This document shows, piece after piece, positions 1 through 64,000 of a stretch of DNA of 64,000 bases; positions within the stretch are counted from its first letter, which is position 1, and every line of letters starts with the position of its first letter. The translations under genes were made by a program, and so were the position numbers. The notes below the pieces were generated by a model that was given only the letters and a program-made list of their open reading frames with translations, was not told where the DNA came from and did no database searches. Origin of the DNA: Alphaproteobacteria bacterium (GTDB lineage Bacteria; Pseudomonadota; Alphaproteobacteria; Sphingomonadales; Sphingomonadaceae); the NCBI GenBank assembly GCA_005883305.1, contig VBAC01000001.1:1116001-1180000 (forward strand). The letters run 5' to 3'.

Positions 1-328
1 GCTGAAGCTCGGCCAGCCCGCCGGCATGATCCCAATGGGCGTGGTTGATCAGGATGTAGCGCACATCCTCGATGCGCAAGCCGAGGCGGCGGATGTTGCC
101 GGCGATCTGGGCCGCGCTTTCCTCCATCGCGCCGTCGATCAGCACATGCCCGGCCGGCCCGGTGACGAGATAGGCGCCGATCGCCGCGGTGCCGACATAA
201 TAGACGTTGCCGATCACCCGAAAGGGCGCGAGCGGCCGATTCCATTCGGCGCGTTGCTCGGCGAAGCTGTTCTGGCCGAAGGCAGGGACGGCGAAGAGGA
301 TGAGGGCGGCGGCGAGCAGGCGGTGCAT
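1..328 (-). CDS. Subclass B3 metallo-beta-lactamase-like protein (partial, 3' end cut)
   Basis: The first 109 codons run off the left edge. The product starts with a hydrophobic signal peptide (MHRLLAAALILFAVPAFGQ) and continues with a stretch typical of the B3 lineage (YYVGTAAIGAYLVTGPAGHV, then LIDGA). It ends just after HAHWDHAGG, the HxHxDH zinc-binding motif of the metallo-beta-lactamase fold, here in the B3 form. Family members are exported to the periplasm and hydrolyse beta-lactams or related cyclic amides. The second half, with the remaining zinc ligands, is outside the window, so true lactamase activity cannot be judged. The gene is divergent from nothing close by; comEC ends 55 bases to its right on the same strand. 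Confidence 0.8.
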   Translation of the reverse strand, partial: MHRLLAAALILFAVPAFGQNSFAEQRAEWNRPLAPFRVIGNVYYVGTAAIGAYLVTGPAGHVLIDGAMEESAAQIAGNIRRLGLRIEDVRYILINHAHWDHAGGLAELQ

Positions 329-382
329 GATCTTTCCCGGACGATTCGTGGGGACCAGCCTAGCCTGCGGCCCGGGGCTTCT

Positions 383-2467
383 CTACCTTCCGGCGGCCCA
401 GGGATGGCGGCCCACCCGCTCGGCCACGCTGGCCACGATCGGCCGCTCGCCGAAGGTAATGGAGAGCCCGCCCGTTCGCCGAAGGAAGAAGAGGTCGGCG
501 CGAAGCCAGCGCGGGGCGCAGGCGCGCGGCAAGGGCCGATCCGAGACGACGACGTCGGCCTCGGCGCAGGCGCGGATCATCTCCTCCCAGCGCACGCGGT
601 TGGGCGTCCGCGTGGCGAGGATTCGCCAGCGGCGGCCGTCGCGCTCGACCTCGGCGACGCACAGGTCCGGGCTGCACGAGGCCAACGGGAGGGATTCGAG
701 CTCGAGAAACTCGGCCTCGGCGCCGTTCGCCTCGGCCAGGGTGTCGCGGACATAGTCGCCAGCGCGCGGCCTGAGCAAAGCGAGGCTTCCGTCCGACGCA
801 CGCAAGGCGAGATGGCGGCCGTCGCCGGTGACGACGAGATCGGGCGCCGGCGTGGCGAGCGCCCAGAGCGAGCCGATAGCGACAAAGGCGAGGCCCCACC
901 GGCGCAGCTTCGTCCGCCACAGGCAGATCCACAGGCCGCCGGCCGCGATCAGCGCGAATGCCGCGGGCGGCATGGCGGGGAGCATGGCCACCGCGCCGGG
1001 GGCAGCGGCGGCGCTGTGCGCCAGCCAGAGCAGCAGCGAAAGCGCCTGGCCGGCCAGCCACCAGAAGGGCGCGCCCAGGCCCACGAGATCGAAGAGCAGC
1101 GCGACCGCCTCCAGCGGCATGATGACGAAAGTGGTGAGCGGGATGGCGACGACGTTGGCCAGCGCGCCATAGAGCCCCGCCTTGTGGAAATGGAACAGGG
1201 CGATCGGCGCCAGCGCGATTTCGACGGCAAGGCCGGTCAGGACCAGCGCCAGCAGGCCCCTTCCCGCCTTGGCCGGCCAGCCTTCGTCGCGCCGGGCGAA
1301 CAGGGCGCGCATGCGCGGGTGCTCGTGAAGCGCGACGATGGCGACGATCGCCGCAAAGCTCATCTGAAAGCTCGCGCCGGGCAGCGATTCGGGCCAGAGC
1401 AAGAGCACGACCAGAGCGCCGACCGCGACGAGACGCAGGGTCAGCGCCTCGCGGCCGAGGGCGATTCCGGCGAGGACCAGCAAGGCGGCGATGCACGAGC
1501 GAACGGTCGGCACCTCGGCGCCGGTGAGCAAGGTGTAGGCGATTCCGGCCAGCGCGCCCGCGGCGGCGGCGGCGAGGACCAGGCGGTAGCGCAGCGCAAG
1601 CGCCGGGCTGAGCGCCAGCAGCCTGAGCGTCAGAAGCATCACCGCGCCGACCACCGCGGTCAGGTGGAGCCCGCTCACCGAGAGCAAGTGGGCGAGGCCC
1701 GAGCGCCGCATCGCCTCGGCGTCAGCGTCGGGAATGCCATATTGGTCGCCGGTGGCGAGCGCCGCGGCGATTCCGCCCTCCCCGCCGCCGAGCCGGGCGC
1801 GGATGTGCGCGGAAAGCCGCTGCCGCCAGCTCGCGATCCGGGCGGCGAACCCCTGGCCCGATGCGGGGCTCACGAGCGTCAAATCGAGTGCGCGCCCGGT
1901 GCCGCCGATCTGCTGGAACCAGGCGGCGCGCGCGAAATCGTAAGCGCCGGGCACGGCCATCGGCGCCGGCGGCATCAGCCAGGCGCGCAATCTTATCGTC
2001 GCTCCGGGCTCGAGGCCGGGGACGGCCTTCTCCTGCCGGACGGTGATGCGAAGCCGCACCGGCAAGCCTTCGCCGACGGGATGGACGACGAGGCGCACCG
2101 CGCCCTGGGCGACGAGGCTCTGGACGCTCTCGACCGTGGCCGTCAGCTCCATCATCCGCTCGCGCGCCAGGCGCGGCGCGGCCGCGCGCTCGGCCTTCCA
2201 CCAGGCGAGGCCGCAGCCAAGCCCCGCAGCCAGGCTGAAGAGCATCGCCGCCCTGCCCCAGCGCGCGCCGGGCGCCGCGGCGAGGCCGGCAAGCGCCCCG
2301 GTGGCGGCGATCAGCAGGAAGGCGGTCCACGCGTTCGCATCGGGCAGGTAGAACCAGGCGCCGATACCGAGGATGAGGCCGACCGGAAGCCAGAGCGGAA
2401 GTTGATCCCGCTCGGCCTCGGCGATCGCTTCCAGGCGACCGCTGAAGCGGGGGAAAAACCGAGTCAT
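383..2467 (-). CDS. comEC: ComEC/Rec2-family DNA-uptake channel protein
   Basis: A 694-residue polytopic membrane protein. It has an N-terminal soluble domain of the DUF4131 type, then the Competence domain with the family signature GLAHLLSVSGLHLTAVVGAV (about residues 255-275), then many hydrophobic segments. The family forms the inner-membrane channel for single-stranded DNA during natural transformation. The C-terminal tail (about residues 535-694) sits where many ComEC proteins carry a metallo-beta-lactamase domain, but no HxHxDH motif is visible, so this is a degenerate or different domain. The frame is open 22 codons further upstream, but that part is translation of a palindromic repeat (HGSRIKSGMT), so I place the start at the ATG at 2467. 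Confidence 0.88.
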   Translation of the reverse strand: MTRFFPRFSGRLEAIAEAERDQLPLWLPVGLILGIGAWFYLPDANAWTAFLLIAATGALAGLAAAPGARWGRAAMLFSLAAGLGCGLAWWKAERAAAPRLARERMMELTATVESVQSLVAQGAVRLVVHPVGEGLPVRLRITVRQEKAVPGLEPGATIRLRAWLMPPAPMAVPGAYDFARAAWFQQIGGTGRALDLTLVSPASGQGFAARIASWRQRLSAHIRARLGGGEGGIAAALATGDQYGIPDADAEAMRRSGLAHLLSVSGLHLTAVVGAVMLLTLRLLALSPALALRYRLVLAAAAAGALAGIAYTLLTGAEVPTVRSCIAALLVLAGIALGREALTLRLVAVGALVVLLLWPESLPGASFQMSFAAIVAIVALHEHPRMRALFARRDEGWPAKAGRGLLALVLTGLAVEIALAPIALFHFHKAGLYGALANVVAIPLTTFVIMPLEAVALLFDLVGLGAPFWWLAGQALSLLLWLAHSAAAAPGAVAMLPAMPPAAFALIAAGGLWICLWRTKLRRWGLAFVAIGSLWALATPAPDLVVTGDGRHLALRASDGSLALLRPRAGDYVRDTLAEANGAEAEFLELESLPLASCSPDLCVAEVERDGRRWRILATRTPNRVRWEEMIRACAEADVVVSDRPLPRACAPRWLRADLFFLRRTGGLSITFGERPIVASVAERVGRHPWAAGR

Positions 2468-2592
2468 CCCGGACTTGATCCGGGATCCATGAACACCGGG
2501 TTCCTCAGCAAATTCACGAGCTTCGGTGTTCATGGGTCCCGACTTTCGTCGGGATGGCTCCCGGGAAGCGATCCCCGGCTTCCGCCTGGATG
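2463..2592. repeat. Palindromic intergenic repeat, family 2
   Basis: Inverted repeat beginning gtcatcccggacttgatccg, with ccatgaacac answered by gttcatggg, a second internal palindrome (cccgactttcgtcggg), and a closing ggatgac. It lies between divergent comEC and gltX and overlaps the first bases of comEC. Related copies are at 10201-10313, 15021-15107 and 39163-39268. Confidence 0.75.
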
Positions 2593-2657
2593 ACCGCCTA
2601 TGCTAGGGGCGCTCGCGTCACGGGTCGCCATGACCCTCATCGTTGGAGAAATCGCGC

Positions 2658-4061
2658 GTGAGCGCAAGCCCAGAGCCTTCCAAGGTCGTCACGCGCTTCG
2701 CGCCCTCGCCCACCGGCTTCCTTCACATCGGCGGCGCCCGCACGGCCCTGTTCAACTGGCTCTACGCGCGTCGGCACGGCGGCAGGTTCCTGCTTCGGAT
2801 CGAGGACACCGACAAGGCGCGGTCGACCCAGGCGGCGATCGACGCGATCCTCGAGGGGATGAAGTGGCTCGGCCTCGACTGGGACGGCGAGGCATATTTC
2901 CAGTCGCAATTCGCCGAGCGGCACGCCGAGGTCGCGCACGCACTGCTGGCGAACGGCCATGCCTACAAATGCTGGATGAGCCAGGAGGAGCTGGCAGCGC
3001 AGCGCGAGACCGCGCAGGCCGAACGGCGCCCCTTCCGGATCCGCAGCGGCTGGCGCGATTGCGGCGAGGAAGGCGAAGGCCCCTTCGTCGTTCGCCTCAA
3101 GGCCCCGCAGGAGGGCGAGACGGCGATCGACGACCGCGTGCAGGGCACGGTCACGGTCCAGAATGCCGAGCTCGACGATTTCGTGCTGCTTCGCTCGGAC
3201 GGCTCGCCGACCTACATGCTGGCGGTGGTGGTCGACGATCACGACATGGGCGTGACCCACGTCATCCGCGGCGACGACCACCTCAACAACGCCTTCCGCC
3301 AGCTTGCGATCATCAAGGCGATGGGCTGGCCGGAGCCGGTCTATGGCCATGTGCCCCTGATCCACGGCCAGGACGGGGCGAAGCTTTCCAAGCGGCACGG
3401 TGCGCTCGGAGTCGAGGCCTATCGCGACGAGCTCGGAATCCTTCCCGAGGCCCTGTCCAACTATCTGCTTCGGCTCGGCTGGGGGCACGGCGACGAGGAG
3501 ATCATAAGCCGCGAGGATGCGACGCGCTGGTTCGATCTCGCCAATGTCGGCCGATCCCCGTCGCGCTTCGACATCAGGAAGCTGGAGAGCCTCAACGGCC
3601 ATTATCTGCGCGAGGCGGATTCCGCGCGGATCGCCGCCTTGGTCGCGCCGAAGATCCCGGGCGCCGAGGTGGACCTGCTCGCGCGGGCGATGCCGTTCCT
3701 CACCCCCAGGGCCAAGGATATCAATGAATTGGCCGAGGGCGCGGCCTTCCTGTTCAAGCGGCGCCCGCTGGACATGGACGAGAAGGCGGAGGCGCTGCTA
3801 GAAGGCCGCGCGACCGACCTGCTCGCCCTCGTTCACGCAGCCCTTTCGGCCGTTGCCGAGTGGAGCGCCGAGGCGACAGAGCAGGCGGTGCGAGAGGTGG
3901 CTGAGGCCGAAGGCGTGAAGCTTGGAATGGTCGCGCAGCCGCTTCGGGCGGCGCTCACCGGACGGGCGACATCGCCGGGAATATTCGACGTGCTGGCGCT
4001 GCTCGGCCGCGAGGAAAGCCTCGCGCGGGTGGCCGATGCGATGACCAAGAAGGACGATTGA
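2658..4061 (+). CDS. gltX: Glutamate--tRNA ligase
   Basis: Class I aminoacyl-tRNA synthetase of 467 residues, charging tRNA-Glu (and in many alphaproteobacteria one copy also tRNA-Gln). The HIGH-type motif is in [20 protein letters not shown] near the N-terminus, and the KMSKS-type motif appears as KLSKRHG around residue 245. Length and domain order fit bacterial GltX. I chose the GTG at 2658, which has a GGAG Shine-Dalgarno eight bases upstream, over the TTG at 2643. The stop is followed after one base by the ATG of gltA, so the two are co-transcribed. Confidence 0.95.
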
Positions 4062-4062
4062 A

Positions 4063-5346
4063 ATGGCGGACACGGCCAGCCTCACCATCGGAGACCAGAG
4101 CTTCGATTATCCGACGCTGAAAGGGAGCGTCGGCCCCGAGGTGATCGATATCCGCAAGCTCTACGGCGAGACCGGGGCCTTTACTTACGATCCCGGCTTC
4201 ACCTCGACAGCGTCGTGCCAGAGCGACATCACCTATATCGACGGCGACGCGGGCATCCTCCTCCACCGCGGCTACCCGATCGACCAGCTGGCCGAGCAAT
4301 CGACCTTCATGGAGGTTGCCTATTTGCTTCTGAACGGCGAACTGCCGAAGAAGGAGGAGCTCGACAGATTCTCCTACACGATCTCGCGCCACACGATGCT
4401 TCACGAGCAGCTGGCGACCTTCTACCGCGGCTTCCGGCGCGACGCGCACCCGATGGCGATCATGTGCGGCGTGGTCGGGGCGCTCAGCGCCTTCTACCAC
4501 GATTCGACCGACATCACCGATCCCACGCAGCGGATGATCGCCTCCCACCGGCTGATCGCCAAGATGCCGACGATCGCGGCGATGGCCTACAAATATTCGA
4601 TCGGCCAGCCCTTCCTCTATCCCGACAACAGCCTCAGCTACACCGGCAACTTCCTGCGCATGACCTTCGGAGTCCCGGCCGAGCCCTACGAGGTCAATCC
4701 GGTGATCGAGAATGCGATGCGGCGGATCTTCATCCTCCACGCCGATCACGAGCAGAACGCCTCGACCTCGACCGTGCGCCTCGCCGGCTCCTCGGGCGCC
4801 AACCCGTTCGCCTGCATCGCTGCGGGGATCGCCTGCCTGTGGGGCCCGGCGCATGGCGGCGCCAACGAGGCGGCGCTCAACATGCTTCGCGAGATCGGCA
4901 GCGTGAAGCGAATCCCGGAATATATCGCCCGCGCCAAGGACAAGGACGATCCGTTCCGGCTGATGGGCTTCGGCCACCGGGTCTACAAGAATTTCGACCC
5001 GCGCGCGAAGGTGATGAAGGCCACCGCCGACGAGGTGCTGAAGGAGCTCAACATCTCCGATCCGGTGCTCGACGTCGCCAAGGAGCTCGAGCAAATCGCT
5101 CTCAGCGACGATTATTTCGTCGAGAAGAAGCTCTATCCGAACGTCGATTTCTACTCGGGCGTGATCCTCAACGCGATCGGCTTCCCGACCGACATGTTCA
5201 CCGCCCTCTTCGCGCTCGCCCGCACCGTCGGCTGGGTCGCGCAATGGAACGAGATGATCTCCGATCCCGACCAGAAGATCGGCCGCCCGCGCCAGCTCTA
5301 CACCGGCTCGCCCCAGCGCGATTACGTGCCGGTGGGGCAGCGGTAA
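4063..5346 (+). CDS. gltA: Citrate synthase (type II)
   Basis: 427 residues. Condenses oxaloacetate and acetyl-CoA to citrate, the entry step of the TCA cycle. The catalytic residues of the family are visible: the His in the [16 protein letters not shown] segment, the His in [14 protein letters not shown], and the Asp in [10 protein letters not shown]. Length and the N-terminal beta domain match the hexameric, NADH-regulated Gram-negative enzyme. It starts one base after gltX. A family 1 palindromic repeat follows the stop. Confidence 0.97.
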
Positions 5347-5369
5347 GGCCCGTTCACCTGATCGTTTCG

Positions 5370-5450
5370 TCGTTGCGAGGAGCGGAAGCGACGAAGCAAT
5401 CCAGCGGGCGACGAAGCCGTGTTGGATTGCTTCGCCACGCTCGCAATGAT
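5370..5450. repeat. Palindromic intergenic repeat, family 1
   Basis: Arms cgttgcgaggagcgg ... gaagcaatccag and ttggattgcttcg ... cgctcgcaatgat form a long imperfect hairpin between the convergent ends of gltA and the DUF3137 gene. It may act as a bidirectional transcript end. Related copies: 12996-13092 and 41280-41364. Confidence 0.75.
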
Positions 5451-5458
5451 GAGGGGCT

Positions 5459-6367
5459 TTAATCCAGCGCTGCCCGAAGCCGCTTCAGCACCCCGAGCGA
5501 GCCGCAGACGTCGTCGAACATCGCGCGGACGCGCTGCTCGCCGGTGATCGAGCGGAACATCGAGCCGGCCTCGAACTTGTTGCCGCCGGTCGCGGCGACG
5601 AACGCGTCCTCGGAGCCGAGATAGCCGAAGACCTTGCCCTGCTGGCGCAGATCGAGCAGCACGCGGCGCACGTCTGCGCCGATGGCCATCTGCGCCTGCT
5701 GCGGCTCGTAGGCGTAGACCTCGAACTTCTTTTCGAACTCGTCGTCGCCTTCGAACCGGACGCGTTGCATGCCGCTGACGGGCTTGAAGAAATTGAACAG
5801 GCCGCGGTCGGGGACGATGACGATCTCGCCGCTTCCCTTGGAGCGGCGCTGCCAGGCGTACATCTGGCCGGAGAATACGGTATGCGTGCTCTTGCCCGAA
5901 CGGCGGGTGAGCGTGCCTTCGTAGACGGCGAAGCGGCGGCCGTCCTGATCCTCGCCGTGAAACAGATCGGTGAAGGTCTGGCCGTTGAGCCAATTGCCGA
6001 ACAAGGCGGGCCGCGCCTCCGGATAGACGGGCGGATCGAAGCCGTTCTCCATGTAGGTCAGAGCGCCCTTCTCGGCGATCGTTTCGAGCACCGGGATCTT
6101 CAACGACCGCCCGGCCCGGGTGAGCGGTATTGCGGCAACGATCCCGCCGACGAGCAGAACGACGAACGCGATAACAACGCCGACGCCGACGCCGTCCCCG
6201 CCCGAGAGCGCCCAGATGATCACGGCCGAGACCAGGACGAGGATGGCCATCACCATCCAGAAACGGCGAACCGCGGCGCGCCTCTTTTCCTCAATCCCGC
6301 TGATCTCGATGGCGACCCGGCCGGCGCGGCACAGGTCGCGATAATGCTCGTCGGTGAACTCGATCAT
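5459..6367 (-). CDS. DUF3137 family membrane protein
   Basis: 302 residues. A short N-terminal cytoplasmic segment is followed by two adjacent transmembrane helices (about residues 38-78). The rest is a soluble domain of the DUF3137 type, with a typical LFGNWLNGQTFTDLFHGED stretch and VYEGTLTRRSGKSTHTVFSG. The family has no assigned function. The ATG at 6367 has a strong purine-rich Shine-Dalgarno (gggggagcggg), preferred over a TTG five codons earlier. It lies downstream of the kinase-like gene with a 61-base gap and may be its distal operon partner. Confidence 0.8.
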   Translation of the reverse strand: MIEFTDEHYRDLCRAGRVAIEISGIEEKRRAAVRRFWMVMAILVLVSAVIIWALSGGDGVGVGVVIAFVVLLVGGIVAAIPLTRAGRSLKIPVLETIAEKGALTYMENGFDPPVYPEARPALFGNWLNGQTFTDLFHGEDQDGRRFAVYEGTLTRRSGKSTHTVFSGQMYAWQRRSKGSGEIVIVPDRGLFNFFKPVSGMQRVRFEGDDEFEKKFEVYAYEPQQAQMAIGADVRRVLLDLRQQGKVFGYLGSEDAFVAATGGNKFEAGSMFRSITGEQRVRAMFDDVCGSLGVLKRLRAALD

Positions 6368-6428
6368 TTCCCGCTCCCCCAAGAAGGCGGAGCGAGATTG
6401 GCGTGGACCGCGATTCGGATCAAGACGG

Positions 6429-7811
6429 TTAGGAGCCTCTCCTCAAAGGCAATGTGAAGGCGAAGCGCGCGCCCTGCCCCGGTGCGCTGTCGACCGAGAT
6501 GTCCCCGTTCATCGCCCGGGCGAGGCGGCGGGCGATGTAGAGGCCGAGGCCCGTTCCGCCCGGCTCCAGAGGATCGACGCGGCCGAAGCGTTCGAAGATC
6601 CTGTCCTGGTCCTCAGGCGCGATCCCCTTGCCCTGATCGGCGACGATGAGCGTGGCGAGATCGCCCTCCTGCTCGGCGCGAAGCCAAATCTGCCCGCCTT
6701 CGGGGGTATAGCGAATGGCGTTGGTGAGAAGGTTCATCATGACCTGAAGCGAGCGCGTGAAATCCCCGGTCGCGGGAAGCGTTTCGGCGAGGCCCGGCCC
6801 GTCGATGCGCACGCCGCGGTCGGCGGCACGGACCGCGAGCAGGCCGGTGGCGCGCCGGGCGATGTCGGCGAGGTCGATCGGCTCCGCCTCGGGCCGGAAA
6901 TCCGCCCGCTCGATCGCCTGCAAGTCGACGAGATCGTCGACCAAGGCGAGCAGGTGGCGGCCGGCCGAGGCGATGTCCCCGGCATAGGTCGCATAATCGC
7001 GCCGCAACGGGCCTTCGGGCTGCGAGCGGAGCCGTTCGGCGCTGTCGATGATGTGGGCGAGCGGACCGCGAAGCGCCTGATCGAGGCGCTCGCCGAAGGC
7101 CGAGCTCTCCGCCTTGGCGCGCGAGTCGGTTCGCGCGGGCGCGTCGGGCGCCGAGGCGGCGGCGCCGCGAAAGCCGGCGAATCGGCCGTTGCCGTCGATC
7201 AGCGGCACGGCCGAAAGAAGATAGACGGTCCGCTTCTCGTCGCGAGTCTCGGCGAGCTGGCCGTCGAACGCTTTGTGCTCGGCGAGCGCGGTGAGGATCG
7301 GAAAGCCGCCATCCTCGCGCTCGCGGAAACGCAGCAGGCTGGTGAGCTGCTTGCCGATGAAGTCGCGCGGGTTGCGCCGGACCGCCGCGCTCGCGCCGGG
7401 CGCGAGCGCCGTCAGGGTCAGGGTCTCGTCCGTTTCCCACGTCCAGTCGGCGGTGGCGCGGACGAAATCGGCCTCGCGTTCGGCGGGAAAGGCCGGCGAC
7501 TGGGCGCTGGCCGGGCGGCTGCCCCAGCCGGTGATCGACAGCGCGACGTCCTCGCCTTCGGGGCTTGCGCGCACCCACAGGTCCAGGTCGCGGTCTCCGT
7601 CGGCGGCGACCGCCGCGCGGGAGATGCTGATTCCGAGGCGCCGCGCGAGCCGCGCCAGAGCGGCGATCTGGGGCACCGAGAGCATTCCGCCCCGCTCGCC
7701 CCCGGCGCTGGCGTTGAGCGCGGCGAGCGGCGGATCGGCCTCGACCAGCCGTCCCTCGGCGTCCACCCGGCCGGTGACGGGCCGATCGGTATCATCGAGG
7801 GCGGTGCTCAT
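6429..7811 (-). CDS. Sensor histidine kinase-like protein lacking the H-box histidine
   Basis: 460 residues with no obvious membrane segment. The first 215 residues include PAS-like sensory sequence (WTWETDETLTLTAL; FIGKQLTSLLRF). A HisKA-like helix follows at about 238-300, then an intact HATPase domain: N box MMNLLTNAIRYTPEGG, G1 box VADQGKGIAP, G2 box GTGLGLYIARRL. In the H box the usual SHELRTPL reads DQALRGPL, so the phospho-acceptor histidine is Gln245. The ATP-binding half looks functional. Inference: a pseudokinase or phosphatase-type regulator in the manner of Caulobacter DivL, which has Tyr there. Its start overlaps the DUF2336 stop by four bases (ATGA), so the pair is translationally coupled. 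Confidence 0.85.
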   Translation of the reverse strand: MSTALDDTDRPVTGRVDAEGRLVEADPPLAALNASAGGERGGMLSVPQIAALARLARRLGISISRAAVAADGDRDLDLWVRASPEGEDVALSITGWGSRPASAQSPAFPAEREADFVRATADWTWETDETLTLTALAPGASAAVRRNPRDFIGKQLTSLLRFREREDGGFPILTALAEHKAFDGQLAETRDEKRTVYLLSAVPLIDGNGRFAGFRGAAASAPDAPARTDSRAKAESSAFGERLDQALRGPLAHIIDSAERLRSQPEGPLRRDYATYAGDIASAGRHLLALVDDLVDLQAIERADFRPEAEPIDLADIARRATGLLAVRAADRGVRIDGPGLAETLPATGDFTRSLQVMMNLLTNAIRYTPEGGQIWLRAEQEGDLATLIVADQGKGIAPEDQDRIFERFGRVDPLEPGGTGLGLYIARRLARAMNGDISVDSAPGQGARFAFTLPLRRGS

Positions 7812-8896
7812 GCGCTCGCCGCCGGACGCCCGCGCGTCGACAATTGCGCGACATAGGCGCGGTAGGCGGGATCGGCGCGCCACAGGCGAAGGACGTCGCG
7901 CGCCGAATCGACGTCGAGCGTATCGTAGAATTCGAGCTGCTCGGCGGCGTCGTCGCCCTCGGTCGGAGAGAAGCGGGTGCTTGCCGAGGCGATGTCGTGG
8001 ATGATCGCCGCGGCGCAGGAGCGGGCGATGTCGGCGGCGCGAAGCATCGTCACCAAGCCGCGGCGGCGGGGATCGGCGACCAGCTCCCACACCGCGTCCT
8101 GGGTGAGGCCGCACAACAGGCCGAGCGCGGCGATGAACAGGGTCGGAAGGCCGCCGCCGACGAAGCATTCGAGCGCGTGGCCGTCGATCCGCCCCTTCCT
8201 GTGCAGGCGGCGGACCAGCGCCTCGGCCCGCGCCTCGATCCGCTCGGATTCGTCGTAGCCGGCGATCATCTCTCCGGCCGCGGCCTCGATCGCCGCGTCG
8301 ACCGAGGCCGCTCCGTGATGCTCGACCATGTAATGGCGAAGCGCGGCGGCCGTCATCCAGATCAGCCGGTGCTGAAGCTCGGCGGGAAGCTCGACGTCGA
8401 CGAGAGTCGGCTCCTGGAAGCGATCGAAGCGGCGGCCGCGCGCGATCACATAGGACATGGTCTCGGCCGCGATCTCCTCGTCGGCGTCGGTCAGCAATTC
8501 GTGGAGATATTCCTCCCGCCCGATTTCGTGGCGGCGCCAGAAGCGGTGCTCCTCGACCCGGCGGACGAGGAACATCATCAGATCGGTCTGGCTGACGGCG
8601 CCGGCGCGCTCGAGTATCGGGACGGCGATCGCGACGTGGGCCGAGGAGAGCGCGGCGTGGAGCGCGCCTTCAGGCGGGAAATGCCTGAGCAGCCTGAGGC
8701 GCATATCCTCCTCGATCCCGCTCAACAGGCGGGAGAGAAGCTGGTTGGCGGTGAGCCGCTGCCATTCGGTGAGGCGGGCGGCATCGGGCAGAAGAAGCTC
8801 GGTCGCGGCGACGGCGAAGCGCTCCCGCGCCGCGGCCAGCATCAGGCGCGCAGCGTCGTTTTCAGTCCCCCGCCCGTTCGATCCGGCTTCGGCCAT
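7808..8896 (-). CDS. DUF2336 domain-containing protein
   Basis: 362 residues, soluble and largely helical, with the DUF2336 profile (SDAHVAIAVPILE-like region written here as SSAHVAIAVPILERAG; FMVRRVEEHRFW-like FLVRRVEEHRFWRRHE). DUF2336 proteins of alphaproteobacteria are commonly encoded next to two-component genes; their biochemical role is not established. Coupling to the kinase-like gene (four-base overlap) suggests they act together. It lies 35 bases downstream of the membrane protein at 8932-10116, so these form one minus-strand unit. Confidence 0.82.
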   Translation of the reverse strand: MAEAGSNGRGTENDAARLMLAAARERFAVAATELLLPDAARLTEWQRLTANQLLSRLLSGIEEDMRLRLLRHFPPEGALHAALSSAHVAIAVPILERAGAVSQTDLMMFLVRRVEEHRFWRRHEIGREEYLHELLTDADEEIAAETMSYVIARGRRFDRFQEPTLVDVELPAELQHRLIWMTAAALRHYMVEHHGAASVDAAIEAAAGEMIAGYDESERIEARAEALVRRLHRKGRIDGHALECFVGGGLPTLFIAALGLLCGLTQDAVWELVADPRRRGLVTMLRAADIARSCAAAIIHDIASASTRFSPTEGDDAAEQLEFYDTLDVDSARDVLRLWRADPAYRAYVAQLSTRGRPAASA

Positions 8897-8931
8897 GGAT
8901 TTCCCTTTAAGCCGACAGGGTTAAACCCGCT

Positions 8932-10116
8932 TTAATCCTGACGGGACGCGGGAACGCCGTGCGCTTCGCGCTGAGCCCAGAAAAAAGACAGAGCCGCATA
9001 GGCCGCCAAAGCGCCGATGCCGACATGCCACAGGCCGAAAAGCGCGAAGGGCAGCATCAGCCAGATCATGCCCTTGCGCTCGGCGAGGAACGGGGCGCCG
9101 CGAACGGGCGAGCGCTTCGTCTCCCCCTCCAAGGCGTGAAGGAAGGCGAGCGCGACGAAGGCGGCGAGGATCATGCCCCAACCCCATTCGGGGGCAAGAT
9201 CGTAGGCGAGGACGATCAGGGCGATGGCTGCGAGCAGTTCGAGCACATGGTGCCACCAGCCCTGGCCGATGCCGTCCTGCATTCGGAGCCTGGCGAGGCG
9301 CCGGGCGATTCCTTCGAGGGGGGTCGCTGCGATTATCATGACGAGGCCTGTCCCGTACCAGCGACCGTAGAAGGCAGCCGCGCCGAGCCCGGTGAGCGCT
9401 GCGGCGCCCAGGCCGACGATTTGCGGCGAGGCGGAGCTTCCGAGGAGGAAGGTGGTTCCCACCCGCTCGAGGGGCGCGAGGAGGCGGCCGAGCCAGCCCT
9501 CGCCCGCCTGGTCGGCACCGGCGACGATCTGGCGCTCGAGCCGCTCGAGGTCCGCCTCGCGGTCGAGGATGGCGACCGCTCCCTCGGCGGGCAGATGCTC
9601 CGCGCCGGACTGGAGCGCCCGGCGAAGAAGGGTCGATTGCAGATCCCAGTCGCGAAGCATCGCCGCCGTCTCGCGCAGAAGGGCGCCGTCGATCCCGGCG
9701 ATTCCCGCCCAGCGCTCGGCGGCGTCGATCCGCTCGTAAGGCTCGCTTTGGGCGCCGTCCTTGACCGTCAGCACCGCATTGCCCTCGGCGGCGGCGACCC
9801 GGGCAAGCTGCGAGCGGCCGGCGATCGCTCCGTCGGCGACGAGCAGCACGCGGTCGTAGGGATCGACCGCCTCGGCGGCCTCCTCGGCGCTTCGGACGAT
9901 CTGGACGGGAATGCGGTCGCGGCGCAGGCGGGCGATGGCCGCCGAAAGGGCCGCCGGCACCCGCTCGACGAGAATGAGGACGGGCGAGGCTCCGGCGGAG
10001 GCGGCGAGGCGCGCCTGGCGCTCGATCACCGTCCTTCCGGCGAGCGGCAGGGTCGCGCGCAGGTGCCCCGGCTCGCCGGATTCATGATACGCCGCAATGA
10101 GCGCCGCCAGCGCCAC
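8932..10116 (-). CDS. Membrane protein with nucleotidyltransferase-like N-terminal domain
   Basis: 394 residues. Residues 1-190 resemble a sugar-nucleotidyltransferase fold in degenerate form (LPLAGRTVIERQARLAASAG; later VLLVADGAIAGRS). The C-terminal part has about five hydrophobic segments with an EGIARRL stretch reminiscent of a decayed CDP-alcohol phosphatidyltransferase motif. This layout recalls bifunctional cytidylyltransferase/phosphatidyltransferases of inositol lipid synthesis, but the catalytic motifs are not intact, so no activity is assigned. I start at GTG 10116 after a GGGAGAGG Shine-Dalgarno; the open frame upstream only translates a palindromic repeat. Confidence 0.6.
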   Translation of the reverse strand: MALAALIAAYHESGEPGHLRATLPLAGRTVIERQARLAASAGASPVLILVERVPAALSAAIARLRRDRIPVQIVRSAEEAAEAVDPYDRVLLVADGAIAGRSQLARVAAAEGNAVLTVKDGAQSEPYERIDAAERWAGIAGIDGALLRETAAMLRDWDLQSTLLRRALQSGAEHLPAEGAVAILDREADLERLERQIVAGADQAGEGWLGRLLAPLERVGTTFLLGSSASPQIVGLGAAALTGLGAAAFYGRWYGTGLVMIIAATPLEGIARRLARLRMQDGIGQGWWHHVLELLAAIALIVLAYDLAPEWGWGMILAAFVALAFLHALEGETKRSPVRGAPFLAERKGMIWLMLPFALFGLWHVGIGALAAYAALSFFWAQREAHGVPASRQD

Positions 10117-10200
10117 GAAACCTCTCCCGCCAGGAGCGTGGACGGTAAGCGCGCGGGGTGGCGGTTGCAAAGCGCTTTGGAGAGGAATTCCTCCAATGGA

Positions 10201-10313
10201 GTCACCCCGGCGAAGGCCGGGGCCCATGAACCGAAGTGTTTTAGGCCTGACTCGGCGTATTCGCCTCTTCCTCGAAGACCGTTTTCATGGGCCCCGGCCT
10301 TCGCCGGGATGAC
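10201..10313. repeat. Palindromic intergenic repeat, family 2
   Basis: Arms gtcaccccggcgaaggccgg ggcccatgaa and ttcatgggccccggccttcg ccgggatgac pair almost perfectly around a loop of about 50 bases. It lies between the pseudo-Hpt gene and the nucleotidyltransferase-like gene, inside what otherwise looks like one operon. Confidence 0.85.
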
Positions 10314-10327
10314 TCTGAGCCGAGCTC

Positions 10328-10630
10328 CTAGCCGGAAGCGAATTCGTCGAGGGCGGCGGCGATTCGACGCAGGATCACGGGGTCGCCCGGCGCGCCCTTC
10401 AGCGCTTCGTCGGCGAGGCCGACGAGGCCGGTGACTCCGAAACTGGCTGCGACGCTCTTGAGCCGGGCGGCGGCGATCGCCCAATTGGCGTCGCAGCGCG
10501 AGCGTCCGAGGAGATCGAGCTGGCGCGCCGCGCTCTCCACGAAAGCGGTCTTGAGCTCGGCCATCAAAGCGCCGTCGGCGCCCACGGCGGCGGCGAGCGA
10601 GGCGTTGAGAGCTCCGGGATCGTAGACCAT
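10328..10630 (-). CDS. Hpt-domain-like protein lacking the phospho-acceptor histidine
   Basis: 100 residues, a four-helix-bundle-sized protein. The helix that normally carries A-H-x-L-K-G reads AAARLKSVAASFGV (residues 53-66), so the expected histidine is Ala55 while the following x-L-K is kept. Hpt proteins pass phosphoryl groups between receiver domains. Without the histidine this one could only bind a receiver or kinase without relaying phosphate. It is the first gene of the minus-strand locus that also encodes the histidine-less kinase. Assignment rests on pattern and length, not on strong similarity. Confidence 0.6.
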   Translation of the reverse strand: MVYDPGALNASLAAAVGADGALMAELKTAFVESAARQLDLLGRSRCDANWAIAAARLKSVAASFGVTGLVGLADEALKGAPGDPVILRRIAAALDEFASG

Positions 10631-10699
10631 GTGCGGGCGATACGGCGAACCGAGTTAAGGAGCCGTTTCATAACCGGCCCAAAGTGATACACTGCCCGA

Positions 10700-12988
10700 A
10701 TGAGCATGGGGGTTCAGGGCGCCGAGGCGCAGCCGCACGAAACGCAACCCGAACGGGCTGAAGAGCAGCCGTGGGAGGCCGCCGCCGATCCCGGCGCCTG
10801 GCCCGAACATACCGAAGAGGCGCCGCGGCGCGGAATCGGCGTGCGCATCTTCGCCGGCTTCCTGATCCTGCTCGCGCTCGGCTGGATCGGCGCTTCGGGT
10901 TACGCGCTTAGCCAGGCCTGGCCGGGGCCGAGCCTGTCGCTATGGACCCAATGGACGGCGACGATCAGCGCGCCCTTGATCCTGATCGGCCTCGCCTGGC
11001 TGATCTTCGGGCGAAGCTCGCGGCGCGAGACGAAGCGCTTCACCGCCGCGGTCCGGGCGATGCGCAGCGAAAGCGCCGCGCTCGAGGCGGTTTTGGCCGC
11101 GACGGCGCAGCGCCTGGCGGACAACCGCTCGGCGCTGGCCGAGGAAACGGCGCGGCTGATGGGGCTCGGCGAAGAGGCATCGGACCGGCTCGGCCGAGTC
11201 ACCCAGCATCTGTCGCGCGAAACCGCCGACCTCGACCGCAAGGCGCAGGCGCTGGACGTCGCAGCGGCCGCGGCGCGGGTCGATATCGGCGTGCTGATGG
11301 GCGACCTGCCCCGGGCCGAGGAGCAGGCCCGCGCCGTCGCGGCGGCAATGAAGGAGGCCGGGCTCGGCGCCCACGAGCAGGCGGCGGCGCTCGAGAGCCA
11401 GCTCGCGGCTTTGAGCGCCAAGGCGCGCGAGGCCGACGAGGGAACGGGCGGCGCGGCGCAGAGGCTCGGCGCTCATATCGCGCGGATCGAGAGCGGCGCC
11501 GAGGCGGCCGCCGCGCGGATGAACGCGGCGTCGGCCGAGATGCAGGGCACGATCGATGGGGCGATGAGCCGGGCGGCCGAGGCGGTCGACCAGACCCGCG
11601 CCGGGCTGGAAGCGCAGGGCCAGACGATGCTGGCGATGATCGAGCAGAGCCGGGTCGCCTTCGAGCGGGCCGGGGCGGACACGACCAAGGGCCTCGCCGA
11701 GCGGCTCGACCTCGCCGGAGCGAAGATCGAGATGCTTGCCGGGCGGCTGGCGACCCAGGACCAGGCGAGCCGAACTTTGCTCGCCAACATCGCCCGCCAG
11801 ATCGAGGAGGTCGGCGCCCAGATCGCCCATGTCGGCGCCAGCGGCGACGAGCAGAATGCGCGGCTGACCCAGTCGATGGGCGCGCTTCGATCGGCGGCGC
11901 AGGAGCTTCAGCGCGAGGTCGAGGCCGGCCACGCCCAGTCCGGCGAGCTGATCGGGCGGACCGGCGCGCTTTCCGAAGCGCTCGGCGAGGTCACCCGGCA
12001 ACTCCGCGACGAAATGCCGCCGGCGATGGCCGGGGTCGAGATCCAGGCCGAGCGGACCGCCGCCGCGGCGGCCGGCGTGACCGGCCAGATGAAGGCCATG
12101 CACGAGGAGGCCGGCGCCGCGGCCCGGCGCACCGAGGAGACCGAACGGAGCATCGAGCGGCAGCGCGAGGCGCTTGCCGCGTTGCTCGCGACCCTGGAGG
12201 GCGGAGCGCGCGAGGCCGAGGAGAAATTGCGCGCGCTCGGCGCTCTGGTCGGCGAGGCCGACGAGGCGACCGCCAAATTGGTGCGCGAGACCGCGCCCGA
12301 GCTGGTCGAGACTTTGGTGCGGGTGCGCGATTCGGCCAACCAGGCGGCGAGCCATGCCCGCGAGGCCATCGCCGCCGTCATTCCCGCGAGCGTCGAGGCG
12401 CTCGTCGAGGCGAGCCGAAGCGCGGTTTCAGAGGCGATGGCCGAGCCGGTCCGCGACCAGCTCGCCGAGATCGCCAACGCCTCGCACTTGGCGCTTTCGA
12501 CGGCCAAGGCCGCGAGCGAGCGGCTGACCCGGCAGTTGCTGACCATCGGCGAGACCGCAGCGGCGATCGAGGGGCGGATCAACGACGACCGCGCCGAGCG
12601 CGAGGAGCGCGACGCCCAAGAGCTTTCGCGGCGCGTGAGCCTGCTGATCGACGCGCTCAACTCGACCGCGATCGACGTTTCCAAGATCCTCTCCAACGAC
12701 GCCGGCGACGCCGCCTGGGCGGCCTATCTCAAGGGCGACCGCGGCGCCTTCACCCGCCGGGCCGTAAGGCTGCTCGATTCGGGCGAGGCGCGCGAGATCT
12801 TGCGCCACTATGAGGAGGAGCCCGAGTTCCGCGACCAGGTGAACCGCTACATCGCCGATTTCGAGGCGCTTCTGCGGCGCGTGCTTTCGGAGACCGACGG
12901 CTCGTCGCTCGGGATCACCCTGCTCTCCTCAGACATGGGCAAGCTCTACGTGGCCCTGGCCCAGGCGATCGAGCGGCTGAGGAAGTAG
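10700..12988 (+). CDS. Large coiled-coil inner-membrane protein
   Basis: 762 residues. The acidic N-terminus (1-45) precedes two membrane helices (about 47-69 and 82-105). A coiled-coil region of about 530 residues, rich in Ala, Glu, Arg and Gln, follows. A compact C-terminal domain (about 660-762) includes SNDAGDAAWAAYLKGDRGAF and ends near YVALAQAIERLRK. The C-terminal domain is the most distinctive part and is probably the conserved one; I do not recognise a named family. The architecture fits an envelope-anchored scaffold or cell-division/polarity factor, which is inference only. Divergent from the pseudo-Hpt gene across 69 bases. Confidence 0.8.
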   Translation: MSMGVQGAEAQPHETQPERAEEQPWEAAADPGAWPEHTEEAPRRGIGVRIFAGFLILLALGWIGASGYALSQAWPGPSLSLWTQWTATISAPLILIGLAWLIFGRSSRRETKRFTAAVRAMRSESAALEAVLAATAQRLADNRSALAEETARLMGLGEEASDRLGRVTQHLSRETADLDRKAQALDVAAAAARVDIGVLMGDLPRAEEQARAVAAAMKEAGLGAHEQAAALESQLAALSAKAREADEGTGGAAQRLGAHIARIESGAEAAAARMNAASAEMQGTIDGAMSRAAEAVDQTRAGLEAQGQTMLAMIEQSRVAFERAGADTTKGLAERLDLAGAKIEMLAGRLATQDQASRTLLANIARQIEEVGAQIAHVGASGDEQNARLTQSMGALRSAAQELQREVEAGHAQSGELIGRTGALSEALGEVTRQLRDEMPPAMAGVEIQAERTAAAAAGVTGQMKAMHEEAGAAARRTEETERSIERQREALAALLATLEGGAREAEEKLRALGALVGEADEATAKLVRETAPELVETLVRVRDSANQAASHAREAIAAVIPASVEALVEASRSAVSEAMAEPVRDQLAEIANASHLALSTAKAASERLTRQLLTIGETAAAIEGRINDDRAEREERDAQELSRRVSLLIDALNSTAIDVSKILSNDAGDAAWAAYLKGDRGAFTRRAVRLLDSGEAREILRHYEEEPEFRDQVNRYIADFEALLRRVLSETDGSSLGITLLSSDMGKLYVALAQAIERLRK

Positions 12989-12995
12989 GCTCTTT

Positions 12996-13092
12996 CCGTC
13001 ATTGCGACCCCGGCGAAAGCCGGGGGAAGCAATCCAGCGCGGATTCCGAGGCCCGCTGGATTGCTTCGTCGCTACGCTCCTCGCAATGACGG
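12996..13092. repeat. Palindromic intergenic repeat, family 1 with an embedded family 2 core
   Basis: Outer arms cgtcattgcga and tcgcaatgacg plus gaagcaatccagcg and cgctggattgcttcg are family 1. Where other copies have the gaggagcgaagcgac stretch, the left arm carries accccggcgaaagccggggg, the core of family 2. It separates the convergent coiled-coil and DUF1467 genes. Confidence 0.8.
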
Positions 13093-13101
13093 CCTTGGCG
13101 G

Positions 13102-13362
13102 TCAGTGCGCCCAGTCGAGCTGGTCCACCGTGATCCAGCCGTAAACGTAGTTGGCCACATAGGCCGCGGTGAACACCGCCCCGACGATCGCCGCACGCAG
13201 CATGACCCGCCCCAAGCTGAAGCTGTGGGGCGCGCTCTCCGCGTGGCCCGGAGCGCTCTTCTCGCCGGCTTCCTCGGCGGTTCGAACGCCGAAGGGCAGG
13301 ACCAGGAACAGACTCATCGTCCAGAACAGGACGAAGATGGCGAGAACCGAGGTCCAGCGCAT
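13102..13362 (-). CDS. DUF1467 family small membrane protein
   Basis: 86 residues with two transmembrane helices (about 5-25 and 55-78) joined by a charged loop. The FLVLPFGVRTAEEAGE stretch is characteristic of DUF1467 proteins of alphaproteobacteria, whose function is unknown. The start overlaps the ribonuclease J stop by one base (TGATG), so the two are translationally coupled. Downstream is the chimeric palindromic repeat. Confidence 0.9.
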   Translation of the reverse strand: MRWTSVLAIFVLFWTMSLFLVLPFGVRTAEEAGEKSAPGHAESAPHSFSLGRVMLRAAIVGAVFTAAYVANYVYGWITVDQLDWAH

Positions 13363-14999
13363 CAGATCCGGACGATCAGCACCGAGACGACCGGCTTCTT
13401 GCCCGTCCAGTCGGCGGCGCAGCGGCGAACCGCGAGGCGGACGGCCTCGCGAAGCTTGTCCTCCTTGCCGCTGTTCTTGCGCACCGCTTCCGCCGCCGCT
13501 TCGCAGGCTTCGTCGAGGAAGGCGGCGCGGTCCTGCTCGACCGGAATGCCCTGAAGCTCGATCTCGACTCCCCCCTGAACCCGGTCCTCGGAATCGAGCG
13601 CGACGGCGACCGAGATCAGGCCCGATATCGCGGTGCGGCGACGCTCGTTCATCGTCGGCCCGTCGGCGGGGAGGATGACGTCGCCGTCGAGGATGAGGCG
13701 GCCGACCCGCTCCTCGGAGAGCTTTTGCGGACCGTTCGGCGCGAGGCGGACGAGATCGCCGTTCTTCTGGACGATGCCGTGGGGAATTCCGCGCGCTTTG
13801 GCGAAGCGCGCCTGCTCCGTCATGTGGCGCATCTCGCCGTGCACGGGGACGATGATCTCGGGCCGGATCCAGTCGTACATCGCGGCGAGCTCGGGGCGGC
13901 CGGGGTGGCCGGAGACGTGGACCGGCGCCTGGCGGTCGGTGATCATCTCGATGCCCCGCGCGGCGAGCTCGTTCTGGATCCGGCCGATCGCGATCTCGTT
14001 GCCGGGGATCTGCTTGGAGGAGAAGATGACGAGGTCGCCGGGATCGAGCGCGAGCTTGTGCTGGCCGAAGGCGATCCGGGCGAGCGCGGCGCGGCTCTCG
14101 CCCTGACCGCCGGTGGCGATGATCATCACCTCGCGGCGCGGCAAAGCCATCGCCGCGTCGAAATCGATCACTTCAGGAAAATCAGTGAGATAGCCAACGC
14201 TCTTCGAAACACTTATGATACGGTCGAGGCTTCGGCCGGCGACGCAGACCTTGCGCCCGGTGTCCTGCGCGACGTGGCCCAGAGTCTTGAGCCGGGCGGC
14301 GTTGGAGGCGAAGGTGGTGACGAGGACCCGGCAATCGGCATCCTTGATTACTTCGTCGAGCCCCTGCCGAACGCCCAGCTCCGAACCCGACGGTGCCTCC
14401 TGGAAGACGTTGGTCGAATCGCAGACCAGGGCGAGCACGCCCTCGTCGCCGATCGCTCGAAGCTCGGCCTCGGTCGAGGGATCGCCGAGCTGCGGCGTGT
14501 CGTCGAGCTTCCAGTCGCCGGTGTGGAAGATTCGCCCGTAAGGCGTCGAGATCAGCAGCGCGTTGCCCTCCGGAATCGAATGGGCGAGCGGGATATAGCG
14601 GAAGCCGAACGGGCCGAGCTTGAACTCGCCTTCCATCTCGACGGTCTTCAATTCGACCTGGCCGGTCAGCCCCTCCTCCTCGAGTTTGCCGGCGATCAGG
14701 CCGGCGGTGAACGGAGTCGCGTAGAGCGGCACGCCGAGATCGTGGGCGAGATAGGGGATCGCCCCGATATGGTCCTCGTGCCCGTGGGTGAGGACGATTC
14801 CGAGCAGATCCGCCTTGCGCTCCTCGATGAAGGCGAGATCGGGCAGGACCAGCTCGACGCCCGGATAGGCCGGGTCGGCGAAGGTCAGGCCGAGATCGAC
14901 CATCACCCATTTGCCCTCGCAGCCGTAGAGATTGACGTTCATGCCGATCTCGCCCGAGCCGCCGAGCGCGAGGAAGAGGAGTTCTTTGCCGGGTTTCAC
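13362..14999 (-). CDS. rnj: Ribonuclease J
   Basis: About 545 residues. A metallo-beta-lactamase/beta-CASP ribonuclease with 5'-3' exonuclease and endonuclease activity in mRNA decay and rRNA maturation. The zinc motif HGHEDH is at residues 72-77, the N-terminus carries LALGGSGEIGMN, and the beta-CASP region contains ATGGQGESRAALAR. The C-terminal domain follows after about residue 450. Start choice: GTG at 14999 gives the usual MKPGKELL beginning; GTGs at 15002 and 15014 are in frame, and GGTGGA upstream could serve 15002 or 14999. Next to coaX, as in many alphaproteobacteria. Confidence 0.93.
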   Translation of the reverse strand: MKPGKELLFLALGGSGEIGMNVNLYGCEGKWVMVDLGLTFADPAYPGVELVLPDLAFIEERKADLLGIVLTHGHEDHIGAIPYLAHDLGVPLYATPFTAGLIAGKLEEEGLTGQVELKTVEMEGEFKLGPFGFRYIPLAHSIPEGNALLISTPYGRIFHTGDWKLDDTPQLGDPSTEAELRAIGDEGVLALVCDSTNVFQEAPSGSELGVRQGLDEVIKDADCRVLVTTFASNAARLKTLGHVAQDTGRKVCVAGRSLDRIISVSKSVGYLTDFPEVIDFDAAMALPRREVMIIATGGQGESRAALARIAFGQHKLALDPGDLVIFSSKQIPGNEIAIGRIQNELAARGIEMITDRQAPVHVSGHPGRPELAAMYDWIRPEIIVPVHGEMRHMTEQARFAKARGIPHGIVQKNGDLVRLAPNGPQKLSEERVGRLILDGDVILPADGPTMNERRRTAISGLISVAVALDSEDRVQGGVEIELQGIPVEQDRAAFLDEACEAAAEAVRKNSGKEDKLREAVRLAVRRCAADWTGKKPVVSVLIVRI

Positions 15000-15020
15000 C
15001 ACTATCGCATCCACCGATCC

Positions 15021-15107
15021 GTCACCCTCGCGAAAGCGGGGGTCCAGCTGCCTTTAAACGCTGGCCGCCGGGAAGGAAGCTGGATTCCCGCTTCCGCGGG
15101 AATGACG
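15021..15107. repeat. Palindromic intergenic repeat, family 2 variant
   Basis: Arms gtcaccctcgcgaaagcggg ggtccagctg and agctggattcccgcttccgc gggaatgac form a hairpin between coaX and rnj, inside a same-strand gene pair. It could uncouple expression or process the transcript. Confidence 0.8.
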
Positions 15108-15114
15108 GGAAAAT

Positions 15115-15894
15115 TCAGATGTTCCGGCTCCGCGCAAACAGCATCGCGAGGCCCTGGATGGTCAAATCGCCCTCGATCGCGTCGAAAATGTCGGTGTGGG
15201 CGTCGAACAGGGTGGCGAGGCCGCCGGTGGCGATGACCTTGACCGGGCGCCCGATCTCACCCCGCAAACGGGCGACCAGCCCCTCCATCATCGCCACATA
15301 GCCCCAGTAGATGCCGATGTGCATCTGCTCCTCGGTCGTGCGGCCGATGACGCTGGTGCTTTCGGGAGCCTCGATCGCCACCCGCGGGAGCTTGGCGGCA
15401 GCGGCGACGAGGGCGTCGAGCGACAGGTTGATTCCCGGCGCGATGATCCCGCCTTTATAGGCGCCGGAATAGTCGACGACGTCGAAGGTGGCCGCGGTGC
15501 CGAAATCGACCACGATCAGGTCGCCCTCGTGCAGCGCATGCGCGGCGATGACGTTGAGCACGCGGTCCGCGCCGACCGTCTTGGGATCGGCGACGTCGAG
15601 CGCCACGCCCCATTCGGCGCTCCCCTGCCCCGCGATCAGCGGCTCGACCCCGAAATATTTGGACGCCAGCACCTCCAGATTGTGAAGCGCGCGCGGCACC
15701 ACCGTGCCGATGATCACCGCGCTCACGTCGGCGCGGGTGAAGCCTTCCAGCTCGAGCAACTGGTGCAGCCAGACCGCATATTGATCGGCGGTGCGCCGGG
15801 GATCGGTGGCGATCCTCCAGCGGGCGCGAATGACTCCATCCTCGACCAGCGCGAAGACCAGATTGGTGTTGCCGGCGTCGACCGCGAGAAGCAT
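15115..15894 (-). CDS. coaX: Type III pantothenate kinase
   Basis: 259 residues. Phosphorylates pantothenate, the first step of coenzyme A synthesis. The ASKHA-fold motifs are present: DAGNTN at residues 6-11, the GADR segment ([10 protein letters not shown]), the Asp in [14 protein letters not shown], and [15 protein letters not shown]. Length is normal. In related genomes coaX often directly follows birA; here about 5.5 kb with ftsZ-like, mraZ-like, luxR-type and acylase genes lies between them. Confidence 0.95.
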
Positions 15895-15946
15895 CGCCTT
15901 CCCTTAAGGCGCGATCGGCGCCTTGGCGAGGGCGGCGAGCGAGCGA

Positions 15947-17167
15947 TCACTCGGCGGCGATCAGCGTGGCGGTTTGATCGACCTTGCGGCGGGCGACGGC
16001 GCCGGCCATGCGCTCGAACAGGCTGGGGCCTCGGATCGGCTCGTCGTGGTAGGGCGGAAGGACGATCGGCGGCTCTACGCGGGGCACGAAGGGCGCCGGC
16101 TCGCACAGAACCAATTCCGGCTCGGGCATCGGCAGGACGAGCTCGGCCTGGACCTCCGACATCTCGGCCACCGCCTCCTCGACCGGGGCCGTTTCCGTCG
16201 CCGGAACAGCCGGCGGTTCGATCCCCGTGGCGACCAGCGAGACTCGAATGCTGCCGTCGAGACCGGCATCGAAGGCCGAGCCCCAGATGATGTCGGCATC
16301 GGGATCGACCAGCGATTTGAGCAGGCCGGCCGCCTCGTCCACCTCCATCAGCCCGAGATCCTCGCCGCCGGTGATCGAAATGACCAGCCCACGCGCGCCG
16401 TTCACCGCGTCGTCGAGCAGGGGGTTGGAGATCGCCGCCTCGACCGCGCGCAGGGCGCGGTCCGCCCCGCTCGCCTCGCCGGTCCCCATCGTCGCCTTGC
16501 CCATTCCCGCCATGATCGTTCGAAGGTCGGCGAAATCGAGGTTGATGAGGCCCGGCATGACCATCAGATCGGTGATGCTTCGAACGCCCTGCTGAAGCAC
16601 CTCGTCGGCGAGATCGAAGGCGTCGCGAAAGCTGGTGTCGGGGTTGGCGACCCGGAACAGGTTCTGGTTGGGGATCACGATCAACGTGTCGACTTCGTCC
16701 CTCAGCGCCTCGAGCCCGGCGTCGGCGATTCGGGCGCGCCGGCTCCCCTCGAAGGTGAAAGGCGTGGTGACGACGGCGATGGTGAGTATGCCCCTGCCCC
16801 GCGCCGCTTTGGCGATCACCGGCGCGGCGCCGGTCCCGGTGCCTCCGCCGAGCCCGGCGGCGATGAAGCACATATGGGCGCCGTCCAGCATCCGTTCGAT
16901 GTCGCCGAGCGATTCCTCCGCGGCCGTCCGGCCCAAAGCGGCGCAGGAGCCGGCGCCGAGACCCTGGGTGGTGCGTCGGCCGAGCTGGAGCACCCGCTCG
17001 GCGGGCGAGCTGCGAAGCGCCTGGGCATCGGTGTTGGCGGCGACGAAGTCCACGCCCCGCACGCCGCCGCGGATCATGCTGGCGACCGCGTTGCCGCCGG
17101 CGCCCCCGACTCCGACGACGCTGATTCGGGGACGAAGCTCCTCCAGCTCCGAGGCCATTTCTATCAC
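15947..17167 (-). CDS. FtsZ-family tubulin-like GTPase without the usual C-terminal peptide
   Basis: 406 residues. The GTP-binding GGGTGTG motif is at 107-113, and the catalytic T7 loop has NLDFAD at about 210, so polymerisation and GTPase chemistry look intact. After the globular part (about 1-320) comes a Pro/Glu-rich linker and then [17 protein letters not shown], a sphingomonad-type late-linker element. The protein then ends without the conserved D-I-P-x-F-L-type peptide that binds FtsA and other partners. It is also shorter than a typical sphingomonad FtsZ and is not beside ftsA/ftsQ. I infer a paralog, but whether the genome has another ftsZ cannot be seen here. GTG start at 17167 follows an AAGGAG site; ATG 17158 is the alternative. 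Confidence 0.9.
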
Positions 17168-17205
17168 GATCCAACTCTCCTTGTTCGGGTTGACGGGCGG
17201 GCGGC

Positions 17206-17628
17206 TCAGCGGCCGAAGGCGAATCCCAGCAGCAGCTTGAGTCCGGCGCCGACGATCACCGCGGCGAGCAGCAGCCGCGGATGCTGGTAATCGTGGCCCT
17301 CACCCTCGATCGCCTCCGCCAGGCCGGTCGCGGCGGCGCGGCGCGGCGCCGAGCGGATCAGCGCCCGGCCGGTGGCGCGGCGCTGCCTGAAGGGTACCGG
17401 CGCCTCCAGGGGGATCGGGAGCACGCCGGAATAATCGGCTTCGAGCGAATGGCAGCCCCGGCCGGCCTTCCACACCACCCGGTGGCCCCGCGGCACGGGG
17501 CCCCACTCGCCATGGGCCGAACGCACCAAGGGGCCGCCGCAGCGCCTGCAGGCGCTGAAATAATAACCGGAATTGTAGACCTGCCCGCGGTCCGCCTCGT
17601 GGCCCGCGATCGTGCATCCCACTTTCAT
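17206..17628 (-). CDS. Putative zinc-ribbon protein with C-terminal membrane anchor
   Basis: 140 residues, not recognised. The N-terminus has a Cys/His pattern suggestive of a zinc ribbon: C5, H10, and a CRRCGG knuckle near residues 27-32, with a further Cys near 60. The C-terminus is a single hydrophobic helix ([20 protein letters not shown]), which would make it a tail-anchored membrane protein. The ATG overlaps the stop of the mraZ-like gene by four bases, and the ftsZ-like gene starts 38 bases downstream, so the three are probably one operon. A link between the division regulator and the FtsZ-like polymer at the membrane is inference. Confidence 0.6.
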
Positions 17629-18143
17629 TGCTCTGCCTCGCTCTCTTTGCTGGAATCCTCGGAAAGGGCGAACAGGGCGAGCTCGCGCAGATCGTCGTCG
17701 GCCGCCTCGCGGGCGACCTCCGGGCTCCACACCTCGAAGCTCCCGCCCGTGCCGATCAACAGCGCGCGGTCGCCGATCCGGCCCTTGCGCCTTATCCGCG
17801 CCGGCAGCGTGACCCGGCCGCCGGCGTCGAAACGCGCCCTTTCCACCATTCCGAAGGTCCGCCGCGTGCGCCGGTGATGGGCGGCCGGCGTTTCCCCTTG
17901 CGCCTCGTCGCGCAGCCGGCGGCGCTCGATTTCGGCATGGAGCACCGCCTGATAGCCTTCGTCATAGCCGCTGATGCAGGGATCGGATTCGTGCCCGCGG
18001 AAAACCAGCGTCGCGTCGATCCCGCGTCCCTCGAGCGCGCGCAGGACGAAGCCCGGAAGCACCGTGGTGCCGTCCGCGTCGACCGCGAGAAGCGCATTTC
18101 CGCTGAACAGAGTTTCGGCATCCATTACCGGGTCGGTTCCCAT
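17625..18143 (-). CDS. mraZ: MraZ-family (AbrB-fold) regulator
   Basis: 172 residues with two MraZ/SpoVT-AbrB-type half domains. The first contains FSGNALLAVDADGTTVLPGF; the second contains RARFDAGGRVTLPARIRRKG and ends in FEVWSPE. The GHESDPCISGYDEGY stretch between them is also MraZ-like. MraZ is a DNA-binding regulator normally first in the division/cell-wall cluster. Here it heads a short unit with a zinc-ribbon gene and an ftsZ-like gene, away from any murein synthesis genes. The first half is more diverged than usual. ATG at 18143 is my choice; GTG 18149 and ATG 18125 are also in frame. Confidence 0.8.
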   Translation of the reverse strand: MGTDPVMDAETLFSGNALLAVDADGTTVLPGFVLRALEGRGIDATLVFRGHESDPCISGYDEGYQAVLHAEIERRRLRDEAQGETPAAHHRRTRRTFGMVERARFDAGGRVTLPARIRRKGRIGDRALLIGTGGSFEVWSPEVAREAADDDLRELALFALSEDSSKESEAEQ

Positions 18144-18177
18144 CCCCACACCGGCCGACGAGCCCGCCGCCGGTGCC

Positions 18178-18186
18178 TGTGGATAA
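18178..18186 (-). promoter_or_regulatory. Perfect DnaA box
   Basis: tgtggataa on the plus strand is the exact complement of the DnaA 9-mer TTATCCACA. It sits 35 bases upstream of the mraZ-like start and only two bases from the CtrA-type half-site at 18189. The intergenic region 18144-18536 (393 bases) otherwise holds an AT-rich patch (cttaacatatattatct near 18345) and no gene I can support. One 9-mer can occur by chance, so function is inferred from position. Confidence 0.5.
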
Positions 18187-18188
18187 CG

Positions 18189-18196
18189 TTAACCAT
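18189..18196 (+). promoter_or_regulatory. CtrA-type half-site
   Basis: ttaaccat matches the half-site reported for the cell-cycle regulator CtrA in Caulobacter. A related ggttaacc sits at 18443-18450, nearer the divergent response-regulator gene. No full TTAA-N7-TTAA site was found here. Confidence 0.4.
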
Positions 18197-18536
18197 AGGG
18201 CGCGAGCCGCGCATGATCGGACTTCTACCGGCGTCGTCGCGGCTCATGCGATGCGGCTTTTGCCGCTCGATCGCCGGCCATAAGACCGGAAGATTTCGCG
18301 CGCCCGGCACCGGACAAATACCAGCCCGTGAATCCCGCGAAAGCTTAACATATATTATCTCGCGGCTACGGGAGCGCTGGGGATTCAAGCCCTTACGCTC
18401 TCCTGCTGGCCGGACTCAAAGATGAACGAACCTCCAAGCATTGGTTAACCGTAATTTTCCTAACTTGCCGCCTTGCGTAGCGAATCAGAGGATTCATCGT
18501 CCGGCCGCGTGCTCTGGCCGAACAGGGGTCGTGCTT

Positions 18537-19265
18537 ATGTCGAACCAACGAAGGGTCTACGTCGTAGGCCGAGATCAGGAGGTCCGCAGATTGCTAACGC
18601 AATATGTGGGCGTGATTGGAGCGGAGGCGTGGCCCTTCGCGAGCGGGGCCGATTTCCTCGAGATTCTGGATCATCTCGCGCCGGGCTGCGTGCTGCTCGA
18701 CATGGACGATTCGGACGTGGCGGGAATCGATATCCTCGCGGAAATGGTCTCCCGCCAGATCGCCTGGCCGGTGATCGCCGTAAGCGCGCGCGAGGACCTG
18801 CGGATCGCGATCACGACGATGAAGCTGGGCGCGCTCGATTTCCTGCATTTGCCGTTCAGCCGCGACACGCTGGCGCTGGCGCTCGCCCCTGCCTGGCGAG
18901 CGCTCGAGCGGGTCGTCGAGGCCGGCGAGGCGCGGCGCGCGGCGCAGGAGCGGCTCGGCCGGCTCACCGCGCGCGAAATGGACGTCCTGCTCGCCCTTCT
19001 CGGCGGCCGATCGAACAAGGCGATCGCTCACGATTTCGGAATCAGCGTCAGGACGGTCGAGATGCACCGCGCACACCTGATGACCAAGCTGGACGTGAAG
19101 AGCCTGGCCGAAGCGGCCTTGCTCGCGCCCCAGGCCGGACTCGACCTGACCGGCCCCGGCCCGACCGCGAACCGAAGCCAATCCGCCCCGCTCGCGCCCA
19201 GCGACTATGGCGGCGCGAATTACCGCGGGCAGCTATCGGCGCTGGCGCGGCGCCTCACGACCTGA
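18537..19265 (+). CDS. LuxR/FixJ-type response regulator with degenerate receiver
   Basis: 242 residues. The N-terminal receiver-like domain (6-125) is followed by a LuxR-type helix-turn-helix (LTAREMDVLLALLGGRSNKA and ISVRTVEMHRAHL, about 148-200) and a disordered tail. In the receiver the phospho-acceptor Asp55 is kept (VLLDMDD). The Mg-binding acidic pair of VxxxDD proteins is GR (VYVVGRDQEV), and the conserved Lys of the KPF motif is Leu105 (LHLPFS). Phosphorylation is therefore doubtful; it may act constitutively or bind another signal. The ATG at 18537 is chosen because the receiver begins there. Divergent from the mraZ-like operon across the DnaA/CtrA-site region. Confidence 0.88.
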   Translation: MSNQRRVYVVGRDQEVRRLLTQYVGVIGAEAWPFASGADFLEILDHLAPGCVLLDMDDSDVAGIDILAEMVSRQIAWPVIAVSAREDLRIAITTMKLGALDFLHLPFSRDTLALALAPAWRALERVVEAGEARRAAQERLGRLTAREMDVLLALLGGRSNKAIAHDFGISVRTVEMHRAHLMTKLDVKSLAEAALLAPQAGLDLTGPGPTANRSQSAPLAPSDYGGANYRGQLSALARRLTT

Positions 19266-19291
19266 CGGGCGAACGCGGGGGCACCGGAGGG

Positions 19292-21445
19292 CTACCTGCC
19301 GCCGGGGTGGTAGCTCCGCTCGACGTGCCCGGCGAGATCCTCGGCGTAGAAATAGACCGGCCTCAGATCGCCTGAGGCGTAACGCTGCGCCTCGTCGTTG
19401 AAATGCGGGGATTCGGGATGGCCGCTCTCGCCGCCGGCGGTGACCGCCCAGGCGCGGACTCGGGGCCCGAACTCGACCACCGCGACGAAGCTGTTGCCGC
19501 TGGTGCCGTACCAGCGCCGAGTCCCCGGCCAGGCATGGGCGCCGAACGAGGCGAGCGAGCCCCAGCGCGCCGAGGAGAAAGGCACGGGGATCGAGGGGCG
19601 GCTGTCGTCGAAGGTCTGGACGATCGCCGAATCGTTGCGCTGGAAGCGGTTCACCTCGCCCCAGGCGACTCGCCAGCTTCCCCATTCGCGCTCCATACGC
19701 TCGACGGCGCGGACCAGCGCGTCCAGCTTGTCCCGGCCGGACAGGGCAAGCATCGCCTCCCACATATTGCCATGCGCCGGGCGCAGCCTGCCGGCGAGCG
19801 TCCACAATTCCTCGCCCCAATAATTGGCGAGGCTGGTCGGCTGCGATTCGGCGGACCAGTTTTGGTCCCAGCCGCTCAGCAGCGCCACCGGCCCTTCGAG
19901 CCGCGCGCGCAGCGGATCGCCGGTCGGCAGCGCCCGGCGAGCCTCGGCAAGCTGGGGCACGATGTCGCGGAAGAACGGCATCCACGGATCGTAGGCGATG
20001 CGCCTCAAGCCTTCGGGGGTCAGCGCCCGGGCCCGGTCGAGCAACGTCGTCGCATGGTCGCCGCGCGGATTGGCGCCGGCCATGTCCATGTAGCGCGGGA
20101 AGGCGGACTGCCGCGGGCTGTCCGTCCCCGCCGCGCGCCACGGCGAGTCGTTCGAATTGTAGAGCCAGCCGCCCCGCGGATCGCGCACCGTCGGCAGCGC
20201 CTCCATCGGGGTCAGGCCCCGCCAGTCGGTCGCCGGATCGCTGCCGTCGACCGGATCGCGATAGTCGAAGCGGTCGTCGCGCACGGGCACGAACTGGGGG
20301 TGGAGATAGGCGATGTGGCCGTCGGCGTCGGCGTAGATCGTGTCGTTGGACGAATTCGCCTGAAGCGCCGCCACGTGGAGATAGGAGGCGAGATCGCGCG
20401 CCTTGATCCGCATCCAGCTCTGCTGGAGCGCCGGGATCGGCCGGTTCATCAGGCCGAGCGCGATCCAGCGACCGCTTGTCGCGCGGACGATCGGGCCGTG
20501 ATGGGTCGCATAGGTGGTGAACACCCGGCTCGCCAGCGTCCCGCCCGCCGTTCGGTAGCGGATCGTTACCTGACGCGTGCGCACCGGGCGAAGCGCGCGG
20601 CCGTAGCGATAGGAGATGCGGTTGCCGCGTCGGACGATGTCTTCCGCGAACTCGTCGACCGAATCGACGCCGCTCGACGTGTGCATCCAGCCCAGCCGCT
20701 CGTTGAAGCCCTGGTAGATGAAGAACTGGCCCCAGGTCGACGCACCGTAGGCGTGGAGCCCCTCCCCGCTCTCCATGCCGAGCTCGGAGCGGAAGAAGAA
20801 GCTTGTGTGGGGGTTGATCAGCAGCAGCGCGTGGCCGCTCTGAGTCAGGCTCGGGGCGATGGCGATGCCGTTGGAGCCGCGCGGCTCCCCGTCGGGCCGG
20901 CCGGCCGCCATCGCCACCTGTCTGCCGCCGTAGAAAGCCTCGAGCTGCCCCAGATCGGCGCGCTCGATGTCGCCGCCGATGCTGCCCTCGGTGAACGACA
21001 GGGCCATCCACGGCTCGAACCGGGTGATGGCGCGCGGATGAACGTCCGGGTGGGTCTCGAGATAATAGTTCAGCCCGCTCGCCCAGGCGTCCATCAGCGC
21101 GCGAAGCCAGGCCGGGCTTCGGCGATAATCGGCGCGGAGCGCTTCGGGATCGATCCACAGCCTCTGGCGAAGATCCTGCCAGACGGCCGATTCGCCCTCG
21201 GCCTCGGCGAGCCGCCCGAGCGCGGTGAGCAGGTTGGTCTCGACCCGCGGGAAATCGTCCTCGGCCTGGGCGTAGATCGCTCCGAATACCGCGTCCGAAT
21301 CATATTGCCCGCGGACGTGGGCGATGCCCCAGTCGTCGCGGGTGATGGTCACGCGCTCAACATAAGCGGGGACCGCGGCCAATGAAGCCGCCGGCGCCGC
21401 GGCGAAGACGAGCGCCGCTGCGCTCCGGGCTGCCCAACCGAACAT
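19292..21445 (-). CDS. Penicillin acylase family (Ntn-hydrolase) protein, exported
   Basis: 717 residues with a signal peptide (about 1-23). The precursor should be cut autocatalytically before Ser191 in EPRGSNGIAIAP, giving an alpha subunit, a spacer and a beta chain with N-terminal Ser nucleophile. INPHTSFFFRSEL and an Asn/Arg-containing C-terminal part fit the family. Members deacylate penicillins, aculeacin-type lipopeptides or N-acyl-homoserine lactones; the substrate here is unknown. It begins seven bases after birA on the same strand, so it may be read from the end of the nuo-birA transcript. Confidence 0.88.
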   Translation of the reverse strand: MFGWAARSAAALVFAAAPAASLAAVPAYVERVTITRDDWGIAHVRGQYDSDAVFGAIYAQAEDDFPRVETNLLTALGRLAEAEGESAVWQDLRQRLWIDPEALRADYRRSPAWLRALMDAWASGLNYYLETHPDVHPRAITRFEPWMALSFTEGSIGGDIERADLGQLEAFYGGRQVAMAAGRPDGEPRGSNGIAIAPSLTQSGHALLLINPHTSFFFRSELGMESGEGLHAYGASTWGQFFIYQGFNERLGWMHTSSGVDSVDEFAEDIVRRGNRISYRYGRALRPVRTRQVTIRYRTAGGTLASRVFTTYATHHGPIVRATSGRWIALGLMNRPIPALQQSWMRIKARDLASYLHVAALQANSSNDTIYADADGHIAYLHPQFVPVRDDRFDYRDPVDGSDPATDWRGLTPMEALPTVRDPRGGWLYNSNDSPWRAAGTDSPRQSAFPRYMDMAGANPRGDHATTLLDRARALTPEGLRRIAYDPWMPFFRDIVPQLAEARRALPTGDPLRARLEGPVALLSGWDQNWSAESQPTSLANYWGEELWTLAGRLRPAHGNMWEAMLALSGRDKLDALVRAVERMEREWGSWRVAWGEVNRFQRNDSAIVQTFDDSRPSIPVPFSSARWGSLASFGAHAWPGTRRWYGTSGNSFVAVVEFGPRVRAWAVTAGGESGHPESPHFNDEAQRYASGDLRPVYFYAEDLAGHVERSYHPGGR

Positions 21446-21452
21446 GGGCGCT

Positions 21453-22139
21453 TTATAGGAGGAAGACGTCGCCCGCGTGAATGGTCCTTATCGCCCCGTC
21501 CGCCAGCCGCAGCCGCAGCGCGCCCGATTCGTCGAGGCCTTCGAACGTCCCCTCCGCGCCGGCGGTGGCGAGCGGCGTGCCCACGGGGTGGGCCGCGGCC
21601 AGCCAGGCGGGCCGGACGGCGGCGAAACCGCGTTGCCGCCAACGATCCAGCCATTCGGCGAAGCATTTGGCGAGCCGCTCGAGGAAGGCATCGGGCGCGA
21701 CCGGAGTCCCGAGGCTCGTCGCCGGGCGCCCCAGATCCTCGGGATGAGTGGCGAGATTGACTCCGAAGCCGACGATCACCGCATCGTCATGGCGCTCGAG
21801 CAGGATGCCGGCGACCTTGGCGCCTTCGACCAGCAGATCGTTGGGCCATTTGATCCGCGCCTCGGGGGCATGGCGGCGCGCGACCTCCTGCAGAGCGACC
21901 GCAGCCACCAATGCAAGCGTCGGGGCCGGAGGATCGCCGGGCCCGAGGCGGACGATGGTCGAGGCGTAGAGGTTGCCGCGGGAGGACTTCCATTCCCGCC
22001 CCAGCCGCCCCTTTCCGCCCGTCTGGGTGCCGGCCCGAAGCCATGTCCCCTCGGGCCAGCCCTGCCGGGCCAGCTCGGCGACATCGTCATTGGTGGATTC
22101 GGTCTCGGCGACAGTATGGATGTTACGGATAAGCGGCAC
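21453..22139 (-). CDS. birA: Biotin--[acetyl-CoA-carboxylase] ligase
   Basis: About 228 residues, catalytic and C-terminal domains only, with no N-terminal DNA-binding domain, so it is a ligase and not a repressor. Activates biotin to biotinyl-AMP and transfers it to the carboxylase carrier protein. Motifs: TESTNDDVAELA, GGKGRLGREW (the GRGRxGR loop), and IKWPNDLLVEGAKVAGILLE. I prefer GTG 22139 with GGGG upstream, giving the typical start just before HTVAETESTN; an in-frame TTG at 22223 would add 28 unusual residues. Follows nuoN on the same strand. Confidence 0.92.
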   Translation of the reverse strand: MPLIRNIHTVAETESTNDDVAELARQGWPEGTWLRAGTQTGGKGRLGREWKSSRGNLYASTIVRLGPGDPPAPTLALVAAVALQEVARRHAPEARIKWPNDLLVEGAKVAGILLERHDDAVIVGFGVNLATHPEDLGRPATSLGTPVAPDAFLERLAKCFAEWLDRWRQRGFAAVRPAWLAAAHPVGTPLATAGAEGTFEGLDESGALRLRLADGAIRTIHAGDVFLL

Positions 22140-22248
22140 GCAATCCCCCGGGGCGTCTCGATCTACAGCCGGCACGCCCCCATACCGTGCTTTCTCGGTA
22201 TCCGCTGTGTTAGCGGACTGCAACGGCTAATCGCTTGCCGAAGCCCGA

Positions 22249-23682
22249 TTAAAACAACGCCTGGGCGGCGTTCCGGGTCGCGGCGTCGAGCAACTGGATG
22301 GTGAGATAGCCGAGCGGGGAGACGAACAAAGCGGCGAGGAGAATCAGAGCGCCGCCGACGGGCTCCTTCGTCTCGCCGAACTCCGGCGCCGGCTCGTCGA
22401 AATACATCAGCTTGACGATCATGATGTAATAATAGGCACCGATCACGGAGGTGGCGATGGCGACCGCCGCGAGCCAGGTGAGGTTCGCCTCGACCGCCGC
22501 GCTGAACACCAGGAATTTGGGCCAGAAGCCGAACAAGGGCGGGATGCCGGCAAGGCTGAACATGAACATCGCCATCGCCAGAGCGAGCATCGGCCGGCTG
22601 CGCGACAGACCGGCGAGGCTGGCGATCGTCTCGACCGGCTGGCCGTCGGGCCCACGCATGCGCATGACCACGAGGAACGCGCCGAGCGTCATGACCACGT
22701 AGACCGCCATGTAGAACAGCACGGAGGCGACTCCTGAGACGCCGGCGGCGGCGAGGCCGACCAGGGCGAAGCCGACATTGTTGATCGAGCTGTAAGCGAG
22801 CAGGCGCTTGATGTTCCTCTGCCCGATCGCCGCGACTCCGCCGAGGATGGTCGAGGCGAGCGCCATGAAGATGATTATCTGCCGCCAAGCGTCGGTCGCC
22901 GGTCCCATCGATTCGACCGCGACCCGGGTGATCAGCGCCATCGCGGCGACCTTGGGGGCCGAGGCGAAGAAGGCGGTGACCGGGGTCGGGGCGCCTTCGT
23001 AGACGTCGGGAGTCCACATGTGGAACGGCACCGCGCTGATCTTGAAGGCGAGGCCCGCGAGGACGAAGACGATTCCGATCAGCTCGCCGTCCGAGACGCC
23101 GTCGCCCAGCTTCTGCGCGATTCCGCCGAACGAGGTCGTGCCGGTGAAGCCGTAGAGCAGGGAGATGCCGTAGAGCAGGATTCCGCTGGCGAGCGCGCCG
23201 AGCACGAAATATTTGAGGCCGGCTTCGGCCGACCGCGTATCGCTGCGCTGGAAGGTGGCGAGAACATAGGCGGCGAGGCTCTGCAGCTCCAGGCCGACAT
23301 AGAGCGTCATCGTGTCGGCGGCCGAGGCCATCATTCCCATGCCGATCGCCGAGAACAGGATCAGCACCGGATATTCCGCGCGATAATCGCGGTCGCGGCC
23401 GAACCAGCTCATCGCCCCGAGCATGGAAACGGCGGCCGCGAGGTAGATCACGATCTTGGAGAAAGCGGCGAAGCTGTCGGCGACGAACAGTCCGCCGAAG
23501 GCGGAGCCGCCCAAGTCGCGCACGCCGGGCAGGAAGGCGGCGGCGACGGCGAGCAGAAGCACGGATAGCCAGGTCAGCACCGGGCCGATGCGGTCGCCGC
23601 CCCAGGCCGCGGCGAGCATCAGCGCAAGCGCGCCGACGCTCAAAATCTCCTCGGGGAGGATCAGGAGGAAATCCTGCAGCAT
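22249..23682 (-). CDS. nuoN: NADH-quinone oxidoreductase subunit N
   Basis: 477 residues, about 14 transmembrane helices. Antiporter-like proton-pumping subunit of the membrane arm of complex I. Typical stretches: YVGLELQSLAAYVLATFQR, FHMWTPDVYEGAPTPVTAFF (key Lys/His region follows with SAPKVAAMAL), and IKRLLAYSSINNVGF. Its ATG shares one base with the nuoM stop (TGATG). Last nuo gene; birA follows on the same strand. Confidence 0.97.
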   Translation of the reverse strand: MLQDFLLILPEEILSVGALALMLAAAWGGDRIGPVLTWLSVLLLAVAAAFLPGVRDLGGSAFGGLFVADSFAAFSKIVIYLAAAVSMLGAMSWFGRDRDYRAEYPVLILFSAIGMGMMASAADTMTLYVGLELQSLAAYVLATFQRSDTRSAEAGLKYFVLGALASGILLYGISLLYGFTGTTSFGGIAQKLGDGVSDGELIGIVFVLAGLAFKISAVPFHMWTPDVYEGAPTPVTAFFASAPKVAAMALITRVAVESMGPATDAWRQIIIFMALASTILGGVAAIGQRNIKRLLAYSSINNVGFALVGLAAAGVSGVASVLFYMAVYVVMTLGAFLVVMRMRGPDGQPVETIASLAGLSRSRPMLALAMAMFMFSLAGIPPLFGFWPKFLVFSAAVEANLTWLAAVAIATSVIGAYYYIMIVKLMYFDEPAPEFGETKEPVGGALILLAALFVSPLGYLTIQLLDAATRNAAQALF

Positions 23683-25217
23683 CAGTGGTGCGCCCCTTGA
23701 GTCTCGTGGGCCGGCGCGGCGGCCGGGCGACCCGGCGTCGGCTGCGCGTCGGACGGAGGCGCGGCGCGCTCGATCCGCGCCAGAAGGCTGTCGACGTCGG
23801 CGCGCATCGGCGCGATGAAGCTTTCCGGATAGACGCCCATCCACAGCACCGCCCCCGCGATCGGGGCGAGGATCATGAGCTCGCGCGGCGAAAGATCGGG
23901 CATGGCCGCCGCCTCGGCGGTCCGCGCGACACCATAAGCCATCCGCCAGTAGAGGTAGAGCATGTAGGCCGCGCCGAGGATGATTCCGGTCGTCGCCACC
24001 GCCGCCACGAACGAATTGATGCCGTAGGCCCCGACCAGAGCGAGGAACTCGCCGACGAAGCCCGACGTGCCGGGCAGGCCGACCGAGGCCATGGTGAAGA
24101 CCATGAACAGCAGGGCGTAGCGCGGCATGTTGTTGGAAAGGCCGCCGTAGAGCGCGATCTCGCGGCTGTGCATCCGGTCGTAGACCACGCCGACGCACAG
24201 GAAGAGCGCCCCGGAGACGAGGCCGTGGCTGAGCATGACGACCAGCCCGCCCTCGATTCCCTGCCGGTTGAAGGCGAACAGGCCGATGGTGACGAAGGCC
24301 ATGTGCGCGACCGAGGAGTAAGCGATCAGCTTCTTCATGTCCTGCTGCACCAGGGCGACCAGGGACGTGTAGACCACGGCGACCATCGACAGGCCGAAGA
24401 CGATCCAGATGAGCTGCGCCGAGGCTTCGGGGAACATCGGCAGCGAGAAGCGGATGAAGCCGTAGCCGCCCATCTTCAGCAGAACGCCGGCGAGGATTAC
24501 GGAGCCCGCGGTCGGCGCCTGGACGTGAGCGTCGGGAAGCCAGGTATGGACCGGCCACATCGGCATCTTGACCGCGAAGCTGGCGAAGAAGGCGAGCCAC
24601 AGCCAGGTCTGGATCTCGGGCGGGAATTCGGTCGCCATCAGCTCGGGGATCGAAGTGGTATGGGCGTAATTGACCATCCACAGCATGGCGACGAGCATCA
24701 ACACCGAGCCGAGCAGGGTATAGAGGAAGAATTTGTACGCGGCGTAGATCCGGTCCTTGCCGCCCCAGATGCCGATGATCAGGTACATAGGGATCAGGCC
24801 GGCCTCGAAGAAGATGTAGAACAGGAACAGGTCCTGAGCGCAGAACACGCCGATCATCAGCGTTTCCATCGCCAGGAAGCAGGCCATGAACTCGGGCACG
24901 CGCTTGTCGATCGCCTGCCAGGAAGCGGCGATGCAGATCGGCATCAGGAAGGCTGTGAGCACGATCAGCATCAATGCGATGCCGTCGATCCCGAGCGCCC
25001 AGGCGAAGCGGCCGAAGATGGCGTGATATTCCTGGAACTGCCATTGCGGCCCGCCGATTCGGTAGGCGGCCCACAGGCCGATGCAGAGCGCAAGCGTCGC
25101 CAGAGTCGTGCCGAGCGCGATCCAGCGGGCGCCGTTCGCGCCGGTCATGAGGCAGGCGAGCGCGCCGAGCAAAGGCAAAGCGAGGATCGCGGAGAGGATG
25201 GGGAAGGATTGAAGCAT
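23682..25217 (-). CDS. nuoM: NADH-quinone oxidoreductase subunit M
   Basis: 511 residues, polytopic. Antiporter-like proton-pumping subunit. Family landmarks are [20 protein letters not shown] with the essential Glu, [20 protein letters not shown] with the essential Lys, and [19 protein letters not shown]. The C-terminus has a short Pro/Ala/His-rich tail outside the membrane. Start at ATG 25217 overlaps the nuoL stop by one base; the much longer open frame upstream is only the shadow of nuoL. Confidence 0.97.
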
Positions 25218-27277
25218 CACCGCGCCATCACCCAGGTCATCGCCGCGGCGACTCCGAGCAGCATGACCAGCGCGTAAGTATAGAGATAGCCGGTCTGGAC
25301 CCGCGCCGTGACCCGCGTGCCGGCGACCACCGCCGCGGCGACGCCGTTGGGGCCGAAGCGGTCGATCGTCCCCTCGTCGCCGCGCTTCCAGAAGAAGCGG
25401 CCGAGCCAGAGCGACGGGCGGACGAACAGGATGTCGTAGAGCTCGTCGAAATACCATTTGTTGAGCACGAAGCGGTAGAGCACCCCAAACTGGCCGACGA
25501 AGCGCTGCGGGAAGGTCTCGCTGTGGACATAGGCGCCCCAGGCGATCAGGAAGCCCGCCGCCATCACCGCGAACGGGGTCCATTTCACCCAGGTGGGAAC
25601 CTCGTGCATGCCGTGCGCGAGGTGCTCGTCGAAAGCGATCGCGCCGCGCCAGAAATGGACCGCCTCTTCGGCGCCGACGAACCGTTCGTGGAAGACGAAG
25701 CCGGCGAAGACTGCGCCGACCGCAAGCACGATGATCGGAACGAGCATCGTCCACGGGCTCTCGTGCGGATGGTAGCCGCCGCTTCCGGACGGCACCTCGG
25801 CCGCGCTCGCTTCGTGCGGGCGGGTGTCGTGGCCGGCATCCTCGGCGTCGGGCCGGTCGTCGTGATCGTGGCCGTGCGAGTCGTGGAGCGCGTGTTGGAT
25901 ATGCTCCGACGCCGCCCAGCGCGGCTTGCCCCAGAAGGTCAAGAACATCAGCCGCCACGAATAGAAGCTCGTGAGCAAAGCCGCGAAGGCCCCGAACAGG
26001 AAGACGATCGCCCCCGCTCCGCCCGACGCGAACGATGCCTCGAGCACGGCGTCCTTCGAATAGAAGCCGGCGAAGCCCCACAAGCCGGGAATGCCGACTC
26101 CGGTGATCGCCAGCGTTCCGATCAGCATCATCCAGAAGGTGATCGGAATCTCCTTCCGAAGGCCGCCGTAGAAGCGCATGTCCTGCTCGTGGTGCATGGC
26201 GTGGATGACGCTGCCCGAGCCGAGGAACAGCAGGGCCTTGAAGAAGGCGTGGGTGAACAGGTGGAACATCGCCGCGCCATAGGCGCCGACGCCGGCGGCG
26301 AAGAACATGTAGCCCAATTGCGAGCAGGTCGAATAGGCGACGACGCGCTTGATGTCGTTCTGCGCCGTGCCGACGGTGGCGGCGAAGAAGCAGGTCAGGG
26401 TGCCGATCACCGTGACGAGGCCGAGCGCGGTCGGGCTGGTCTCGAACATCGGCGAGAGGCGGCAGACCATGAACACGCCCGCGGTGACCATCGTCGCCGC
26501 GTGGATCAGCGCCGAGACCGGCGTCGGGCCCTCCATCGCGTCGGGAAGCCAGGTGTGGAGGCCGAACTGCGCCGACTTGCCCATCGCGCCGATGAACAGG
26601 AGGATGCAGAGCAGCGTCATCGTATCGACGCGGAGCCCAAGGAAGCCGATCGTCGAGCCGGTCATACCCGGCGCGGCGGCGAGGATCGCCGGGATCGAGA
26701 CCGTTCCGAAGACCAGGAAGGTCCCAAAAATGCCGAGCGAGAAGCCGAAATCGCCGACCCGGTTGACGACGAACGCCTTCAGTGCCGCGGCATTGGCCGA
26801 AGGCTTGTGGTACCAGAAGCCGATCAGCAGGTACGAGGCGAGGCCGACGCCCTCCCAGCCGAAGAACATCTGGACGAGGTTGTCGGCGGTCACCAGCATC
26901 AGCATGGCGAAGGTGAACAGGCTCAAATAGGCGAAGAAGCGCGGCTGGCTATCGTCCTCGGCCATATAGCCCCAGCTATAGAGGTGGACGAGGGCCGAGA
27001 CGGTCGTCACCACCACCAGCATCACCGCGGTCAGAGCGTCGACGCGAAGCGCCCAATCGACCTGGAGCGTGCCCGAATCGATCCAGCTCAGCACCGGATA
27101 GACGGCCGCCTCCTGGGTCCCGGCGAGGAAGCCGAGGAAGATCGGCCAGCTCATCGCCAGCGACGCGAACAGGGCGCCGGTGGTGATCAGCTTGGCGATC
27201 GTGTTGCCGAGCATGCGGTTGCCCAGCCCGGCGACGATCGCGGCCAGAAGCGGCAGGAAGACGATCGCCTGAACCAT
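25217..27277 (-). CDS. nuoL: NADH-quinone oxidoreductase subunit L
   Basis: 686 residues. The largest antiporter-like subunit, with the long lateral helix HL near the C-terminus. Landmarks: [40 protein letters not shown], and [20 protein letters not shown] His/Asp-rich insert around residues 455-500 ([20 protein letters not shown]) lies in a loop before the final helices; such inserts vary among alphaproteobacteria. It starts one base downstream of the nuoK stop. Confidence 0.97.
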
Positions 27278-27278
27278 C

Positions 27279-27584
27279 TCAGCCCTTCATCTGGTTGATG
27301 TCGTCGACCGCGATCGTGCCGCGGCCGCGGAAGTAGATGACGAGGATCGCGAGGCCAACGGCGGCTTCGGCGGCCGCGACGGTCAGCACGAACATCGCGA
27401 ACACCTGTCCCACCATGTCGTCCATGAAGGCGCTGAACGCGACGAGGTTGATGTTCACCGAGAGCAGGATCAGCTCGATCGCCATCAGGATGACGATCAC
27501 GTTCTTGCGGTTGAGGAAGATGCCGAACACGCCGAGCACGAACAGGATCGCGCCGACGGTGAGGTAATGGCCGAGGCCGATCAC
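27279..27584 (-). CDS. nuoK: NADH-quinone oxidoreductase subunit K
   Basis: 101 residues, three transmembrane helices. The conserved glutamates are in [20 protein letters not shown] and [13 protein letters not shown], part of the proton path between the antiporter-like subunits. GTG start at 27584 overlaps the nuoJ stop by four bases (GTGA). Confidence 0.96.
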
Positions 27585-28189
27585 AGCTCCACCCCCTGCC
27601 CGACGCCGGGCTGCATGTTGCGGACCGCGTCCTTCGGGCGGCGCTGGACTTGGCGCGAGACGTTTTGCGGCCGGACATCCGAGCGCTTGCGCCGCGTCAG
27701 CACGATCGCTCCGACCATGGCGACGAGGAGGACGATGCCCGCCGCCTCGAAGATGAACAAATAGCGCGTGTAGAGCAGCTCGCCGAGCGCGACGATGTTC
27801 GATTGCCGGGCGGCAGGCGCAGGCCGGCCGTCGATCGCGATTCCGCCCGCGTTCCAGGCGATCGCTCCGAAGAAAATCTCGGCCAGGATCACGCCCGCCA
27901 GGCCGAAGCCGAACGGCCAATAGCGCGCAACCCCGGCGCGAAGCTCGGCGAAATCCACGTCGAGCATCATCACCACGAACAGGAACAGCACGGCGACCGC
28001 GCCGACGTAGACGATGACCAGGAGGAAGGCGAGGAACTCGGCCCCGATCAGCAGGAACAGCCCTGCCGCGTTGAAGAAGGCGAGGATCAGCCAGAGCACC
28101 GAATGGACCGGGTTGCGCGACGAGATCGTCATCACGCCCGAGGCGATGACGAGCGTTGCGAAAAGGTAGAAGACGAGAACGGGGATCAT
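27581..28189 (-). CDS. nuoJ: NADH-quinone oxidoreductase subunit J
   Basis: 202 residues with five transmembrane helices, including [20 protein letters not shown], the helix that rearranges during turnover in complex I. The tail after residue 170 is basic and hydrophilic. Separated from nuoI by 159 bases that contain a family 3 palindromic repeat, and coupled to nuoK downstream. Confidence 0.96.
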
Positions 28190-28215
28190 TCCGGCAGCCC
28201 CGGAGCCAACCTCAC

Positions 28216-28316
28216 GTTCGTCTCGAGCGAATTCGAGAGACCGGTTCGAGCGAAGCCGAGAACGAAAAGCCTCGGCTGCGCTCGGCAGGGTGTCTCGACT
28301 TCGCTCGACATGAGCG
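28216..28316. repeat. Palindromic intergenic repeat, family 3
   Basis: Begins gttcgtctcgagcgaattcg and closes with tgtctcgacttcgctcgaca, with inner halves gagcgaagccgag and ctcggctgcgctcgg. It sits between nuoI and nuoJ, within the operon. Related copies: 40126-40264 and 48084-48185. Confidence 0.75.
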
Positions 28317-28348
28317 GGTTTGTGGGATTGGGAATCACTGCGCGCCGC

Positions 28349-28831
28349 CTACCGATACGGCGCATCGGCGGCAAGGTTCGCCGCCAGCGCGCGCTCCCAT
28401 TTGTCGCCGTTCTCGAGAAGCTTCGCCTTGTCGTAGATCAGCTCCTCGCGGGTCTCGGTCGAGAAATCCATGTTCGGCCCCTCGACGATGGCATCGACCG
28501 GGCAGGCCTCCTGGCACAGGCCGCAATAGATGCACTTGGTCATGTCGATGTCGTAGCGCGTGGTGCGCCGGCTGCCGTCCTCGCGCGGTTCGGCCTCGAT
28601 GGTGATCGCCAGCGCGGGGCAGACCGCCTCGCACAATTTGCAGGCGATGCAGCGCTCTTCCCCGTTCGGATAGCGGCGAAGCGCATGCTCTCCGCGGAAG
28701 CGGGGCGAGATCGGGTTCTTCTCATAGGGGTAGTTGATCGTCGCCTTGGGCTTGAAGAAATATTTCAGCGTCAAGGCGTGCGCCTTGACGAACTCCCACA
28801 GGGTGAAGGTCTTGATGTAATGGGCGATCAT
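28349..28831 (-). CDS. nuoI: NADH-quinone oxidoreductase subunit I
   Basis: 160 residues. Carries two [4Fe-4S] clusters (N6a, N6b) in the peripheral arm: [13 protein letters not shown] and [16 protein letters not shown]. Length is normal. Its ATG overlaps the stop of an exported-protein gene by four bases, although nuoI is usually coupled to nuoH itself. Confidence 0.97.
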
Positions 28832-29292
28832 GACGGCGTCCCACTCTGATAGGTGACGATCTCGTGGCAGGCGCCGACGCCGTTGAGCTCACGGCTGCGC
28901 GGCCGCCCGTCGCGCATTTCCGTCCGGAGGTATTTGTTCCGGATCGTCGCTTCGCCTGCCTCGGTAAACGTCAGCGAATATTCGACGTCCCACCAGTCGA
29001 ACTCGGAGCGGACCAGTCGCCCATTCCCCCAAAAATCGCGCTGCCGATACCCCCAGAGGGCCAGGACATCGATGGGTGCGCCAAGCACCCCATCGGCATA
29101 TCGAACCCGATCGCCATGCTCCACGGGCACGGCGATCTCGATCCGCCAGCCGCCGGGAAGAAATTGCCGATCGTCGGCCGAGGCCTCGCCGCCGTGAAGC
29201 ATGTTGCCGGGCCGCATCTCGCACTCGAAATGCCGGCCGGTCGGCACGGCATTCGTGGGCGCCGCGGCGGCGAGGAGGAGCGCCCCTACCAT
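28828..29292 (-). CDS. Exported protein of unknown function inserted between nuoH and nuoI
   Basis: 154 residues. It begins with a cleavable signal peptide ([19 protein letters not shown]), so the mature part should be periplasmic. There are two cysteines in the mature protein (near FECEMRP and GACHEIV) that could form a disulfide. It is rich in Trp, Asp and Arg and not recognised. The start lies within the end of nuoH (7-base overlap) and the stop within the start of nuoI (4-base overlap), so its translation is tied to complex I subunits. That packing argues it is real. A role for complex I assembly is possible but unproven. Confidence 0.65.
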
Positions 29293-30338
29293 GGCAGCAT
29301 TCCCCCGCGCTGGAGCATCAGGTACCCGGACACGAGGAACACCCAGATCAGAGAGATGGGCAGGAATATCTTCCACCCCAGGCGCATCAGCTGGTCGTAG
29401 CGGTAGCGCGGGACGGTGGCCTTCACCCAGGAGAAGACGAAGAAGAAGAACAGGATCTTGGCGAAGAACCAGACGATGCCGGGGATCCAGTAGAGCGGCG
29501 CCCAGTCGAGCGGCGGGAGCCAGCCGCCCCAGAAGAGCACGGCGTTCATGCCGCACATCAGCAGCACGTTGCCATATTCGCCGAGCCAGAAGAGCGCGAA
29601 GCTCATCGAGCTGTATTCGGTCTGGTAGCCGGCGACGAGCTCGCTTTCGGCCTCGGTCAGGTCGAACGGCGCTCGGGCGGTCTCGGCCATGGACGAGATC
29701 AGGAAGATCACCGCAAGCGGGAAGAGCAAGGGATTGAAGCCGAAGCCGTTGATCAGGCCGAGAATGTGGCCCTGCTGGGCGTGGACGATGGCGCTGAGGT
29801 TGAAGCTGCCGGCCCACAGCACCACCGGGATCAGCACGAAGCCGATCGAAACCTCGTAAGACACCATCTGAGCGGCGGCGCGCAAGGCACTGTAGAATGG
29901 ATATTTCGAGTTGGACGACCACCCGGCGATGATGATCCCGTAGACGCCGAGCGAGGAGACCGCGAGCAGATAGAGCAGGCCGACATTGATGTTCGCAAGC
30001 ACCCAGCCGTCCGCGAACGGGATCACCGCCCAGGCGACCAGAGCCACGGTGAAGGTGATGATCGGCGCAATGATGAACAGGCCGCGATTGGCCGAGGTCG
30101 GGATGATGGTTTCCTTGAGGAATACCTTCAGCCCGTCGGCAAAGCTCTGCAGCAGCCCGAACGGGCCGACCACGTTGGGCCCGCGCCTCAGCGCCATCGC
30201 CGCCCAGATTTTCCGATCGGCATAGATGATCATCGCCACCGCGAGCATCAAAGGCAGCGCGATCAACAGGATGAAGCTCAAAGTTGCGAGGAAATATCCC
30301 CAGCCTTCGCCGATCCAGGATTGCATCCAGGCGGTCAT
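29286..30338 (-). CDS. nuoH: NADH-quinone oxidoreductase subunit H
   Basis: 350 residues, eight transmembrane helices. The membrane-arm subunit that forms the quinone site with NuoB/NuoD. Landmarks: [20 protein letters not shown], the acidic loop [20 protein letters not shown], and [20 protein letters not shown]. Begins 10 bases downstream of a 45-codon small gene. Confidence 0.97.
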
Positions 30339-30348
30339 TCGGTCCTCA

Positions 30349-30486
30349 TCACACCAGACGGCGCCAGATCGGCAGCGTGAGCAGCGCGACGGCGAGCACC
30401 AGCATTAGCGCCATGACGAACCGGCGCAGCGGTCGGGGCAAGCCGAGTACGCAACGCTCGAAACGGTTGAGATCTTGCAGGTCCAT
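30349..30486 (-). CDS. Small single-helix membrane protein between nuoG and nuoH
   Basis: 45 residues: a charged N-terminus ([12 protein letters not shown]), a hydrophobic segment (about 24-41) and a short basic end (WRRLV), terminated by two successive TGA codons. The ATG lies three bases after the nuoG stop and the stop ten bases before the nuoH start. Spacing and membrane-like composition support a real gene. Function unknown; it could be an accessory subunit or an assembly peptide. Confidence 0.5.
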
Positions 30487-30489
30487 GGC

Positions 30490-32499
30490 TCATTCCGCAG
30501 CCTCGGCGTAGCTCTGACCGTGGAGCAGCTCGGCCGAGCAGCGTTGCAGCGTCGGCGAGGAGCGGGCGATCGGGTTGGTCAGGTAGAAATCCTGGATCGG
30601 GTAGGTGACCGCGGTGCCTTTGGCGATCTCGACCGCCTCCAGCTTGGGCGGCGCCCAGGGGAAGGTCACGAGACCCGGCCGGGCGAATTCCGGATGGTCG
30701 GCGAACAGGCGGCCGCGAAGCTCGGCGAAGCTGTCGAACGGCAGCGGCCGGCCGAGCACGTCGGAGAGCGCGCGGAAGATCGACCAGTCGGCGCGCGCGT
30801 CGCCGGGCGGATCGACCGCCTTCTCGCTATACTGCACCCTCCCCTCGAGGTTGACGTGTATGCCGTGCTTCTCGCTATAGGCGGCGCCGGGCAGGATCAC
30901 GTCCGCCGCGTGCGCGCCCTTGTCGCCGTGATGGCCGACATAGACCTTGAAGCTCTTCTCGAACGGGGCGAAGTCCATCTCGTCGGCGCCGAGCACGAAA
31001 AGCAGCTTCGGCGCGGCTTCGACAAGTGACGCCATGCCGCCAGGCTGCGCGTAGCCGAGGATCAGCCCGCCGGTCCGCGCAGCGGCGGTATGGAGGACAT
31101 TGAAGCCGTTCCAGCCCTCACGGACCAGGTTCAGGCTGTCGACCAGCGAGAGCGCGGCAGCCTGCCCGCCGGGCACCTTGAGCGCCGCGCCGCCGACGAT
31201 CACCGCGGGGCGCTGCGCCTGCCCCAGCGCCTCGGGCAGCTCGCCGAGCAGCGAGAGGTCGTTGCCGAGCCATTCGACGGGGTAAGTGAGATCGACCTCG
31301 GGGCCGATCGCGAACACCTTCGCCCCCGCCCTCACCGCCTTGCGGATCCGGGTGTTGACGAGGCTCGCCTCCCAGCGCGGATTGGTGCCGACGAGGAGGA
31401 TCGCGTCCGCCGTCTCGATGCGGGCGATGGTCGTGTTGAAATTGACCGCGCCGAGACTGGTCGTGTCGTAGGCGAGGCCGGTCTGGCGCCCCTCGATCAG
31501 GTCCGAACCTAGCGCTGCGACCAGCGCCTTGGCCGCGTACATCGTCTCGACGTCGACCAGATCGCCGGCGACGGCCGCGACGCTCGATTTGGCCGTCCTG
31601 GCCACCCCGGCGATGCGCTCGAACGCCTCGTCCCATGTCGCGGCGCGAAGCTTGCCGCCGTCGCGCACCCAGGGCCGGTCGAGCCGGTTGCGCAGCAACC
31701 CGTCCACCGCGTGCCGGGTCTTGTCCGACGCCCACTCCTCGTTCACATCTTCGTTGAGGCGGGGCAAGGCCCGCATCACCTCGCACTGGCGCGCGTCGAG
31801 GCGGATGTTGGTGCCGACCGCGTCCATCACGTCGATCGCCGGGATCTTGCGCAGCTCCCACGGGCGCGCTTCGAAGCTGTAGGGCTTGGAAACGAGCGCT
31901 CCGACCGGGCAGAGATCGACGACGTTGCCCGAAAGCTCGCTGGCCAAAGCGGTCTCCAGATAGGAGGTGATCTGCATGTCCTCGCCGCGGCCGATCGCGC
32001 CCATGTCCTCGACGCCGGCGACCTGCTCCATGAAGCGAACGCAGCGGGTGCAGTGGATGCAGCGGGTCATGAAGGTTTTCACGACCGGCCCCATATATTT
32101 CTCGGTCACCGCGCGCTTGTTCTCGTCGTAGCGGCTGTGGCCCTTGCCGTAGGCGAGCGCCTGGTCCTGAAGGTCGCATTCGCCGCCCTGGTCGCAGATC
32201 GGGCAATCGAGCGGATGGTTGATGAGGAGGAACTCCATCACGCCTTCGCGGGCCTTGCGGACCACCGGGGTGTTGGTGAAGATCTCCTGATTGTCCGCCG
32301 CGGGCAGCGCGCAGCTCGCCTGCGGCTTCGGCGGCCCCGGCTTCACCTCGACAAGGCACATCCGGCAATTGCCGGCGATGGCCAGCCGTTCGTGATAGCA
32401 GAAACGCGGAATCTCCTTGCCCGCCAGCTCGCACGCCTGAAGCACCGTCGCGCCCTGCGGCACTTCGATCTCGACACCGTCGACCTTGAGCTTGGGCAT
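30490..32499 (-). CDS. nuoG: NADH-quinone oxidoreductase subunit G
   Basis: 669 residues. The N-terminal ferredoxin-like domain binds several iron-sulfur clusters: CYHERLAIAGNCRMC for [2Fe-2S], HPLDCPICDQGGECDLQDQ for the His/Cys-ligated cluster, and RCIHCTRCVRF ... DLCPVGAL for [4Fe-4S]. The rest is a molybdopterin-oxidoreductase-like scaffold without an active site, shorter than in E. coli as usual for alphaproteobacteria. Upstream on the same strand, about 3 kb of secreted-protein genes separates it from nuoF. Confidence 0.96.
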   Translation of the reverse strand: MPKLKVDGVEIEVPQGATVLQACELAGKEIPRFCYHERLAIAGNCRMCLVEVKPGPPKPQASCALPAADNQEIFTNTPVVRKAREGVMEFLLINHPLDCPICDQGGECDLQDQALAYGKGHSRYDENKRAVTEKYMGPVVKTFMTRCIHCTRCVRFMEQVAGVEDMGAIGRGEDMQITSYLETALASELSGNVVDLCPVGALVSKPYSFEARPWELRKIPAIDVMDAVGTNIRLDARQCEVMRALPRLNEDVNEEWASDKTRHAVDGLLRNRLDRPWVRDGGKLRAATWDEAFERIAGVARTAKSSVAAVAGDLVDVETMYAAKALVAALGSDLIEGRQTGLAYDTTSLGAVNFNTTIARIETADAILLVGTNPRWEASLVNTRIRKAVRAGAKVFAIGPEVDLTYPVEWLGNDLSLLGELPEALGQAQRPAVIVGGAALKVPGGQAAALSLVDSLNLVREGWNGFNVLHTAAARTGGLILGYAQPGGMASLVEAAPKLLFVLGADEMDFAPFEKSFKVYVGHHGDKGAHAADVILPGAAYSEKHGIHVNLEGRVQYSEKAVDPPGDARADWSIFRALSDVLGRPLPFDSFAELRGRLFADHPEFARPGLVTFPWAPPKLEAVEIAKGTAVTYPIQDFYLTNPIARSSPTLQRCSAELLHGQSYAEAAE

Positions 32500-32649
32500 A
32501 GGAATTGCACTCGGGATTCAAACGCGCCCCCGAGGGGCCGCAGCCTGCGGTGCCGTTAGACGCTTACCCCCCCGCCGTTCAAGGGGCTGCGGGGGTTTTC
32601 GTTAATGGGGTTGGGGGGTCGTGGCGGCTGTCGCGGCGGCCGCCGCGGC

Positions 32650-33369
32650 CTAGGGCGAGCCCGGGCCGTCGCGCTGGACGACGGACCAGCGGTACAGCGC
32701 CTCGGCCAGGAAGCCGCGCATGAAACGGGGATCGTAGCTCAACCGGGGCGTGCCGGCCGGAGCGCAGGCCTGGAAATCGGGATGCAGCGCCGCCAGCGCG
32801 GCCGTTTCCTCAGGCGAGTGCGGCTCGGTCGCCAATACCGCTCGGGCCAGTTCCGGATGGCGCGGAGTCGCGCAATCGGCGAGGCCGTACATCGGCGCCA
32901 GCGCCACCGACATCGGATCGGCGGCATCGGCCGGCCGCGGCAGCGGCGCGGCGCCGACCGGCGGCGTCCTCACCGCCGCCTGCTGGGCGAATTGCGCTTC
33001 ATAGAGCGCTTCGGCGAAGGCCGCGCGCGCGCCGGTGGCCGAGGTCGAGAGCTGCTCGCGCATGGACAGGCAGCGCTGAGCCGTCCGCAACAGGGCCGCG
33101 GCCTGGGTTCTTTCCTCGGTCGAACGCGGCGTCGTCGACAGGAGAGCGGAAACTTGGGGTGCGCTCTGCCCGGCGGCGCAGGCCGCGGCGCGGAGCAGGT
33201 CGGCCGGCGATGTCGGCGTCTGCGCCGGCGCCGGAGTGCCCGGGGTCGGGTTCGAGCGCGGCGTCTGCGGAGGCGGCGGCGGCGCGCTTCCATATTGGGC
33301 GGCGGCGGCGGTGATGGGAAGCGCGGCCAGCAGGCTCGCGCAAAGAGACAAAGACAGCGCCTTTTTCAT
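32650..33369 (-). CDS. Secreted two-repeat Cys protein, copy 4 of the nuoF-nuoG array
   Basis: 239 residues. A signal peptide (1-23) is followed by a Pro/Thr-rich linker (about 28-55) and two copies of a roughly 60-residue unit. In the unit a Cys is followed exactly 36 residues later by a second Cys, then a motif like LAEALYR. Here the pairs are C64/C100 and C166/C202, and the closing motifs are FAEALYE and LAEALYR. Between the cysteines both units share the pattern VxALLxTxPxSxEE. I recognise no named family. The even cysteine spacing suggests one disulfide per unit. The 150 bases after the stop, before nuoG, hold no gene I can support. ATG 33369 has GGAG upstream. Confidence 0.65.
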   Translation of the reverse strand: MKKALSLSLCASLLAALPITAAAAQYGSAPPPPPQTPRSNPTPGTPAPAQTPTSPADLLRAAACAAGQSAPQVSALLSTTPRSTEERTQAAALLRTAQRCLSMREQLSTSATGARAAFAEALYEAQFAQQAAVRTPPVGAAPLPRPADAADPMSVALAPMYGLADCATPRHPELARAVLATEPHSPEETAALAALHPDFQACAPAGTPRLSYDPRFMRGFLAEALYRWSVVQRDGPGSP

Positions 33370-33407
33370 TTCATGCTCCGCAAAAAATGCCCCCTCGATG
33401 GAGCGCG

Positions 33408-34046
33408 TCACTCAGTTCGGAACACTTCCGGCCGGCCGGCGGCGGCGCGATAAGCCGCTTCCGCGAGGAAGGCGCGGAAGACCTGCGGGCTGAGATCGAT
33501 ATTCTCGCCCTGGCCGACGCAAGCCGACAGGGCCGGCATCAGGCTTTCGATCGCCCCACGCTCGGCGGCGCTGCCGCGCGGCGTGCGGAAGAAGGCGTAG
33601 CTTCGCTCCGGATCGGCCCTCACCACGCACGATGCCATGCCCAGCATCGACAACGCGGCGCGCGCAGATTCGTCGGCATAGCGGACATAATAGCTGCTGA
33701 CCGGCTCGAAGACCCGTGCGGGACGGCCGCGCGGACGGGCGCCGATCGCTTCGAAATCGCGGTAGAGCAGCCGTTCGGCCACCGCGCCCCGGTTGTAGAA
33801 GGACGCGGCCGGAACCTGCGTGCCCGTGGCGCGGCAGGCATAGACTCCTCCGGCTACCCAGGGCGCGTCCGCGTCTATCGTGCCGGGCACGGTCGAGAGC
33901 ACTCTTTCCATGTTCCGGCTGCCGCGCTGCATCAGGCAGTCGACCACGGCGTAGACATTGTCGATCGACGGCTGGGCCGGCTCGGCATAAGCCGGTGTGC
34001 CGAGCGCCGAAACCGCCAATGAAAGCGCGAGAGCCGTGCGGATCAT
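33408..34046 (-). CDS. Secreted two-repeat Cys protein, copy 3 of the nuoF-nuoG array
   Basis: 212 residues with a signal peptide (1-21, ending TPAYA). Two units are visible: C37/C71 (34 apart, slightly shortened) and C140/C176 (36 apart). The closing motifs are VAERLLY and LAEAAYR. The first unit keeps VLSTVPGT, the second has FFRTPRGSAAE where others have LLxTxPxSxEE. It is the most diverged member. No enzyme motif is visible. 38 bases separate its stop from the start of copy 4. Confidence 0.6.
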   Translation of the reverse strand: MIRTALALSLAVSALGTPAYAEPAQPSIDNVYAVVDCLMQRGSRNMERVLSTVPGTIDADAPWVAGGVYACRATGTQVPAASFYNRGAVAERLLYRDFEAIGARPRGRPARVFEPVSSYYVRYADESARAALSMLGMASCVVRADPERSYAFFRTPRGSAAERGAIESLMPALSACVGQGENIDLSPQVFRAFLAEAAYRAAAGRPEVFRTE

Positions 34047-34102
34047 CCCCGCACTATTTCACTTTGCGGCGGAGCCGTAAAGCACCCGCGTTCACGCCCA
34101 AT

Positions 34103-34750
34103 CTATGACCCCGCAGCAGCGGACCGCGTTGCCGGCGCGCGATTATGCTCCGCTAGGCGATACGCGGCGAGCCCCAGCATCGCCCGAAGCGCGATTCCGT
34201 TGAGGCTGAGCCTGACGCCCGCGGCGAGGCAGGATTGCGCCTCGGGCGTGAGCGCGCGCAGAGCGCCGGCTTCCTCCGCGCTGAACGGCCGGGTCGCAAG
34301 CAGGGCGGAGACCTTTTGCGGCGCTGCCCGCACGGCGCACAGCGCCATGGCTTCCTGCTCGCTCCGCGCCGCGAGCGGCGGGCGAGCAGGATCATAGGCG
34401 ACCTGCGTGGCGAGGTCGGCGCCGTGGGCGTCCAGAAGCAGCAATTGCTCCGCCAGATCGCCCGCGAAGGGCAGCCGGCTGAAGCCGAGCCGATGGCCCT
34501 GAGGCACGCACTGCCAATAGCTCTGGGCGAAAGTCCGGATGCGGTCCTGGTATTCGTCGCTGGTGAAATCCATGGCGAGGAGCGCTCGGGCGCGTCCGGG
34601 GGCCCGGATGATAACGCAGCGGGCGAAATCATGCAGCGTCCGCGCGGCCTCGGCGGTCGTGACTTCCCTGCCGAGTAGGATCCGCCGCTGAGCCTCCGCC
34701 GTGCCGACGCAGGCGAGCGCCAGCAACATCATCAAAAATTTGAGTTTCAC
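34103..34750 (-). CDS. Secreted two-repeat Cys protein, copy 2 of the nuoF-nuoG array
   Basis: 215 residues. Signal peptide MKLKFLMMLLALACVGTAEA; the mature protein starts near Gln21. Units: C45/C81 and C138/C174, both 36 apart. The inner patterns are RARALLAMDFTSDE and VSALLATRPFSAEE. The closing motifs are DLAEQLLLL and MLGLAAYRLA. I start at GTG 34750, which gives a clean signal peptide; TTG 34762 is the alternative. 56 bases separate it from copy 3. Confidence 0.6.
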   Translation of the reverse strand: MKLKFLMMLLALACVGTAEAQRRILLGREVTTAEAARTLHDFARCVIIRAPGRARALLAMDFTSDEYQDRIRTFAQSYWQCVPQGHRLGFSRLPFAGDLAEQLLLLDAHGADLATQVAYDPARPPLAARSEQEAMALCAVRAAPQKVSALLATRPFSAEEAGALRALTPEAQSCLAAGVRLSLNGIALRAMLGLAAYRLAEHNRAPATRSAAAGS

Positions 34751-34848
34751 TGCTGCCCCCAATTGCCGTCAGATTATGCATCAATTCCAGATAGATGCAA
34801 GATAGCGGCAATCGCACCCGGGGCAGGTAAGGCCGCAGTCCGGCCGAG

Positions 34849-35517
34849 TCAGCGCCCTGAGGTCGCCTCGCCCTCGCGCGAAAAATGGTAGAGCGCCTCG
34901 GCGAGCAGGGCCCGCATGACGTGCCGGGTTGCGGGAAGTGAAACGTCCGGCGGAAGGCATTCCAGCAGGATCGGGCGCAGCTGCGCCAGGACACGCGTTT
35001 CGCCGGGCGAATCGTGATCGAAGCGGATCATGGCGTGAACCTGATCGGGTGCGCGATGGACCGCGCAAGTCGCGACCCGGTGGGGAAGCGGGACGTATTC
35101 GGGCGGGGCCGCGGGCTCAGGGCGCGCCTCGTAATGGCGCGATTCCGGAATCGAGCGGTTGTGGAGGAACTCGGCGGCCAGGCCGCGGAGCAGGATCATT
35201 CCCCCCGCGCCGCGGAAATGGATGTCGCTGCGCGTCGCGCAGTCGTTCACCTGCCCGGTCAACGTCAGCGCATGGGCAGCCGCATTTTCCTCCGCGCTGC
35301 CGGGGCTGGTCTCAAGCAGCGCTTCGGCTTCGGCCCTGCGCACCCTCACGCTGCAATAAGCGAAAGCGCGCAGGATCCGGTCCTCCATGCTCCCTTCCGC
35401 CAGATGCGATTGCGCCCAGGTCGGAAGGCGCGGATCGGCCGGCTCGCGCGCCGCGATCGGCGACGCGGACGCGAGGCACGCGGCGGCCAGCGCCATCATC
35501 CTGATTCCGAGATTCAC
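34849..35517 (-). CDS. Secreted two-repeat Cys protein, copy 1 of the nuoF-nuoG array
   Basis: 222 residues with a signal peptide (1-23, ending SPIAA). Units: C55/C93 (38 apart) and C151/C187 (36 apart). The inner patterns are AEALLETSPGSAEE and VHAMIRFDHDSPGE. The closing motifs are GLAAEFLHN and LLAEALYHFS. It is the first of four consecutive relatives and begins 70 bases after nuoF. The array sits in the nuo operon and shares its strand, so it is probably transcribed with complex I. The proteins would be periplasmic, opposite the peripheral arm, so a direct catalytic role in complex I is unlikely. Confidence 0.62.
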   Translation of the reverse strand: MNLGIRMMALAAACLASASPIAAREPADPRLPTWAQSHLAEGSMEDRILRAFAYCSVRVRRAEAEALLETSPGSAEENAAAHALTLTGQVNDCATRSDIHFRGAGGMILLRGLAAEFLHNRSIPESRHYEARPEPAAPPEYVPLPHRVATCAVHRAPDQVHAMIRFDHDSPGETRVLAQLRPILLECLPPDVSLPATRHVMRALLAEALYHFSREGEATSGR

Positions 35518-35587
35518 TCACGCCCCCTGCCCTGCCAAGAGCGGCAGGTTCGCACCCCTTCCAGCAGCTTGCAAGGCGCGACGGCTG

Positions 35588-36872
<1,285 letters not shown>

Positions 36873-36880
<8 letters not shown>

Positions 36881-37040
36881 GGCCGCCGCCCTTCTTGAGG
36901 GCCATGAAGATGGCGATTGCGATGGCGAGGCCGATGCCGATCGCTACCAGCTTGAGCGCCGCGCCGAGCAGCTTCAGAGCGAGGATGAAGGCGATGATCC
37001 CGACGACGATCGCGCCGAGGGAGGACAGACCCTGCTTCAT
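36873..37040 (-). CDS. Small membrane protein between nuoE and nuoF
   Basis: 55 residues: [13 protein letters not shown], then an almost continuous hydrophobic stretch that could form two short helices with a Lys between them, ending in the basic LKKGGGRA. The ATG overlaps the nuoE stop by four bases and its stop overlaps nuoF by eight, a packing typical of real co-translated genes. No homologous family recognised. Confidence 0.55.
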
Positions 37041-37705
37041 GACCACTGGCTCCGATAATCGTGATTTTCGCCGGCCATTTCGGCAAGCGTGGTCGGACCG
37101 CCCTCGGGGCAGCTCGTCTGGCGCTCGACCTGCGGCCCGGGCTTCGGAGTTTCGCCCCTGCCCAAAGCGTCGAGGATCGCGGTCATGCTGTCGAACGTCA
37201 GGTCCTCGTAATTGTCGTCGTTGATCTGGACCATCGGCGCGTTGGCGCAGGCGCCGAGGCATTCGACTTCGCTCAGCGTGAACAGGCCGTCGGCGGTCGT
37301 GTGCCCCTTCTTCAGCCCCTTCTCGTAGCAGGCGGCGAGCACGTCGTTCGAGCCGCGCAGCATGCAGGGCGTGGTGCCGCAGACCTGGACATGGTGGCGG
37401 CCGACCGGCGCGAGGTTGAACATCGTGTAGAAGGTCGCGACTTCGTAGGCGCGGATGTAGGGCATTCCCAATTGCGCGGCGACGAACTCGATCACCGGAA
37501 TCGGCAGCCAGCCCTGGGTCCCCGTCTCCGCGCCGATCTGGCGCTGGGCGAGATCGAGCAAGGGGATGATCGCGCTCTGCTGGCGGCCCTTCGGATAGCG
37601 GGAAACAAGGAGCTTCGCCTGCGCTTCATTCTCCTTGGCCCAGGCGAAAGCGCCCCAGCGCTCGCGGATTTCCGGGGTTGCAGCAAGGCGGCGTGACTCA
37701 GCCAT
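37037..37705 (-). CDS. nuoE: NADH-quinone oxidoreductase subunit E
   Basis: 222 residues. Thioredoxin-like [2Fe-2S] subunit (cluster N1a) of the NADH dehydrogenase module. Ligands are in VCGTTPCMLRG and ECLGACANAPM. The C-terminal extension (about 175-222, Pro/Glu-rich) is common in alphaproteobacteria. ATG 37705 gives the usual MAESRRL start; the region upstream is AT-rich and offers no strong ribosome site. Confidence 0.96.
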   Translation of the reverse strand: MAESRRLAATPEIRERWGAFAWAKENEAQAKLLVSRYPKGRQQSAIIPLLDLAQRQIGAETGTQGWLPIPVIEFVAAQLGMPYIRAYEVATFYTMFNLAPVGRHHVQVCGTTPCMLRGSNDVLAACYEKGLKKGHTTADGLFTLSEVECLGACANAPMVQINDDNYEDLTFDSMTAILDALGRGETPKPGPQVERQTSCPEGGPTTLAEMAGENHDYRSQWS

Positions 37706-37706
37706 T

Positions 37707-37919
37707 CTAATAACCAAACAGAGGACGCAATATTAGCCAATAGATTGGCCAAATCTCGCTCAGAAAAACATTGACCGAAATTGCGATGAACCAATTCCAC
37801 CAGTTGTAATCATATCCATCAAAAAATGTGAGCTTCACGAATGTACCGAGGCACACCAATTGGTAACCCAACAGCACAAATTCTTGCTTATTATCGCGGA
37901 CGAGTCCCAGCGCGCTCAC
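37707..37919 (-). CDS. AT-rich small aromatic membrane protein between nuoD and nuoE
   Basis: 70 residues. Two membrane segments are likely: about 15-30 ([16 protein letters not shown]) and 43-62 ([18 protein letters not shown]), joined by the aromatic [15 protein letters not shown] start overlaps the nuoD stop by four bases (GTGA), and its stop abuts nuoE. By hand count 37711-37920 is about 44% GC, against about 68% in the first 60 bases of nuoD next to it. That difference suggests recent acquisition or unusual codon demand. No family recognised. Confidence 0.55.
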
Positions 37920-39151
37920 CGGTCCACCTCGCCGAACACGATATCCAGCGCGCCGAGGATCGCCGTCACGTCCGCCAGCATGTGGCCGCGGCTCATGAAG
38001 TCCATCGCCTGGAGGTGGGAGAAGCCGGTCGGGCGGATCTTGACCCGGTAAGGCTTGTTCGATCCGTCGGCGACGAGATAGACGCCGAACTCCCCCTTGG
38101 GGCTTTCGGTCGCGACGTAGACCTCGCCGGCGGGAACGTGGAAGCCCTCGGTGTAGAGCTTGAAGTGGTGGATCAGCGCTTCCATGGACTGCTTCATCTC
38201 GGCCCGCCTGGGGGGCACGACCTTGCGGTCGAGGCTGGCGATCGGCCCCTCGGGCATCTCGCTGAGGCACTGCTTCATGATTCGGATCGATTGCCGCACC
38301 TCCTCGACCCGGACCATGAAGCGGTCGTAGCAATCGCCGCGCGTGCCGACGGGGACGTCGAACTCCATCCGGTCGTAGACGTCGTAGGGCTGGGACTTGC
38401 GCAAGTCCCAGGGCATTCCGGCGGCGCGGATCATCGGGCCGGAGAAGCCCCAGGCCAGCGCGTCCTCCCTGGAGACCGTGGCGATATCGACGTTGCGCTG
38501 CTTGAAGATGCGGTTGTCGGCGACGAGGCTGATCGAATCCTCGAACAGGCGAGGGACGCGGGTGTCGAGCCAGTCGGCGATGTCGGTGAGGAGTTTCAGC
38601 GGCACGTCCTGGTGGACTCCGCCCGGGCGGAACCAGGCGGCGTGCATCCGAGCGCCCGAGGCCCGCTCGTAGAAATTCATGCAATCCTCGCGGATCTCGA
38701 ACAGCCACAGGTTCGGAGTCATCGCGCCGACGTCCATGACGTGCGACCCCAGGTTCAGCATGTGGTTCGAGATTCGGGTCAGCTCGGCGAAGAAGACCCG
38801 GAGGTATTGCGCGCGCAGCGGCACTTCGAGGCCGAGCAGCTTCTCGATCGCCAGCACGTAGCTGTGCTCCATGCACAGCGGCGAGCAATAATCGAGCCGG
38901 TCGAAATAGGGCAAAGCCTGGAGGTAGGTCTTGTGCTCGCACAGCTTCTCGGTGCCGCGGTGGAGCAGGCCGATATGCGGATCGACGCGCTCGATGATCT
39001 CGCCATCGAGCTCGAGAATCAGCCGGAGCACGCCGTGAGCGGCGGGATGCTGCGGGCCGAAATTGATCGTGTAGTTGGCGATGTCGGATTCGGTCGCGCC
39101 GGTGCGGGCGACTTCTTCCTCCGTCCGGTCCAGATCGGGAATCGTGCTCAT
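37916..39151 (-). CDS. nuoD: NADH-quinone oxidoreductase subunit D
   Basis: 411 residues. The 49-kDa subunit that forms the quinone-binding cavity with NuoB. Landmarks: [20 protein letters not shown] with the quinone-site His, [18 protein letters not shown], and the C-terminal DIVFGEVDR. Separate from nuoC (not fused). Followed by the AT-rich small gene, preceded by a family 2 repeat. Confidence 0.97.
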
Positions 39152-39162
39152 CGGGCGCCTCG

Positions 39163-39268
39163 TTCCCCGGCGAAGGCCGGGGTCCAGGAGCGCCGCAAGG
39201 CGCTGTCAGACACAATCGACGGGCGGCTCCGGCTTTCGCCGGCCTGGGCCCCGGCCTTCGCCGGGGAG
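39163..39268. repeat. Palindromic intergenic repeat, family 2
   Basis: Arms ccccggcgaaggccggggtcc and gggccccggccttcgccgggg enclose a smaller palindrome (ccggctttcgccgg). Located between nuoC and nuoD, inside the operon. Confidence 0.8.
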
Positions 39269-39284
39269 CGGCATGGAGCCGTGC

Positions 39285-40106
39285 TCATCGCGTCTTTCCC
39301 GAAGGCTCGGTCGGCGCCGGCGGGGCCTTCTTGCGCGGCGAGTGCTTCGCCGCCTGCTTGTCGGCGGGCTCGCCCGCGCCAGTCTCGGCCTTGGCGTCGG
39401 TCGTCTTCGGCGTCGGCGCCGGAGGCTCGGCCTTGGGCGCCGCGGCCTTGTTGATCTCGGCGGAGGTCAGCGGAGTCGGCGCGCCGGGCGCCTCGCCCTG
39501 CGCCTTCTCGTCGCCCGGAATGATATACTCCGCGCCTTCCCAGGGGCTCATGAAATCGAAATTGCGGAAGTCCTGGCTGAGGCTGACGGGCTCGTAGACG
39601 ACCCGCTTGGCCTCTTCGGAATAGCGAAGCTCGACGAAGCCGGTCAGCGGGAAATCCTTGCGCTGCGGATGGCCGCGGAAGCCGTAATCGGTGAGGATCC
39701 GCCTGAGGTCCCGATTGCCGGCGAAGATCACGCCGTACATGTCGAACACCTCGCGCTCGAGCCAGCCGGCGACGGGAAAGATGTCGGTCACGGTCGGCAC
39801 CGGCTGCTCCTCGTCGGTCGAGACGCGGATTCGGATGCGGTGGTTCTTGGTGACGGAGAGCAGATGATAGACGACCTCGAACCGCTCCGCGCGCTCGGGA
39901 TAATCGACGCCGGCGATCTCCATCAGCTGCTGGTAGTCGAGCGCGTCGCGCAGCATCCGCAGCACGTCCGCGATGCTCTCGCGCGCGACGTCGATCGACA
40001 CCTCGCCCACCTCGTCCTTGGCGGACAGGAAGGCGGAGCCGATCGCGGCCTTCACCGCCTCGATGATGCCGGGGCGGGGCTGACCCAAAGGTGCGGGGCT
40101 AGGCAC
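39285..40106 (-). CDS. nuoC: NADH-quinone oxidoreductase subunit C
   Basis: 273 residues. The 30-kDa subunit signature is in WLEREVFDMYGVIFAGNRDL and ILTDYGFRGHPQRKDFPLTG. The core ends near residue 195. An unusually long tail of about 75 residues follows, rich in Ala, Pro and Lys (ending KKAPPAPTEPSGKTR), probably disordered. GTG start at 40106. It lies between two palindromic repeats, so neither flank is translationally coupled. Confidence 0.95.
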   Translation of the reverse strand: MPSPAPLGQPRPGIIEAVKAAIGSAFLSAKDEVGEVSIDVARESIADVLRMLRDALDYQQLMEIAGVDYPERAERFEVVYHLLSVTKNHRIRIRVSTDEEQPVPTVTDIFPVAGWLEREVFDMYGVIFAGNRDLRRILTDYGFRGHPQRKDFPLTGFVELRYSEEAKRVVYEPVSLSQDFRNFDFMSPWEGAEYIIPGDEKAQGEAPGAPTPLTSAEINKAAAPKAEPPAPTPKTTDAKAETGAGEPADKQAAKHSPRKKAPPAPTEPSGKTR

Positions 40107-40125
40107 GAATTGCCGCTCCCCAGCC

Positions 40126-40264
40126 CGTTCGTGTCGAGCCCTTCGACGCCGCCTGCGGCGGCGCTCTGGATGAACTAAGTCGAGACACCCCTTCGAGCGC
40201 AGCCGAGTAAATCAGCCTCGGCTTCGCTCGGCCGGGTCCCTCGACTTCGCTCGGGACGAACGGA
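40126..40264. repeat. Palindromic intergenic repeat, family 3 (composite)
   Basis: gttcgtgtcgagcccttcga opens the element; internal gtcgagacaccccttcgagc and gtccctcgacttcgctcggg close it with gacgaacgg. It is longer than the other family 3 copies and carries an extra gccgcctgcggcggc hairpin. Between nuoB and nuoC. Confidence 0.7.
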
Positions 40265-40282
40265 GTTTTGTCCATCGCCATG

Positions 40283-40837
40283 CTAGCGCTCGATCGTCCC
40301 TTCGCGGCGGATCTTCCGCTGGAGCTGCATGATGCCATACAGCAGGGCCTCGGCGGTCGGCGGGCAGCCGGGGACGTAGATGTCGACCGGAACGATCCGG
40401 TCGCAGCCGCGCACCACCGAATAGCTGTAATGGTAATAGCCGCCGCCATTGGCGCAGCTGCCCATCGAGATGACGTAGCGCGGCTCGGACATCTGGTCGT
40501 AGACCCGCCTCAACGCCGGGGCCATCTTGTTGCACAAGGTGCCGGCGACGATCATCACGTCGCTCTGGCGCGGGGAGGCGCGCGGCGCGGCGCCGAACCT
40601 TTCAAGGTCGTAGCGCGGCATGTTCACGTGGATCATCTCGACTGCGCAGCAGGCGAGGCCGAAGGTCATCCACCATAAGCTACCGGTCCGCGCCCATGTG
40701 AACAGGTCCTCGGTCGAGGTGACGAGGAAGCCCTTGTCGCTGACTTCGGACTGGATCTGGCCGAAAATGTAGGGATCGGGCTGCTGGAGATCGGCGGGGC
40801 GCGGATTCTCGTCGCGGGGATCGAGGATCACTCCCAT
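40283..40837 (-). CDS. nuoB: NADH-quinone oxidoreductase subunit B
   Basis: 184 residues. Holds the terminal cluster N2. The ligands are [11 protein letters not shown] (adjacent cysteines), [13 protein letters not shown] and [12 protein letters not shown]. Length is normal. The start overlaps the nuoA stop by ten bases. Confidence 0.97.
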
Positions 40838-41205
40838 TCGAGCGCTCCCTTCTTCCAGGCGTAGGCGAAGCCGAGGGCAAGCTCGACCAGGAAGATCATC
40901 ATCGCGAACCAGGCGGCCCAGCCGGCGGTGAACACGCTGACCGCCCAGGGAAAGAGGAACGCGGCTTCGATGTCGAACACGATGAACAGGATCGCGACGA
41001 GGTAGAAGCGCACGTCGAACTGAGCGCGGCTGTCCTCGAACGCGGGGAAGCCGCATTCATATTCGGTCAGCTTGTCCGGATAGGGATTGCTGGCGCCGGT
41101 CAGCTTCGCGACGATCATCGGCAGCACGACGAAGGCCAGGCTGAGGCCCAGCGCGACTCCGAGGAACATGAGGATCGGCAGATAATCGGCGGCGACGGAC
41201 GCCAT
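40828..41205 (-). CDS. nuoA: NADH-quinone oxidoreductase subunit A
   Basis: 125 residues, three transmembrane helices. Landmark [20 protein letters not shown] carries the conserved Cys-containing loop near the quinone channel. First gene of the operon. 168 bases separate it from the next gene upstream, including a candidate promoter and a family 1 repeat. Confidence 0.97.
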
Positions 41206-41237
41206 TGCGAGACTCCGGAAACCCAGGAATTGCCGCG

Positions 41238-41266
41238 GCTTTAGGACCGCTCCACTCTAGTGGCAA
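41238..41266 (-). promoter_or_regulatory. Candidate promoter of the nuo operon
   Basis: On the minus strand TTGCCA (41261-41266) and TAAAGC (41238-41243) are 17 bases apart, about 30 bases upstream of nuoA. The -10 is poor, so this is only the best candidate in the space between the repeat and nuoA. Confidence 0.3.
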
Positions 41267-41279
41267 GGCTTTGGAACGC

Positions 41280-41364
41280 CGTCATTGCGAGCGTAGCGAA
41301 GCAATCCAGTTCGGTCTCCGAGGCCGGCTGGATTGCTTCGTCGCTTCGCTCCTCGCAATGACGA
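41280..41364. repeat. Palindromic intergenic repeat, family 1
   Basis: Arms gtcattgcgagcgtagcgaa gcaatccag and ctggattgcttcgtcgcttc gctcctcgcaatgac. It lies between suhB-like and nuoA, upstream of the nuo promoter region, and may end transcription of the upstream gene. Confidence 0.85.
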
Positions 41365-41373
41365 GGGAAGCGA

Positions 41374-42192
41374 TCAGCGCAGCGCCGTTGCGACGAGCTT
41401 GTGCAGCTTGGAGTGGAGCTGGTCGTTGGCGGCCAGGATCTGGCCGTTGGCCACGCCCGCCTCGCCGCCGCGGAAATCGGTGACGAAGCCGCCCGCCTCG
41501 CGCACCAGGACGATTCCCGCGGCGATATCCCAGAGCTGGAGGTCTTCCTCCCAGAAGCCGTCGAAGCGCCCCGCGGCGACCCAGGCGAGATCCAGCGCCG
41601 CCGAGCCGAAGCGGCGGATTCCGGCGACCTCGGGCGAGACGGCGTTCAGGATCCGGTCGAAGCGCGGCAGATCGCCATGCGCCTTGTAGGGGATGCCGGT
41701 GGCGATCAGGCTTTCGCTGAGGTCACGCCGCGCGGAAACGCGCAGGCGCCGCTCGTTGAGCCAGGCGCCCCTTCCCTTCTCGGCCCAGAAGCTCTCGTCG
41801 GTCAGCGGATTGTAGACCAGCCCCTGGGTGATCTCGCCCCAGCCCTTCCCGCCGGGCTTCGGCTCCTGCACCGCGATCGAGATGGCGAAATGGGGGATGG
41901 AGTGGAGGAAGTTGGACGTGCCGTCGATGGGATCGACGATGAAGCGCGGCTTCGTCGGATCGCCCTCGCGCGCTCCGCCCTCCTCGAGCAGTAGCCCCCA
42001 ATCGGGGCGCGCGTGGCGAAGCTCCTCGACCACCGTCGTTTCCGCCTGCTTGTCGGCCATCGAAACGAAGTCGGCCGGCCCCTTGCGGCTGACCTGCAGC
42101 TGCTCGACCTCGTTGAAGTCGCGCCTGAGCCGCGGCGCCGCCTTGCGCGCGGCGCGGGTCATGACGGTGATGAGGCCTGAATGGGATACCAA
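41374..42192 (-). CDS. suhB: Inositol monophosphatase family protein (SuhB-like)
   Basis: 272 residues. Metal-dependent sugar phosphatase fold. Metal and substrate residues are visible in LLLEEGG, FIVDPIDGTSNFLH and LWDIAAGIVLVREAGG. In bacteria SuhB acts as inositol-1-phosphatase and can join the NusA/NusG rRNA antitermination complex. TTG start at 42192 with AAGGAG upstream gives the usual VSHSGLI beginning. Confidence 0.9.
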   Translation of the reverse strand: MVSHSGLITVMTRAARKAAPRLRRDFNEVEQLQVSRKGPADFVSMADKQAETTVVEELRHARPDWGLLLEEGGAREGDPTKPRFIVDPIDGTSNFLHSIPHFAISIAVQEPKPGGKGWGEITQGLVYNPLTDESFWAEKGRGAWLNERRLRVSARRDLSESLIATGIPYKAHGDLPRFDRILNAVSPEVAGIRRFGSAALDLAWVAAGRFDGFWEEDLQLWDIAAGIVLVREAGGFVTDFRGGEAGVANGQILAANDQLHSKLHKLVATALR

Positions 42193-42205
42193 TTCAACGC
42201 TCCTT

Positions 42206-42327
42206 CTCCCCTCTCCCGTTCAGGGAGAGGGCGGGGCCCAAAGCGTCAGCTTTGGGAGGGTGAGGGCAAGAGCCCTGCCCTCACCCTGGCGCTTCGCGCC
42301 TGTCCCTCTCCCTGAACGGGAGAGGGG
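42206..42327. repeat. Long inverted repeat, family 4
   Basis: Outer arms ctcccctctcccgttcaggg agagg and ccctctccctgaacgggaga gggg are nearly perfect complements. Inner hairpins include cccaaagcgtcagctttggg. It lies between efp and the suhB-like gene on the same strand. Shorter relatives occur at 58483-58523 and 58882-58922. Confidence 0.85.
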
Positions 42328-42328
42328 T

Positions 42329-42892
42329 TTAGTCGGCCCTACGGACGTAGGTCTGCTCGTACACGTCCACCACGATCCGCGTGCCGCTCGAAATGTGCGG
42401 CGGCACCATCACGCGAACGCCGTTGTCCAGGACGGCGGGCTTGTAGCTGGATGAGGCCGTCTGGCCCTTCACCACGGCGTCGGCCTCGACGATCACTGCC
42501 TCGATCGTGTCGGGAAGCTGAACGCTGATCGGGCGCTCGTTGTAGAGCTCCATGACCACGTCCATCCCGTCCTGCAGGAAGGCGGCGGCGTCGCCCAGGA
42601 TGCCGGCATCGAGCGTCACCTGCTCGTAATTGTCCTTGTCCATGAAGGTCAGCGCGTCGCCATCCTTGAACAGGAACTGGAAGTCCTTGGTGTCGAGCCG
42701 GACGCGCTCCACCGTCTCCGCCGAGCGGAAGCGGACGTTGTTCTTGCGGCCGTCGATGAGGTTCTTCATCTCGACCTGCATATAGGCGCCGCCCTTGCCG
42801 GGCTGGGTGTGCTGGATCTTCACCGCGCGCCAGATGCCGCCTTCATATTCGATGATGTTGCCGGGACGAATGTCCACGCCGCTGATCTTCAT
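42329..42892 (-). CDS. efp: Elongation factor P
   Basis: 187 residues, three beta-barrel domains. Relieves ribosome stalling at proline stretches. The domain I loop reads TQPGKGGAY, with the lysine that is modified in many bacteria. The C-terminal [18 protein letters not shown] and TYVRRAD are typical. The modifying enzymes are not in the window. Confidence 0.96.
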
Positions 42893-42929
42893 GGGGTGCT
42901 CGCTGCTCTGTCAGGATTTAGCGGGCGCC

Positions 42930-43547
42930 TTAGCGGGGGGAGCCGCGCCCGGCAAGCAATGGGTAGGGATTGACCGCAGTCCCCTGCCACCAGCGGTCGG
43001 CCGGCCCCATGCGGTTGACCGCGAAATGGAGGTGCGGGCCCGCGGGATCCGCGTTGCCGGTGCTCCCGACCGTTCCGACCGGATCGCCGCGGCGCACAGC
43101 CTGGCCCTCGTGGAGGCCCGGCGCATAGGCGTCGAGATGGGCGTAATAATAGCTCCACTGCCGATCGGCCGAGCGGACGTAGACGGTGATCCCGCCGCCG
43201 CCGCGACTGAAGAACAGTTTCTCCACGACGCCGTCGGCCGCCGCGACGGCCGCCGCGACGACCGGCGTGCCGCGCGGGGCCATGATGTCGATCGCGTCGT
43301 GGATCCGGGCGCCGCCCGCGCGGGCCTGAGTATAGGTGTCCGTGAGCTGGATTGCGCGCACTCCGGTTACGGGGATGGCGAGGCCCGAGGGGGCGATGAC
43401 CGGCGCCTGCGCTGCCGCAACCGGCAAAGGGACGACCGCCTCGCGTGGCGCCTCCGGCACCGGCGCGGAGAGGAAGATCATGCTGCCGAAGAACAGGATC
43501 ATTCCGGCAGTGATAAGGACAAGCAGGCCGAGCACCAGTCTTTGCAT
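42930..43547 (-). CDS. M23 family metallopeptidase (membrane-anchored LytM domain)
   Basis: 205 residues. An N-terminal anchor helix (about 4-27) and a short Ala/Pro linker precede a LytM domain. Zinc ligands are in IHDAIDIMAP (HxxxD) and GPHLHFAVNR (HxH), so it is probably an active peptidoglycan endopeptidase rather than an EnvC-like activator. It ends 37 bases before efp. Confidence 0.9.
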   Translation of the reverse strand: MQRLVLGLLVLITAGMILFFGSMIFLSAPVPEAPREAVVPLPVAAAQAPVIAPSGLAIPVTGVRAIQLTDTYTQARAGGARIHDAIDIMAPRGTPVVAAAVAAADGVVEKLFFSRGGGGITVYVRSADRQWSYYYAHLDAYAPGLHEGQAVRRGDPVGTVGSTGNADPAGPHLHFAVNRMGPADRWWQGTAVNPYPLLAGRGSPR

Positions 43548-43588
43548 GGATCAGGAAACCTGTTTCGCCCCCGCATCGTTCCCGCTTC

Positions 43589-44329
43589 ATGACGACGGCG
43601 CGGATCCGGATCGGCTGCTCGGGCTGGAATTACCGGCACTGGCGCGCGCTCTTCTACCCGAAGGGCCTGCCGCAAAAGCGCTGGTTCGCCTTCTATGCCG
43701 AGCATTTCGACACGGTGGAGATCAACAACAGCTTCTACCGGCTGCCGACCGCGGAGACGTTCGCGAAATGGCGGGACCAGGCGCCGCCGGGCTTCTGCTA
43801 CGCGGTCAAGGCCAACCGCTTCCTCACCCAGGCCAAGAAGCTCAAGGATTGCGAGGAGCCGCTGAAGCGGATGATGCCGCCCTTCCGGGCGCTGGGCGAC
43901 CGGCTCGGCCCGATCCTCTATCAGCTCCCGCCGAGCCTCAGGATCAACCTCGAGCGCCTGGAAAGCTTCCTTAGGATCGCTCCCAGGGACGTGACCAACG
44001 TCTTCGAGTTTCGCGACAGGAGCTGGTACGTCTCCGAGACGCTCGAGCTGCTGGAGCGCCACGGCGCCTCTTTCTGCGTCCACGACATGGCCGGATCGGC
44101 TTGCGAGCGCGCGGCCGTGGGGCCCATCGCCTATGTCCGCTTCCACGGCGGCGCGGGGAAATATTGGGGCCGCTATTCCGACGAGGCCTTGCTCTCATGG
44201 ACCGACTGGATCGTCGCCGAGGCGCGCGCTGGGCGGCCGGTCTGGTGCTATTTCAACAACGACATCGGCGCAGACGCCATCCACGATGCGCAGACGCTGA
44301 AGGCTATGGTGGCCCAGGCGATGCGCTAG
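43589..44329 (+). CDS. DUF72 family protein
   Basis: 246 residues, TIM-barrel-like. Typical stretches are IGCSGWNYRHWRALFYP, YAEHFDTVEINNSFYRLP and VFEFRDRSWY. The biochemical role of DUF72 is not established. The stop overlaps the convergent thiE stop by four bases. Divergent from the M23 peptidase gene. Confidence 0.92.
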   Translation: MTTARIRIGCSGWNYRHWRALFYPKGLPQKRWFAFYAEHFDTVEINNSFYRLPTAETFAKWRDQAPPGFCYAVKANRFLTQAKKLKDCEEPLKRMMPPFRALGDRLGPILYQLPPSLRINLERLESFLRIAPRDVTNVFEFRDRSWYVSETLELLERHGASFCVHDMAGSACERAAVGPIAYVRFHGGAGKYWGRYSDEALLSWTDWIVAEARAGRPVWCYFNNDIGADAIHDAQTLKAMVAQAMR

Positions 44330-44994
44330 GACCGCAAAACGCTCTCGAACGCCTTCACGGCCGCGGCCGGACCCTCAGAGTGGTCCCACACGGCGCTGCA
44401 CACGGCGAGGAAGTCGGCGCCGGCGGCGACCAGCCCGCCGCCATTGGCCGGCGTGATCCCGCCGATGGCGACGCAAGGGATTTCGAAGATCGCCGACCAC
44501 CAAGAGAGGATCGAGGGATCGGGCCGGTGGCGCGTTTCCTTGGTCCCGGTGGGGAAGAAGGCGCCGAAGGCGACATAGTCGGCGCCCGCCTCGCCCGCCT
44601 CCATCGCCAGGTGGCGGCTGTCGTGGCAGGTGACTCCGATCTGCGCCGACGGACCGAGCAGGGCGCGTGCCTCGCGCGGATCGCCGTCGCCCCGGCCGAG
44701 ATGAACGCCGTCCGCCCCCAGCCGCTTCGCCAGCCCCATGTCGTCGTTGACGATGAAGGCGACGTCGCGCTCGGCGCACAGGCGCTGGAGCGGCTCGGCG
44801 AGCCGCGCCGCCTCGTGCTGGTCGACTCCCTTCACCCGAAACTGGAAAGCGGCGAGCGCACCGGCGTCGAGCGCCCCTGCAAGCCGATCCGGAAACGCGC
44901 CGCCCACGTCGAGCGGCGAGACCAGATAGAGCTGGCAGGGATTGCGCCGCTCGGGCGGCTGGAAAAGCGGCTTGTCGTCCGGTTCGTCGTTCAT
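44326..44994 (-). CDS. thiE: Thiamine phosphate synthase
   Basis: 222 residues. Joins the thiazole and HMP moieties to thiamine phosphate. ThiE-fold landmarks: FQFRVKGVDQHEAARLAEPL, FIVNDDMGLAKRLGADGVHL, GVTCHDSRHLAMEAGEAGAD, FGAFFPTGTKE and AIGGITPANGG. The pyrophosphate loop is a variant (PTGTKE). ATG 44994 preferred over 45030, which would overlap the divergent gene. No riboswitch fits in the 35-base gap. Confidence 0.88.
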   Translation of the reverse strand: MNDEPDDKPLFQPPERRNPCQLYLVSPLDVGGAFPDRLAGALDAGALAAFQFRVKGVDQHEAARLAEPLQRLCAERDVAFIVNDDMGLAKRLGADGVHLGRGDGDPREARALLGPSAQIGVTCHDSRHLAMEAGEAGADYVAFGAFFPTGTKETRHRPDPSILSWWSAIFEIPCVAIGGITPANGGGLVAAGADFLAVCSAVWDHSEGPAAAVKAFESVLRS

Positions 44995-45029
44995 GGGCGG
45001 CTCATTAGCGGAGCGGCAGGCGTGGGCCA

Positions 45030-45398
45030 ATGAGACGCCCGATCTTTCTCGCCGCTGCCTTGCTCGCCGCCTGCGCGACCGTACCGCCCGCCGCGGCGGG
45101 TCCCGTCGCCGGCCTGGGCCAGGTGGCCAGCGTCGAGGGAATTCGAATCCGCCCGCTACGGGTGATCGAGGACAGCCGCTGTCCGGCCAACGCGAACTGC
45201 GTCTGGGCGGGGCGGCTTGTCCTTCGCGCCGAGGTCCAAAGCCGCGGGCGAAGCGAGACTCGCGACCTGACCCTCGGCGTTCCGATCGATGTGGAGGCCG
45301 GCCGCCTCACCCTCGCGGCCGCGGAGCCGAATCGCATCGCCGGCCGCGAGGCCGATCCCGCCGCCTACCGGTTCACCTTCTCGGTCGAGGCGCGATAA
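45030..45398 (+). CDS. Putative lipoprotein with DSRCPANANCVWAG motif
   Basis: 122 residues. The N-terminus MRRPIFLAAALLAAC ends in a lipobox cysteine (C15), so it should be a lipoprotein. The mature part contains EDSRCPANANCVWAGR, a motif common in small exported proteins of unknown function; its two cysteines probably pair. The last 34 bases overlap the end of the convergent aldolase gene. Confidence 0.75.
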   Translation: MRRPIFLAAALLAACATVPPAAAGPVAGLGQVASVEGIRIRPLRVIEDSRCPANANCVWAGRLVLRAEVQSRGRSETRDLTLGVPIDVEAGRLTLAAAEPNRIAGREADPAAYRFTFSVEAR

Positions 45399-46258
45399 AT
45401 TTCGTCGATCGCTGTCCCGAGCGCGCGATCGAATTCCTCGTCGCTCATTGCGTGGCGCAGATCCTCGAGCAGGGCGCGGCTGAAGCTGGCGATCATGCCG
45501 CGATTCTTCGCCAGCTCGGCGCAGGCGTCACCGCGGCTGTAGCCCCCCGAAAGCGCGACCACGCGAAGCACGCGCGGATGATCGACGAGCGGGCCGAACA
45601 GGCCCGGCTCGACCGGCAGCGAGAGCTTAAGCATCACGCGCTCGTCGCCGGGCATGGCATCGAGCGCCCTGGTCAGCTCGTCGAGCAGGATCCGGTCCGC
45701 CTCGGCGCGCTCGGGGCTCTTGATGTTGACCTCGGGCTCGATGATCGGGACGAGCCCCGCGTCCAGCACCTGCCGGGCGACTTCGAACTGCTGCGCGACG
45801 ATCGCGGCGATGCCTTCACGGTCGCCGAGGTTGATGACCGAGCGCTCCTTGGTACCGAACACGCCGAGCCCCTTCGCGCGGGCGAGCAGCGCGCCCAACT
45901 CGGGCATCGGCTTCATCAGCTGGACGCCGTTCTCCTCGGCCTCGAGGCCCTTGTCGATCTTGATGAAGGGCACGACTCCGCGCTCGTTCAGGACCTCCGG
46001 AACCGGCTTCCCGTCGATTTGCCCGTCCATCGTCCGCTCGAACAGGATCGCGCCGATCACCTTGTCGCCGGTGAAGGCGGGCGAGGTGATGATCCGCGCG
46101 CGCATCTCGTGGATCAGGCCGAACATCTCCTCGTCGTTCGCGTAAGCGTCTTCCTCGATGCCGTAGCCCTTCAGCGCCTTCGGCGTCGAGCCGCCGCTCT
46201 GGTCGAGCGCGGCGATGAAGCCCTTGCCGTTTTCCATCTGCGCCTTGGGGTCGTGCAT
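45365..46258 (-). CDS. Class I fructose-bisphosphate aldolase
   Basis: 297 residues. Cleaves fructose-1,6-bisphosphate through a Schiff base, without metal. Landmarks: GFIAALDQSGGSTPKAL near the N-terminus, VVPFIKIDKG with a catalytic-site lysine, PIIEPEVNI and MLKLSLPVEPG with the Schiff-base Lys, and SGGYSRGDAC. ATG 46258 has AAGGACTC upstream. It forms a central-carbon block with pgk, gap and tkt, interrupted by one opposite-strand gene. Confidence 0.93.
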   Translation of the reverse strand: MHDPKAQMENGKGFIAALDQSGGSTPKALKGYGIEEDAYANDEEMFGLIHEMRARIITSPAFTGDKVIGAILFERTMDGQIDGKPVPEVLNERGVVPFIKIDKGLEAEENGVQLMKPMPELGALLARAKGLGVFGTKERSVINLGDREGIAAIVAQQFEVARQVLDAGLVPIIEPEVNIKSPERAEADRILLDELTRALDAMPGDERVMLKLSLPVEPGLFGPLVDHPRVLRVVALSGGYSRGDACAELAKNRGMIASFSRALLEDLRHAMSDEEFDRALGTAIDEIYRASTEKVNR

Positions 46259-46389
46259 CTGTGAGTCCTTAGTCCTGGCTGTTGCGGTTCGGCGCGCCTC
46301 CTATCGCAGCGCCGCGCGCGGCACAAATGCTTGACTTGGCCGGAGCCCTCCGCGACCAACCGGACATTGCCGGGAAGGGGGCCAGGCTC

Positions 46390-46878
46390 ATGAAAAGACT
46401 GCTCGGATCGATGCTGTGCGCACTGCTTCTCGCTGCCGCGACCCCGGGAAGCACGCCGGCGGTCGGCCGCGAGGCGCCGGATTTCCAGATGACTTTGATG
46501 GACGGAAGCCGGGTCCGCCTTTCCGATCTGCGCGGCCAGGTCGTCGTGCTCAATTTCTGGGCGACGTGGTGCGTGCCCTGCCGCACGGAGTTGCCGCTGC
46601 TCGACCGCTACTACCGGGCACGCCGCGACGCGGGGCTTCGCGTGTTCGCGGTGACCACCGAGGGGTCGGTTCCGCGCTACCGCCTGCACGCATTGTTCGC
46701 GGCGATGGCCATTCCCTCGGTGCGCACGATCCGCGGGCCCTACGGCACGCTGGAGGGGCTGCCGACCAACTTCGTCATCGATCGCTCGGGGCGCGTTCGC
46801 TACGCCAGCTCGGGCGCGTTCAATCTCGATCAGCTCAACCAGGTGCTGATCCCGTTGCTCAACGAACCCGCGCCCTAA
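46390..46878 (+). CDS. TlpA-like thioredoxin-fold protein
   Basis: 162 residues. An N-terminal signal/anchor (1-22) is followed by a thioredoxin fold with the redox pair in [32 protein letters not shown] contains the cis-proline region. Probably periplasmic, reducing disulfides, for example in cytochrome c maturation. ATG 46390 chosen for its signal peptide. Stop overlaps the convergent pgk stop by four bases. Confidence 0.9.
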
Positions 46879-48065
46879 CGCATCAGGGCGGCGACTCCCG
46901 GCAGCTCCTTTCCTTCCATCCATTCGAGGAAAGCGCCGCCGGCGGTGGAGACGAAGGTGAAGTCGTCGGCCACGCCGGCCTGGTTGAGCGCCGCGACGGT
47001 GTCGCCGCCCCCGGCGACCGATACGAGGCTGCCCTCCTGCGTCAGCGCCGCGGCGGTTCGGGCGAGCGCGACGGTCGCGGCATCGAAGGGCGGAGTCTCG
47101 AACGCGCCGAGGGGGCCGTTCCAGACCAGAGTGCGGCAGGTCTTGAGCGCGTCCGCCAGCGCCTCGACCGCGGCGGGGCCGATATCGAGGATCATCTCGT
47201 CCGCGGCGACCTCGTGCACGTTGCAGGTGCGCAGGCTCGGCGGATTGGCGGCGAATTCGGTGGCGACGACGACGTCATAGGGAAGATGGACGGTGCAGCT
47301 CGCCCGTTCCGCGGCCTCGAAAATCTCCTCGGCCGTTCCGGTCAAATCGTGCTCGCACAGGCTCTTGCCGACGGCCACGCCGCGCGCGGCGAGGAAGGTG
47401 TTGGCCATGCCGCCGCCGATGATCAGATGATCGACCCTGGCGACGAGATGCCTCAGCACGTCGAGCTTGGTCGAGACTTTCGCCCCGCCGACCACCGCCG
47501 CAACCGGCCGCTCGGGGTTGCCCAGCGCCTTCTCCAGCGCTTTCAGCTCCTTCTCCATGGAGCGGCCGGCATAAGCCGGGAGCGCATGCGCCAGCCCTTC
47601 CGTGGAGGCGTGGGCGCGGTGGGCCGCCGAGAAGGCATCGTTGACATAGAGATCGCCGAGCGCCGCGAAACGCTGCACGACCGCCGGGTCGTTCCTCTCC
47701 TCGCCGCCGAAGAAGCGCGTATTTTCCAGCAGGGCGACGTCGCCCGGCTGAAGCATCGCCACCGCTGCCGCAGCGCCTTCCCAGTCGATGTAGCGGACCG
47801 GCCGGCCGAGCACCTCCTGGAAGGCCCGGGTCACCAGCGCCGTCGAATATTCGGGCGCCGGCACCTTCGGCCGGCCGATATGAGCCAGGACGAGGACGAT
47901 CGCGCCCTTGTCGGCGAGCTCGGCTATTGTCGGAACCGCGGCTCGGAGCCGCGTGTCGTCGGTGACCTCACCGCCGGCCATCGGTGCGTTGAGGTCCTCG
48001 CGGACCAGCACCCGCTTGCCGGCCACGTCGCCGAGATCGTCGAGGGTGCGGAAGTCAGGCATCAT
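46875..48065 (-). CDS. pgk: Phosphoglycerate kinase
   Basis: 396 residues. Transfers phosphate between 1,3-bisphosphoglycerate and ADP. Landmarks: [49 protein letters not shown] and [13 protein letters not shown]. Length is normal. Downstream of gap on the same strand, with a family 3 repeat in the 162-base gap. Confidence 0.97.
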
Positions 48066-48083
48066 CCGACCTCGATCTGATCC

Positions 48084-48185
48084 CGTTCGTCCCGAGCGAA
48101 GTCGAGGGACCCAGCCGAGCGAAGCCGAGGCAGGGTTTTCTCGGCTGCGCTCGAAGGGGTGTCTCGACTTCGCTCGACACGAACG
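48084..48185. repeat. Palindromic intergenic repeat, family 3
   Basis: Arms cgttcgtcccgagcgaagtcgagg-type (left, from 48084) and gtctcgacttcgctcgacac gaacg (right), with inner gccgagcgaagccgagg and ctcggctgcgctcg. Between gap and pgk. Confidence 0.8.
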
Positions 48186-48227
48186 GTTTCTCTCACTTTG
48201 GCGGGCGTCATGACGTCAGGTCCGCCC

Positions 48228-49235
48228 TCAGATCAGCCGGGCCATCGCCGCCGCGGTATCGACCATCCGGTTCGAGAAGCCCCATTCGTTGTCGTACCAG
48301 GAGAGCACGCGCACCAGCTTGCCCTCCAGCACCGCGGTCTCGAGGCTGTCGACCGTCGAGCTGGCCGGATTGTGGTTGTAGTCGATCGAGACCAAAGGCT
48401 CCTCGCTGTAGGCGAGGATGCCCTTGAGCGGCCCCTCCGCGGCGGCCTTCAGCAGGCCGTTCACCTCTTCGAGGCTGGTGTCGCGGTTCGGCGTGAAGGT
48501 CAGGTCGATCAGGCTGACGTTGGGCGTCGGAACCCGGATCGCCGAGCCGTCGAGCTTGCCCTTGAGCTCGGGAAGCACCTCGCCGACCGCTCGGGCGGCG
48601 CCGGTGGTGGTCGGGATCATCGACATGCCGGCGGCGCGCGCGCGGCGCTTGTCGGAGTGGATCTGGTCGAGGATCTTCTGGTCGTTGGTGTAAGCGTGGA
48701 CGGTCGTCATGAGGCCGCGGGCGATACCGACGCTGTCGTTCATCACCTTGGCGACCGGCGCCAGGCAGTTGGTCGTGCACGAGGCGTTGGAGACGATATT
48801 GTGCTCGGCCGTCAGCTTGTCGTGATTGACGCCGTAGACGACCGTCAGATCGACGCCCTTGGCGGGCGCCGAGATCAGGACTTTCTTAGCGCCCGCAGCA
48901 AGATGCGCGCCGGCCTTGTCGCGATCCGTGAAGAAGCCGGTGCATTCGAGCGCGAGCGCGACTCCGTCTTCGCCGTGGGGCAGCTTGACCGGGTCGCGCT
49001 CGGCGGTGACCTTGATCCTCCTGCCGTCGACGATCAGGTCGTTGCCGTCGGCGCGGACCTCGCCCGGATAGGCGCCGTGAACCGAATCGCGCTTGAACAG
49101 CAAAGCGTTGGATTCGGCGTCGGCGAGGTCGTTGATCGCCACCAGTTCGAGGCCGCAATCGGGGTTTTCGAGGATCGCGCGGGCCACGAGCCGGCCAATC
49201 CGCCCGAAACCGTTGATCGCAACTCTGGTCGCCAT
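48228..49235 (-). CDS. gap: Type I glyceraldehyde-3-phosphate dehydrogenase
   Basis: 335 residues. NAD-binding [15 protein letters not shown] at the N-terminus; catalytic cysteine in [13 protein letters not shown]; catalytic His in [10 protein letters not shown]-terminal [16 protein letters not shown] 49235 is preceded by AAGGAG; the open frame further upstream is the shadow of tkt. 13 bases after the tkt stop, so co-transcribed. Confidence 0.97.
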
Positions 49236-49248
49236 GTCGTTGATCTCC

Positions 49249-51213
49249 TTAATGTTCGAGCGCCGCGACGATGCGCGGCACGATCGCCTCGGCGGTGAAG
49301 CCGAAATGGGTGAAAAGGTCGCCCGCCGGGGCCGAGGCGCCGAACCGGTCGAGCCCGATATTGAGGCCGGAGCGGCCCGTGTAGCGTTCCCAGCCGAGCG
49401 TCGCGCCGGCCTCGATCGAAACCAGCAGCGCATCGTCCGGAAGAATGTCGGCGCGCCAGGCGGCGTCCTGCTCGTCGAACAGCTCCCAGCAGGGCATCGA
49501 GACGACGTCCGCGCCGATTCCCCGCCCCTCGAGCCTTTCGGCCACCGAGACGGCCACCTCGACCTCGGATCCGGTGGCGATCAGAACGACCTTTCGCGGC
49601 TCCACGGCGGCGCGTAGGCGGTAGGCGCCTCTCGCGCAACGGTTCGCCCCGTCCGAGCGAAGCTGGGGCAGGTTCTGGCGGGTGAGCGCGAGCACTGACG
49701 GGCGATCCTTGCGGCCCAGCGCAAGCGCCCAGCATTCGGCGGTCTCCACGGCGTCGGCCGGGCGGAACACCGCGAGGTTGGGCATCGCGCGAAGGCTCGT
49801 CAGATGCTCGATCGGCTGGTGGGTCGGGCCGTCCTCGCCGAGCCCGATCGAATCGTGGGTCATGACGTAGATCACCCGGACCTGCTGAAGCGCCGAGAGC
49901 CGGATCGCGGGGCGGGCATAATCCGCGAAGACCAGGAAGGTGCCGCCATAGGGGATCACGCCGCCGTGCAGCGCCATTCCGTTCATCGCCGCGGCCATTC
50001 CGAACTCGCGGATCCCGTAATAGAGATAGCGGCCGGAATAATCCTCTTTCGTCAGAGGTTTCTGGTCCTTTGTTTTGGTGTTGTTCGAACCGGTGAGGTC
50101 GGCCGATCCTCCGATCGTCTCGGGCAGAAGCGCGTTGATCGCCCCGAGCGCCATCTCCGACGCCTTGCGGGTCGCGACCTTTTGCGGGTCGGCGATCAGG
50201 CTTTGGACGTAGTCGTCGAGCGAAAAATCCCCGGGCAAGTCGCCGGCCATGCGCCGGGAGAACTCCGCCTTCTTTTCGCTGGCGTCGAGCCGCGCCCGCC
50301 AATCCGCGTGGGCGGCCTGCCTTTCCCTCCCCGCCTGCCGCCATGACGCCAGAATGTCGGCGGGAATTTCAAACGCCGGAGAATCCCAGCCGAGGGTCGT
50401 GCGGACCGCGGCCACCTCGTCCGCACCGAGGGCGGCGCCGTGGGTCGCGGCCGTCCCCTGCTTGTTGGGCGCGCCGAAGCCGATGATCGTCCGGCAGGCG
50501 ATCAGCGAGGGCCGCGGATCGGCCAGCGCCTCGTCGATCGCCCGGCGCACGTCCGCCGCGTCGAGGCCGTCGCAGCGCACGACGTGCCAGCCATAAGCGC
50601 CGTAGCGCCCCTCGACGTCCTCGGAAGTCGAAAGACCGGTCGCGCCGTCGATGGTGATCCGGTTGTCGTCCCACAGGACGATCAGCCGCCCGAGGCCGAG
50701 ATGCCCGGCGAGCCCGGCCGCCTCGTGGTTGACGCCCTCCATCAGGCAGCCGTCGCCGGCGATCGCCCAGGTGCGGTGATCGACCAGGCCATCGCCATAT
50801 TCGGCGTTCAGGTGCCGCTCGGCGATTGCCATGCCCACCGCCATCGCCAGCCCCTGCCCCAGCGGCCCGGTGGTCGCCTCGACTCCGTCGAGCAGGAAAT
50901 TCTCGGGATGTCCGGCGCAAGGGCTGCCTAGCTTGCGGAAGCCCTTGATGTCGTCGATCGTCGGCCGCTCGTAGCCGGTCAGGTGAAGCAGCGCGTAGAG
51001 CAGCATCGAGCCGTGGCCGGCCGAAAGCACGAAGCGGTCGCGATCCGGCCAGCTCGGGTCGGCGGGGTCGTGCCTCAGATATTCGGTCCACAGCACGGTG
51101 GCCGCGTCTGCCATGCCCATCGGCATGCCCGGGTGGCCGCTGTTCGCGGCCTCGACCGCGTCCATCGCAAGGGCGCGGATCGCGTTCGCGAGCGTTCGGG
51201 TCTCGGTGGCCAT
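49249..51213 (-). CDS. tkt: Transketolase
   Basis: 654 residues. Thiamine-diphosphate enzyme of the pentose phosphate pathway. Cofactor site: [20 protein letters not shown] (GDG...N motif). Substrate residues: [13 protein letters not shown] and [12 protein letters not shown]. Transketolase motif: [20 protein letters not shown]. First gene of tkt-gap-pgk-aldolase on the minus strand. Divergent from the zapA unit across 127 bases that hold no gene I can see. Confidence 0.96.
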
Positions 51214-51340
51214 GGGGCTCCTGCGGTGAATCCGTTGGGGCGGACGCGCGCGGCGGCGCTGCGGTTCCTTTATCGGCAGGGGGCCGCCCGTCAACCTTGG
51301 CGGCTTGCCGCGCCCGGCAGTCATGCTATGCCTTTGGCCG

Positions 51341-51544
51341 ATGTCCGACGAACGCGCCCTTGCCGCCATTCATCGCATCGAGGCTGCGCTTGCGCGAATC
51401 GAGGCGGCCGCGACCCGAAGCCGGGGATCGACCGCCGATACCCAGGATTTGCGCCAGCTGCGCGACGTCCACCATTCGCTTCGCGCCAAGGTGGAGAGCG
51501 CGATCGGCCAGATCGACCGGCTGCTCGAAACGGAGGCGGGCTGA
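51341..51544 (+). CDS. Small coiled-coil protein upstream of zapA
   Basis: 67 residues, highly helical with heptad-like Ile/Leu/Ala spacing ([34 protein letters not shown]). Its stop shares one base with the zapA start (TGATG), so they are coupled, and both are short coiled-coil proteins. A role with ZapA in Z-ring bundling is inference. Function unknown. Confidence 0.75.
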
Positions 51545-51864
51545 TGGCGAATATCGACGTCGAGGTCGCCGGCCGGCGCTACAACGTCGCCTGCCGCGAC
51601 GGCGACGAGGATCATCTCCGCTCGGTCGCGGCCGAGGTCGACCGGCGCGCGCGCGATGCGGCCGCGGCGCTGGGCGGCCTCACCGAGACTCGCCAGCTGC
51701 TGTACGCGGCCTTGCTGATCGCCGACGACATCAGGGACATCCGCGCGGGCCGCGGCATTCCCGATCCGGCGCCGCTGCCGCCCGATCCAGCGGTCGCCCA
51801 GGCGCTGGAGCGACTCGCTTCGCGGGTCGAATCGCTCGCCGACAGCCTTGAGCGGATCGCATAG
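51544..51864 (+). CDS. zapA: Cell division protein ZapA
   Basis: 106 residues. The N-terminal globular domain (NIDVEVAGRRYNVACRDGDE) is followed by a coiled coil (about 75-106). ZapA cross-links FtsZ filaments at midcell. Position directly before the 6S RNA and fau matches the arrangement in many proteobacteria. Confidence 0.92.
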   Translation: MANIDVEVAGRRYNVACRDGDEDHLRSVAAEVDRRARDAAAALGGLTETRQLLYAALLIADDIRDIRAGRGIPDPAPLPPDPAVAQALERLASRVESLADSLERIA

Positions 51865-51865
51865 A

Positions 51866-52016
51866 GGGCCTACATGAGGGGAGACGGGTACTGCCCTGTA
51901 CGAGCCTCAGCGAACATCCCTGAGCCATAAGCATCCTAGGGGACTGTCCCTGCCCGGGTCTTGGCCCGACGTATATGGTCCCCACCTGACGTTGAGGCGT
52001 CAGAGGATATTCCAGG
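51866..52016 (+). ncRNA. ssrS: 6S RNA
   Basis: Lies between zapA and fau, the canonical site. The closing stem GCCTCAGCG (51904-51912) pairs with CGTTGAGGC (51990-51998) with one G-U. GGGGAC (51939-51944) pairs with GTCCCC (51978-51983), and an apical CGGG...CCCG hairpin sits inside. Between the stems is the open region that mimics a melted promoter and binds sigma-70 RNA polymerase. Exact ends are estimated. Confidence 0.85.
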
Positions 52017-52025
52017 CAAACGGCT

Positions 52026-52616
52026 ATGGCGGTCCCGTCACCCTCCACTTCCCTTACCAAGCCGGAGCTTCGCGCCGAAGGGCTGCGGCGGCGGCGCGAA
52101 TTCGCGCAAAGCCTCAGCCCCGAATTGCGCGCGGAGCTCGAAGCCGCGCTCGCCCGGCTGGTCCTGCCGCACCTTGCCGGCGCGCGGATCGTCGGAGCCT
52201 ATCATCCCCTGAAGGACGAGATCAGCCCCCTGGCGATCGTTGACGGTCTCGGCCGGGGCCAGCGGCACGGCATCCCGTGGTTCGCCGATCGCGACTCCCG
52301 CTTCCTGTGGCGCGAGGGGCCGGCGAGCGAGGCGAGTCCCTGGGGCGTGCTGCAGCCGCCTTCCTCGGCCGAAGCGCTCGCGCCGGACGTGGTGCTGGTG
52401 CCGATCGTCCTGGCCGACCGGACGGGCGTCAGGATCGGCCACGGCAAGGGCCATTACGACCGCGCTCTGGCGCACCTGCGCGAAGGCGGCCAGCCCGTCT
52501 TCACCATCGGCCTCGCCTGGCAGGACCAGGTGATCGAAGGGCCGCTCCCCGCCGATCCGTGGGACATGCGGCTCGACGCGATCGCAACCCCGAAGGAGTG
52601 GATTTCATGCGCGTAG
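52026..52616 (+). CDS. fau: 5-formyltetrahydrofolate cyclo-ligase
   Basis: 196 residues. Converts 5-formyl-THF to 5,10-methenyl-THF with ATP. Phosphate-binding motif RIGHGKGHYDRAL (usually G-x-G-x-G-Y-Y-D-R; here His replaces the first Tyr), plus WGVLQPP and the C-terminal MRLDAIATPKEWI. The N-terminus has the expected RxxLRxxRR-type basic stretch (LRRRREFAQSL). Overlaps the DUF2842 gene by ten bases. Confidence 0.93.
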   Translation: MAVPSPSTSLTKPELRAEGLRRRREFAQSLSPELRAELEAALARLVLPHLAGARIVGAYHPLKDEISPLAIVDGLGRGQRHGIPWFADRDSRFLWREGPASEASPWGVLQPPSSAEALAPDVVLVPIVLADRTGVRIGHGKGHYDRALAHLREGGQPVFTIGLAWQDQVIEGPLPADPWDMRLDAIATPKEWISCA

Positions 52617-52834
52617 AGCCGAGCTGGCGTCAGGGCGCGGGGATGGCGCTGATCGTGCTTCTGATCGCCGGCTGGGCGGTGCTCGTGGTCAGCGCGGCGC
52701 CGCTGCTGGGCGGCCTCCCGGGCTGGCTCCACGCGCTCTACTACCTCGTCGCGGGAATCGCCTGGATCCTGCCGCTGCGGCCGCTCTTGCGCTGGATGGA
52801 AACGGGGCGATTCCGGGGGGCGTCGCGGGAGTGA
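52607..52834 (+). CDS. DUF2842 small membrane protein
   Basis: 75 residues, two transmembrane helices (about 11-31 and 40-60), with YYLVAGIAWILPLRPLLRWM typical of DUF2842. Function unknown. Translationally coupled to fau, as often seen in alphaproteobacteria. Confidence 0.88.
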   Translation: MRVEPSWRQGAGMALIVLLIAGWAVLVVSAAPLLGGLPGWLHALYYLVAGIAWILPLRPLLRWMETGRFRGASRE

Positions 52835-52937
52835 ATCCCGTGACGTCAGTCGCGGCAGCCCGGCGGCGCTGGCCGGCCGTTCGCGTCCGGCTTCGCCGGA
52901 TCGCCGCGCTGCCTCGCTGCGCGCCTCGCTTCGGAAA

Positions 52938-53014
<77 letters not shown>

Positions 53015-53101
53015 GTATTGGTGAAGGCGGCGAGTTAGTGGCGCGGCCGGGGGCTGTCAAGCAAGGCGGGACGCGCAGCTTTTGACCCCTCGAATCGGCA
53101 G

Positions 53102-54280
53102 TCAGCCGCTCGCCGCGGCCGCTTTAGGCTCGTCCGGATGATCGTGGATCAAGGTCCCTTCCTCGAACAGGAATCCGGCCACGTCGGGCTTGCCGGCGGC
53201 GTCGAGGACGGTGCGGAAGATGATCAGCAGCGGCACCGCGAGCAAGGCGCCTGTCGTGCCCCACACCCAGGCCCAGAAGCTGAGCGCGAGCAGGATCATC
53301 AGCGGGTTGATCGTAAGCCGGCGGCCGACCACCGTCGGGGTCACGATGTTCGCCTCGACGAGGTGGACTCCGACGAAGGCGAGCGAGGGAAGCATCGCGT
53401 ACCAGGGATCGGGAAACAGCATCAGCCCGCCGACCGCGAGCAGCAGCGCCGAGGCGATCGGGCCGAGATAGGGGATATAGTTGAGCACCGCGACGATGCC
53501 GCCCCACATGAGCGGCGATTCCATCCCCATCAGATAGAGGATCAGCGCCACCACCGCGCCGAGGCCGAGATTCACGACTGTGATCGTTCCGAGGTAGAGC
53601 GAGGTCGCGTCGACCACCTGCTGGATCACGCGCGCCGTGGTCATCGCGCCGTCGAAGCTGGTCCGGCCGACGATCGTTCGCTTGCGCATTCGCGTCCAGC
53701 CGGCGAGGAAGAAATAGATCACCAGCACCGCGAAGAACATCTGGATCGCAGCGAACGGCGCCGACGTGGCGATGATCTGAAGCAGCGAATTGGGAGTCTC
53801 GACGGTCACCGTCCGGTGGGCGAGGCCGGGCGTGGGCCCGAGCTGGCGGGCGACATCGTCGATGAACGCCTCGAGATCGGCATAGATGTCGAACAGCGGG
53901 CCCAGCGTATCGCGGATCCGGCCGATCCGCTCGGGAAGCAGGCGGACCCATTCGCTCGCGGGAAAGAGGATCGCGGCGACCGCCGCATTGGCCACCCCGA
54001 GGAACAGGACGACGCACAGGAACGCGGCGAGCGGCGAAGGCACTCGCCTGCGTTCCAGCCATTCAAGCGCGGGCACCAGCGCGATGGCGATGACCAGCGC
54101 CGCGGTCACCGGCAGGAAGAACTCAGCCCCCGCCCTCAAGGCGAAGGGCAAGGCGAGCAGCAGGGCGGCGCCGATCATCAGGGCGACCGACGCCAGCAGC
54201 CGGTCCCTGCGGAACGCCGCGGCCTCGACTTCGATTTCGAGCTCTTCGATATCCTGGGCGGTGACGTCCTTGTCGCTCAT
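53102..54280 (-). CDS. AI-2E family transporter (PerM-like)
   Basis: 392 residues with seven to eight transmembrane helices. A charged N-terminus is followed by a helix pair, a large periplasmic/soluble loop (about 130-200), and a C-terminal membrane domain with LNYIPYLGPIASALLLAVGG, the family signature. Members export autoinducer-2 or act as Na+/H+ antiporters; the substrate here is unknown. ATG 54280 starts before the DKDVTAQDIEELEIE segment. Confidence 0.88.
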   Translation of the reverse strand: MSDKDVTAQDIEELEIEVEAAAFRRDRLLASVALMIGAALLLALPFALRAGAEFFLPVTAALVIAIALVPALEWLERRRVPSPLAAFLCVVLFLGVANAAVAAILFPASEWVRLLPERIGRIRDTLGPLFDIYADLEAFIDDVARQLGPTPGLAHRTVTVETPNSLLQIIATSAPFAAIQMFFAVLVIYFFLAGWTRMRKRTIVGRTSFDGAMTTARVIQQVVDATSLYLGTITVVNLGLGAVVALILYLMGMESPLMWGGIVAVLNYIPYLGPIASALLLAVGGLMLFPDPWYAMLPSLAFVGVHLVEANIVTPTVVGRRLTINPLMILLALSFWAWVWGTTGALLAVPLLIIFRTVLDAAGKPDVAGFLFEEGTLIHDHPDEPKAAAASG

Positions 54281-54334
54281 GCCTGCGACAATGCCCGAGC
54301 CGAAGCCCGCTGAGAAGAGCGATAACAACTGGAA

Positions 54335-54419
54335 TGGTGCCCCTGGCCCGAGTCGAACGGGCACTCCTTGCGGAACTCGATTTTGAGTCGAGCGCGTCTA
54401 CCAATTCCGCCACAGGGGC
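54335..54419 (-). tRNA. tRNA-Leu (CAA)
   Basis: 85 bases with encoded CCA. Acceptor GCCCCTG/CAGGGGC, discriminator A. The anticodon stem CTCGA/TCGAG frames loop CTCAAAA, so anticodon CAA. A long variable arm and D loop with GGTAGACGC are typical of Leu. Confidence 0.96.
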
Positions 54420-54489
54420 ACGGATCGGAGGCGGTTCTCTAGTGCGGCGGCGGGCGGGCCGCAATGCCTGCCCGCCGGCCGTCGTGCGA

Positions 54490-54909
54490 TCAGGTGAAGA
54501 CCTCGGCGTCGGCCGCGCCGCCCTTGGGATCGGGGCCGAAGCGGTTCGGGCCTGCCGTTCCAGGGAGGATGGCCGTGAGGATGAAGCCGTAGATCGGCAC
54601 CAGTATCCACCAGCCCGATTTGTCGTTGTCGTGGGCGCGCCGCACCGACAGAGCGAGGCTCGGGATGAACGTCGCCAGCCAAAGCAGCATCGTGAGGATT
54701 CCGCCCGTCGAGTTGAAGCCGACCGATGCGTTGCCGTCGGAAAAGTCCGAATAGCTCTCGGTCTTGCCGCCCAGTCCAAGCTGCGAGTCCAGCGTGATGG
54801 TGACGATTATCAGAATGACGAGCAGCAGCACGTACATCCAATATTCCTTCCGGCGCGAGCGGCCCGAAAAATCGAAATAGCGCTTAAGCGGCATGAACAT
54901 ATATTCCAT
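54490..54909 (-). CDS. DUF805 family membrane protein
   Basis: 139 residues with three or four transmembrane helices. Signature FDFSGRSRRKEYWMYVLL near the N-terminus, then LALSVRRAHDNDKSGWW. A loop rich in Ser, Gly and Asp (GKTESYSDFSDGNASVG) lies between helices 1 and 2. Function of the family is unknown. Confidence 0.93.
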   Translation of the reverse strand: MEYMFMPLKRYFDFSGRSRRKEYWMYVLLLVILIIVTITLDSQLGLGGKTESYSDFSDGNASVGFNSTGGILTMLLWLATFIPSLALSVRRAHDNDKSGWWILVPIYGFILTAILPGTAGPNRFGPDPKGGAADAEVFT

Positions 54910-55020
54910 CGGCTTCCCCCTCTTCCTGCGAGAAAAAGAAGGTCCGTCATTTCGGACCGGTAATCAAGCCCGTCGCGGGCTTCCATTGACGAAGATCGCT
55001 CGGGCAGCGATTTCAAGCCC

Positions 55021-55476
55021 ATGGCAATGTCGAGCGCGGGGATCCTGATGTGGCGGCGGGGCGCCCGCGGCCTCGAAGTGCTGCTCGGCCATTTCGGCGG
55101 CCCGCTGTGGGCGAAGCGCGACGCGGGGGCCTGGGCGATCCCCAAGGGCCTGATCGAGGAAGGCGAGGATGCGCAAAGCTGCGCCCGGCGCGAGTTCGAG
55201 GAAGAGCTCGGATTCGTCCCCGAGGGCACGCTCGTTCCGCTCGGCCGGATTCGCCAAAAGGGCGGCAAGTGGGTCGAGGCGTTCGCACTCGAAGGCGATC
55301 TCGATCCCGCGGCGATCCGCAGCAATGCCTTCACGCTGGAATGGCCGCCGAAGAGCGGGCGCTTCCAATCCTATCCCGAGATCGACCGGGCCGCGTGGTT
55401 CACGATCGCCGAGGCGCGCACTAAAATCCTGGCGAGCCAGCTTCCCTTGATCGAGCTGCTGCTCGAGCGCTTTTGA
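55021..55476 (+). CDS. Nudix hydrolase
   Basis: 151 residues. The Nudix box is complete: GLIEEGEDAQSCARREFEEE then LG, with the metal-binding REFEEE. The N-terminus (SAGILMWRRGARGLEVLLGH) and WAIPKG resemble the Ap4A-type/MutT branch. Hydrolyses a nucleoside diphosphate linked to another group; substrate not determinable. ATG 55027 is an alternative start. Confidence 0.9.
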   Translation: MAMSSAGILMWRRGARGLEVLLGHFGGPLWAKRDAGAWAIPKGLIEEGEDAQSCARREFEEELGFVPEGTLVPLGRIRQKGGKWVEAFALEGDLDPAAIRSNAFTLEWPPKSGRFQSYPEIDRAAWFTIAEARTKILASQLPLIELLLERF

Positions 55477-55502
55477 GCGCAGTTGCGGCGGGGCCCTCAC
55501 TC

Positions 55503-55529
55503 TTGGCGAATTCCGCCAATTATTGGCGG
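55503..55529. promoter_or_regulatory. Possible enhancer site for a sigma-54 activator
   Basis: ttggcgaattccgccaa is a perfect 6-base inverted repeat with a 5-base spacer, followed by a third half ttggcgg. It is about 80-100 bases upstream of the -24 element of the pspC promoter, where PspF-type activators bind. The binding protein is inferred. Confidence 0.4.
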
Positions 55530-55605
55530 CAGCGGCTTTGGTCTTTTCGCGTCCGCCGAACCACGCGTTAGCGTAAGCATATGGGATAATTGTGTTTTCA
55601 ACTTT

Positions 55606-55621
55606 TGGCACAGCTGTTGCT
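55606..55621 (+). promoter_or_regulatory. Sigma-54 (-24/-12) promoter of pspC
   Basis: TGGCAC-N5-TTGCT matches the sigma-54 consensus exactly, with GG and GC ten bases apart. It lies 52 bases upstream of the pspC start. Phage-shock genes are sigma-54/PspF dependent in enterobacteria, which fits. Confidence 0.85.
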
Positions 55622-55672
55622 GAGAGACGGGCAGAGGCGGGCTCGAGGCCCGCGGCAAAAGGAGCCCGATCG

Positions 55673-55963
55673 ATGCAGACCAAATTTTCCGCCCCCATCG
55701 TTCGCGACGACACCCTGCTCGGGGTCTGCCAGTCGCTCGGCGAGGATTTCGGCTTCAATCCCAACTGGCTGCGCGTCGCGCTCGGCGCTGCGGTGCTGTG
55801 GAACCCGGTGGCGGTGATAACGCTCTACGCGACCCTTGCCGTCCTGCTCGCCGCCGCCCGCTGGGCCTTGCCGGATCCCCGCGCGGCGACTCAGGTCGAG
55901 GCCGAACAGGCGCCGGCCGCGCCTGTCGCCGAGGAGAATGAGGCCCTTCCGCTGGCCGCCTGA
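55673..55963 (+). CDS. pspC: PspC domain protein (phage shock protein C)
   Basis: 96 residues. The PspC domain spans about 9-65: LLGVCQSLGEDFGFNPNWLR, then a membrane helix (WNPVAVITLYATLAVLLAAA). A short acidic/Ala-rich tail follows. PspC is an inner-membrane sensor in the envelope stress response. AAAAGGAG upstream is a strong ribosome site. It stands alone here: pspA, pspB and pspF are not in the window. Confidence 0.88.
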   Translation: MQTKFSAPIVRDDTLLGVCQSLGEDFGFNPNWLRVALGAAVLWNPVAVITLYATLAVLLAAARWALPDPRAATQVEAEQAPAAPVAEENEALPLAA

Positions 55964-56090
55964 ATCGCCTTTTCCCCTCTGCAAAAGAAGGCTTGACGAA
56001 GACAAAGCTTGACTCTTGGGCCGGGCGCACCAGATAGGCGTGCGACCCGGCGCGTCATGCGCGCCTCCACACATCGATAGAAACGAAACC

Positions 56091-56474
56091 ATGCCCGTTC
56101 TCGTCTGCCCTTCCGATTTCACCGACCACGCGCCGTCCAAGACCAACCGCCAGCTCGCCGAGAAATATGGCGTCGGCGAGAAGACCGTCACCCGCTGGCG
56201 CAAGGAAACCGGCTGCACCGCCACGATCCGCCCGTTCGCGACCGCCGCTCTGCCCAAGCAGCTCGTCCCCTCGATCAGCCCGGGCCTGGCCAGCGAGGCG
56301 GCGCAGTTCCTGCGCAAGACGCACCGTCCGGTCTATCACCGGATCATCGAGGGCAAGGAGTTCCGCGGCCAGTATGTCGTCGGCACCCAGGTGCTGACCG
56401 AGGACCAGGTCGTCTCCCTCGCCGAGGAAAAAGGCTTCCAGGCCTACAACCGTTTGTTTGATTTGGCGGGCTGA
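56091..56474 (+). CDS. Small helix-turn-helix protein
   Basis: 127 residues. Residues about 13-40 (SKTNRQLAEKYGVGEKTVTR) form a helix-turn-helix. The C-terminal half is helical and polar, and a THRPVYHRIIEGKEFRG stretch looks conserved. Not assigned to a named regulator; it may be a DNA-binding protein. A possible sigma-70 promoter lies upstream (TTGACT 56009-56014, GATAGG 56033-56038, 18 apart). Its stop codon sits in the loop of the first of four hairpins. Confidence 0.7.
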   Translation: MPVLVCPSDFTDHAPSKTNRQLAEKYGVGEKTVTRWRKETGCTATIRPFATAALPKQLVPSISPGLASEAAQFLRKTHRPVYHRIIEGKEFRGQYVVGTQVLTEDQVVSLAEEKGFQAYNRLFDLAG

Positions 56475-56607
56475 CGCCCGCGAGTAAGACGGGCTTGCGA
56501 AGCAAGCGCGGCTTACACGCCGAAAAAGCGGCAGCCCCGGCCGGCGGGGCGGCGGACATCTGGTCCGCCGAGCCCGTCCGACGTCACGGGACAATGGTCC
56601 CGTGACG
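56466..56607 (+). other. Four stacked hairpins downstream of the HTH gene
   Basis: GCGGGC/GCCCGC (56466-56481, spanning the stop codon), GCTTGC/GCAAGC (56493-56507), GGCGGAC/GTCCGCC (56551-56569), and an 11-base perfect stem CGTCACGGGAC/GTCCCGTGACG (56582-56607). None is followed by a T-run. They could be a structured 3' end or a small RNA. The remaining bases up to 56749 show nothing else. Confidence 0.5.
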
Positions 56608-56749
56608 CATGGCTAAGCTAACGGAAGTCTTGGCCGCCCCCCTTTCTCCGTAAAAGCCCCGACTCCGGCCTCAGGCCGCGTAAACCTCCTCTTTACGCCG
56701 AGCGGTGTACGGCCCTTGCGTTAGGCGCGCGGGGCGCCCGGAGGATCGC

Positions 56750-57409
56750 ATGGCATCACGTCCGCTCGAGTCGGCAGGCGGTATCCGCACGGGAACGCTG
56801 CTGCTCGCCTGCGTCGCCGATTCCGGCAGCGTGACCCATCCCTGGTTCTCCGCGGAATCGCTCCGGCAGGGCCCCGAGGCGACCCGCAATCTCGCCGACG
56901 CGATCCATTTTCTGTGCGCTCTGCACGGCCGCCACCCGGGCGTGATCGATCATGCCGCCGCGCGGACGCTCGACGCCGCCGGCCGCGCCTGGCTCGGCCA
57001 GACCGCCGAAGCGATGACCGACGAGCGGCTCTATCTCACCCGCCTGTCCGTCGCGGCCGGCCCGATTCCGTCGACTCCGGGCGCCCACGGAAGCGAGGCG
57101 GCGATCGTCGCCCAGCGCGCCGCGCTCGCCACCCTCGCCCAATCCGACCGGCGCGGCTGCGCGCTCGGCGCCGCGCTCGCCTTCGCCGCCGACTGGCTCT
57201 CGATCCGCGCCGTGCTCGACGCCGCCGCCCGTCGCTTCGCGGTCGAGCCCCGCCCCCTCACCTTCGGCCCGCGCGAACTGGTTCGCGAGGTCGCCGACAG
57301 CGCCAGCGCATCCGAGCGCGCCCTCCTGTTCGGCGGCCAGCAGCTGGCCCTCCAGCATCGCGCGCTGTGGGACCTTCTAGAGGCGAGAGCGCAGGCCCGC
57401 GCCCTCTAA
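56750..57409 (+). CDS. Conserved-looking hypothetical protein
   Basis: 219 residues, helical, Ala/Arg-rich, with no membrane segment. It contains IHFLCALHGRHPGVIDHAA and TDERLYLTRLSVAAGPIPST. No catalytic motif stands out. ATG 56750 with GAGG seven bases upstream is the likely start. The stop is immediately followed by the 182-bp inverted-repeat element. Confidence 0.65.
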   Translation: MASRPLESAGGIRTGTLLLACVADSGSVTHPWFSAESLRQGPEATRNLADAIHFLCALHGRHPGVIDHAAARTLDAAGRAWLGQTAEAMTDERLYLTRLSVAAGPIPSTPGAHGSEAAIVAQRAALATLAQSDRRGCALGAALAFAADWLSIRAVLDAAARRFAVEPRPLTFGPRELVREVADSASASERALLFGGQQLALQHRALWDLLEARAQARAL

Positions 57410-57591
57410 GGGGTCCGTACTCAGTACCCGCAACGGCCGTGACGGAGCGGATTTTGGGTCAGGGCAAGGAGCGAGGAGGGAGCGATGCTGACGCATCGTG
57501 ACCGACGCTGCGACGTAACCCTGGCCCAAAAGCCGCCCGCCCCTTTGGGGTCGCCCGGAGAAGGCCATTGCGGGTACTGAGTACGGACCCC
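57410..57591. repeat. 182-bp element with perfect 24-base terminal inverted repeats
   Basis: 57410-57433 (starting ggggtccgtactcagtaccc) is the exact complement of 57568-57591. The match extends to 29 bases with one mismatch. Inside, TTTTGGGTCAGGG (57452-57464) pairs with CCCTGGCCCAAAA (57519-57531, one G-U). A small gatgctgacgcatc hairpin lies in the centre. It begins one base after a stop codon and ends 44 bases before the MoxR start. It has no coding content I can support. Confidence 0.75.
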
Positions 57592-57635
57592 AAGCGCCTT
57601 GCGCCCCTCCAGGCGCGCACCTATGCCCTGCGGCC

Positions 57636-58481
57636 ATGCGCTTCGAAGGCACAAAATCCTATGTCGCGACCGACGATCTCAAGGTCGCGGTCAACGCCGC
57701 GGTCACCTTGCGCCGGCCTTTGCTCGTCAAGGGGGAGCCGGGCACCGGCAAGACCATCCTCGCGCACGAGATCGCCGCCGCCCTGGGCGCGCCGCTGATC
57801 GAATGGCACGTCAAGTCGACGACCAAGGCGCATCAGGGGCTCTACGAATATGACGCCGTCGCGCGGCTTCGCGACGGCCAGCTCGGCGATCCGCGAGTCC
57901 ACGACATTTCCAACTACATCCGCAAGGGCAAGCTGTGGGAGGCGTTCACCTCGCCCGCCCTCCCGGTCCTTCTGATCGACGAGATCGACAAGGCCGACAT
58001 CGAATTCCCCAACGATCTCCTCCAGGAGCTCGACCGGATGGAGTTCCACGTCTACGAGACGAAGGAGACCGTCCGCGCCGCCGAGCGCCCGATCGTCGTC
58101 ATCACCTCGAACGACGAGAAGGAGCTTCCCGACGCCTTCCTTCGCCGCTGCTTCTTCCACTATATCAAATTCCCCGATCGCGAGACGATGCAGGCGATCG
58201 TCGACGTCCACTTCCCCGGCATCCAGAAAATCCTCGTCTCGCGCGCGATGGACATCTTCTACCAGGTGCGCGACGTGCCCGGCCTCAAGAAGAAGCCGTC
58301 GACCAGCGAGCTGATCGACTGGCTGAAGCTCCTTCTCCACGAGGACCTGCCGCTCGACGTGCTCCAGTCGAAGGACCCCGCCAAGGCCATCCCGCCGCTG
58401 CACGGCGCCTTGCTCAAGAACGAGCAGGACGTGATGCTGTTCGAGCGGCTGGCGTTCATGAGCCGGCGGCAGGGAGTCTAG
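57636..58481 (+). CDS. MoxR family AAA+ ATPase
   Basis: 281 residues. Walker A GEPGTGKT (33-40), Walker B PVLLIDEIDKAD (about 109-120), sensor 1 VVITSNDEKELPDAFLRRC. MoxR ATPases work as chaperones with VWA proteins to activate or insert metal cofactors in enzymes. The likely partner is the CoxE-like VWA protein at 62258, separated here by several unrelated genes. Confidence 0.93.
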   Translation: MRFEGTKSYVATDDLKVAVNAAVTLRRPLLVKGEPGTGKTILAHEIAAALGAPLIEWHVKSTTKAHQGLYEYDAVARLRDGQLGDPRVHDISNYIRKGKLWEAFTSPALPVLLIDEIDKADIEFPNDLLQELDRMEFHVYETKETVRAAERPIVVITSNDEKELPDAFLRRCFFHYIKFPDRETMQAIVDVHFPGIQKILVSRAMDIFYQVRDVPGLKKKPSTSELIDWLKLLLHEDLPLDVLQSKDPAKAIPPLHGALLKNEQDVMLFERLAFMSRRQGV

Positions 58482-58482
58482 C

Positions 58483-58523
58483 TCCCCCTCTCCCCTCCGG
58501 GGAGAGGGTCGGGGAGAGGGGGA
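58483..58523. repeat. Short palindromic repeat, family 4, left of DUF559
   Basis: tccccctctcccctccgggg agagggtcggggagaggggga: the two halves are complementary. It directly precedes the DUF559 gene. Confidence 0.75.
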
Positions 58524-58527
58524 GTCG

Positions 58528-58881
58528 ATGCCGCGCAGGGACCCTGAGAAATTAAGACGAGCCCGCGAGTTGCGCGCCAACATGTCCCCGCCCGAGCACG
58601 CGCTGTGGCGGATTCTGCGTGCGCACCGGCTCCAGGACATCAAGTTCACCCGCCAGGTCGAATGCGGGCCCTTTTACATCGACTTCGCCGCTCGCATGCC
58701 GCGGCTGGCGATCGAGCTGGATGGAGAAACGCACGCGAGACGGGCCGATGAAGATGCGCACCGTACGGCGTTCTTAGAATGCCAGGGCTGGCAGGTGATC
58801 CGCTTCACCAACGGCGAGGTGATGACCAATCCGGAGGGCGTGGCACTCGCAATTCTCGCAACGCTCGGGAGGAGTTTCTGA
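58528..58881 (+). CDS. DUF559 (endonuclease-like) protein
   Basis: 117 residues. Very-short-patch-repair/restriction-endonuclease-like fold. Probable active-site residues are in VECGPFYIDFAAR and LAIELDGETHARR. The N-terminus RRARELRANMSPPEHALW is typical. Function unproven; such genes are often single and mobile-looking. It is bracketed by family 4 palindromes and overlaps the presumed start of DUF817. Confidence 0.88.
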   Translation: MPRRDPEKLRRARELRANMSPPEHALWRILRAHRLQDIKFTRQVECGPFYIDFAARMPRLAIELDGETHARRADEDAHRTAFLECQGWQVIRFTNGEVMTNPEGVALAILATLGRSF

Positions 58882-59786
58882 CTCCCCCTCTCCCCGGCCC
58901 TCTCCCCAGAGGGGAGAGGGGGAATTCGCACACCCGCTTCGAGCGGGTCCGCCTCGCGCTCGAGTCGTTCGAGCCGCGCTCGGGGTGGCGCTCTCACGCC
59001 TACGAATTCCTCCTGTTCGGCTTCAAGCAGGGCTGGGCGTGCCTGTTCGGCGCGTTGATGCTCGCGCTGCTGGTCGTCACCCACCTCGTCTATCCGCGAG
59101 GCGCCTGGCTGCCGCGCTACGATTTCCTGACTCTCGCGGCGCTCGTCATTCAGATCCTGATGCTGCGCTTCCGGCTCGAAACCTGGGACGAGGCGAAGGT
59201 GATCCTCGCCTTTCACGTCGCCGGCACGCTGATGGAATTGTTCAAGACCTCGGCCGGCTCGTGGCTCTATCCCGAGCCGAGCGTCCTGCGCATCGCCGGC
59301 GTGCCGCTCTTCTCGGGCTTCATGTACGCCTCGGTCGGCTCCTACATCGCGCGCATCTGGCGGATCTTCGACATCCGCTTCACTCATTATCCGCCGCTGT
59401 GGACGACCTGGGCGCTGGCGGCGGCGATCTACGTCAACTTCTTCGCCCATCACTGGCTGCCCGACGCACGCGTCCCGCTGCTGATCGCCACCGCCTTGAT
59501 CTTCGGCCGCGCCGTCTTCTGGTTCCGCCCGTTCCGCCGCTACCGGCCGATGCCGGTCCTGCTCGGCTTCCTGCTCGTCGCCCTGTTCATCTGGATCGCG
59601 GAGAATCTCGGCACGCTCTCGCAGGCCTGGACCTATCCCAGCCAGCGCCACGGCTGGACGATGGTCCCCTTCGCCAAGCTCGTTTCCTGGTACCTGTTGA
59701 TGATCATCTCGGTGGTGCTCGTAAGCCTGGTCCAGAAGCCCCAGCCCCTTGCGAGCGAAACCCGGGCTCAACGGCAAGACGGCTAG
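58779..59786 (+). CDS. DUF817 family membrane protein, start uncertain
   Basis: Polytopic protein with about eight helices. Recognisable DUF817 sequence begins near 58930: SHTRFERVRLALESFEP, then AYEFLLFGFKQGWACLFGAL, FFAHHWLPDAR and PFAKLVSWYLLMI. No ATG, GTG or TTG exists between 58779 and 59055 in this frame. The only upstream start, ATG 58779, would put about 50 residues of DUF559 shadow and repeat in front. TTG 59055 would delete the first helix. The native start seems to have been replaced by the repeat. Function of the family unknown. Confidence 0.65.
   Translation: MPGLAGDPLHQRRGDDQSGGRGTRNSRNAREEFLTPPLPGPLPRGERGNSHTRFERVRLALESFEPRSGWRSHAYEFLLFGFKQGWACLFGALMLALLVVTHLVYPRGAWLPRYDFLTLAALVIQILMLRFRLETWDEAKVILAFHVAGTLMELFKTSAGSWLYPEPSVLRIAGVPLFSGFMYASVGSYIARIWRIFDIRFTHYPPLWTTWALAAAIYVNFFAHHWLPDARVPLLIATALIFGRAVFWFRPFRRYRPMPVLLGFLLVALFIWIAENLGTLSQAWTYPSQRHGWTMVPFAKLVSWYLLMIISVVLVSLVQKPQPLASETRAQRQDG
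58882..58922. repeat. Short palindromic repeat, family 4, right of DUF559
   Basis: ctccccctctccccggccct and ctccccagaggggagagggg: complementary arms immediately after the DUF559 stop. It abuts the first recognisable codons of DUF817. Confidence 0.75.
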
Positions 59787-59797
59787 GCCGGCAGGGG

Positions 59798-60358
59798 TCA
59801 AATCCCCTCTTCGCCCGCGGCCTGCTCGATCCAGATGCCGTTGCCGTAATGGTGGAAATACCGCCAATCCGATCGCCGCGGGGCCTTCACCACCGCCTTG
59901 GCGAATTCGTCGCTCCCGATCGGGGCCGGCTCGAGCGCATCCGGAAGATCTCCGCCTTCTATGAGCCTGTGGCCGCGCGGGCCGCTTTCGTCGCTATAGA
60001 CGACGATCCTGGTCGCGCCTCGGAGCCATCCCTCGACCACCGAGCGGGCCGTCGCCACCGACTGGGGGGCGGTCTCGGCAAGCGGGCCGTGCAGGGGATG
60101 GATCGGCGTGGCCCAGCTTCCGAAATCGAGCAGGATATGGCCGTCCGGCAGATCGACGTCGATCGCGAAGAGCGGCTCGAGCGGCTCCCCATCCGCCTCT
60201 TCGATGCGCAGCCGAAGCCAGCCTTCCTCCACCCGGAACCAGCGTCCCGAGCCGGCAAGGGGCCAGCTGCGGCATGCCTCGAACACCGCCCGCGACCAAT
60301 CGTCGATCGGGTCGTTCGAATCCTCGGCGAAAGGCGTTCCGTAATCGGAGTCCGGCAT
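59798..60358 (-). CDS. Hypothetical soluble protein
   Basis: 186 residues, acidic, Trp-rich, without signal peptide or membrane helix. It contains FAIDVDLPDGHILLDFGSWA and ends near YFHHYGNGIWIEQ. Not recognised. It lies 57 bases downstream of the chemoreceptor-like gene on the same strand, so it may be co-transcribed. Confidence 0.65.
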   Translation of the reverse strand: MPDSDYGTPFAEDSNDPIDDWSRAVFEACRSWPLAGSGRWFRVEEGWLRLRIEEADGEPLEPLFAIDVDLPDGHILLDFGSWATPIHPLHGPLAETAPQSVATARSVVEGWLRGATRIVVYSDESGPRGHRLIEGGDLPDALEPAPIGSDEFAKAVVKAPRRSDWRYFHHYGNGIWIEQAAGEEGI

Positions 60359-60415
60359 TCGAACGGGAATAATGCGGCGGGTGCGCCTTCGTCCAGCCAG
60401 CGGCGCGGCCTTCGC

Positions 60416-61825
60416 CTAGCGCACTTCCTCGTCGCGATAGGCGAGCTCGAAATTGCCCCAGCGGCGGCCGCGCACGTAGAGCGGCACGAAGACGTTCTTG
60501 ACCGCCAGATGCCGGCCCTTGCTGAAGCCCATCGAGTAGGTGGCGAGCATCGCCTCCTTGTCGCTGGCGATCGCCCGCCTGGTCGTGTCGTCGAGGAAGT
60601 TGCGGCGGTTGCGGCAATAGGCCGCGTTCCATTCGGGATCGTCGCTCTGCGGCTGCGAGCGCTCGGAAATATGGGTCGGCAGATAGCCGTTCATGTCCGT
60701 GATCGCGGTGGCGATGAGCCGCGTCTCCTCGCGCATCAGCCGGTCGAGAACGGGCCGGACGTGAGCGTCGGCGAAATCGCAGAAGCGCACTTCGTACTGG
60801 ACCGGGTTGGTCCCCGGCATCTCGACATAATCGGTGTCGAACACGTCCTCGAAACTGATCTCGCCGCGCTCGATTCCGTCCTCGATCAGAGTCTGGATTT
60901 CGCGCTCGGCGCGCTGGGCGTATTCGATGAACGGCGTGTCGTCGATCCTGACGCCCGACGAGGCGAGCCGGTCGAGCATCTCGTTGGAGAGCAATTCGAG
61001 CTTGGACAGCCGCTCCTGGGTCTCCTGGAGCTGGCCGCCGTTCGCGCGCGCGTCGGCGGCGAAGGAGGAAAGGCCGCTCTTCACGCTGTCGACGCTCGCC
61101 TGGATGTGGCTGGTGGACTGGGCGATGCCGTCGGTCTGGCGGTCGACCAGGGCGACGATGTCGGCGACGTCGCGGACGGTGTCGTTGATCCGCGAGAAGG
61201 AGGATTGGGCAACCCGGCTCTGCTCGACTCCGCTCCTGATCTCGCTGGTCACCGCCTCGGCCTCGCGGGTCAGCGAGGCGATCGTTCCGGCGATCTCGCC
61301 GGTCGCCGCGCGCGTATCGTGGGCGAGCTTCTTGACCTCGGCCGCGACCACCGCGAACGAGCGGCCGGCCTCGCCGGCGCGGGCGGCCTCGATCGTGGCG
61401 TTGAGCGCGAGCATGTTGGTCTTCGACGCGATCGTCTCGATCGCCGAGGAGACTTTCTGCACCTGGGCCATCGCCTCGGCGAAGCCGGCCATCCGCTCGC
61501 CCAGCTGGACGACGAGGTCGGTGAGCGTGCTGAACACCTGGATCGTGTCGCCGACCGCAGCGCGGCCCTGGTTGAGCTTGTCGCGGGCCTGCTCGGCGAG
61601 CACCCGCGCCTCGTCGGTGGAATCGGAGACCTGGGCCTGATCGGCCATCAGCCGGGTGGTGACGTCCTCGAGCTGGTCGAGCATGGCGAGGTTGGCGGAG
61701 ATGCGCTCGTTGACTCCGGACACGTAGCCCGCAACGTCGCTGCACTCGATCGCCAGCGACCCGCAATTGCGCGCCACCTGGTTGATCGCTTCCCCGTCGG
61801 TCCGCTCCGTCGCGCTTGTAGCCAC
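60416..61825 (-). CDS. Soluble methyl-accepting chemotaxis-like protein
   Basis: 469 residues with no transmembrane helix. The MCP signalling domain comes first: the hairpin tip is near residues 125-175 with [20 protein letters not shown] and [19 protein letters not shown]-terminal domain (about 315-469) includes [20 protein letters not shown] and [15 protein letters not shown] and is probably sensory. This order, signal domain before sensor domain, is the reverse of classic receptors. GTG 61825 with GGGG upstream is preferred over GTG 61855. Confidence 0.88.
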
Positions 61826-61945
61826 TTTGATCCCCAACCTCTTCGCTTGTCGCACGGTGGCTAATCGGAATTCGTTGAAAGCGCGTTAACCACCGCTCGC
61901 GGAAGAGCGCTGTCCCGCGCCCTTCCCGTTCGTTATGGTCCTGCA

Positions 61946-62230
61946 ATGATCCTTTATCCATTTTTTCTGGTTGTTGCGGCGATCGCGGCCGCGGTGCTCG
62001 GCTATTTCTTCCTGTGGGGCCTGTCGGACGGCAGCGTCTCGTCGTTCAATATCGGCATTTGGCTCGCCCTCGTGGGCGGCGCCGGGGCCATTCTGGGCGG
62101 AGGACTGTATCTGGCCCGGCGCGGGCAACGCGGAGCGGCCACCGCCGTGCTGGCGCTCCTGGCTCTCCCCGCAATCGCCTTCGTGCTATTCTTCGGCCTG
62201 CTGATCCTCAGCCACCCGCGCTGGAACTGA
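61946..62230 (+). CDS. Small polytopic membrane protein
   Basis: 94 residues with three hydrophobic helices (about 2-24, 36-56, 66-88) and a basic loop LARRGQRGA. No family recognised. Divergent from the chemoreceptor gene; the VWA gene follows 27 bases later. Confidence 0.65.
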   Translation: MILYPFFLVVAAIAAAVLGYFFLWGLSDGSVSSFNIGIWLALVGGAGAILGGGLYLARRGQRGAATAVLALLALPAIAFVLFFGLLILSHPRWN

Positions 62231-62257
62231 GCCCGCGCGCGGGTTAGACGCGAAACC

Positions 62258-63436
62258 ATGTTCTTCTCCTTCGTCGACGAGCTTCGCGCCGCGGGCATTC
62301 CCGCCTCGATGAAGGAGCACCTGACTCTGCTGGAGGCGCTCGACGCCGCGGTGATCGGGAGTCGGCCGGAGGAATTCTACTATCTCGCCCGCGCCATCTT
62401 CGTGAAGGACGAGGGGCTGCTCGACCGGTTCGACCAGGTGTTCGGAAAGGTCTTCAAGGGGATCGAGACGAGCTACGGCGCCGAGGCGGTCCCCATCCCC
62501 GAGGAATGGCTGAAGAAGGTCGCCGAGCTCTACCTCACGCCCGAGCAGATGGCCGAGATCAAGGCGCTGGGCTCGTGGGAAGAGATCATGAAGACGCTGA
62601 AGAAGCGGCTCGAGGAGCAGCAGGGCCGTCACCAGGGCGGCTCCAAATGGATCGGCACCGGCGGCACCTCGCCCTACGGCAATTCGGGCTACAATCCCGA
62701 AGGTGTCAGGATCGGCGGAGAAGGCGGCCAGGGGCGAGCGATCAAGGTCTGGGACAAACGCGAGTTCCGCAACCTCGACAGCAGCAAGGAGCTCGGCACG
62801 CGCAACATCAAGGTGGCGCTCCGTCGCCTGCGCCGTTTCGCCCGCGAGGGCGCGGCCGAGGAGCTCGACCTCGACGAGACGATCGCCGGCACCGCGCGCA
62901 AGGGCTGGCTCGACATCGCCATGCGGCCCGAGCGGCACAACGCCGTGAAATTGCTCCTCTTCCTCGACGTCGGCGGATCGATGGATCCGCACATCAAGCT
63001 TTGCGAGGAATTGTTCAGCGCGGCGACCAGCGAGTTCAAGAATCTCGAATTCTTCTATTTCCACAACTGCCCCTACGAGGCGCTTTGGAAGGACAATCGC
63101 CGCCGCTTCAACGAGCGCACGCCGACGTGGGACGTGCTTCACAAATACGGCCACGACTATAAGTTGGTGTTCGTCGGCGACGCCTCCATGAGCCCCTACG
63201 AGATCACCCACCCGGGCGGCTCGGTCGAGCATTATAACGAGGAAGCGGGCGCGGCCTGGCTGCAGCGGCTGACGAACACCTATCCCGCCGCGGTCTGGCT
63301 CAACCCGGTGCCCGAGAAATATTGGAGCTACACCGGCTCGATCCAGGTCGTCCGCACCCTGATGCAGGACCGCATGTACCCGCTGACCCTGGAGGGGCTG
63401 GACGAGGCGATGCGGACGCTCAGCCGGAAGAACTGA
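62258..63436 (+). CDS. VWA domain-containing CoxE-like protein
   Basis: 392 residues. The N-terminal half is helical (FVDELRAAGIPASMKEHLTL). The C-terminal VWA domain starts about residue 225 with a MIDAS-like LLLFLDVGGSMDPH, D-x-G-x-S in place of D-x-S-x-S. Later WLNPVPEKYW and TLEGLDEAMRTLSRK fit the CoxE-like group. Members cooperate with MoxR ATPases; the matching one is at 57636. Confidence 0.88.
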   Translation: MFFSFVDELRAAGIPASMKEHLTLLEALDAAVIGSRPEEFYYLARAIFVKDEGLLDRFDQVFGKVFKGIETSYGAEAVPIPEEWLKKVAELYLTPEQMAEIKALGSWEEIMKTLKKRLEEQQGRHQGGSKWIGTGGTSPYGNSGYNPEGVRIGGEGGQGRAIKVWDKREFRNLDSSKELGTRNIKVALRRLRRFAREGAAEELDLDETIAGTARKGWLDIAMRPERHNAVKLLLFLDVGGSMDPHIKLCEELFSAATSEFKNLEFFYFHNCPYEALWKDNRRRFNERTPTWDVLHKYGHDYKLVFVGDASMSPYEITHPGGSVEHYNEEAGAAWLQRLTNTYPAAVWLNPVPEKYWSYTGSIQVVRTLMQDRMYPLTLEGLDEAMRTLSRKN

Positions 63437-63453
63437 AGCCCGGGCGAACGCGG

Positions 63454-64000
63454 TTAATGCCCCGCGCGCGTCGTATAGGCGAAGCTCAGAATGCTCAGCG
63501 GGCGGCCGTCGTCGCGGGTCTTGAGGTCGCCAATCAGGAAGTCATATTGATCGTAGAAGCGCAGGTCGGTGACCACCAGCGAGGTCGGGCCGCTGCCGCG
63601 CGGCGGCGCGACGACCCGCCAGCTGCGCGAGCCGCGCGCCGGCATTCCGGTCCAGAGCCATTGCCGCCAGCCCGGCAGCGAAGGCACGCCGTCCGCCTCG
63701 CCGACGTGACGCTGCGTGCCGGGACCGCGAAAAAGCGCCGCCATGCCGCTTGCGAGCCGGGCGTGCTCGTCGCCGCCGATCACGATCAGCGTGCACCGGC
63801 TTTCCACCAGCCGCCCGGGCCGATCGATCCGCTCGATCTTCAACAGCAAGGTGCGCCGGCGCGCGCGGTCCGCGAGGCCGAATGCGCCGGCCTGCGGATC
63901 CGCGATTCCGAGCCGCTCGCGGGCCGCCGAGTCGAGGGGCTGCCAGTCGCGGTCCTCCGGCGCCGCCGATCGGCCGGTAAGCCGGTTCGCTTCGAAGCAG
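63454..64000 (-). CDS. Unknown protein (partial, 5' end cut)
   Basis: The frame stays open to the right edge, so at least 181 residues are present and the start is missing. Contents are soluble-looking: LVESRCTLIVIGGDEHARLA, LPGWRQWLWTGMP, and the C-terminal ILSFAYTTRAGH. No family recognised. Convergent with the VWA gene. Confidence 0.55.
   Translation of the reverse strand, partial: CFEANRLTGRSAAPEDRDWQPLDSAARERLGIADPQAGAFGLADRARRRTLLLKIERIDRPGRLVESRCTLIVIGGDEHARLASGMAALFRGPGTQRHVGEADGVPSLPGWRQWLWTGMPARGSRSWRVVAPPRGSGPTSLVVTDLRFYDQYDFLIGDLKTRDDGRPLSILSFAYTTRAGH

Follow-up and report, generated by a model that had tools for sequence, protein, structure and literature searches.

A sphingomonad family of putatively exported two-unit cysteine proteins encoded in a variable slot between nuoF and nuoG

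Four genes between nuoF and nuoG

The window, that is, the whole stretch of 64,000 nucleotides of alphaproteobacterial DNA analysed here, carries the complex I genes nuoF and nuoG on its minus strand and, between them, four genes of one protein family, the order being nuoF, gene 1, gene 2, gene 3, gene 4 and nuoG. The upstream flank, nuoF (35588..36880, minus strand), was assigned from the list of open reading frames (ORFs) and from the identity of its product (74–92%) to the NuoF matches in the loci of relatives, and the downstream flank, nuoG (30490..32499, minus strand), from the ORF list. By NuoG, the nearest named relatives (82–84% identity) are two Sphingosinicella strains and one Sphingomonadales assembly. 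All four family genes are likewise read from the minus strand. Gene 1 (34849..35517) has a GTG start and encodes a protein of 222 amino acids, which matches the family profile with an E value of 1e-45, gene 1 itself being among the sequences that built this profile. Its two units are encoded at 35134..35397 and 34852..35109 and have cysteine pairs 38 and 36 residues apart, respectively. Gene 2 (34103..34750; 215 amino acids, GTG start), the mature part of whose product was modelled, contains its units at 34403..34660 and 34124..34381, both with a spacing of 36. In gene 3 (33408..34046; 212 amino acids), unit 1 (33729..33980) has a cysteine pair 34 apart and unit 2 (33414..33671) one 36 apart. 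Gene 4 (32650..33369; 239 amino acids), for which the ATG start was preferred over an upstream GTG at 33411, encodes a proline-rich tail after the signal peptide, followed by units at 32965..33222 and 32659..32916, again both with a spacing of 36. The coordinates and a hydrophobicity script thus confirm the observation of an earlier note on this DNA, which had described four consecutive signal-peptide genes of 212–239 residues between nuoF and nuoG and a cysteine distance of exactly 36 in six of the eight units (38/36, 36/36, 34/36 and 36/36 for genes 1–4).

The genes in the window do not overlap, the successive gaps from nuoF to nuoG being 70, 98, 56, 38 and 150 bases. The GC content at codon position 3 is 0.80–0.84 in the four family genes and 0.90 in nuoF and nuoG, in each case higher than at positions 1 and 2. 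In a four-way alignment, proteins 2–4 are 27–33% identical to protein 1, and a profile search of the genome of origin, taken to an E value of 10, gave only these four genes as matches. No promoter-like sites were found in positions 32400–35700, and the two terminator-like sites in this interval compare with 2.5 expected by chance. One of the two, on the minus strand at 33404–33389, lies between genes 3 and 4 and, if real, would argue against a single transcript.

Units, cysteines and predicted fold

An iterated profile search of 45 sequences (the window, 31 loci with hits and 13 further nuo loci) retrieved 51 family ORFs at the first round, a number that was unchanged in rounds 2–4; none of them came from the 13 further nuo loci. 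A profile search across 80 named loci gave 53 family ORFs. From 104 sequences of relatives (23 of 60 genomes) and of the 80 named loci, eight were dropped because they were shorter than 170 residues or identical to another member over the last 120 residues, leaving 96 non-identical full-length members. Four cysteines are present in all 96, and 93 have exactly four cysteines after residue 25. In 94 members the second pair is spaced by 36 residues and in two by 37, and the first pair is spaced by 30–43 residues (36 in 42 of the 96). Two alignments of 48 members each, which overlap in the four proteins of the window and in the members from two genomes, have the cysteines and the initial methionine as their only invariant columns, with a mean column identity of 23%. 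No catalytic motif was seen among the conserved positions of these alignments, and the conserved positions other than cysteine look, from the alignments, like helix caps and core.

That the two units are related, as the earlier note had proposed from their common layout, is borne out by a comparison of the unit 1 and unit 2 profiles of the 96 members using hhalign (probability 99.3, E value 2.4e-20; probability 1.6 for the reversed control). Two predicted members of 126 and 139 residues contain one unit only, each with a single mature cysteine pair 36 apart, which suggests that a unit can stand alone. The simplest reading of the sequences is therefore that the cysteines pair within each unit. 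Each unit is probably closed by one disulfide, a possibility already raised in the earlier note and supported by the four cysteines in 96 of 96 members together with the two single-unit members. Judged by the hydrophobicity script, the proteins carry signal peptides and are probably exported.

The structure of the unit, whose prediction the earlier note had proposed, was modelled with confidence. AlphaFold2 gave an all-helical model for the mature part of the gene 2 product, built of two four-helix units (pLDDT 91.8, pTM 0.87), and unit 2 of gene 2 modelled alone had the same four helices (pLDDT 94.3, pTM 0.83). Foldseek searches of the PDB at an E value of 0.001 yielded none of 45 matches for the two-unit model (best E value 1.4) and none of 26 for the one-unit model (best E value 5.6), and none of 42 matches to viral models was significant; short all-helix folds are hard to rank in Foldseek. 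Five of the 26 PDB rows for the one-unit model are complex I or respirasome chains (E values 6.2–9.8, TM scores of about 0.3), which from the chain naming we take to be of the NDUFA5 type. They are copies of one small helical protein and were counted as chance matches.

Searches of sequence libraries were equally unproductive. The four window proteins had no match in Pfam, one weak match in NCBIfam (gene 4, E value 1.3), two weak matches in PHROGs (both gene 4, E values 0.16 and 0.4) and none among the anti-phage defence proteins of PADLOC up to an E value of 1. Two PDB sequence searches of four sequences each gave a best E value of 0.79 (GGA proteins), and gene 2 had no match in plasmids and gene 4 none in phages, so that, judged by these two genes, an origin as phage or plasmid cargo was rejected. 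When 48 members were compared, Pfam returned five families up to an E value of 0.1, each matched by one member (best E value 0.011), and NCBIfam six, again with one member each (best E value 0.0012, to RlmH, taken as chance). Literature searches turned up no description of the family; sphingomonad-specific proteins are listed by accession in PMC2241609. Being without a name in the libraries searched and without a description found, the family is regarded here as undescribed, in keeping with the earlier note, which knew of no described function. What is new is thus a protein family, and unnamed families of unknown function that are confined to one lineage are not rare.

Small, exported, helical proteins with a disulfide include the HdeA-like acid chaperones and the periplasmic immunity proteins Tai4 and Rap. 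The present family, with its predicted disulfides, shares this general look. Periplasmic immunity or inhibitor proteins would pair a stable helical scaffold, held by disulfides, with surfaces that change fast, so that diverged copies could act against different foreign effectors, and the strong divergence that spares only the cysteines and the first methionine, the age of the paralogues and the frequent gain and loss (see below) would all fit such a role. However, none of the Pfam families hit by the 48 members is of the HdeA, Tai4 or Rap kind, neither model has a significant fold match in the PDB, PADLOC gave nothing for the four window proteins, no toxin gene was seen among the neighbours listed for copies away from nuo, and the two-unit build sets the family apart from these proteins. 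We consider an immunity role distinctly unlikely.

Distribution and the variable nuoF–nuoG junction

The family was matched in 169 of 397 genomes of the same bacterial family, representing 60 of 96 genera, and had no match in the other 228; when the sample is restricted to genomes of 90% completeness or more and 5% contamination or less, the count is 161 of 360. In a sample of the order, which overlaps the 397-genome sample, 80 of 246 genomes match, all within the same bacterial family, and a first, weaker profile had no match in 24 genomes that represent seven further families within this order. In the class sample, five of 337 genomes match, four of them in the same bacterial family. The match outside it is short and weak (E value 4e-5 over 55 profile positions). 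Judged from these matches, the family appears nearly confined to one bacterial family, which is Sphingomonadaceae by the names of the members. By comparison, nuoG gave one match per genome in 28 of 28 genomes searched, carriers and non-carriers alike.

The place of the family was followed in 80 carriers from 38 genera, of which 71 were taken in list order from the family sample, previously examined genomes being left out, and nine were added from the family and order samples, most of them rich in copies or carrying distant ones. With the region upstream of nuoG limited to 6 kb, 76 of the 80 have a same-strand member there, and the gap to nuoG is at most 305 bases in 74 of these and 702 and 2599 bases in the remaining two; the carriers that lack a member at nuoG are G434, G346, G077 and G092. 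Of 140 members taken from the match lists of the 80 carriers, which may lack some members, 119 are upstream of nuoG and 21 are elsewhere. The neighbours listed for copies away from nuo include, as read, genes for ATP synthase, peptidyl-tRNA hydrolase and an LptF/G-like protein. An earlier sample gave a similar picture, with a member at nuo in 21 of 23 carriers, the genome of the window included (exceptions G003 and G012).

The nuoF–nuoG spacing in relatives, a comparison also proposed in the earlier note, varies widely. Both flanks are present in 77 named loci. The junction carries family genes in 33 of these, has nuoF and nuoG as direct neighbours in 32 (with a one-base overlap in 28 of the 32) and in the remaining 12 contains other short inserts, none of which has similarity to the family better than an E value of 0.1. 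Read from their letters, the other inserts resemble coiled-coil, small membrane, retropepsin-like or exported proteins, and those in L146 and in part of L162 resemble short repeats rather than genes. Gaps of at least 500 bases occur between nuoF and nuoG in 34 of 77 named loci, between nuoE and nuoF in three of 73 and between nuoG and nuoH in none of 78. The nuoF–nuoG junction is hence a variable slot, which is closed in some loci and in others occupied, either by family genes or by short inserts unrelated to them. With family starts picked by script, 26 of 33 loci have a four-base overlap between the nuoF stop and the start of the first family gene, and 12 of 35 have an overlap between the stop of the last family gene and the nuoG start. 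This synteny, together with the overlapping codons in other loci, supports the proposal of the earlier note that the family rides on the complex I transcript, and suggests that the genes would be transcribed together.

Mapped onto a 77-row NuoG tree, presence and absence of the family require 18 changes on the best tree, 14 of them forced by supported branches; shuffled labels gave 25.2 changes on average, and one of 500 shuffles was as low as 18. This indicates that presence partly follows descent, yet changes often. The conservation of both flanks makes recombination within nuoF and nuoG a likely route by which the cargo would be exchanged. Of the 55 members from loci with at least two members, 50, including all four from the window, match a member in another genome best. 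The reading as a recent tandem duplication in the genome of the window was rejected on this ground, and the paralogues appear from these best matches to be mostly old. The earlier note had seen in the window one family expanded by duplication; the duplication stands, with the qualification that it is mostly old. In the three closest pairs dN/dS is about 0.22, 0.14 and 0.29, which suggests that these proteins are kept by selection. The patchy presence and the many gains or losses could also mark inert passengers that are heading for loss and have no function of their own, but this is highly improbable, given that all 96 members keep four cysteines at fixed spacing, that dN is clearly below dS in the closest pairs and that the family is present in 60 of 96 genera.

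Possible functions and the relation to complex I

We favour the view that the members are exported and act as binding or scaffold proteins, that the nuo transcript carries their genes as coupled cargo, so that their amount would be tied to that of complex I, and that they are not fixed subunits of it; we put this reading at even strength, with as much weight for it as against it. On this account the slot would be a cargo site in a strongly expressed operon, with a content that is often exchanged or lost, and the family genes would be translated in step with nuoF and nuoG off the nuo transcript. The proteins would then leave the cytoplasm, one disulfide would form in every unit and the variable surface may bind a periplasmic or cell-envelope partner. 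Taken alone, a pure cargo slot leaves the constancy of the family at one junction in 76 of 80 carriers unexplained.

This constancy, which holds across 38 genera, and the start and stop codons that overlap with nuoF and nuoG in other loci speak for the main rival, in which complex I would have these proteins as periplasmic accessory subunits or assembly factors, bound to the outer face of the membrane arm and made from the same transcript. Columns of NuoE, F, G, H and L were compared between loci with and without the family (25 carriers among 62). The top column was a gap in the His-rich loop of NuoL (Fisher p 2.1e-6, uncorrected for kinship among the loci), carriers tending toward a shorter loop. 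In 13 independent pairs the trend kept its direction but was not significant (median p 0.219, 0.125 and 0.25 at three thresholds), and the loop is, from its topology, presumably cytoplasmic. Moreover, nuoF and nuoG themselves encode the cytoplasmic arm of complex I. The family is also not present wherever complex I is, as seen from the 228 of 397 genomes without a match set against nuoG in 28 of 28, and 21 of the 140 members listed lie away from nuo. Lineage-specific subunits need not occur wherever complex I does. Finally, inserts of unrelated sequence occur in the same slot, and this weakens the case that the family serves complex I. An accessory or assembly role is therefore possible, though we lean well away from it.

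Several known systems bear on this question. Extra reading frames occur in the nuo clusters of Paracoccus and Rhodobacter and are like the present genes in being unassigned genes among nuo genes. The CHCH subunits of the mitochondrial intermembrane space (NDUFS5, NDUFA8 and others) are small, helical, complex I-linked proteins with conserved cysteine pairs. They resemble the present family as small helical proteins with such pairs that lie outside the inner membrane (for the sphingomonad proteins, by prediction) and are tied to complex I. In contrast, their cysteines form twin CX9C motifs, whereas the spacings within the units described here are 30–43 and 36–37, and no sequence or fold match was found between the two. 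Supernumerary subunits are present in some alphaproteobacterial complex I enzymes (PMC11522691, PMC12361115), the Paracoccus denitrificans enzyme having NDUFS4, NDUFS6, NDUFA12 and CI-PIMT (PMC11522691). These favour an accessory role in so far as they, too, are extra complex I proteins found in some lineages. Unlike them, the present family has predicted signal peptides and would sit across the membrane, and 48 members had no Pfam match to such families.

The interpretation given in the earlier note is, as a whole, supported by these results. A bolder form of the accessory reading is in our estimate unlikely. In it the family would be a sphingomonad-born periplasmic module of complex I, whose disulfide-closed helical proteins dock outside the membrane arm and whose paralogues are swapped as one coupled cassette between nuoF and nuoG; such a module would be the bacterial counterpart of the complex I subunits in the mitochondrial intermembrane space. 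The family occurs in 60 of 96 sampled genera without a library name or fold relative found, and its genomic place offers the direct handle on it. If it is true that the family serves complex I, it would form an accessory module on the outer face of a bacterial enzyme. If the family does not serve complex I, the nuoF–nuoG junction would be a cargo slot within a core respiratory operon, in which the codons of flank and cargo overlap.

N-terminal motifs past the signal peptide

Among the 96 members, that is, the non-identical full-length family sequences with four Cys residues each, a short T/I-G-S/T-R/H-I/L-like motif is found near the mature N-terminus, just past the signal peptide, in 15, as compared to a mean of 0.16 and a maximum of 3 in shuffled sequences; the motif was picked after inspection and the members counted are related to one another. 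A distant branch of the family, encoded away from nuo at three loci from relatives (L235, L236 and L237), consists mostly of proteins of 270–300 residues, some with uncertain predicted starts. Several members of this branch possess an IVVTG-like stretch past the signal peptide, which resembles the TonB-box regions of outer-membrane receptors.

Family copies and matches away from nuo

Two further non-nuo copies, at the relatives' loci L058 (7290-7919) and L238 (about 4840-5436), are located upstream of genes for the F1 ATP synthase, at a distance of approximately 1–3 kb, the neighbours being read from the sequence letters. In the class sample of 337 genomes, the sole match outside the Sphingomonadaceae is found in genome G634 (G634:C3:2059-2223; E 4e-5 over 55 positions) and lies within a 550-residue open frame.

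Variation within the nuo operon

The nuoF-nuoG junction is also occupied by other short inserts without relation to the cysteine-protein family, at the relatives' loci L107 (7850-8400), L106 (8030-8660), L146, L150, L160, L162, L167, L172, L174, L177, L194, L201, L203 and L216. The L107 insert is a pair that resembles DUF4160 and DUF2442.

In NuoL, a loop rich in His and Asp at consensus residues 445-477 varies in length (23-62 residues within the aligned region; 62 named loci). This loop is shorter in family carriers, a difference that does not reach significance when independent pairs are compared.

Between nuoE and nuoF, the minus strand contains a small reading frame (window about 36873-37040) for a hydrophobic product of approximately 55 residues. 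The nuoE-nuoF gap often measures 150-190 bases in 73 named loci, and hence this frame may be conserved.
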